From assembly GCA_019683615.1 (NCBI GenBank), contig JADGIC010000009.1, forward strand, positions 1-33,512: a stretch of 33,512 nucleotides of DNA, in the 5' to 3' direction. The notes below the pieces were generated by a model. It ran no database searches and was not told the DNA's origin. It saw nothing but the letters and a program-made list of their open reading frames with translations. How positions within the stretch are numbered: position 1 is the first letter of the stretch; every line of letters starts with the position of its first letter. This document shows, piece by piece, positions 1 through 33,512 of the stretch. The position numbers and the translations under genes were made by a program. Origin of the DNA: Alicyclobacillaceae bacterium. Its GTDB lineage: Bacteria > Bacillota > Bacilli > Alicyclobacillales > Alicyclobacillaceae.

Positions 1-79
1 CAAAATACTGTGGTCTGGGCGGGTGTGCAGCCGGTACCATGCGATCCAGTGGATGAACCTCCGCGGGGAGGTGCGAACG

Positions 80-241
80 ATGCGGAAACGGCGGTCCAGG
101 GCAAGCCGCATCGTGCGGGAGGAGCCCGGTCAAACCTTCGTCGAGTACGGCTTCATTATCCTGCTAGTGGTGCTGATTGTCATCGGCGTTCTGGCAGGTC
201 TCGGCTGGCATGTGCCGGACATTTCCCGGCTTGGACTGTAA
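80..241 (+). CDS. Flp-type (type IVb) prepilin-like small protein
   Basis: This 53-residue protein has a short basic N-terminus, then E14-E15-P-G17-Q18-T-F-V-E22-Y23, then one hydrophobic helix (about residues 25-42). G|QTFVEY followed by a hydrophobic stretch is the processing and assembly motif of Flp/TadE-type prepilins, which a TadV/CpaA-like peptidase cuts after the Gly; Glu at +5 of the mature form fits. Family members assemble Tad pili or sit as small membrane pseudopilins. The ATG was chosen because GGGGAGG (65-71) lies 8 nt upstream; an in-frame ATG at 23 lacks a comparable site. No tad or cpa assembly gene is in the window, so the partner machinery must be elsewhere. The gene before it lies outside the window. 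The prepilin class is fairly clear; the role is unknown. Confidence 0.7.
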   Translation: MRKRRSRASRIVREEPGQTFVEYGFIILLVVLIVIGVLAGLGWHVPDISRLGL

Positions 242-543
242 GCGGCAGGCCGTCCCGTTCCTTACGCAGGGGCCCCCAGACAGGTTGTTCGCCCAGGACA
301 GATTCGACAGACAGAGATGAAGGGATGCCGCCCGCGGCTGCCGCGTTCGGCCAATGTCGGGGACTGTACGCCCACCGAAACCGCGAGTTGGAAGACCGTC
401 CACACTTTGTCCCAGAGAATTCCCCAAGAAACAGACAGGATTTTGTCCATTGGTGTCGAAGTCTAGCCAGTACGTCAGTGCGCGGCACTTTCGAAGCCTT
501 TTGTTTGTCAGGGTCACCGCGGCGGCACCGGGGGTGTTCCGTG
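242..543. other. Intergenic region before ftsE
   Basis: These 302 bases lie between the prepilin gene and ftsE. I see no credible coding frame, no hairpin followed by a T-run, and no repeat. A weak promoter-like pair (TTGTCC at 443-448, TAGCCA at 464-469, spacing only 15) is not convincing. The ftsE promoter is probably somewhere here but cannot be placed by eye. Confidence 0.4.
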
Positions 544-1230
544 ATGATTGAGATGCACGACGTTTGGAAGGAGTATCCGAACGGAACGGTCGCCCTCAGT
601 GGCATCTCGGTGAAGGTGAAAAAGGGCGAGTTTATTTACGTCGTGGGCCCCAGCGGGGCCGGCAAATCCACCTTCATCAAGTTGATGTACCGCGAGGAGC
701 GGCCTACCAAAGGGCACATCTTTGTCAACGGCTTCAACATCGAGCGGTTGAAAGACCGCAAGGTCCCTTACCTGCGCCGGAACATCGGCGTCGTGTTCCA
801 GGATTTTAAGTTGTTGCACAAATTGACGGCCTACGAAAACGTCGCCTTTGCGCTGGAGGTCCTGAGCGTTCCTCAGCGGCAGATCAGGCGCCGCGTCCGC
901 GACGTGCTGGAGTGGGTGGGACTCGGGGACAAGGCGGACATGCTGCCGAGCCAACTGTCTGGCGGCGAACAGCAGCGGATTGCCGTCGCCCGGGCCCTGG
1001 TGAACAATCCGGCGGTCATTATCGCCGACGAGCCCACGGGTAACCTGGATCCGGACACGTCGTGGGGGATCATGAAGCTGTTTCAACGCATCAACGACCG
1101 CGGGACGACCATCGTGATGGCCACGCACAACAAGGACATCGTGAACACGATGCGCAAACGCGTGATTGCCATCGAAAACGGTCGCATCGTGCGCGATGAA
1201 CCCAGAGGAACATACGGCTATGACGATTAG
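544..1230 (+). CDS. ftsE: FtsE, cell-division ABC transporter ATP-binding protein
   Basis: FtsE is the cytoplasmic ATPase of the FtsEX complex, which in Gram-positives transmits ATP hydrolysis across the membrane to switch on a peptidoglycan hydrolase during division and elongation. The 228 residues match the usual length. Walker A is GPSGAGKST (35-43), the Q-loop Gln is at 86, the signature LSGGEQQR at 138-145, Walker B runs into ADEPTGNLD (161-169), and the switch His is H195. The ATG at 544 gives the standard FtsE N-terminus (MIEMHDVWK) and follows GGGGGTG at 530-536; reading-frame extension upstream has no homology-like content. ftsX starts 11 nt before the ftsE stop, so the two are translationally coupled. 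Confidence 0.95.
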
Positions 1231-2116
1231 AGTGATTGGGCGGCACATCCGCGAAGGCTTTAAAAACTTGATCCGCAACGGCTGGATGACGTTTGCGTCG
1301 GTCAGCGCGGTGGCCATCACCCTGCTCATTCTCGGCGTTTCATTGGTCGTGGCGCTCAACGCCCAGCAGCTTTCCCGGTACGTCGCAGGACAATTGGAGA
1401 TCAACGTGTTTTTAGATCCGAAGCTGACGGATGCCCAAGGCCAGCAAGTTGCCCAAGAAGTTCGCCGTTTGCCGGGCGTGGAGTCGGTGCAGTTCATCTC
1501 CAAAGAGAAGGGCTTGGCGCAGCTCCAACGCGACATCGGGTCCGACTACAACGACGTGCTGGGTGAGCTGTCGGCGAAGAACCCGCTGCCGGTACAACTC
1601 GTCGTGAAAGCGACCGACCCGCGGCAGACGTTGGCGGTGGGCGAAGAAATCCGCAGTCTGCCCGGCGTCCACCAGGTCAACGACGGCAAGTCGTTCGTCG
1701 ACAAGCTGTTTGCGTTTCTCGACGCGGTTCGCAACATCGGGCTGGTGTTCGTGGCGGCGTTGATCGTCACGGCGATGTTCCTGATTTCCAACACGATTAA
1801 GATCACGATTTTCGCCCGGCGGCGGGAAATTGAAATCATGAAACTGGTGGGGGCGACCAACTGGTTCATCCGTTGGCCGTTCATTTGGGAAGGCATCCTG
1901 ATCGGGGCGATTGGCACCATGATCCCCTACGGGATCATCGTCTACGCGTACCAGTCGCTGTTTGACCGGGCCGGCGGCGTTTTCTTCGCGCTGGCATTCC
2001 CGCTGATGCCGACCGCGGAGGTGGCTGTACGGGTGGGCGAGGTGTTGTTCACGGTCGGCCTGTTCATCGGCATCTGGGGCGGAGTGATGTCGGTCCGGCG
2101 GTTTCTCCGCGTTTGA
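1220..2116 (+). CDS. ftsX: FtsX, cell-division ABC transporter permease
   Basis: FtsX is the membrane half of FtsEX. The 298 residues show the standard plan: cytoplasmic N-terminus, TM1 (about 24-46), a large extracellular domain (47-170) that in this family contacts a peptidoglycan hydrolase or its activator, then TM2 (172-194), the cytoplasmic REIEIMKLVGAT coupling segment (202-213) and TM3-TM4 (about 221-245 and 271-293). The start ATG overlaps the end of ftsE by 11 nt and follows AGAGGAA (1204-1210). The S41 protease gene starts about 120 nt downstream. Unlike many Firmicutes, no PcsB/CwlO-type or EnvC/M23-type partner gene follows directly; which hydrolase it controls is not visible. Confidence 0.95.
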   Translation: MTIRVIGRHIREGFKNLIRNGWMTFASVSAVAITLLILGVSLVVALNAQQLSRYVAGQLEINVFLDPKLTDAQGQQVAQEVRRLPGVESVQFISKEKGLAQLQRDIGSDYNDVLGELSAKNPLPVQLVVKATDPRQTLAVGEEIRSLPGVHQVNDGKSFVDKLFAFLDAVRNIGLVFVAALIVTAMFLISNTIKITIFARRREIEIMKLVGATNWFIRWPFIWEGILIGAIGTMIPYGIIVYAYQSLFDRAGGVFFALAFPLMPTAEVAVRVGEVLFTVGLFIGIWGGVMSVRRFLRV

Positions 2117-2238
2117 CGGTCACACCGCGCGGTCCGGCGTCACGGAAGGCACGGGAACCTGCCCGGTTGTTCGCGGCAGGCGTGGCCAGCGGGCCCCTCC
2201 GGCGGTTCCCGAATCTTGTGAAAGCGGAGACTATAAGG

Positions 2239-3645
2239 ATGAGAGATCGGAAACAGAGGCGGGCGTGGCCCGCGTTTCTGTCTGGGGTGGCCGTGGGTGC
2301 CGCAGGCGTGCTGTGGGCGCTGTGGATCGCGGGGATCCCGAGCGTTCTCCAGTTGCGGAGCCCGGGCTTTCGAAAGTTCTTCAGTGCCTATCGGTTGTTG
2401 ACGACCCAGTACTACCGACCGGTGTCCCCTGCGAACCTGTTGAACGGTGCCGTTGCGGGGATGGTGTCGTCGCTGCGCGATCCATTCAGTGAATACTTCA
2501 CGCCGAGCGCCGCCAGCGAATTTCAAAACCTGTTGTCCGGGACGTTTGACGGGATTGGCGTGATGGTTGAGAAGCGGGGCAAACAGCTGCTGATTGTCTC
2601 CGTCAACCCTGGCTCAACCGCACAGCGGGCGGGGCTGAAGGCAGGCGACCGGATCGTCCGGGTTGACGGCCGCTCCGTGGCCGGCCTCCGTTTGGACGAG
2701 GCCAGCCGGCTCATCACGGGGCCGAAAGGGACGACGGTGCATCTCACCATCCTGCGGCCGGGGTCTCGTCAGTTGTTGACGGTGTCGGTCAGGCGGGCGG
2801 AGATACACGCTCCCACCGTGGCGTACCGGGTGCTCTCCGGGCACACAGGGTATGTCCGCGTTTCCGTGATTGGCGCTGACACGGCGCAGGAGTTCCAGCG
2901 AGCGCTGGCGGCACTGCAACAAGCCGGCGCCAAGCGGCTGATCTTGGATTTGCGCGGGAATCCGGGCGGCTACTTCGACCAAGCGGTGAGGATCGCCGGA
3001 GACTTGATTCCTCGTGGACAACCGGTGGTGATCACCGAAGGTCGGCGCGGCATGCCGCAGACGACGTTCTCTCCTGGTCCCGGGTCCGCGCTGCCGGTGG
3101 TGGTCCTTGTCGACCGGGACACCGCCAGTGCGGCGGAGATTATCGCAGCCGCCTTGCACGACGACCGCGCGGTGCCGCTGGTCGGAACGCGTACGTACGG
3201 GAAGGGCACTGTACAGGTCACGCAGACCTACCCTGACGGCAGTGGTCTGAAGTACACGGTGTCGGGGTGGCTGACACCGAAGGGGAGCTGGATCAACGGG
3301 CAGGGATTGCATCCGACTGTGCCGGTGGCGCTGCCCTGGTTCACCAGCGTGCCGGACCTGCACCCCGCTCGCTGGCCGCTGCGGCCGGGCATGAACAATG
3401 CGGACGTGCGCACGCTCCAGTTGACGCTGCGCGCGCTCGGCTATGCGGTGAAGCGGGCGGACGGCTATTACGACAGCAGCACCGCCCGCGCCGTCTCCCG
3501 GTTCCAGCGCCGGGTCGGGCTGCCTTCCAGCGGCTTGGTGGACGAGGCCACCGCCGACCGCTTGGAGGCGTCGCTCGACGACCGGATTCGCCAATCGGAT
3601 ACCCAGCTGCAGGCGGCTGAGCGGGAAGTGCTGCGCCTGCGCTGA
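2239..3645 (+). CDS. ctpB: CtpB-like S41 family C-terminal processing protease
   Basis: A 468-residue membrane-anchored serine protease. An N-terminal signal anchor (about 10-38) is followed by a PDZ domain (about 100-188), the S41 catalytic core, and a C-terminal peptidoglycan-binding type 1 domain (about 384-446). The Ser-Lys-Gln triad reads S297 (in TASAAE), K322 and Q326 (in YGKGTVQ); the 25- and 29-residue spacing is the same as in Bacillus CtpB. In Bacillus CtpB works with SpoIVB in sigma-K activation during sporulation; that role here is inference. The ATG at 2239 follows GGAGA (2226-2230). A longer frame starting with TTG at 2113 overlaps the ftsX stop but has no clear binding site and adds a non-conserved tail. 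Gene order ftsE-ftsX-ctpB is as in Bacillus. Confidence 0.92.
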   Translation: MRDRKQRRAWPAFLSGVAVGAAGVLWALWIAGIPSVLQLRSPGFRKFFSAYRLLTTQYYRPVSPANLLNGAVAGMVSSLRDPFSEYFTPSAASEFQNLLSGTFDGIGVMVEKRGKQLLIVSVNPGSTAQRAGLKAGDRIVRVDGRSVAGLRLDEASRLITGPKGTTVHLTILRPGSRQLLTVSVRRAEIHAPTVAYRVLSGHTGYVRVSVIGADTAQEFQRALAALQQAGAKRLILDLRGNPGGYFDQAVRIAGDLIPRGQPVVITEGRRGMPQTTFSPGPGSALPVVVLVDRDTASAAEIIAAALHDDRAVPLVGTRTYGKGTVQVTQTYPDGSGLKYTVSGWLTPKGSWINGQGLHPTVPVALPWFTSVPDLHPARWPLRPGMNNADVRTLQLTLRALGYAVKRADGYYDSSTARAVSRFQRRVGLPSSGLVDEATADRLEASLDDRIRQSDTQLQAAEREVLRLR

Positions 3646-3777
3646 AGCGGCGGCCAGGGGCGCGTCGGCCGGATGTGCTGAAGGACCGGCCTGGGGCTGT
3701 CGAAACGCGGCGGTCGGCAGGGACTATTGTCGAGCGTGTCGAATCTGTTAAGTGATGACCGAAAGGGCGGGCCGCGC

Positions 3778-5088
3778 ATGTCCGACAACATTTGGTGGAC
3801 AACCGTATACAGCGCCGGGCGCGGTTTGTTAAGGCTGGTGGAAAATCCGATCCTGTACGCCGCCCTGGTCTTGATGGTGTGGGATCTCAGCCGCTGCGCC
3901 CGCGCCGAACGCCGCAGCTTCGGGGTCCGCGTCACGCGCCCCTGGCGCGCGGCCGGGCGGCGTTGGCTGTGCGGCTTGGCGGCAGGCGCGCTGGTTTCGG
4001 GGGCGTGTCTGTGCGTGGGTGTCACCGTCTCGCTCTGGGAGATTGCGGCGGTGTCTGCGCTCAGCGTGCTGTTGGCGGTCTTCCGCTTGCGCTGGATGAC
4101 ACCTGTGTACAGTGCAGCCGTTTGGGGCTTGGTGGCCTGGGTCGCCTCGCTGGGAGCGCGCGCCTCTGCGACCGCATCGCCGCTGTCGCGGAGCTGGTTG
4201 GCCGGTTTCCACGCGGTGGATTGGGCGGTTGTCGTGGGCGCGTCGGCCCTCGCGGAATCGCTGTGGCTGTTGTGGGCCCGGCACTGGCCGGTGGCGCCTG
4301 CGGCGCTGACCGGCAAGCGGGGGCGGACCATCGGCGCATTTGTGGTCCAGCTGTCTTGGGTGGTGCCCGTGTTGGTGCCGATCCCGGGCGGACAACCGGC
4401 GCCTTGGCTCCCGCCCAGCTCGTGGCCTTGGTTGGCCCCGGCAGGCGGCGTCGCGTTTGCGGCGTTTCCGGTGGTGTCCGGATTCCACGGGGTTTTCGCC
4501 GGCCAATACCCAAACGCTGCCGTTGGCAAAGCCGTCCTGTGGACGGCCGCGTCAGGCTTCGCTGTGCTGGCTGGTGCCGTGTTGTCTCACTGGCTGGGGC
4601 CCGCCGCCGTCGCAACGGGCTTGGTCTTCGCCGCCGCGTTGCGGGAAATGTCCGTTTGGCAGGCCAGGCGGGCGGAGAGCCGGGCCGAACCGCTGTGCGC
4701 GGTCGCTGTCGACGGCGTACGCATCCTGTCGGTTCTGAAGGGTTCCCTCGCGGAGCAGATGGGTCTGATGCCCGGCGAAGTCATCACCCATGTCAACCAC
4801 ATCCCGGTCCACTCGGCGTACGACCTGCATTTCGCGTTTGACCAGAATCCTGCGTACGCCAAGTTGCAGGTGGTGGACGCGCGGGGCGAGGCCCGCATCG
4901 TTGGGAAACCGGTGTACCAAGGGGAGCGAAACCAGCTGGGCTTGATTCTGGCGCCCGACGGTCGCCGTCCCGGCCAGTGGTCGGCTCCGGCATTCGGGCT
5001 TTTGCAGACGTTGTACTTGCGCATGGTGCGCGGTGGCGAACGGGACGCGACTGCCGTCGAATCGGTGGCGCCCCCGTCGGGATCATAA
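3778..5088 (+). CDS. MinJ-like multi-pass membrane protein with C-terminal PDZ domain
   Basis: A 436-residue protein: an N-terminal region with about seven or eight hydrophobic segments (spread over residues 25-290) followed by one cytoplasmic PDZ-like domain (about 305-375). This layout, and the position right after ftsE-ftsX-ctpB, matches Bacillus MinJ (YvjD/SwrAB), the adaptor that links DivIVA to MinCD at the poles and division septum and affects swarming. Bacillus MinJ is somewhat shorter (about 400). The ATG at 3778 follows GAAAGGGCGG; an upstream in-frame TTG (3727) has no good site. A sigma-H-like sequence upstream (GCAGGGACT at 3717-3725, GTCGAAT at 3738-3744, 12 nt apart) deviates from consensus in its -35 half and is only a candidate promoter. 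motA follows 25 nt later, probably in the same operon. Confidence 0.7.
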   Translation: MSDNIWWTTVYSAGRGLLRLVENPILYAALVLMVWDLSRCARAERRSFGVRVTRPWRAAGRRWLCGLAAGALVSGACLCVGVTVSLWEIAAVSALSVLLAVFRLRWMTPVYSAAVWGLVAWVASLGARASATASPLSRSWLAGFHAVDWAVVVGASALAESLWLLWARHWPVAPAALTGKRGRTIGAFVVQLSWVVPVLVPIPGGQPAPWLPPSSWPWLAPAGGVAFAAFPVVSGFHGVFAGQYPNAAVGKAVLWTAASGFAVLAGAVLSHWLGPAAVATGLVFAAALREMSVWQARRAESRAEPLCAVAVDGVRILSVLKGSLAEQMGLMPGEVITHVNHIPVHSAYDLHFAFDQNPAYAKLQVVDARGEARIVGKPVYQGERNQLGLILAPDGRRPGQWSAPAFGLLQTLYLRMVRGGERDATAVESVAPPSGS

Positions 5089-5113
5089 CTGTCCGCAACA
5101 GGAGGCGATGGGC

Positions 5114-5923
5114 GTGGATTTCGCGACCGTAGGCGGCGTGCTGCTGGCGTTCGCCAGTCTGATCATCGGGTTCACGATGGACGGCGGCGACGTCGCTGCC
5201 CTGATTAAATTGAACTCCCTGATTCTGATACTCGGCGGGACGCTGGGTGCTACCTTGGCTTCGTCGACCCTCCGCGATTTTCGCTCGTTCGGCCGCTATA
5301 TCGGCAAGACGGTGTTTCACAAGCTGCCAGACCCGCTCGACATGATTGAACGGCTGGTGGAGTTGTCGACGGTCGCTCGCCGCGAAGGGATTCTCGCGCT
5401 GGAAGAGCGGATTGAGCTGTTTGACGACGAATTTCTCAGAAACGGCATACAACTCGTCGTGGACGGGGTCGATCCGGAGTTGGTCCGCTCGATGTTGGAG
5501 ACGGAGTTGGGGTACATCGAGGAGCGCCACCGAGCTGCGGCGAAGCTGTTCGAAGTGGCGGGCGGATACGCTCCGACCATGGGCATCATTGGCACGGTGA
5601 TGGGGTTGGTGCACGTGCTCGGGAATTTGCAGAAGGTCGACGAGCTCGGCCCGCAGATCGCCACCGCGTTTACGGCGACGTTATACGGCGTCGTGACCGC
5701 CAACGTGATCTGGATCCCGATTGCGAACAAGCTGAAGCGCCGCAACGCCGAGGAGGTCTTGCTGCGCGAAATGATGATTCAGGGTATCTTGTCGATTCAA
5801 GCAGGGGAGAACCCAAAGATTCTGGAACGCAAGTTGAAAGGGTTCCTGGCGCCCGCCATGCGCGAGCGGAAGGTGCCGCAAGGGGTGAACGAGGGCCGTG
5901 CGGAAACGGCACAGTACTCCTGA
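5114..5923 (+). CDS. motA: MotA, flagellar motor stator protein
   Basis: MotA forms with MotB the ion-driven stator that turns the flagellum. The 269 residues have the family pattern: two N-terminal TM helices (about 5-24 and 31-50), a cytoplasmic domain with the ARREGILALE segment, and two more TM helices including GYAPTMGIIGTVMGL and FTATLYGVVTANVIWIPIANKLKRR. The GTG at 5114 was chosen over the ATG at 5108 because AGGAGG (5100-5105) is 8 nt from the GTG but only 2 nt from the ATG, and it gives a typical MotA start (MDFATVGG). motB begins 26 nt before the motA stop. The ATVGG start resembles sodium-type MotP as well as MotA, so the coupling ion is not settled. Confidence 0.92.
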   Translation: MDFATVGGVLLAFASLIIGFTMDGGDVAALIKLNSLILILGGTLGATLASSTLRDFRSFGRYIGKTVFHKLPDPLDMIERLVELSTVARREGILALEERIELFDDEFLRNGIQLVVDGVDPELVRSMLETELGYIEERHRAAAKLFEVAGGYAPTMGIIGTVMGLVHVLGNLQKVDELGPQIATAFTATLYGVVTANVIWIPIANKLKRRNAEEVLLREMMIQGILSIQAGENPKILERKLKGFLAPAMRERKVPQGVNEGRAETAQYS

Positions 5924-6731
5924 AAAGGACGACAGCGATCGCTGGCTGTTGACCTACTCGGACTTGATTACGCTGCTCATGATCTTCTTCGTCATCATGT
6001 ACGCGATGTCGAAGGTGGACCAGGTGAAGTTTGTCGCCTTGGAGCAGTCGCTGGCCACCGCGTTGCACCAGAGTGACAAGATTCCCCTCAACCTGGGTAC
6101 GTCAGCGTTGGTGACGGCGGCCAACCCTACTGACACGGGCAAGCGCAGCACCGTCAACCAGGCGTCACTCGCCGCGCAGCAGGACAAGGTGTTAGACCGC
6201 TTGTACCAACAGCTGGCATTGTACATACGCCAACACCACCTGGAGAATAATGTGGAGATCCTGAACCAGGCGCGGGGCGTGCAGATCACGCTGCGCGACG
6301 TCGTTCTGTTCGATACGGGGCAGGCGGTCATCAAACCGGCCGCCCGCAAGATTCTCGACGGGTTGGTGCCGTTTCTTCGCCAAGTCAACAACCCCATCGT
6401 GATCGAAGGATACACCGACAACCAGCCGATTCACACGGCTAAGTTTCCTTCCAACTGGGAATTGTCCGGCGCCCGGGCGATCGGCGTGGTTCGCTACCTC
6501 ATCGCCCGCGGCGTCGCGCCGTCGCGGTTGTCTGGTGTGGGGTACGGCCAGTACCACGGCGTGGCGCCCAACGATACGCCTGCCCATCGTCAGATGAATC
6601 GCCGCATCAACATCGTCATTCTGCGCGAACCTCCGCTCAACTGGACAATCGGGTTGCCGCCGAACTACAGCGCGGCTGCAGCCGCCGGGACGGGCGGTTC
6701 GGCCGCAGCGCCGGCGGGCGGCGTGAAGTAG
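5898..6731 (+). CDS. motB: MotB, flagellar motor stator protein with OmpA-like peptidoglycan-binding domain
   Basis: MotB anchors the stator to the cell wall and carries the ion-binding Asp. The 277 residues contain one TM helix (about 18-37) starting [12 protein letters not shown], where D22 is the conserved ion-binding Asp, a plug/linker region, and an OmpA/MotB peptidoglycan-binding domain (about 120-250) with [22 protein letters not shown] and the NRRINIVI end. The C-terminus is Ala/Gly rich. GTG start preceded by GAGGG (5891-5895), overlapping motA by 26 nt, so translation is coupled. No other flagellar gene is in the window, so motAB is a detached stator operon. The YSD motif also occurs in MotS; proton versus sodium use cannot be decided by eye. 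Confidence 0.92.
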
Positions 6732-6838
6732 CCTCTGGGTGCGCACGCCAGCCGGCACGGGCATGGTCCGGCGGCGGTCCGGCGTCGCTCAGGCCAGGGC
6801 GCGAAAGAGGCCGCGACTACTTGCGAGCTGTTTTGGTG

Positions 6839-6844
6839 TATACT
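6839..6844 (+). promoter_or_regulatory. Candidate -10 element for uvrB
   Basis: TATACT matches the sigma-A -10 consensus in five of six positions, in an AT-rich patch of an otherwise GC-rich spacer, about 100 nt before uvrB. No good -35 lies at 16-18 nt. An alternative pair is TTGCGA (6821-6826) with TAATAG (6844-6849) at 17 nt, which has a poorer -10. If used, the SOS box lies about 30 nt downstream of the start point. Confidence 0.4.
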
Positions 6845-6869
6845 AATAGCAGAATTCAGAGGGCACAGC

Positions 6870-6896
6870 AGGGAACCAAACATGCGTTCCCTTTTT
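6870..6896 (+). terminator. Terminator-like hairpin overlapping the SOS box
   Basis: AGGGAAC (6870-6876) pairs perfectly with GTTCCCT (6886-6892) around a 9-nt loop, and the stem runs into TTTTT (6892-6896). The stem is short (7 bp). It could end motAB read-through, act as an attenuator in the uvrB leader, or be a by-product of the SOS operator dyad, with which it shares bases 6877-6890. Confidence 0.4.
6877..6890 (+). promoter_or_regulatory. LexA/DinR SOS box upstream of uvrB
   Basis: CAAACATGCGTTCC matches the Gram-positive SOS box consensus CGAACRNRYGTTYC at every defined position except the second (A for G). It lies 57 nt before the uvrB start, and uvrB is a classical LexA regulon gene in Bacillus, so repression by LexA and induction by DNA damage is likely for uvrB and probably uvrA. 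Confidence 0.75.
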
Positions 6897-6915
6897 CCGT
6901 TTGCGGTGATATGCT

Positions 6916-6946
6916 GCTGGAGGGCGATGAAAGTGGCTGGAGGGCG

Positions 6947-6957
<11 letters not shown>
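6916..6957 (+). repeat. 20-bp tandem duplication of the uvrB ribosome binding site and start codon
   Basis: The unit GCTGGAGGGCGATGAAAGTG occurs at 6916-6935 and again at 6936-6955, followed by GC. Each copy carries GGAGGG plus ATGAAAGTG. The second copy gives the uvrB start (6947). The first gives a 7-codon frame (6927-6950, MKVAGGR then TGA) whose stop overlaps the uvrB ATG as ATGA. Confidence 0.9.
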
Positions 6958-8977
<2,020 letters not shown>

Positions 8978-8985
8978 CGCGGTCT

Positions 8986-9007
8986 CCCGCCCGCTGGGGC
9001 GGGCGGG
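8986..9007 (+). other. GC-only hairpin in the uvrB-uvrA spacer
   Basis: CCCGCCCGC (8986-8994) pairs perfectly with GCGGGCGGG (8999-9007) around a TGGG loop. No T-run follows, so it is not an intrinsic terminator. It could stabilise the 3' end of uvrB mRNA or slow read-through into uvrA. The rest of the spacer is also extremely GC rich and holds a further palindrome, CGCGCCCGGGCGCG. Confidence 0.5.
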
Positions 9008-9095
9008 CACGCTGCGCCCCGAACCGCGCCCCGGGGAGAGCCGGCCCGCGGCACCGCGCGGCGCGCCCGGGCGCGGGGACGGAAGGAGTGTCGGT

Positions 9096-12002
9096 ATGCC
9101 CAATGACAGCATTGTCGTGAAAGGTGCGCGTGCACACAACCTGAAGAACATCGACGTGACCATCCCGCGGGACAAGTTCGTCGTGATCACCGGGCTGAGC
9201 GGGTCGGGCAAGTCGTCGCTGGCGTTCGACACCATCTATGCCGAGGGCCAGCGCCGCTACGTGGAGTCGCTGTCCGCGTACGCACGCCAGTTCCTCGGGC
9301 AGATGGACAAGCCGGATGTGGACGCCATCGAGGGCCTGTCCCCCGCCATTTCGATTGACCAGAAGACGACCAGCCGCAACCCCCGTTCCACCGTCGGCAC
9401 GGTCACGGAGATTTACGACTACCTCCGGCTGCTGTATGCTCGCATCGGCCGCCCCCACTGCCCGAACTGCGGCATCCCCATCACGTCGCAGACGGTGGAG
9501 CAGATGGTGGACCGGCTGCTCGAGTACCCGGAGGGGACGCGCCTGCAGATCCTCGCCCCCGTTGTGCGTGGCCGGAAGGGCGAGCATCAGAAGCTGCTCG
9601 AGGACCTGCGCAAGAGCGGCTACGTGCGGGCGCGCGTCGACGGCGAGGTGAAGGAGCTGTCGGAGCCGATCCGCTTGGAGAAAAACCGCAAGCATACGAT
9701 TGAGGTGGTCGTCGACCGCATCGTCATCAAGGAGGGCGTGGCGTCACGCCTCGCCGACTCCTTGGAGACGGCGCTCGCGCTCGGGCAGGGCTTGGTCATC
9801 GCCGACGTCATCGGCCGCGAGGAGCTGTTGTTCAGCCAGCACCACGCCTGCCCGGAGTGTGGTTTCAGCGTCGACGAGCTGGCGCCGAGAATGTTTTCCT
9901 TCAACAGCCCCTTCGGCGCTTGCGAGGCGTGCGCCGGGCTGGGCGTGAACATGGAGATTGACGAGGAGTTGCTGATCCCGGACCGGTCCAAGTCGATTGC
10001 GGACGGGGCCATCGCGGCCTGGTCGGGATCGGCATCGACCTATTACCCCGAGTTGTTGCTTGCGGCTTGCCGCGCGTTCGGCATCGACCCCGAGCGACCG
10101 GTCGCGGACATCCCGCAGGAGCAGTTGGACCGGCTGCTGCGCGGCCTCGGCGAGCGCATCCGGTTCACGTTCGAGAACGAGTTCGGCCAGGTGAAGACGG
10201 CCGAAGTGCCGTTCGAGGGCGTCATACCCAATTTGGAGAGGCGCTACCGGGAGACGCAGTCGGAGTACATCCGCGAGTTCATCGAGGAGTTCATGAGCGC
10301 CAAGCCTTGCCCGGCCTGCCAGGGCAAGCGCCTGAAGCCGCAGAGCCTGGCGGTCTTGGTGGGCGGGCTGAACATCGCCCAAGTGACGGACCTGACCGTC
10401 AGTGAGGCCATCCGCTTTTTCGAGGGGCTGCGCCTGACGGACAAGGAGATGCAGATTGCTCGCCTGGTGTTGCGTGAGATCTCGGCCCGGCTTGGGTTCC
10501 TGCGCGATGTCGGACTCGACTACCTGACGTTGTCGCGCTCGGCAGGGACGCTGTCGGGCGGCGAGGCGCAGCGCATTCGCCTGGCCACCCAGCTCGGTTC
10601 CAGCCTGATGGGCGTGCTGTACATCCTCGACGAGCCGAGCATCGGGCTGCACCAGCGGGACAACGAACGGTTGATTCGGACGCTCAAGCAAATGCGGGAT
10701 CGCGGCAACACGCTGATTGTCGTCGAGCACGACGAGGACACGATGCTGGCGGCCGATTACATCATTGACATCGGGCCGGGCGCAGGCGTCCACGGCGGCC
10801 GCGTCGTCAGCCAAGGCACTCCGGCCGAGGTGATGATGGACGAGCGCTCGTTGACCGGCCAGTACCTGTCGGGCCGCCGCTTCATCCCGGTGCCGGAACA
10901 CAGGCGCGCGCCGGACGGGCGCTGGCTGGTGGTGCGCGGGGCGCGGGAACACAACCTGAAGGGCATCGACGTCCGCATCCCCATCGGCGTGTTCACCTGC
11001 GTCACCGGCGTGTCCGGGTCGGGCAAGTCGACGCTGGTGAACGAGATTGTGTACAAGGCACTGGCAAGGGACTTGAACGGCGCTCACGTGCGCCCGGGTG
11101 CGTGCGATGGCATCGAGGGACTGGAGCACCTGGACAAGGTGGTGGACATCGACCAGTCGCCGATCGGACGGACGCCGCGGTCCAACCCCGCGACGTACAC
11201 GGGGGTGTTTGACGACATCCGCGACCTGTTTGCCACCACCAACGAGGCGAAGATGCGGGGCTACAAGAAGGGCCGCTTCAGCTTCAACGTGCGCGGCGGC
11301 CGCTGCGAGGCGTGCAAGGGCGACGGCATCATCAAGATTGAGATGCACTTTTTGCCCGACGTCTACGTCCCCTGCGAAGTCTGCAAAGGGAAGCGGTACA
11401 ACCGCGAAACCCTGGAGGTGCGCTACAAGGGCAAAAACATCGCCGACGTCCTCGACATGACGATTGAAGATGCCTGCCACTTCTTTGAAAACATCCCGCG
11501 TATCCAGCGCAAACTGCAAACGTTGGTGGACGTCGGGTTGGGTTACATGCGGCTGGGGCAGCCGGCGACCACCCTCTCCGGCGGCGAGGCCCAGCGGGTG
11601 AAGCTGGCGGCCGAACTGCATCGCCGCAGCAACGGCCGGACGCTGTACATCCTCGACGAGCCGACGACCGGGTTGCACGTGGCCGACATCGAGCGCCTGT
11701 TGTCGGTCTTGCACCGGCTGGTGGACGCCGGCGACACGGTGCTGGTTATCGAGCACAACCTGGACGTCATCAAGACCGCCGACTACCTCATCGACCTCGG
11801 CCCGGAGGGCGGGGCGATGGGCGGGCAGATTGTCGCTGAAGGCACGCCGGAGCAGGTGTGCGAGGTCCAGGCGTCCTATACGGGGAAGTACCTGGGGCCG
11901 ATTCTCCGGCGGGATCGCGATCGCGCCCGGGCCGCCGCCTCGTCCGCCGGCACGTCCGGCCTCGGCCGGGAGGCGGTGCTGAGCCGGGAGACGAGCGCAT
12001 GA
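9096..12002 (+). CDS. uvrA: UvrA, excinuclease ABC subunit A
   Basis: UvrA is the ABC-type ATPase dimer that first finds bulky DNA lesions and loads UvrB. The 968 residues carry both nucleotide-binding halves: Walker A GLSGSGKS (33-40) and a second GVSGSGKS, two LSGGEAQR signatures, and the zinc modules, including C252-x2-C255...C276-x2-C279 and the C-terminal CEACKGDG...CEVCKGK module; CPNCG (122-126) begins another cysteine pair. The ATG at 9096 follows AAGGAGTG (9083-9090); earlier in-frame sequence is low-complexity GC-rich spacer. The last 45 residues are an Arg/Ala-rich tail. The stop overlaps the ATG of the next gene as ATGA. Probably co-transcribed with uvrB. Confidence 0.97.
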
Positions 12003-13276
12003 TCCGGCGCGGCAGGCTGCCGGCTGGCCGCTCCCACGTCTGCCGGCGGGCAGGGGAGAGGGCGCCGCAGTCCCCGGGGCGGGCGGCTGTCGCGGACGGC
12101 GGATTTTGGTGGGACCGCCCGCTGCGCGAATTCGCCCGGGCGGTAGAGCTGGACTACCAGGTATGCGGCGAGGCCCCGGCTGTGCAACAGCGAGCCCGGC
12201 GGCAGCGTGCGACGGGCGATTGGTGGCGGAATGGCTCGCGTTGGTGCGTTTGCCTGGAGGGTGGTTGGTACGCCGCATTTCCGCGGGGTGGGCACCTGCC
12301 GCTGCACTGGCGCCGGCTGCTGACCTGGATGTTGCGGGCGGTCCGCCCGCGGCCAGCCCCTGACGTGCGCGAGCAGATGCGGGAGTGGGCCAACGAACTG
12401 GCGTTGCGGCCGGATCAGGACGTTCCCGCCGCGGTTTTGGAAGACCGGCTTGGTTCGGCGGACACGCCTGTCCGATGGGGGCCCGGGCGGGTCGTGTGGC
12501 TGCACGTGTTCAGCGCGCCGGGCGCGAGCCGGCGCGATGGCGCGGGCGGAGACGGCGGCGAAGAAGCGGAGGATCTCCGCGCAGCGGTGGAACAGGTGGC
12601 AAGGGCGTTTGTGGGAGACGGCTGGATTGGGTGGACAGAGCCGGTCTCCGGCGCCTTCGCATCAGCCCTGTTGTACTGGCGGGCGACGCCGGACGACGAG
12701 GACGAGCCCGGCGACGGGGATCGCCCGGGGGGCACCGGCCTTCAGCTGTATCAGCCGGGGTCGGCCGGTGACGCCGACGGACGCCGTGACGGCATTGGCA
12801 AGCTGCTGCGGGTGGTGGAAGCGGACGTCCTGGTGCGTTGCGAGGCGTCCATTGGCCAGCCGGTGAACCGCGCTTGCGACCTCTACCGCGGCGTGGCGAC
12901 CGCCGTGGCCGCCTGGCGCTGCCGGCAGTGGTCTGTCCGTCCGCCGCGCGTGGTGTGGTGGGGTGATGACCCGTTGGCCCTTTTGTTGCAATCGGTGCCG
13001 GCGGCTGTGCGGGAGTTGTTCCGGGACACGGCGGCCGCCCGGGCACCGGGCGGGCGCGTGGCCCTGGCGCCGGAGCTGGTGCAGGTCCTGCATGGTTTGG
13101 TGGCGGCCGACCTGAACGTTTCGGAAGCCGCCAGGGTGTTGTACTTGCACCGGAACACGCTGATCAACCGCATCGACCGCATTCGCCAACAGACGGGGTA
13201 CGACCCCCAGCACTTCCTCGACGCGTTGGTCCTGTGGCTTGCCAACGTGTTGGACCGGACGTCCGTCAAGCAATGA
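11999..13276 (+). CDS. CdaR/PucR-type transcriptional regulator
   Basis: A 425-residue protein recognisable by its last 66 residues: [28 protein letters not shown] is the helix-turn-helix of the PucR/CdaR (HTH_30) family, in which a C-terminal DNA-binding domain follows a variable sensory region. The first 100 residues are Arg/Pro rich with many Trp and no clear domain; the middle region resembles no ligand domain I can name. The ATG overlaps the uvrA stop (ATGA), so it may be translated by coupling; the true start could be further downstream, since no strong binding site is visible. Its downstream neighbour is an MsmX/UgpC-type sugar ATPase with a dyad in its promoter, so control of sugar uptake is a reasonable but untested guess. 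Confidence 0.7.
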
Positions 13277-13351
13277 CTGTCCGTGCCGTACAACCTGCCC
13301 ATTCCTTTGCGCAAAAATCCGTGCAACCTGCCACTGCCTGCTGTTGCGAGG

Positions 13352-13366
13352 ACAGTGCTACACTGT
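13352..13366 (+). promoter_or_regulatory. Extended -10 promoter with an overlapping perfect dyad, upstream of the sugar ATPase gene
   Basis: TGC followed by TACACT (13356-13364) is an extended -10 element. The same bases sit inside ACAGTG-CTA-CACTGT (13352-13366), a perfect inverted repeat, about 50 nt before the ATPase start. A regulator bound there would block the promoter; the CdaR-type protein encoded just upstream is one candidate. No good -35 is visible. Confidence 0.45.
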
Positions 13367-13414
13367 GTTCGAACGACCGGGCTGTGCCCCGGACACAGAC
13401 AGGAGGCAGATGGA

Positions 13415-14533
13415 ATGGCCAGGGTGCTGTTTAAGAATATATGGAAGAAGTACAGCGGTGACGTCGTGGCGGTCAAAGATTTCAACCTCGACATCCAGGA
13501 CAAGGAGTTTGTTGTCTTCGTCGGTCCGTCCGGATGCGGCAAAACCACGACCTTGCGTATGGTCGCAGGCTTGGAGGACATCACGTCGGGGGAGTTGTAC
13601 ATTGGGGACCGCCTGGTCAACCACGTACCGCCGAAGGACCGCGACATCGCGATGGTGTTCCAGAATTACGCGCTGTACCCGCACATGACGGTGTACCAAA
13701 ACATGGCTTTCGGCTTGAAGCTGCGGAAGTTCCCGAAGGCTGAGATCGACAAGCGGGTGCGTGAGGCGGCGCGCATTCTCGATATTGAACACTTGCTCGA
13801 CCGCAAGCCAAAGGCGCTGTCGGGCGGACAGCGGCAACGGGTTGCGTTAGGGCGGGCGATTGTCCGTGAACCGCAGGTGTTCCTGATGGACGAGCCGCTG
13901 TCCAACCTGGACGCCAAGCTGCGCGTGCAGATGCGCGCAGAGATCCGCAAGTTGCACCAGCGGATTCAGACCACGGTGATCTACGTCACGCACGATCAGA
14001 CGGAGGCCATGACGATGGGCGACCGCATCGTCGTCATGCGCGACGGCGTGATTCAACAGGTGGACACGCCGCAGGAAGTGTACGCCCATCCGAACAATAT
14101 GTTTGTGGCCGGATTCATCGGCTCGCCGGCGATGAACTTTTTCCAAGGCGCCCTGCTGGAGGAGGGCGGAGCCGTCTACTTCCGGGCAAAGGATTTGTCC
14201 ATCCGCCTGCCCGAAGGTCGTTACCCGGCCCTGCGCGAAGCGGGCGTCGTCGGCCGTGACGTGGTCCTCGGCATCCGCCCCGAGGATCTGCACGATGAGG
14301 AGATGTTCTTGAACACGTATCCCGAGTCTGTCATTTCGACCAAACTCGACGTGGTGGAACACATGGGTTCGGAACTGTACCTGCATGCAGCGATAGGCGG
14401 CCAGGATTTCGTCGCCCGTGTCGACTCCCGCTCCGGCTTCCGGCCGGGTTCGCAAGTCAAACTGGCGCTTGACCTGAACAAGGTCCACATCTTTGACGCC
14501 CAGACGCAAGAAGCGGTGCCGTTCCGCTCGTGA
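13415..14533 (+). CDS. MsmX/UgpC-type ABC sugar-importer ATP-binding protein
   Basis: A 372-residue ATPase of the MsmX/MsmK/UgpC group, which energises carbohydrate importers and in Bacillus is shared by several of them. Walker A is GPSGCGKT (37-44), the signature LSGGQRQR (135-142), Walker B ends MDEPLSNLD (158-166), and the switch His is H193. The C-terminal third (from about 235) is the regulatory TOBE/MOP-like domain typical of this group. The ATG follows AGGAGG (13401-13406) by 8 nt. There are no permease or binding-protein genes nearby, which fits a multi-purpose ATPase serving importers encoded elsewhere. hprK follows 39 nt later, placing sugar uptake next to carbon-catabolite control. 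Confidence 0.9.
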   Translation: MARVLFKNIWKKYSGDVVAVKDFNLDIQDKEFVVFVGPSGCGKTTTLRMVAGLEDITSGELYIGDRLVNHVPPKDRDIAMVFQNYALYPHMTVYQNMAFGLKLRKFPKAEIDKRVREAARILDIEHLLDRKPKALSGGQRQRVALGRAIVREPQVFLMDEPLSNLDAKLRVQMRAEIRKLHQRIQTTVIYVTHDQTEAMTMGDRIVVMRDGVIQQVDTPQEVYAHPNNMFVAGFIGSPAMNFFQGALLEEGGAVYFRAKDLSIRLPEGRYPALREAGVVGRDVVLGIRPEDLHDEEMFLNTYPESVISTKLDVVEHMGSELYLHAAIGGQDFVARVDSRSGFRPGSQVKLALDLNKVHIFDAQTQEAVPFRS

Positions 14534-14572
14534 CCGCCTCGTCGCAGAGGCTGTAGAGGGAGGTCGGCTGCG

Positions 14573-15517
14573 GTGAGTGAACCGCGTTCGGTGTCGGTGG
14601 CAGAGTTGGTTGAAGGGATTGGCATGCACGTGTTCAACTCGGACGCCGATCTCCACCGCCGCATCACCACCATGGACATCAACCGGCCCGGCCTGGCTTT
14701 GGCCGGGTATTTTCGCTACCATCCCGCCGAGCGCATCCAGCTGCTCGGACGGACGGAGCTGTCGTTGCTGGAGGGCATGGAGGAACGCGAGCAGCGCTTG
14801 CGGGTGTACGCGTTTTGCTCGTATGACCGCACACCGTGCATCGTGATCGCGCGGGGGTTGGAACCACCGCCGGCTTTGCTGTCGGTGGCTCAAGCGAAGC
14901 GGCTGCCGGTGCTCGGCGTGGGCATGGTGACCACTCGGGCTGCCGCGGTGATCTCGACGTTCCTGGAAGCCCGGTTGGCGCCGGAGACGATGATGCACGG
15001 CGTGCTGGTGGACGTGTACGGCATTGGGATTCTCATCACCGGGGCAAGCGGCATCGGCAAGAGCGAAACCGCCCTGGAACTGATCAAGCGGGGCCACCGG
15101 CTGGTTGCGGACGATGCCGTGATCATCCGTCGGGTGTCTGACGACACCTTGGTCGGCAGCACGCCGCCGTTGCTTCAATACTTGCTGGAAATTCGCGGCC
15201 TTGGCGTCTTGAACGCGATGACGCTGTTCGGCGCCGGTGCGGTGCGGACGCACAAGAAAGTAGCCATGGTCATCCACCTGGAGGCGTGGCGCGACGACGT
15301 GGCGTACGACCGGCTGGGGATTGACGAGGAGACGGTGCAGATCCTGGACGTGGAACTGCCCTGTATCACAGTGCCGGTGAGACCCGGCCGGAACTTGGCC
15401 GTGATCGTCGAGGTGGCGGCCATGAACCACCGTCTGAAGCGGATGGGTTACCATGCCGCCCGCGAGTTTTCCGACCAATTGGCGCGGGCCGTCGAGGGGC
15501 ACGACGCGTACGATTGA
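14573..15517 (+). CDS. hprK: HPr kinase/phosphorylase
   Basis: HprK phosphorylates HPr (and Crh, where present) on Ser46 using ATP and reverses the reaction by phosphorolysis, so it is the sensor of carbon-catabolite repression in Firmicutes. The 314 residues have the family length; Walker A is GASGIGKS (157-164), H142 and D180-D181 are the expected catalytic residues, and the signature LEIRGLGVLN is at 206-215, followed by the RPGRN loop (270-274) that contacts HPr. GTG start with AGGGAGG about 9 nt upstream (14557-14563). In Bacillus hprK is followed by lgt and ppaX; here a cell-wall peptidase with its own sigma-H promoter follows instead. Confidence 0.96.
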   Translation: MSEPRSVSVAELVEGIGMHVFNSDADLHRRITTMDINRPGLALAGYFRYHPAERIQLLGRTELSLLEGMEEREQRLRVYAFCSYDRTPCIVIARGLEPPPALLSVAQAKRLPVLGVGMVTTRAAAVISTFLEARLAPETMMHGVLVDVYGIGILITGASGIGKSETALELIKRGHRLVADDAVIIRRVSDDTLVGSTPPLLQYLLEIRGLGVLNAMTLFGAGAVRTHKKVAMVIHLEAWRDDVAYDRLGIDEETVQILDVELPCITVPVRPGRNLAVIVEVAAMNHRLKRMGYHAAREFSDQLARAVEGHDAYD

Positions 15518-15652
15518 CCGCTATGCCGGTGAACGGGCCTGTCGGGGGACTGGTCGAGCGATGGCCAGTCACGCCCTGCGGCGGCTTGCCAAGAACGGTC
15601 GCAAACCTTGCCGATTCGAGGTACAAGCAAAAGTTACAGCAAAAAAGTTCCA

Positions 15653-15679
15653 AGAGGATATCCCCCTCCCTTGTCGAAT
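15653..15679 (+). promoter_or_regulatory. Sigma-H (Spo0H) promoter
   Basis: AGAGGATAT (15653-15661), 11 nt, then GTCGAAT (15673-15679) matches the Bacillus sigma-H consensus RNAGGAWWW-N11/12-RNNGAAT at every defined position. The predicted start point (about 15686) lies a few nucleotides before the GGAGG used by the next gene, indicating early-sporulation or transition-phase expression of the M23 peptidase gene. Confidence 0.75.
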
Positions 15680-15714
15680 AAGGTGGAGTCACTACGATGG
15701 GAGGGGTTTTTTGC

Positions 15715-17211
15715 GTGAAGCTGTCGGTGCCAAGCGGGGAAACCCGATGTCATGGCCCTGCGGCCAGCCGCAACGCGTGCAATCAGTCGCCATGCGCTTC
15801 GCGAGCAACACTTTCTTCTTCACCATTGGCAACAGATCCACGTTCACAAGGCACACCACCCGACAATTCGCCGTTCCGCCTGTCCCCGCTGGTATTAGCA
15901 CGGTCCCCGTTGAAGTGGCGATGGGCTGTTTCCATATGCGGCGCGGCCGCGTTCCTGACGGGTACCGCCTGGGCTGGCGTAGACGCCGTCAAGCAGACGC
16001 CCGGTTGGCAACAAGTCTACGTCACGGGCCGGTACACCGGTATGGTGCCGGACCGTCCGGGCGTGACGGAGCGCATGCGCCGGGTCGCGCTCGGCTATCA
16101 CATCTCCCTGAAACTGGTACCTGTCCATACCAACGTACCGGCTTCGTACAACTGGCAGTACGTCGCCTCCCTGCCGACGCCGGCCGCTGCGATTGTCGCC
16201 GACGGCAAACCGGTTGTGTACACGAATGACGAAGCTGCCGCCAGACAGGTGTTGGATACCGTGCGCCGTGCGCTGACGCCGCCCGGATTGGGGAAAACGG
16301 CGCACGTGGCGTTCGCCGGCAGCGTCGCCGTCCGTCCTGCCGTCGTCGCCGCGGCCCGGATTGTGACCCCGGCGGCGGCGGTCCGGCGGATCCTGAACCC
16401 GGCTGTGACGTCCGTGTCCGGCCGCCATGCCGCGCTGCACTGGATTGCTGCCCGCGGTTCTGCCGCCGCTCCGGCAGACTCCAGACGGCGTGTGTTGCAC
16501 GCCGATGCCGGTGTCGAGACCGCTGCGGCAGCGGGCCCTGCGACGGCGGCGACTGACGTGCCGGCAAGGCCTTTGCTGACCGTCGTCGCCCGCCAGACCG
16601 TGGCCCAGACCGTGTCCGTACCGCCGCCCGTGCGTTACGTCAACGACAACCGCCTGCCGGCGTCCGTGACCAAGGTGGAGCAAGCCGGCCGCCCTGGGCG
16701 CGCCCGCGAGCAGGTGGCCGAGGAGTACGTCAACGGCAAGCGCGTTTCTGCGCGCGTGGTGCAGCGGACCGTGCTGGTTGCGCCGCAACCCGAGGTCATC
16801 CGGCGCGGGACCAACACGGGCGTGGCCAGCGGTGAGTGGGTTTGGCCAACCGATTCTCACGCCGTATCGTCCCCGTTCGGTTGGCGAATTCTCGACGGGT
16901 CCTCGAATTTCCACCCCGGTATCGATCTCGCCTGTCCGCCGAACTCGCCGGTGTACGCCACCAACAACGGCGTTGTCGAGGATGCCGGGCCGGACGGCGG
17001 CGGGTACGGCACGTGGATCAAAGTCAGCAACGGTGACGGCATTGAAACCGTGTTCGGCCACCTGTCCCGGGTGACGGTCCATGCCGGCGAGACAGTGGCC
17101 AAGGGCCAACTCATCGGCTATTCCGGCGATACCGGATTCTCCACCGGTCCACACCTGCATTACGAAGTTCGCCGGTGGGGCACGCCGGTGCCGCCGCAGC
17201 CGTATATGTAG
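15715..17211 (+). CDS. Membrane-anchored M23 peptidoglycan endopeptidase with G5 domain
   Basis: A 498-residue protein: a 66-residue low-complexity N-terminus, one hydrophobic segment (about 67-87), an Ala/Val-rich middle, a G5 domain (about 284-365, with VNGKRVSARVV) that in this family binds cell-wall glycans, and a C-terminal M23 (LytM) domain (about 375-490). The zinc and catalytic residues are present: H400 and D404 (HPGID), H449, and H480-x-H482 (HLHYE). It should cut peptide cross-links in peptidoglycan outside the membrane. The GTG at 15715 follows GGAGG (15700-15704); the in-frame ATG at 15697 lies only about 11 nt after the predicted sigma-H start point, too close for its own binding site. 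A later TTG before the hydrophobic segment would give a shorter signal peptide but has no binding site. Sporulation timing suggests a role in engulfment or spore-wall work. Confidence 0.85.
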   Translation: MKLSVPSGETRCHGPAASRNACNQSPCASRATLSSSPLATDPRSQGTPPDNSPFRLSPLVLARSPLKWRWAVSICGAAAFLTGTAWAGVDAVKQTPGWQQVYVTGRYTGMVPDRPGVTERMRRVALGYHISLKLVPVHTNVPASYNWQYVASLPTPAAAIVADGKPVVYTNDEAAARQVLDTVRRALTPPGLGKTAHVAFAGSVAVRPAVVAAARIVTPAAAVRRILNPAVTSVSGRHAALHWIAARGSAAAPADSRRRVLHADAGVETAAAAGPATAATDVPARPLLTVVARQTVAQTVSVPPPVRYVNDNRLPASVTKVEQAGRPGRAREQVAEEYVNGKRVSARVVQRTVLVAPQPEVIRRGTNTGVASGEWVWPTDSHAVSSPFGWRILDGSSNFHPGIDLACPPNSPVYATNNGVVEDAGPDGGGYGTWIKVSNGDGIETVFGHLSRVTVHAGETVAKGQLIGYSGDTGFSTGPHLHYEVRRWGTPVPPQPYM

Positions 17212-17340
17212 AGATTGATCTGGTCATTGGTCAAAATCTGCGGAATCAGCGGTCCCTGCATCAGATGCCGGCGAAATTTGTCACATCCAGCCGTCGGACA
17301 CCGTCAGAGTGGGTGACGAGTTCGAGGGTGGTGTTGCCGG

Positions 17341-18312
17341 ATGGTCCGGGTTTGGATGAGTTTGTTGACCGCCCTTATCGCATCGGTGTCCGGGGGATGG
17401 GTTTTGCAGGCGCCCACCGGGGCTGTCCACCCGGGCGGCCCCGCCCATCAACAGCGGGTTGCATCACCGGCGTCATCCACATCCGCTTCCGAGCACAGCT
17501 CTGCCCCGCGTGCTGCGACTCAACGCGGGGCCGCCCGGGAGACGGAGGCACCGTCCCGGTCCAGAGCCGGAACCCGCCCTGCCCGTGATACTTCTCCGCC
17601 GTCCGCGCCGCCGGCAACCGCGCCGCTGGCTCCGGAACTGTACGCGGTGGGGGCGGGCGAAGTCGCTCTCACCATTGACGACGGGCCGTCGCCGTACACG
17701 GAGCGCATCCTGGCCACCTTGCGGCGTTTTCACGTCCACGCGACGTTTTTCTTTATTGGGAATCGGGTGGCCGAGTGGCCAGACGCCGTGCGCGAGGCGG
17801 CGGCTGACGGCAACGTGATCGGCGACCATTCCGTGGACCACCGGGACCTCACCAAGCTGTCGCCCGCCGGGCAGCAGTGGGAGGTCGTCGAAGGTGCCCG
17901 TCTCATTCAGCAGGTGGTACCCCAGCCGATCCGCTTGTTTCGGCCGCCCTACGAGGCGCTGCCGGGCGGATTACGCCAGTTGCTCGGACAACAGCACATG
18001 GCACTGGCCTTGTGGAACCGCGACCCGCGCGACTGGGCGGCGTCCACGCCCGAGCAGGTGGTGCGTCAGGTGGTCGACGACCATCCGTCGGGGGGCGTGT
18101 TTGACCTGCACGAGACGGCGGCGACAGCCGCGGCGTTGCCGGTTATCATCCAGACTCTGGAACAACGCGGGCTTCGCTTTGTCACTTTGACGCCGCCGGC
18201 GAGCGCCGAGGGGATTCCACCGGCCGGCAAAACCCCGCTCACATCGCCTCCGGTGCCTGCAGCCCCAACAGGTACAGCGCGTATGAAATCGCCGCCCGCG
18301 CCGCGTCGGTGA
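17341..18312 (+). CDS. NodB-type polysaccharide deacetylase
   Basis: A 323-residue secreted or anchored enzyme: an N-terminal hydrophobic segment (about 5-24), a Ser/Pro/Ala-rich linker (25-97), then a NodB domain (98-285). The catalytic and metal residues are visible: TIDDGPS (D113, D114), H163 and H167 in DHSVDHRDL, RPPY (201-204) and LHE (H257). Such enzymes remove acetyl groups from peptidoglycan or other wall polysaccharides; in spore formers relatives include PdaA/PdaB-like proteins. The ATG at 17341 follows GAGGGTGG (17324-17331). It follows the M23 gene after 129 nt and may share its expression. The last 24 residues are encoded antisense to the end of argS (74-nt tail-to-tail overlap) and look like a non-conserved run-on. 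Confidence 0.85.
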   Translation: MVRVWMSLLTALIASVSGGWVLQAPTGAVHPGGPAHQQRVASPASSTSASEHSSAPRAATQRGAARETEAPSRSRAGTRPARDTSPPSAPPATAPLAPELYAVGAGEVALTIDDGPSPYTERILATLRRFHVHATFFFIGNRVAEWPDAVREAAADGNVIGDHSVDHRDLTKLSPAGQQWEVVEGARLIQQVVPQPIRLFRPPYEALPGGLRQLLGQQHMALALWNRDPRDWAASTPEQVVRQVVDDHPSGGVFDLHETAATAAALPVIIQTLEQRGLRFVTLTPPASAEGIPPAGKTPLTSPPVPAAPTGTARMKSPPAPRR

Positions 18313-19942
18313 GCGCCAGCCGCTGTGAACGCAGCGGCTCGGGCGCGGCGAGAATCGGCTCGTCGTGGTAGAAGCGGTTGAACGCGTGACACGTGTCGAG
18401 GACGAAACGGGCGATCAGCGACGGGTCCAGCTGGTCGACGGCGCGTTCAAAAATGTCGTCTGCTTGCGCCAGCTGCCGGACCACTGCCCATTCCCGTTCA
18501 CCCACCTGCTCCCACGCCAATTGGTCAGGGATTGTCACGCCTTGTTCGCGCGCCTTGCGCAAGACGCTGCACGCGCGGGCGTGTGTGTACTGGACGTACG
18601 GTCCCGTCTCTCCGTCGAAGTTGAGGACGTCCTCGTACCGGAAGTCCACGTCGTGCATGCGGTACGTCTTCAGGTCGTTGAACACAACCGCGCCGATACC
18701 GACTGCCTTGGCGACCTCCGCCTTGTTGTCCAAAGACGGGTTTTTGGCCTCGATAATGGAGAGCGCTTCGGAGATGGCACGCGCCAGCACGTCTTCGAGG
18801 TAGACCACCTTACCCCGGCGGGTGGACAGACGTTCCCCGTTGTACTTCATCATGCCGAACGCCACATGCCGGCACCGCGCCGCCCACGGTTTGCCCATCA
18901 TCTCCAGGACTTTAAACACTTGCTGGAAGTGCAGCGTTTGTTCCGCGCCGACGACGTACACCAGGTCGGTGGCGCCCAACTGGTCGTGCCGGTAGATGGC
19001 AGCCGCCAAGTCCCGCGTGGCGTAGATGGTTGCGCCGTCCGACTTGCGAATGATGCACGGAGGCATGTTCCAGGCGCTAAGGTCAACCACTTCCGCGCCA
19101 TCGCTCTCCGTCAGCAGCCCTTTGCTCCGGAGTTCGTCGACGACGGCGTCCATCTTGTCGTTGTAAAAACTCTCACCCAGGTAGTGGTCGAAGCGGACGC
19201 CGAGGAGGTCGTACGTTTCGCGAAATGCTTTCAAGCTCTCTTCGATGAACCAGCGCCACAGGCGTGTGGCTTCCGGGTCGCCGTCCTCGAGGCGCTTGAA
19301 CCACATCCGGGCCTCGTCTTCCAGTTGGGGTTGCGCCTTTGCTTCTTCGTGAAAGCGCACGTACAGGCGGAACAGTTCGCGGACAGGATCCTGCCTGACC
19401 ACGTCCTCGTCGCCCCAACGCAAGTATGCGACGATGTTCTTGCCAAATTGCGTGCCCCAGTCGCCGAGATGGTTGATGCCAATGACCTCACACCCATCCG
19501 CCTCAAGCAGGCGGACGATGGCCTGGCCAATCACGGTGGAGCGCAGATGGCCGACGCCGAAGGGCTTGGCGATGTTCGGCGATGAGTAATCGACCGCGAC
19601 GCGCCGGCCCTGCCCGCGCCGGCGGGAGAACAGGCCGAGCGGTTGCTCCCGGCTCTGCAGGATCACAGCTCGGGCCACTTCGCTGCGCGCCAAACGCACG
19701 TTCACGTATCCGCCGCTCACCTCAGCGCCGGCAAACCGGCGGGAGGCGCGAATCCGCTCCGCGACTCGTGTCGCGATTGCCGGGGGACTTTCTTTCAGCA
19801 GCTTGGCGAACCGGAAACAAGGCAGCGCGAGATCACCCAACTCCGGATTGGGCGGATACTCGACCAGCGGTTCGATATCTGCCGCCGGAATTCCCAGTGC
19901 ATCTGCCGCCAGCTCTGCCAGTGCGAACTTTTCTGCTTTCAA
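18239..19942 (-). CDS. argS: Arginyl-tRNA synthetase
   Basis: ArgRS charges tRNA-Arg with arginine. The 567 residues contain the N-terminal Add-1 domain, the class I HIGH-type motif GVGHLRST in the segment SSPNIAKPFGVGHLRST, the MSTRKG-type replacement of KMSKS (LSTRRGKVV, typical of ArgRS), and the C-terminal anticodon-binding helices ending LGLQAPEAM. TTG start at 19942-19940, preceded on the minus strand by GGAGAG at 7 nt; an ATG just upstream is out of frame. The gene stands alone on the minus strand between plus-strand genes and converges on the deacetylase with a 74-nt overlap. Confidence 0.96.
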   Translation of the reverse strand: MKAEKFALAELAADALGIPAADIEPLVEYPPNPELGDLALPCFRFAKLLKESPPAIATRVAERIRASRRFAGAEVSGGYVNVRLARSEVARAVILQSREQPLGLFSRRRGQGRRVAVDYSSPNIAKPFGVGHLRSTVIGQAIVRLLEADGCEVIGINHLGDWGTQFGKNIVAYLRWGDEDVVRQDPVRELFRLYVRFHEEAKAQPQLEDEARMWFKRLEDGDPEATRLWRWFIEESLKAFRETYDLLGVRFDHYLGESFYNDKMDAVVDELRSKGLLTESDGAEVVDLSAWNMPPCIIRKSDGATIYATRDLAAAIYRHDQLGATDLVYVVGAEQTLHFQQVFKVLEMMGKPWAARCRHVAFGMMKYNGERLSTRRGKVVYLEDVLARAISEALSIIEAKNPSLDNKAEVAKAVGIGAVVFNDLKTYRMHDVDFRYEDVLNFDGETGPYVQYTHARACSVLRKAREQGVTIPDQLAWEQVGEREWAVVRQLAQADDIFERAVDQLDPSLIARFVLDTCHAFNRFYHDEPILAAPEPLRSQRLALTDAARAAISYALYLLGLQAPEAM

Positions 19943-20064
19943 CGCATGTCTCTCCTTCGTTCCCGTACCCGGTTGTCGTTGTCACCCGGTCATCATCGTC
20001 TCTGCGAATTCTTTTATGATATCACAAATCTCCCGGCCGTGCCGGAGGGGAATGGACTTCAGTG

Positions 20065-20073
20065 TGGTACAAT
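20065..20073 (+). promoter_or_regulatory. Extended -10 promoter for the glycosyltransferase gene
   Basis: TGG followed by TACAAT gives an extended -10 element with five of six matches, about 60 nt before the glycosyltransferase start, in the divergent spacer with argS. No good -35 is visible, as is usual for extended -10 promoters. Confidence 0.45.
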
Positions 20074-20133
20074 GAGCGCGAGACCAAAGCCCGGTTGCCG
20101 GGCCTTGAACGGACATGGGGGCGACGGTGGCAC

Positions 20134-21315
20134 ATGATAGGGTGGACAGGTTGGACAGCCGCCGCGCTGGCGTTGGCGTGGACTTGGATCTTCCAACGCA
20201 ACGTCCCTGATTTGGTTCGCGTCCCCCGGTTGCCGGGGCTCGCGTCTCCCGGCCGCAGTGACGCGCCGGAGAGCCGTGAAACAACGGGCGAATCCGTCCG
20301 GCTGTCGGTGGTCATCGCCGCTCGCAACGAGGCGGACCGCATCACGCGCACGCTCGCGTCCCTGCGGGTGCAGACATTGCGTTCGTTCGAAGTGATTGTT
20401 GTCGACGACCGCTCAGACGACGACACGTGGGACCAGGTGCAGGCGGCGGCACATCAAGACCCGCGCGTGCGCGGCGTGCGTATTCAGGCGTTGCCGCGCG
20501 GTTGGATAGGCAAGAACCACGCGCTGCACGTCGGCGCCAGGGAAGCTCGCGGGGAGTGGCTGCTGTTTGCCGATGCGGACGTCCTCTTTCATCCGGGTGC
20601 ATTGCAACGGGCGTTGCGGTTTGCCGTGGACAACCAATTGGATCACCTGACGGTCGCGCCGGCGCTGGTCGCTCACGGGTATTGGCTGAAAGCCCTGACC
20701 GCGTTTTTCACGTTCAACCTGTTGTTGTTCAAGCGTCCGCAAAGCGCGTATCGTCCGCGCTCCCGCGCACACGCGGGCATCGGCGCGTTCAACCTGATTC
20801 GGCGGGACGTCTACGAACGAATCGGCGGCCATCGGGCGATCGCGCTCCGGCCAGACGACGACATTCACCTCGGGAAATTGGTCAAACAGGCAGGCTGCCG
20901 CCAGTCGTTCGCGATCGCGGCAGACTTCATCGAGATTGAGTGGTACCATTCTTTAGGCGCGATGATCCGCGGGTTGGAGAAAAGTCCGTTGGCAGCGTTC
21001 CGCTACTCGGCCGTCAACCTGATCCTTTGCATGCTGCCGTTGTTGGTGTTGTACGGGGGGCCCTACGCAGGCGTGCTGCTGGCGGGCGGGTGGATTCGCG
21101 CGGGGTACGCATACAGCCTGTTACTGATGTTTGTCCTGTACGCCGTGCATATCCGGTTCCTGCGCTTTCCGCTGCACCAGTTTCTCCTGCTTCCCGCCGC
21201 GCTGGCGCTGTTCGTGTACACGTTTGTTCGCGCTGCGCTGCTGGCGGCTTGGCGGGGCGGTTTGGTTTGGCGCGACACGTTTTACCCGTTGGAAGAGCTG
21301 CGCAAAGGATTGTAG
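20134..21315 (+). CDS. Family 2 glycosyltransferase, membrane-associated
   Basis: A 393-residue GT2 enzyme. After an N-terminal hydrophobic segment (about 5-20) comes a GT-A fold: SVVIAARNEADRI, the VVDDRSDD nucleotide-binding region, GWIGKNHAL, the metal-binding DAD, and an acceptor-side RPDDDIHLG; the C-terminal third has three or four hydrophobic segments (from about residue 290). GW-GK-x-x-AL plus DAD and C-terminal helices is shared by CrtQ-type carotenoid glycosyltransferases and hopanoid-associated HpnB-like proteins; both lipid types occur in related thermoacidophiles, so a lipid acceptor is plausible but not shown. ATG at 20134 has only a weak site (GGTGG close by or GGGGGCG at 10 nt). 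The thioesterase gene follows 69 nt later. Confidence 0.8.
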   Translation: MIGWTGWTAAALALAWTWIFQRNVPDLVRVPRLPGLASPGRSDAPESRETTGESVRLSVVIAARNEADRITRTLASLRVQTLRSFEVIVVDDRSDDDTWDQVQAAAHQDPRVRGVRIQALPRGWIGKNHALHVGAREARGEWLLFADADVLFHPGALQRALRFAVDNQLDHLTVAPALVAHGYWLKALTAFFTFNLLLFKRPQSAYRPRSRAHAGIGAFNLIRRDVYERIGGHRAIALRPDDDIHLGKLVKQAGCRQSFAIAADFIEIEWYHSLGAMIRGLEKSPLAAFRYSAVNLILCMLPLLVLYGGPYAGVLLAGGWIRAGYAYSLLLMFVLYAVHIRFLRFPLHQFLLLPAALALFVYTFVRAALLAAWRGGLVWRDTFYPLEELRKGL

Positions 21316-21384
21316 GTGTGAGGTCCCGGGGCTTGGCAGCGCCGGTGGCCGGGTGCAGCGGATGACCGAAAGGGGTGGGCATCT

Positions 21385-21873
21385 GTGGATCTCAATGCGG
21401 ATCGCCGTCGGGAAATTGAACACGTCGGTACCAGTGACAGCCAAGTCGTGCAGGCGCTGCAGGCTTGGCGGGACCGGAACAAGGCATGGAATTACATGGG
21501 CATCGATGTGGTGGACGCCGGTTCCGGGTGGGCGCTCGTGCGCATGCCCTTCCGGCCGGAGCTGGTTCAAAACAACGGGACGGTGCACGGCGGGTTTATC
21601 GCCATGCTGGCCGACTCCGCGACCGGAGCGGCTGTGTGGTCCACTATCGGGCCGGAAGAGTACATGGTCACGGTTGATTTGCACATCAACTACATGCGCC
21701 CAGTCGCGGACTCGGATCTGTTGGCGGGCGCCGGCGTCCGTTACCGCGGGCGCACGACAGCGACGGTGGAGTGCACGATTTACAACGCATCGACACTCAA
21801 ACAAGTGTCGGCGGCGACCGCGTTGTTCATGATTCGCCCGCGTAAGCCGTCAGGTCCGGTCGGCCCCGAGTGA
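21385..21873 (+). CDS. PaaI-type hotdog thioesterase
   Basis: A 162-residue single hotdog-fold protein. HGGFIAMLADSATGAAVW is the family's active-site loop and central helix, and VTVDLHINYMRPV the following strand, as in PaaI/YdiI-type acyl-CoA thioesterases, which hydrolyse aromatic or medium-chain acyl-CoA esters. GTG start preceded by AAAGGGGTG. Located after the glycosyltransferase gene and 315 nt from the end of the FabL-like gene that faces it. Substrate cannot be read from the sequence; a link to the acyl-CoA cluster to the right is possible only by proximity. Confidence 0.85.
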   Translation: MDLNADRRREIEHVGTSDSQVVQALQAWRDRNKAWNYMGIDVVDAGSGWALVRMPFRPELVQNNGTVHGGFIAMLADSATGAAVWSTIGPEEYMVTVDLHINYMRPVADSDLLAGAGVRYRGRTTATVECTIYNASTLKQVSAATALFMIRPRKPSGPVGPE

Positions 21874-21931
21874 CGGGCCGGATGCAGCCTGTGCTCCCAA
21901 GGTGGACTGGCGCACATTGGCCGCAACCGCG

Positions 21932-21937
21932 TATAAT
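21932..21937 (+). promoter_or_regulatory. Perfect TATAAT -10 box before a small membrane ORF
   Basis: An exact sigma-A -10 hexamer, rare in this GC-rich DNA, 60 nt before the 29-residue frame at 21998. No -35 at suitable spacing is visible: TGGACT (21903-21908) is 23 nt away. Moderate support for a separate transcript. Confidence 0.4.
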
Positions 21938-21997
21938 CCGCCCAACGTTGGACACGATCACTGCGCGTGGCGATCCTCCAACAGGGCGGTGAAACCC

Positions 21998-22087
21998 ATG
22001 TGGCGGATGCTGATCATCTTCGGTGCGGGCGTGGTGGCGGCTGCCGCTGCGCTGGCGGCGATTGTCCTTGGCGACCCGGCATTGTGA
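21998..22087 (+). CDS. Possible 29-residue single-helix membrane peptide
   Basis: A short frame encodes 29 residues, almost all in one hydrophobic helix (LIIFGAGVVAAAAALAAIVLG). GGGCGGTGA ends about 6 nt before the ATG and an exact TATAAT lies 60 nt upstream, which together make translation credible. The name of the family, if any, is unknown to me. It is followed by the G-tract and then the facing FabL-like gene. Alanine-rich hydrophobic frames arise easily in GC-rich DNA, so confidence is limited. Confidence 0.4.
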   Translation: MWRMLIIFGAGVVAAAAALAAIVLGDPAL

Positions 22088-22125
22088 TGGCTGGTTGCCT
22101 GCTCACGAAGGCCGCGGACGGCAGC

Positions 22126-22183
22126 GGGGGCGGGGGGGGGGCGGGCGGGGGGGGGGGGGTGGGGCGGCGCCCCCCCCCGCCGC
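22126..22183 (+). repeat. Long G-tracts followed by a C-tract
   Basis: Runs of 5, 10, 3, 13 and 4 G separated by single C or T (22126-22164) are followed by nine C (22170-22178). The strand can form G-quadruplexes, and the G and C runs can pair as a hairpin. It lies just after the stop of the minus-strand FabL-like gene (22188) and may act in 3'-end formation. Homopolymer lengths here are the least reliable bases of the window. Confidence 0.8.
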
Positions 22184-22187
22184 ATCC

Positions 22188-22988
22188 TCAGACGAGGCTT
22201 TCAAACCCGCCAGTCAGAAGCGTCAGCCCTCCGTCCACCCTGATCACCTGGCCGGTGATGAAGCGCGAGGCGTCGCTGGCCAGGAATACGGCCGCGTCGG
22301 CCACGTCCTCCGGGGTGCCGAGCCGGCCGAGCGGCGTGTGGGCGATGACGTCGCGCCGGTACGACTCGTACTGCTCACCCGCGTAAAAGCGGGCGGAGTC
22401 GGTGTCGACGACGCCGGGGCAGAGCGCGTTGCAGGTGATCTGCCGCGGCCCCAGTTCTGCCGCCAGGTATCGGACGAGCGACTCCAGAGCCGCTTTGGCG
22501 GTGCCCAGCAGGGCGTAGCGAGGCAACGTGTAGTCGCTGCCCATGCTGGAGATGGCGATGATGCGGCCGTCCCGCGCCGCTCCCTGAGGGCCTGCCATCA
22601 GGGGCAGCGCGCACTGCACCGCGTGTACCACGCTGTGCACCACCGTCCGGTAGGTGCGGTCCAGGTGGTGCGGTTTCAGTTCCACAACCGGCTTGAAGGC
22701 GCTGGCTGCCGCGTTGGCCACAAACACGTCAAGCCGCCCCCAACGCCGGGCGACTTCGTCGAACATCGCCCGGATCTCGTCGGGTTCCTCCATCTCCGCC
22801 CGCGCGACCCAGGCGTCCCGCCCGAGGTCGCGGATCTGTGCTGCAGTCCGCTCCGCCGCATCCTGGTCCCGCCGGTAGTGGACCACCACGTCCGCGCCCG
22901 CTTTCGCCATCGCAAGCGCGCAGGCGCGTCCAATCCCGCGGCCGCTGCCTGTGATCAACACCTTCTTGCCTTCCAGAACCTTGGTCAT
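22188..22988 (-). CDS. FabL-like SDR enoyl reductase, candidate 1-cyclohexenylcarbonyl-CoA reductase (ChcA-like)
   Basis: A 266-residue short-chain dehydrogenase: TGSGRGIG cofactor motif (13-20), NAA (92-94), catalytic S148, and Y158-x6-K165. The Tyr-x6-Lys spacing, with GRLDVFVANAA, the SSMGS segment and AKAALESLVRYLAAELGPRQI, marks the FabL (enoyl-ACP reductase III) branch rather than ordinary Tyr-x3-Lys ketoreductases, so it should reduce a carbon-carbon double bond of an acyl-CoA or acyl-ACP with NAD(P)H. It follows the FadH-like gene by 119 nt on the same strand. In the context of the AroA-like, ligase and dehydrogenase genes, the last step of cyclohexanecarboxyl-CoA synthesis (the ChcA reaction) is the best inference; an ordinary FabL in fatty acid synthesis is the alternative. 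No clear ribosome binding site precedes the ATG. Confidence 0.8.
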   Translation of the reverse strand: MTKVLEGKKVLITGSGRGIGRACALAMAKAGADVVVHYRRDQDAAERTAAQIRDLGRDAWVARAEMEEPDEIRAMFDEVARRWGRLDVFVANAAASAFKPVVELKPHHLDRTYRTVVHSVVHAVQCALPLMAGPQGAARDGRIIAISSMGSDYTLPRYALLGTAKAALESLVRYLAAELGPRQITCNALCPGVVDTDSARFYAGEQYESYRRDVIAHTPLGRLGTPEDVADAAVFLASDASRFITGQVIRVDGGLTLLTGGFESLV

Positions 22989-23107
22989 ACCGCGGGGCCG
23001 GGTTTCGCCAGCGAGGCCAGCCCGCCCCCTTTCCTCCTTCCTTCACATGCGCGTGCCTGTCCGGCCCGCGTCCGCTGCGGCGGACGGGGCTGGAGCCAAC
23101 CCGGGGG

Positions 23108-25123
23108 TCAAATCCGCTGTGCGGCCTCGAACCCTTCGCGAATCGCCCGCGCCGCGTTCAGGCGGACGGTGTCGCGGGCGCCGCCCACCACCTCGAGCGG
23201 CACCCGTCCTTCCAGCGCTGCCACCAGATCGCGGCGGGGCGTCTGGCCGGCGCACAGGATCACCTGGTCCGCTTCCACCAGCCGCTCCTCGCCCTGCATG
23301 ACGCCGACCACCCCTTCCGGCGTGATGGACCGGCACTGGAACTCCGTCCACACCGCGACGCCGAGCGCCTTCAGCTCCGACCGGACCACCCAGCGCGTGG
23401 TGCGGCCGACCGTGGCGGCAATCCGGCGGGATCGGGCGAGAATCGTGACGGAGCGCGGTACCTGGTCGAGGCTCTGGACGCCGTGCTCGCCCAGGAACCC
23501 GAGCACCCGCTCCGGCGGCCGGCCGCCTTTCATCAGGTAGAGGGCCACGTCGCAGCCGATGCCGCCCGCGCCGATGATGGCGATCCGCCGCCCCGCCGCC
23601 ACCCGCCCGGACAAGATGTCGGTGTAACGGACGACGTGGGGCAGGTCCACCCCCGGCAGGTCAGGTACAGCGGGCTCGACGCCCTGGGCCAGGATGACGG
23701 CGTCGTACTCCAGCAGGGTCTGTGGGTTTGCTGCTGTGCCAAGGCGGACATCGACGCCCAGCCGCCAAAGCCACTCGTCGTAGTAGCGGATGGTCTCCCA
23801 GAACTCCTCCTTGCCCTCCACGCGGGCGGCCAAGCGCAGCTGACCGCCGAGCTGTCGCTCCGCTTCGAAGAGCGTGACCTGGTGACCGCGCTCCGCTGCC
23901 GCCCGCGCCGCCTCCAGCCCGGCCGGACCGCCGCCGACGACGGCCACCCGGCGGCTGCGCGAGACCTTCGCCAAGGGCCAGCGGAGTTCGTGGCCGGCGC
24001 GGGGGTTGACCAGGCAGCTGGCGGGCCGCGACGGCCGGTCCATGACGTGGTCGAGGCACGACTGGTTGCAGGCGATGCAGACGTTCAGGCCGCGGCGGTC
24101 GCCGGACAGGGCCTTTTTCGCGAAGGCTGGGTCGGCGAGCCACGGGCGGGCGGGCGCCACAAAGTCGACCCAACCCAAGGCAATCAACTCGTCGGCGAGC
24201 TCCGGCGTATTGATGCGGTTGGCGCCAATCACCGGTATGGTCACGGCTTGGCGGATGCCGGCCGCCACCGGTGCGAAGCCGCCGCGCGGCACCACGGCAG
24301 CGACCGTCGGTACCTGCGACTCGTGCCAGCCGATGCCAACGTTGAGCGCGTCGACGCCGGCTTGCTCCAACCGGCGGGCGTATGTCAGGGTTTCCTCCCA
24401 GGTGGTGCTCCCTGGCATGCAGTCTGCCCCCGACATTCGGAAGATCAGCGGGAAGTCGCCGCTCACCGCCTGTCGGATGGCCTCCACCACTTCGACGCTC
24501 AGCCGCATCCGCCCCTCCAGGTCGCCGCCGTAGCGGTCCTCGCGCTGGTTGGTGAGCGGCGAGAGAAATTCGTTGAGCAGGTAGCCTTCCGATCCCATCA
24601 CCTCGACCGCGTGGAAGCCGGCCTCGCGGGCGAAGCGGGCGGCGTCGGCAAACGCCTGCACGGTCTGCGCGATGTCGTCTTCCGTCATGGCGCGCGGGGT
24701 TTCGCGGGTCAAACGGCACTCCACCGCGCTCGGCGCGAGCGCCGTGGTGCCGATCTCGATCGAGTACGCGTAGCGCCCGGCGTGAAACAGCTGCAGGGCG
24801 ATGCGGCCCCCCGCCTTCTGCACGCGGCTGGCGAGTTGCGCCAACTGGTCGCGGTGAGACGGGTCGGTCAGGCAGAACCAGTGGTCGCCGCCGCCCTCCG
24901 GCCGCACCGCCGCGCCTCCGGTGATGATCAGAGCGGCACAGCCCTGAACGCGCTCCAGGTAGAAGGCGGCAAGGCGGTCGAGTTCGGCCGCATCGCCTTC
25001 GATGCCGAGGTGCATGGACCCCATCAGAATGCGGTGGGGCAGTTCCAAACGACCGATTCGGCCCGGGCGGGCCAATGCCGGATAAGGCCCGGACGCCGGG
25101 CTCGCCACAGTTGCATCGCGCAA
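23108..25123 (-). CDS. FadH-type 2,4-dienoyl-CoA reductase (FMN/FAD/4Fe-4S flavoprotein)
   Basis: A 671-residue Old Yellow Enzyme-type flavoprotein with an N-terminal FMN TIM barrel (about 1-350), a 4Fe-4S cluster motif C349-x2-C352-x3-C356...C370 (CIACNQSC...SCLVNPRAGHE), and a C-terminal FAD/NAD(P) part with VVGGGPAG (395-402) and AIIGAGGIG. Length (E. coli FadH has 672) and the residues matching its active-site Tyr (GSEGYLLNEF) and His (GIGWHES) agree with dienoyl-CoA reductase. The TTG at 25123-25121 is preceded on the minus strand by GAGGAGGG at 6 nt; the frame extends to an ATG at 25201 that has no binding site. Substrate in this context is inferred to be a cyclohexadiene-carboxyl-CoA intermediate. 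It heads the minus-strand operon with the FabL-like gene. Confidence 0.88.
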   Translation of the reverse strand: MRDATVASPASGPYPALARPGRIGRLELPHRILMGSMHLGIEGDAAELDRLAAFYLERVQGCAALIITGGAAVRPEGGGDHWFCLTDPSHRDQLAQLASRVQKAGGRIALQLFHAGRYAYSIEIGTTALAPSAVECRLTRETPRAMTEDDIAQTVQAFADAARFAREAGFHAVEVMGSEGYLLNEFLSPLTNQREDRYGGDLEGRMRLSVEVVEAIRQAVSGDFPLIFRMSGADCMPGSTTWEETLTYARRLEQAGVDALNVGIGWHESQVPTVAAVVPRGGFAPVAAGIRQAVTIPVIGANRINTPELADELIALGWVDFVAPARPWLADPAFAKKALSGDRRGLNVCIACNQSCLDHVMDRPSRPASCLVNPRAGHELRWPLAKVSRSRRVAVVGGGPAGLEAARAAAERGHQVTLFEAERQLGGQLRLAARVEGKEEFWETIRYYDEWLWRLGVDVRLGTAANPQTLLEYDAVILAQGVEPAVPDLPGVDLPHVVRYTDILSGRVAAGRRIAIIGAGGIGCDVALYLMKGGRPPERVLGFLGEHGVQSLDQVPRSVTILARSRRIAATVGRTTRWVVRSELKALGVAVWTEFQCRSITPEGVVGVMQGEERLVEADQVILCAGQTPRRDLVAALEGRVPLEVVGGARDTVRLNAARAIREGFEAAQRI

Positions 25124-25457
25124 CGCGCTCCCTCCTCGTTGAGTTTCTTGGCTGTGGCCGGGAAGCGGGATCGCATACACCCCGCGGGGGAAGTCAGACA
25201 TAAATTTAGGACGAGGTTTTATAATCTGATATTAGCACCAGGTGTTGAATTTGGCGACTCGCTGATGCTAAAATTTTTCTGACGGCGCCGATGTGCGCAC
25301 GGACCACCGAATTCCGCTCAGACCCCCGCATCCGGCAGCCGTCCGCAGCGCCGGCAGCGGTTGTGCCGGTCGGTGAACCCGACGGATGGCTGGCCGGGTG
25401 TGGATGGGGTCGGGTTGCAACCACAACCATCCCATGACGGGAAGAGGCGATAACAAC
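25124..25457. promoter_or_regulatory. Divergent control region between the FadH-like and AroA-like operons
   Basis: This 334-bp spacer holds an AT-rich core (25201-25280) in GC-rich surroundings. In it are TTAGCA (25232-25237) and TGCTAA (25266-25271), an inverted repeat flanking the plus-strand promoter, a CACC-A-GGTG dyad (25236-25244), and CTGAT repeated at 25226 and 25262. Operator sites for a regulator encoded elsewhere are likely. The leader from about 25281 to 25457 is GC rich; I see no known riboswitch. Confidence 0.5.
25245..25274 (+). promoter_or_regulatory. Sigma-A promoter for the AroA-like operon
   Basis: TTGAAT (25245-25250), 18 nt, then TAAAAT (25269-25274) preceded by TGC (extended -10). 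The predicted start near 25281 leaves a leader of about 177 nt. The -10 lies inside the TTAGCA...TGCTAA dyad, so repression by a dyad-binding protein would be direct. Confidence 0.6.
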
Positions 25458-26804
25458 GTGTCCAAATTGATTGTAACCCCCACGCCGGGTGAAGTGAACG
25501 GGACGATTCCGGTGCCCTGCTCCAAATACCACCTCCACCGCGCCCTCATCTTGGGCTCGCTGGCCGACGGCGTGACGGTCGTGCACGGGCGGTCGCAAGC
25601 CAGGCACATTCAAGACACCCTGAATTCGCTCAAGGACCTGGGCGTCCGCGTCGAGCACACGGCGGACGGCTACCGCGTCCACGGCGGCCCGTACGTGCCG
25701 CGCAACGGCCGCGTGCGGGTGGGCAGCTCCGGTTCGACCCTGCAGTTTTTGCTGGGCCTGGGCTCCCGCGCGAGCCGGCCGGTCACCTACGACGGGGTGG
25801 AGGCCCTGCGCCGCCGGCCCATCGGGCCTTTGCTGCGGGCCTTGGGCGAGATTGGGGTGCGCACCGAATCAGCGAACGACCGCCTGCCAGTCACAGTCCA
25901 CCCAGGCCTGCCGAAGGGCGGACGGGTGCAAATCCAGGGTGTGCTCAGCCAGTGGATTTCAGGCCTTTTGATGGTGGCGCCGTTCGCCGCGCAGGACACC
26001 GTGGTGGAGGTGTCGGACCCGTTCAACGAGCGCACGTACGTGCACCTGACGGCGTCGATGCTGGCGCGCTTCGGCATCGAGGTGCGGGCAGAGGCGGACG
26101 AGCGGCGCTGGGTGGTGCCGGCCGGACAGGTGTTTCGCCCGGCAGAGGTGTACCTTGAGCCGGATTTGTCGAGCGCGGCGTTCCCGCTCGTGTACGCGGC
26201 GCTGCACCCGGGTGTCGTGCGCCTGACCGGCGTGGCAGGGGCGGGATCGCACCCGGAGGGCCGGATCCTCGACATTCTGCGCGAGATGGGGGTGGACCTG
26301 GAGATTCGCGAGGCCGCGCGCGAAGTGGTTGTGCGCAACCGCGGCACGCGCCCCCGAGGCATCGACGTCGACATGCAGGACATCCCGGACCTCATACCGA
26401 TTCTCTCGGTGTGCGCGGCGCTCGCCCGCGGCCGCAGTGTGCTGCGGAACATCGGGCCGGGTCGGCTGAAGGAGTCGAACCGGGTGCGGGCGATGCTGCA
26501 GCTGCGGAAGATGGGCGCCCGCATCGAGGAGCAGGGTGACAACCTGGTCATCGACGGTGTGGAGCGGCTCCGCGGCGCGGACATCTCCAGTTTCAACGAC
26601 CACCGCGTCCTGATGGCGTTTGCGGTCGCGGCTAGCGTCGCGGACGGCGAGACGCATCTGACGTTCCCGAACGCCTACCGCATTTCCTACCCGGAGTTCA
26701 TGGACCACATGGCGGCACTCGGCATGCGCTTTGGCGCCCAGGCTCCCGCTGTCGCGGCGGGGTCTGTGGCGGAGAGGGAGCTGGTGGCCAGTGGTGCCCG
26801 GTAA
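25458..26804 (+). CDS. EPSP-synthase (AroA) homologue with altered substrate residues
   Basis: A 448-residue member of the enolpyruvyl transferase family. Aligned by eye with E. coli AroA (E. coli numbers in brackets), kept residues are K23 (K22), R28 (R27), R120 (R124), Q165 (Q171), D311 (D313), K338 (K340), E339 (E341), R342 (R344) and D381-H382-R383 (D384-H385-R386). Changed are S23 to Y24, N94 to S90, T97 to S93, R100 to Q96, S169 to L163, N336 to P334 and K411 (PEP side) to Ile or Arg near 408. Loss of shikimate-3-phosphate and PEP contacts with the core kept suggests a reaction other than EPSP synthesis. The ansJKLM-chcA set contains such a homologue, probably for an elimination on shikimate; that step is inference. 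GTG start after AGAGG (25443-25447); it overlaps the ligase gene by 14 nt. Confidence 0.8.
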   Translation: MSKLIVTPTPGEVNGTIPVPCSKYHLHRALILGSLADGVTVVHGRSQARHIQDTLNSLKDLGVRVEHTADGYRVHGGPYVPRNGRVRVGSSGSTLQFLLGLGSRASRPVTYDGVEALRRRPIGPLLRALGEIGVRTESANDRLPVTVHPGLPKGGRVQIQGVLSQWISGLLMVAPFAAQDTVVEVSDPFNERTYVHLTASMLARFGIEVRAEADERRWVVPAGQVFRPAEVYLEPDLSSAAFPLVYAALHPGVVRLTGVAGAGSHPEGRILDILREMGVDLEIREAAREVVVRNRGTRPRGIDVDMQDIPDLIPILSVCAALARGRSVLRNIGPGRLKESNRVRAMLQLRKMGARIEEQGDNLVIDGVERLRGADISSFNDHRVLMAFAVAASVADGETHLTFPNAYRISYPEFMDHMAALGMRFGAQAPAVAAGSVAERELVASGAR

Positions 26805-28449
26805 TCTCGGCGGTCCGTCCGCCCGCCAGACAGCTTCGTCCGGCGCGGCCGTCGCACTGTTTCTCGACAAGCTGGACAGCACCATCGCCGCGGCGCCGGA
26901 CCGCCTGGCGGTGGTGGACGTGGGCGCCGGCCCGCAGCCGGTGCGGCTCACCTACGGAGAGTTGGGTGAATTGGCGGACCGGATTGCCACGCGGCTGCTT
27001 GAATTGGGTGTGGAGCCCGGCGAGCCGGTCTGCTACCAGTTGCCGAGCGGCTGGGAGTTCATCGCCCTGACGGTGGCGCTGTGGCGCATCGGCGGGGTGC
27101 CCTGCCCGCTGTTGCCGTCGTTGCGGGAGCGAGAGGTCCGGTTCATCGTCCAGACTGCGGGCAGCCGGCTGTTGGTGGTGCCGGACATGTTCCGGGGCTT
27201 TGACTACCGCGGGCTGGTGGACGCCATCCGCCCGGACTTGCCGCGGTTGGCGTCGGTGCACGTGGTGGAGTGGGGCCAGCGCCAGCCGTCCCGCTCCAGC
27301 CTGGGCGGGCTGGTGGCGGAACGGGAGGATCGCCAGGCGGTGCGGGCGCGCCGGCCGGGGGCGGACGACGTGGCGCAACTGTTGTTCACGTCGGGCACGA
27401 CCGGCGAGCCGAAGGGCGTCCTCCACACCCACCGCACGCTGTCCCACGGCCTGGCGGCGCATGTGCAGACCCTGGGCCTGACGGCGTCCGACACCGTCTG
27501 GGTGCCGTCGCCGCTCGCGCACCAGACGGGCTTTTTGTACGGGATGATGTTGTCGTTCTACCTCGGAGCCACCGGCGTCTACCAAGCGGTGTGGAACGTG
27601 GAAGACGCCTGCCGCGCCATCGAGACCTTCGGCGCCCGCTTCGTGCAAGCGGCGATGCCGTTTTTGGCCGACATTACGCACGCCCTGCGGCCGCCGAAAG
27701 GGCTGCGCCTGTTTGTCGCCACCGGCGCCGCCATCCCCCGCGGTTTGGCGCTGGAGGCGCGGGCCGCGTTGGGGTGCGAGGTGGTGGGCGCGTGGGGATC
27801 GACCGAGAGCTGCCTGGTCACCGTCGGCTACCCCGGCGATCCGCCGGAGAAGCTGTGGGGCACGGACGGCCGCGTGATCGGCGGTATGGAGATCCGCATC
27901 GTCGACGATGAGGGCCGGCCGTTGCCGCCAGGAACCGAGGGCAATTTCCAGGTGAAGACGCCGGCAATGTTCATCGGCTACCTGCACCACCCGGAGTGGA
28001 CGCAGGCGGCGATGACGCCGGACGGGTTTTTCAACACGGGCGATCTGGCGGTGGTGGACGCGGACGGCTACCTGCGCATCACCGGCCGCTGCAAGGACGT
28101 GATCAACCGCGGCGGGGAGAAGATCCCGGTGGTGGAGATTGAGAACCTGCTGTACCAGCATCCGCGCATCCGCGACGCGGCTGTCGTCGCAATGCCCGAT
28201 CCGCGCTTGGGCGAGCGGGCGTGCGCGTTTGTCGTGACGAAGGACGGCGGGCTGATGGAGCTGGCGGAGCTGACAGACTTTCTCGGCGCCAACGGGATGG
28301 CGAAGATCTACTGGCCGGAGCGCGTGGAGCCGATTGACGAGCTGCCGCGCACGGCCAGCGGCAAGGTGCAAAAGTACGTGCTGCGCCAGATGATCGCGGA
28401 CAAGCTGAAGGCGGAAGCGGAGGCGGGTGCACCGGCACCGCCGGCGTGA
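26791..28449 (+). CDS. AMP-forming acyl-CoA ligase (cyclohexanecarboxylate-CoA ligase-like)
   Basis: A 552-residue ANL-superfamily enzyme that activates a carboxylic acid as acyl-AMP and then as CoA thioester. The P-loop LLFTSGTTGEPKGVLHTH is at about 197-214, GAWGSTE is the A5-type motif, FNTGDLAVVDADGYLRITGRCKDVINRGG holds the hinge and adenylate contacts in consecutive segments, and the C-terminal catalytic Lys is in TASGKVQKYVLR (about K525). It resembles the AliA and medium-chain ligase branch. GTG at 26791, 10 nt after AGGGAG, overlaps the AroA-like gene by 14 nt, so the two are coupled. The inferred substrate is shikimate or a dehydrated cyclohexene-carboxylate derived from it. Confidence 0.88.
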   Translation: MVPGNLGGPSARQTASSGAAVALFLDKLDSTIAAAPDRLAVVDVGAGPQPVRLTYGELGELADRIATRLLELGVEPGEPVCYQLPSGWEFIALTVALWRIGGVPCPLLPSLREREVRFIVQTAGSRLLVVPDMFRGFDYRGLVDAIRPDLPRLASVHVVEWGQRQPSRSSLGGLVAEREDRQAVRARRPGADDVAQLLFTSGTTGEPKGVLHTHRTLSHGLAAHVQTLGLTASDTVWVPSPLAHQTGFLYGMMLSFYLGATGVYQAVWNVEDACRAIETFGARFVQAAMPFLADITHALRPPKGLRLFVATGAAIPRGLALEARAALGCEVVGAWGSTESCLVTVGYPGDPPEKLWGTDGRVIGGMEIRIVDDEGRPLPPGTEGNFQVKTPAMFIGYLHHPEWTQAAMTPDGFFNTGDLAVVDADGYLRITGRCKDVINRGGEKIPVVEIENLLYQHPRIRDAAVVAMPDPRLGERACAFVVTKDGGLMELAELTDFLGANGMAKIYWPERVEPIDELPRTASGKVQKYVLRQMIADKLKAEAEAGAPAPPA

Positions 28450-28563
28450 TCCGCGCGTGTGCGGGACGGTTGGGCGCGGCCACAAGGTCGGGTTTCGGAC
28501 GGCCGCGGACAGCAGGATGGCCGTGCGCAAGACGGCCGTGCGACGGATGAGGAGGTGGCGCCG

Positions 28564-29802
28564 TTGAGTTTTGGGGCCAGGGACGGCGGGCCGGATGTGC
28601 GGGACGTGCCGGATGCAGCGGGCAGGGCTGGCGCCCAGGGCGCGCTTGGCGCGTTCGACGGGGGTGCGTCCGACGCGGGTGCGTACGCAGCCCTGATGGA
28701 CGAGGTGCGGGCCTTCGTGCAGGGTCCGGCGCGGGCGTGGGGCGAGCAGATTGAGACCACCGGCCGGCTGCCGGACGGGGTGTGGGAGGAGCTGCGCGAT
28801 CGCGGCTACCTTCGCCTCGCGGCGCCGACGGCGTACGGCGGCCGCGGCCTGCCGTTCACCGCGTACCTGGCGCTGCTCGAGCAGTTTGCTCAGATGCACG
28901 GGTCGTTGCGTGTGATTGTCCACGTCTGCAACGGATTGTGGCGGTCGCTGGATTACGCCGCCACGGAGGCGCAGCGCGAGCGGATTGTCAAGCCGTTTGT
29001 GGCGGGCCGGCGGCGCGTCACGTTCACGCTGACCGAGCCCGACTCCGGCTCCGGCACGGACATCCGGACCACGGCCCGCCGCGAGGGCGACGAGTACGTC
29101 TTGAACGGGCAGAAGTGGATGATCATCTTCTCAGACGTGGCTGACGACTTCCTTGTGTTCTGCCGGCTCGAAGGCACGCGCGGCGCGGAGGGCACGCTGG
29201 CGCTGCTCGTGCCGCGAGACGCGCCGGGTCTGGAAATTCGTCCGATGGCGCCGGCGATGGGCGTCAGCGGGACGCAGCACGGCCACCTGGTGTTCACTGA
29301 CTGCCGCGTGCCCGTGTCGAACCGGCTGGGTGCGGAGGGTCAGGGGCTGGAGATTGCGTTCGCCGGCTTCCTGGACCCGAGCCGCATCGGCGTTGCCGCC
29401 ACCTGCGTGGGACTGGCTTCCCGCGCTCTGGACCTGGCTGTCGATCACGCCCGCCGCCGCATCACCTTCGGCAAACCGCTGGCCAAGCGGCAGACCATCC
29501 AGATGTGGGTCGGCGAGATGGCGACCGACATTGAGGCGGGCCGGCAGCTGTACCTTCACGCGGCGCGGGCCTTCGAGGAAGGGCGGCCGGCGACGGTCCC
29601 GGCGGCGATGGCGAAGCTGTTTTGCACCGACATGCTGCAGCGCGTGACCGACAAAGCATTGCAGATCCACGGCGGCATCGGGTACTTCCGGTCGTCGGAA
29701 ATTGAGCGGATTTACCGGGACGCCCGGATGCAGCGGTTTGAAGAGGGCACGGCGGAGATTCAGAAGATGGTCATCGCGCGCGAGCGGTTGCGGAAGACGT
29801 GA
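28564..29802 (+). CDS. Acyl-CoA dehydrogenase family protein
   Basis: A 412-residue FAD enzyme. After a Gly/Ala/Asp-rich N-terminal extension of about 30 residues comes the acyl-CoA dehydrogenase fold: FTLTEPDSGSGTD (FAD contact), LNGQKWMI, RRRITFGKPLAKRQTIQ, QIHGGIGYF, and the catalytic Glu E394 in RFEEGTAEIQ. Such enzymes introduce or, in reverse, remove an alpha-beta double bond in an acyl-CoA. The TTG at 28564 follows AGGAGGTG (28550-28557) by 6 nt; a GTG at 28459 is also in frame but has no site. It follows the ligase by 114 nt. In the CHC-CoA scheme it would act on a cyclohexene- or cyclohexane-carboxyl-CoA; the direction cannot be read from sequence. Confidence 0.9.
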   Translation: MSFGARDGGPDVRDVPDAAGRAGAQGALGAFDGGASDAGAYAALMDEVRAFVQGPARAWGEQIETTGRLPDGVWEELRDRGYLRLAAPTAYGGRGLPFTAYLALLEQFAQMHGSLRVIVHVCNGLWRSLDYAATEAQRERIVKPFVAGRRRVTFTLTEPDSGSGTDIRTTARREGDEYVLNGQKWMIIFSDVADDFLVFCRLEGTRGAEGTLALLVPRDAPGLEIRPMAPAMGVSGTQHGHLVFTDCRVPVSNRLGAEGQGLEIAFAGFLDPSRIGVAATCVGLASRALDLAVDHARRRITFGKPLAKRQTIQMWVGEMATDIEAGRQLYLHAARAFEEGRPATVPAAMAKLFCTDMLQRVTDKALQIHGGIGYFRSSEIERIYRDARMQRFEEGTAEIQKMVIARERLRKT

Positions 29803-29910
29803 CGGGGGACGGCCGGCCAAGGCGCGAGGAGCACCGGCACCGGCGTGTGAGCATCTGCATGTGAGGAGACGACGGGCGGAGCGCCGTGGGGCGACCAGCC
29901 GGGAGGAGCG

Positions 29911-31023
29911 ATGAACGTGATTGTGTTCATGCGAGATGGCGGATCGGGCGGCGAGGCGGAGTTGGCAGCGGTGGTGAAGGCGTTGACGGATCGCGGCTTT
30001 GCCTGTCACGCGGTGAACGGCGGCGTCCGGGCCGTGGTGGTGCAGGGCGGTGACGCCGAGGCGGAGCGGTTGGTGCTCGGCATGCCCGGGGTTCATCGCG
30101 TGGTCCTGGCGCACCCCGGGTACGCGCTGGCGAGCCGGGAAGTGCATCCGGCCGACACCGTGATCCGCGTCGGCTCCGTGGAGATTGGCGGCCAGGAGCC
30201 GGTCATCATGGCGGGACCGTGCTCGGTCGAGTCGCTCGACGGGCTCCTCGAGGTCGCCGAGCAGGTGCGCGCCGCCGGGGCGAACGTCCTGCGCGGCGGG
30301 GCGTTCAAGCCGCGCTCCTCCCCGTATTCGTTTCAGGGCCTCGGCGAGGAGGGCCTGAAGTACCTCGCCATCGCCCGCGAGAAGACCGGGCTGCCGGTCA
30401 TCTCGGAGGTGATGGAGCCGGACGCGGTGGGTCTCGTCGCTTCCTACGTCGACATCCTTCAAATAGGCGCCCGCAACATGCAGAACTTCTCGCTCCTGCG
30501 GGCGGTGGGCCGCTCCGGCAAGCCGGTCATGCTGAAGCGTGGCCTGTCCGCCACCATCGAGGAGTGGCTGATGGCGGCCGAGTACATCCTGGCACAGGGT
30601 AACCCAAACGTGATGCTGTGCGAGCGCGGCATCCGCACGTTTGAGACGTACACCCGCAACACGTTGGACCTGAATGCGGTGCCGGTGGTGCGCCATCTCT
30701 CGCACCTGCCCGTGATTGTCGATCCCAGCCATGGCGTCGGCAAGTGGCGCTACGTCAACGCGATGGCGCGGGCGTCCATCGCCGCTGGGGCACACGGTCT
30801 CATTGTGGAGGTCCACGCCAACCCGGACAAGGCGCTGTCGGACGGCGCGCAGTCGCTGACACCCGCGCGGTTCGCACAAATGGTGCGGGAGGTCCGCTAC
30901 ATTGCCGCCGCGCTGCGGGCGATGGACGGGGCAGAACCGCCTGCGGACGCTGCGGCAGGGGCGGAGGCAGTGTCTCTGTCTGCAGGTGCAGGTACCGGGT
31001 CGGGGACGCTGGTGACGGTGTGA
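29911..31023 (+). CDS. aroF: DAHP synthase (AroF-type, KDO8P-synthase-like class with N-terminal regulatory domain)
   Basis: 3-Deoxy-D-arabino-heptulosonate-7-phosphate synthase condenses phosphoenolpyruvate and erythrose 4-phosphate, the first step of the shikimate pathway. The 370 residues have an N-terminal ferredoxin-like domain (1-80), as in the Thermotoga-type enzyme where it mediates feedback inhibition, then the TIM barrel with AGPCSVE (101-107), KPR (133-135) and metal ligands C104, H274, E300 and D311. The ATG follows GGGAGGAG. A C-terminal Ala/Gly-rich tail of about 35 residues is not conserved. It is the last gene of the plus-strand run, 108 nt after the dehydrogenase, and would raise shikimate supply for the cluster. 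Confidence 0.93.
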
Positions 31024-31056
31024 AGCTGAGCCGCTGTATCCCGCAATATCGGTTTG

Positions 31057-31542
31057 TTAAGGTCGGTTGCTGTTTAACTGCGCTGGCAATTGGTCAATTT
31101 TCTCTCGTGAACCCGTCCCATTCAACTCACAATCTTTCGGATAGTGAAGTACAACGTGAGTAGAAATGACAACGTGATTTGCGTCCGGAATGGGGTGATT
31201 TCCAATAGGCGGCAAGAACTTGATGGTACGGCCAAACATTCGCAGGTATACCTCTCGAATGGATTCAGATGCTCCGAAAAAATATGGTACCCACCAGTTC
31301 AGAACCTGTAGGGTAAGCCATATTGCATAAAATACCAAGGAGATACGTAAAGACCACTTACTTCGTCGAAAAGTCCAAATGACGAGCGTGATTTGAACAA
31401 TCCCTAATACCAAATCAAACGGCTGTTGCGAATTGCCGTATGAAAAATCATTCCACGGATATAGTGACACCCACTCGACGATTTGAAAGTATATCAAGAA
31501 CACAATCTGCGGAACGACAACACGGATGGACGCGTTGTTCAT
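31057..31542 (-). CDS. AT-rich orphan multi-pass membrane protein
   Basis: A 161-residue protein that I do not recognise. It has three or four hydrophobic segments (about 6-24, 42-57, 66-84 and a weaker one before 100) and a polar C-terminal tail ending in Asn and Arg. The ATG follows GGAGGAT by 6 nt on the minus strand, a good binding site, so the gene is probably real; an upstream in-frame ATG (31575) is less well placed. GC content here is about 35-45 percent in the 60-base blocks I counted (31141-31200 and 31321-31380) against well over 60 percent for neighbours, a sign of recent acquisition. It converges on aroF, 33 nt away. Confidence 0.6.
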   Translation of the reverse strand: MNNASIRVVVPQIVFLIYFQIVEWVSLYPWNDFSYGNSQQPFDLVLGIVQITLVIWTFRRSKWSLRISLVFYAIWLTLQVLNWWVPYFFGASESIREVYLRMFGRTIKFLPPIGNHPIPDANHVVISTHVVLHYPKDCELNGTGSREKIDQLPAQLNSNRP

Positions 31543-31699
31543 TGTCGTATCCTCCAGCGCCATTCCTCTTGCCAAGCTGCGCGTCCCGACTGGGTGGAGC
31601 CGACCGACCTTTGGGAGCAGCCTGTCGGAGTCTTGTCAATCTTGGGAAAACCGGCTCCGTGGAGCGACCCCGCGTCTCAAGGGCCGCCCTTTGCCACCG

Positions 31700-32458
31700 T
31701 TACCGCTTGAACGCCGCCGCGCCGTCGTCGACGAAGTAGGCGTGGCCGTTCACGAACGACGCGTCGTCGCTCGCGAGAAACGCCACCACCTTCGCCACCT
31801 GCTCCGGCTTGCCGAACTCGCCGCGCATGTGGGCGCGTTTGAGGATGTTCCAGGCGTGTTCGTTCTCGCGCCACTGGTCCACCAGCGGCGTGTCGATCAT
31901 CCCGGGTGCCACAGCCACCACCCGAATGTTGTACTTCGCGAGTTCCAGCGCCGCGGCCTTGGTCATCGCCACGACGGCCGCTTTGCTGGCGTGGTACGGG
32001 AGCTGCCGACGGTCCACGATGTACGCGTAGATGGACGCCGTGTTGATGATCACGCCGCCCGTCTCCCTCATCGCCGCTGCGGCCGCCTTGATCCCGTAAA
32101 ACACCCCGTCCTGGTTGACGCGCACCACTCGGTGGTACTCCTCGACGGGCATCTCCAAAACGCTGTCGCGCCCGTCGCCAAAGACACCCGCGTTGTTGAA
32201 CATGATGTCGAGCCGCCCGTAGGCGTCGACGGTGCGGCGGACCAACGCCGTCACGCTCTCGAATGACGTCACGTCGGTCCGGCAAAACTGGGCGATCCCG
32301 CCCGCCTCCTCAATCAACCGCACCGTCTCCCGGCCGGCCGCCTCGTCGATGTCCGCCACGGTCACCCGCGCGCCCTCGCGGGCGAACAGCTGCGCGGTGG
32401 CCCGCCCAATGCCGCCGCCACCCCCCGTGACGATAGCCACTTTATTGACAAATCGCAT
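31700..32458 (-). CDS. Short-chain dehydrogenase/reductase, classical type
   Basis: A 252-residue classical SDR: TGGGGGIG (11-18) for the dinucleotide, D36 after the second strand (VADID), which favours NAD(H), NNAG (88-91), S142, and the Tyr-x3-Lys pair Y155-K159. Such proteins reduce or oxidise keto/hydroxyl groups, in contrast to the Tyr-x6-Lys enoyl reductase type at 22188. The ATG follows GGGAGG by 7 nt. The YbgC-like thioesterase gene lies upstream on the same strand, 123 nt away. A role in the same acyl-CoA pathway, for example handling a ring hydroxyl, is possible but rests on proximity only. Confidence 0.88.
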   Translation of the reverse strand: MRFVNKVAIVTGGGGGIGRATAQLFAREGARVTVADIDEAAGRETVRLIEEAGGIAQFCRTDVTSFESVTALVRRTVDAYGRLDIMFNNAGVFGDGRDSVLEMPVEEYHRVVRVNQDGVFYGIKAAAAAMRETGGVIINTASIYAYIVDRRQLPYHASKAAVVAMTKAAALELAKYNIRVVAVAPGMIDTPLVDQWRENEHAWNILKRAHMRGEFGKPEQVAKVVAFLASDDASFVNGHAYFVDDGAAAFKR

Positions 32459-32581
32459 GGATGAACCTCCCAAGGTGATGTGAGATGTGTTGTTGATGAA
32501 GGCTGTCAACTGTCGTTGAGTGTCATGCAACGGCGAGTGCTGACAGACAGCGGGCGGTTCTGCTCGCGCTGCATCCAGGGA

Positions 32582-32986
32582 TCAGATACCTTCCACCGCA
32601 CAGATCCGCTCCCGCCATTCGTCCGGGACAGGTGCCGGGCGTCCAGAGGCGGGATCGACATTGACGTAGACCGTCTCTGCGTCGAGCAGCCGCTCGTCCT
32701 CCCGGCTGATCACAAACTGCAACGTCAGACTGGTCCGTCCCAACGCCTTTGTTCGCACCCACACGTTCAGTGCATCGTCAAAGCGAGCCGGCCGGTGAAA
32801 TTCCAGCGTCGTCTTCACGATCACCGTGTGCAGGATGCTTCCAGGGTCAACGCCAAGCCCGCTGCGAAGGTACTCAAAAAACGCGCAGTCCAGGTAGGTG
32901 AGATAGTTGGCGTTAAACACAATTCCCTGGGCATCCACCTCCGCCCAGCGAACTCGCAGCGGATACGCAAATCGGAATCCGTCCAT
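32582..32986 (-). CDS. YbgC/FadM-type 4-hydroxybenzoyl-CoA thioesterase family protein
   Basis: A 134-residue hotdog-fold protein. RWAEVDAQGIVFNANYLTYLD is the active-site region of the 4HBT/YbgC family, with D18 as the catalytic Asp, followed by a long helix (FFEYLR). Members hydrolyse short- or medium-chain, branched or aromatic acyl-CoAs. The ATG follows GAGGGG by 8 nt on the minus strand. It has a leader of about 165 nt and a credible sigma-A promoter, and probably forms an operon with the SDR. It may recycle CoA from ring acyl-CoA, but substrate is unknown. Confidence 0.85.
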   Translation of the reverse strand: MDGFRFAYPLRVRWAEVDAQGIVFNANYLTYLDCAFFEYLRSGLGVDPGSILHTVIVKTTLEFHRPARFDDALNVWVRTKALGRTSLTLQFVISREDERLLDAETVYVNVDPASGRPAPVPDEWRERICAVEGI

Positions 32987-33298
32987 AAGAACAACCCCTC
33001 GTAATGAAACGACGTTAGGAGAGACCAGAACAGATCTGATCACGCAATCACGCATCGGACCAGGCATGGAGGAGCAAGTCCAGCGGAGCTCGCGCGGTAC
33101 CTCATTGGTTCACAATTTTCCTTCCTTCACAGACGGCACCACGCGGCTTGCCCTCGTATCATTCTACAGGGGTTGGGGGATTCGTTTCAAAGGTGGATCT
33201 GTGCAAGATCCCTGTCAAGTTTCAGTAGGGGAGACCTCATTGGCTACCGTGCTTAGGTCACGGAATGGGGCGATCACGCCAGTCCCCGAAGCATATCT
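32987..33298. other. Long leader and intergenic region before the YbgC-like gene
   Basis: No coding frame looks credible on either strand. On the minus strand the region holds the promoter at 33190-33161 and a leader with AATGAGGTACCGCG (about 33106-33093), which resembles part of the T-box antiterminator core; specifier stem and terminator are not seen. Beyond the promoter (33191-33298) I see nothing definite. Confidence 0.4.
33161..33190 (-). promoter_or_regulatory. Sigma-A promoter for the YbgC-like thioesterase and SDR genes
   Basis: On the minus strand TTGAAA (33190-33185), 18 nt, then TAGAAT (33166-33161) gives good matches to both hexamers. The predicted start near 33154 leaves a leader of about 165 nt before the ATG at 32986. 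Confidence 0.5.
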
Positions 33299-33508
33299 TC
33301 ACCCACGTCCGTCTGCGTGCGGACCCAGCAAGTCCGGGATATGGACATGCACACCAGACATCATCTCCGGGTCGTAGATTCTGAAGGTCTTACCGCGCGG
33401 CAATGCGGTAAGCGTCAAAGCCCCCACACCTTGCGTTTCTCCAACCGTCGTGCGACAGTCATGGACGGCAACAATCAGCCCCGCCAGGAAACCCAGCGGG
33501 GCGATTTC
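33299..33508 (-). pseudogene. 3' part of an unidentified reading frame at the window edge
   Basis: On the minus strand a 69-codon frame ends with TGA at 33301-33299. Its protein-like composition (FLAGLIVAVHD, LPRGKTFRIYDPEMM, VHVHIPDLLGP) suggests a real C-terminus. In the same frame a TGA occupies 33511-33509, right at the window edge, and no good start with a binding site follows it. It may be a decayed gene, a gene with a frameshift or edge error, or a short gene with a GTG/TTG start. I do not recognise the family. Confidence 0.3.
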
Positions 33509-33512
33509 TCAT

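Follow-up and report, generated by a model that had tools for sequence, protein, structure and literature searches.

AroA2, a divergent EPSP synthase paralog in a cyclohexanecarboxyl-CoA-type gene cluster of Bacillota

The AroA2 gene and its cluster

The window, the whole stretch of 33,512 nucleotides analyzed here, belongs to the 2.4 Mb bin of an uncultured Alicyclobacillaceae organism (85.6% complete) and encodes a paralog of EPSP synthase (EPSPS), designated AroA2, together with the genes listed in Table 1. The AroA2 open reading frame is complete, with a GTG codon at 25458 that matches the starts of its orthologs and a stop codon at 26802-26804. PF00275 and TIGR01356 cover the protein over its full length; the TIGR01356 score of 327.2 bits exceeds the cut-off of 287.25, and the aroA label of this model, matched by all 15 AroA2 clade members tested, is the one AroA2 would receive in annotation. 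Against the MurA model it scores 70.7 bits, far under the cut-off of 392.7.

Table 1. Genes of the AroA2 cluster in the window.
Feature	Position	Strand	Basis
SDR, FabL-like; candidate ChcA (1-cyclohexenylcarbonyl-CoA reductase)	22188..22988	-	profile, synteny
OYE/FadH-type 2,4-dienoyl-CoA reductase-like; divergent from AroA2; homology from about residue 37	23108..25201	-	profile, synteny
AroA2: EPSP-synthase-fold paralog, 448 aa, GTG start	25458..26804	+	TIGR01356, alignment, model, dN/dS
LIG: acyl-CoA ligase; probable GTG start (26791 or 26794) overlaps the end of AroA2	26791..28449	+	profile, synteny
ACAD: flavoenzyme with an acyl-CoA dehydrogenase fold; FEEGT motif with the catalytic Glu retained	28696..29802	+	profile, synteny
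DAHP synthase, shikimate-pathway entry enzyme	29911..31023	+	TIGR01361, 407 bits, over cut-off
Second SDR, in Alicyclobacillaceae-type clusters only	31700..32530	-	profile, synteny
YbgC/FadM-type acyl-CoA thioesterase	32582..33067	-	profile, synteny

Four PF00275 proteins were found in the bin: two MurA proteins, AroA2, and a canonical AroA (contig C216, locus L002) scoring 410 bits against TIGR01356, so that AroA2 is not the sole AroA of its genome. This agrees with the original prediction of an EPSPS-fold enzyme distinct from the chorismate-pathway AroA of the cell, and removes the objection, raised together with it, that the genome might hold no other aroA. A canonical AroA was also found in all 13 AroA2-bearing genomes checked, a set to which the Sporolactobacillus genome does not belong. 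The AroA2 sequences form one clade (SH-aLRT 100), separate from both canonical AroA and MurA.

In all 16 loci, which span three families, AroA2 is immediately followed by the ligase and dehydrogenase genes; the OYE and SDR genes are linked to it in 15 of these, the exception (L049) ending at a contig edge, and most clusters of the Alicyclobacillaceae type also include the DAHP synthase gene. AroA2 orthologs were found in four other Alicyclobacillaceae-type genomes, in Cohnella, Paenibacillus, and Sporolactobacillus, and in two more Bacillota bins, the scan of the genome-collection contigs having returned Bacillota only. In Paenibacillus glycinis T1 there are two such clusters, separate from each other (L051, L059). 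Cyclohexanecarboxylate-CoA ligases are the nearest named relatives of LIG (43% to AliA), and its best NCBIfam model is that of cyclohexanecarboxylate-CoA ligase, with a score below the cut-off of that model. The listed ACAD reading frame starts at 28459, with homology only from about 28690. Residue 159 of this reading frame, on a helix close to where the acyl pocket is expected, is glycine in 15/16 AroA2-bearing clusters and serine in 10/10 clusters lacking AroA2; we give this substitution no weight because its pattern follows the tree too closely.

The ligase, ACAD, OYE, and ChcA-like SDR genes linked here are orthologous to those clustered in Alicyclobacillus acidocaldarius DSM 446, whose fatty acids include about 51% omega-cyclohexane C17 and 33% omega-cyclohexane C19 acids (PMC3035248). 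Judged by gene content, synteny, and these lipids, which come from a strain other than the AroA2 bearers, the gene set would fit synthesis of cyclohexanecarboxyl-CoA (CHC-CoA) from shikimate, the route that gives rise to omega-cyclohexyl fatty acids. Lipids of this type are heat- and acid-resistant membrane lipids whose ring is derived from shikimate. The cyclohexane carboxylate of ansatrienin is labelled by shikimate (PMC8788734).

No Streptomyces CHC cluster was found among the plasmid records searched. The lone Streptomyces aroA match, on a plasmid (L105:9938-12756), adjoins a gpmI-type phosphoglycerate mutase gene amid ArsR, ArsC, and phosphate-transport genes, and likely belongs to a cluster for an arsenic metabolite that has an AroA-like enzyme of its own. 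The CHC-CoA clusters of Streptomyces that produce ansatrienin and asukamycin reportedly have a five-gene content comparable to that of the cluster in the window; one of the genes in the ansatrienin cluster of S. collinus (ansJKLM and chcA) may be EPSPS-like, and the title of a later paper reportedly names a promiscuous shikimoyl-CoA synthetase and an FAD-dependent dehydratase. If that EPSPS-like gene is confirmed, it would already be known that CHC clusters can contain an AroA-like gene, and the residue signature and displacement series described below would be what is new. In the open literature, a scope outside which Cropp 2000 and Rui 2010 fall, we found no account of an EPSPS homolog that takes part in CHC-CoA synthesis.

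Fold and active-site residues

The AlphaFold2 model of AroA2, built from a 15-row alignment (pLDDT 91, pTM 0.89), has the two-domain EPSPS fold and resembles closed EPSPS. Its best PDB matches are EPSPS complexes with S3P/glyphosate (Z 48, 2.1-2.2 Å), and the whole fold is shared with E. coli EPSPS (AroA, EC 2.5.1.19, 1G6S; 2.2 Å over 415 residues, about 31% identity). MurA (UDP-GlcNAc enolpyruvyltransferase), a PEP enolpyruvyltransferase with a divergent acceptor, belongs to the same superfamily and shares the fold (Z 41); AroA2 is 20% identical to it and lacks the MurA acceptor motif. A fold shared with EPSPS, here in a predicted structure, does not establish the function of AroA2.

Residues were compared between 16 AroA2 orthologs and 41 canonical AroAs by HMMER alignment in E. 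coli EPSPS (1G6S) numbering. K22, S23, T97, R100, R124, and S169 correspond to AroA2 K23, Y24, S93, Q96, R120, and L163, and D313, N336, E341, R344, the DHR motif, and K411 to D311, P334, E339, R342, residues 381-383, and I409 (preceded by R408); the correspondences that the original prediction had drawn by eye proved right at every position. AroA2 retains 26 of the 31 columns fixed in canonical AroAs, including K22, R27, G96, R124, Q171, D242, D313, E341, R344, D384, H385, and R386. Among the AroA2 orthologs, K22, R124, D313, E341, R344, H385, and R386 are invariant (16/16). The active-site columns among the five lost are D49H, R100Q, and S169L, each changed in all 16 orthologs, and S23Y and S197E are likewise invariant there and occur in none of the canonical AroAs compared, which have aspartate at 49, arginine at 100, serine at 169, and serine or asparagine at 23 in 41 of 41 sequences. 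Aspartate at position 49 is also found in the three MurAs aligned. These substitutions are not due to chance, since most are fixed in 16/16 orthologs and AroA2 is under purifying selection (dN/dS of 0.12 against an ortholog 81% identical).

Not every replaced residue is equally informative. K411I/V, changes at N336, and T97A are also seen in ordinary AroAs, even sole copies: three genomes (G011, G021, G022) encode a single AroA, with Ile411 and Glu336, and two MurA proteins each. Such changes are therefore not diagnostic, and of the losses listed in the original prediction only S23, R100, and S169 set AroA2 apart, to which D49H and S197E, absent from that list, add two telling changes. In many Alicyclobacillaceae (L002, L013-L024), the canonical AroA has histidine at the positions of E. 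coli K340 and N336, and in other genomes of the family the AroA is of another type, marked by I/V411 and E336.

In E. coli EPSPS, S169, S170, and S197 hold the 3-phosphate of shikimate 3-phosphate (S3P) and S23 and R27 its carboxylate, whereas PEP is held by K22, G96, R124, R344, R386, and K411, with D313 as the base and E341 as the acid. Set against these contacts, the residues kept and lost indicate that it is mainly the acceptor side that has changed, the phosphate pocket in particular, and that most PEP ligands are preserved; the replacement of D49 and R100, both fixed in canonical AroAs, suggests that the PEP side may be altered too. The loss of PEP contacts was overstated in the original prediction, as K22, G96, R124, Q171, E341, R344, H385, and R386 are invariant.

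A further group of AroA-like second copies, linked to IclR-type regulator genes, resembles AroA2 in S197E, F172W, K411I, and the loss of R100 (L035-L039, L041), but keeps S23 and D49, has R100Y and S169N, lies in regulator-transporter operons, and forms a separate clade. These paralogs occur in six Bacillota genomes (L165-L170), each also with a canonical AroA; they lie between a regulator gene of the IclR type and genes for a transporter, either a branched-chain-amino-acid ABC system or one of the TRAP type, and pass the aroA model at 380 bits. The seven loci L035-L041 were therefore rejected as a set of canonical AroAs, six of the seven being second paralogs and L040, in an aro operon, being canonical.

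Clusters without AroA2

Among 41 Alicyclobacillaceae genomes, the OYE-ligase cluster is present in 24 and AroA2 in only five. The cluster of A. acidocaldarius DSM 446 (L094) has orthologs of the ligase, ACAD, OYE, SDR, and DAHP synthase of the window (61-74% identity), but lacks AroA2, and a second ligase-ACAD-alcohol dehydrogenase module adjoins it instead; no second AroA was found elsewhere in this complete genome. AroA2 is thus dispensable, and not a required step, in the cluster of a proven omega-cyclohexyl producer. In a tree of the ligase, ACAD, OYE, and SDR, with the root placed on the Paenibacillaceae-Sporolactobacillus side, clusters lacking AroA2 are nested inside AroA2-bearing ones, with at least three changes.

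In all ten clusters that lack AroA2 and whose flanks are intact, a second ligase and dehydrogenase (LIG2-ACAD2), about 30% and 40% identical to the first, lie next to the SDR gene; a zinc alcohol dehydrogenase gene usually comes after them, in some cases together with an SDR gene (L172-L177, L094, L097-L099). ACAD2 is present in 23/24 cluster-bearing and 2/17 other genomes of the family (Fisher p 3e-8, with genomes treated as independent). In the AroA2-less genome G010, whose cluster runs off the contig end, no second ligase-dehydrogenase pair was seen. Four of the five AroA2-bearing genomes of the family carry the module elsewhere in the genome, and in A. mengziensis the two are adjacent. Outside the family, in nine AroA2-bearing genomes, ACAD2 finds no better match than the first ACAD (40-45%).

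A strict either-or relation between AroA2 and LIG2-ACAD2 holds for cluster linkage, except in A. mengziensis, but was rejected at the genome level because AroA2-bearing Alicyclobacillaceae keep the pair elsewhere. Three gene states are found: AroA2 alone, both, and the module alone. Together with the nesting of AroA2-less clusters and the second pair in all ten of those whose flanks are intact, they suggest a stepwise, non-orthologous displacement of AroA2 by the second module, to be read as a correlation because AroA2-bearing Alicyclobacillaceae also have the module, unlinked, and so do two genomes lacking the cluster.

Proposed role of AroA2 and alternative readings

Our leading, still tentative reading is that AroA2 is an EPSPS paralog dedicated to CHC-CoA synthesis, probably using PEP on an unphosphorylated shikimate-like free acid in a replaceable step. 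PEP-dependent enolpyruvyl transfer to such an acid is favored because the PEP-binding and catalytic residues are kept and the S3P pocket is not. AroA2 would bind PEP and perform EPSPS-type addition and elimination with the same acid-base residues (K22, D313, E341); the former 3-phosphate pocket is now occupied by leucine (S169L) and glutamate (S197E). Either ahead of CoA activation by the neighboring ligase or at about that stage, a ring hydroxyl could in this way be marked as an enolpyruvyl ether, which could later leave as pyruvate; ACAD, OYE, and SDR would afterwards dehydrate and reduce the ring. In the Alicyclobacillaceae, the second ligase-dehydrogenase-alcohol dehydrogenase module seems to have taken over the step, with repeated loss of AroA2. 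The full sequence of events is possible but rather doubtful: PEP would drive the deoxygenation of an early intermediate or of free shikimate itself, and in Alicyclobacillus a module of CoA ligase, flavin dehydratase, and alcohol dehydrogenase would later have supplanted this step and fulfilled its function.

The main rival, which we regard as unlikely, is a PEP-free dehydratase that would convert free shikimate into a dihydroxy-cyclohexadiene carboxylate by 1,4-elimination of water, with E197 in the emptied phosphate pocket protonating the departing 3-hydroxyl. The pathway requires dehydrations, D49 and R100 are gone, and the rebuilt acceptor pocket places a carboxylate at the former 3-phosphate site; yet K22, R124, R344, H385, R386, and E341, which hold and protonate PEP in EPSPS, are invariant, and an enzyme of this kind should not need them.

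It is improbable that AroA2 is a second working EPSP synthase, present in the cluster by chance and providing more chorismate flux or inhibitor tolerance. The TIGR01356 equivalog cut-off is passed, catalytic residues are retained, and a DAHP synthase gene lies nearby, but S23, D49, R100, S169, and S197 are invariantly lost, a glutamate occupies the phosphate pocket, the cluster linkage holds at every locus across three families, and a canonical AroA accompanies AroA2 wherever checked.

Slightly less probable still is the original view of an EPSPS-fold enzyme performing the elimination step on a CoA thioester such as shikimoyl-CoA, since, although a CoA ligase and enzymes of CoA thioesters adjoin and S23Y changes the end of the pocket where the substrate carboxylate is bound, the other carboxylate contact, R27, is invariant, no CoA-binding feature was seen in AroA2, the model is that of a closed EPSPS, and the retention of the whole PEP-binding and catalytic set speaks against elimination chemistry. 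The unphosphorylated substrate offered in the same prediction fares better, the rebuilt acceptor pocket and the CHC-CoA-type cluster being consistent with it.

Annotation would name the whole AroA2 clade aroA, the glyphosate target, despite the replacement of residues that are fixed in real AroAs. Shikimate loses three hydroxyls on its way to the cyclohexane ring, and to our knowledge the early step of this route is poorly assigned; genomes with AroA2 only, with both AroA2 and the second module, or with the second module only make it directly testable. As CHC-CoA is the starter unit of doramectin and phoslactomycin, the answer for AroA2 bears on the production of both compounds.
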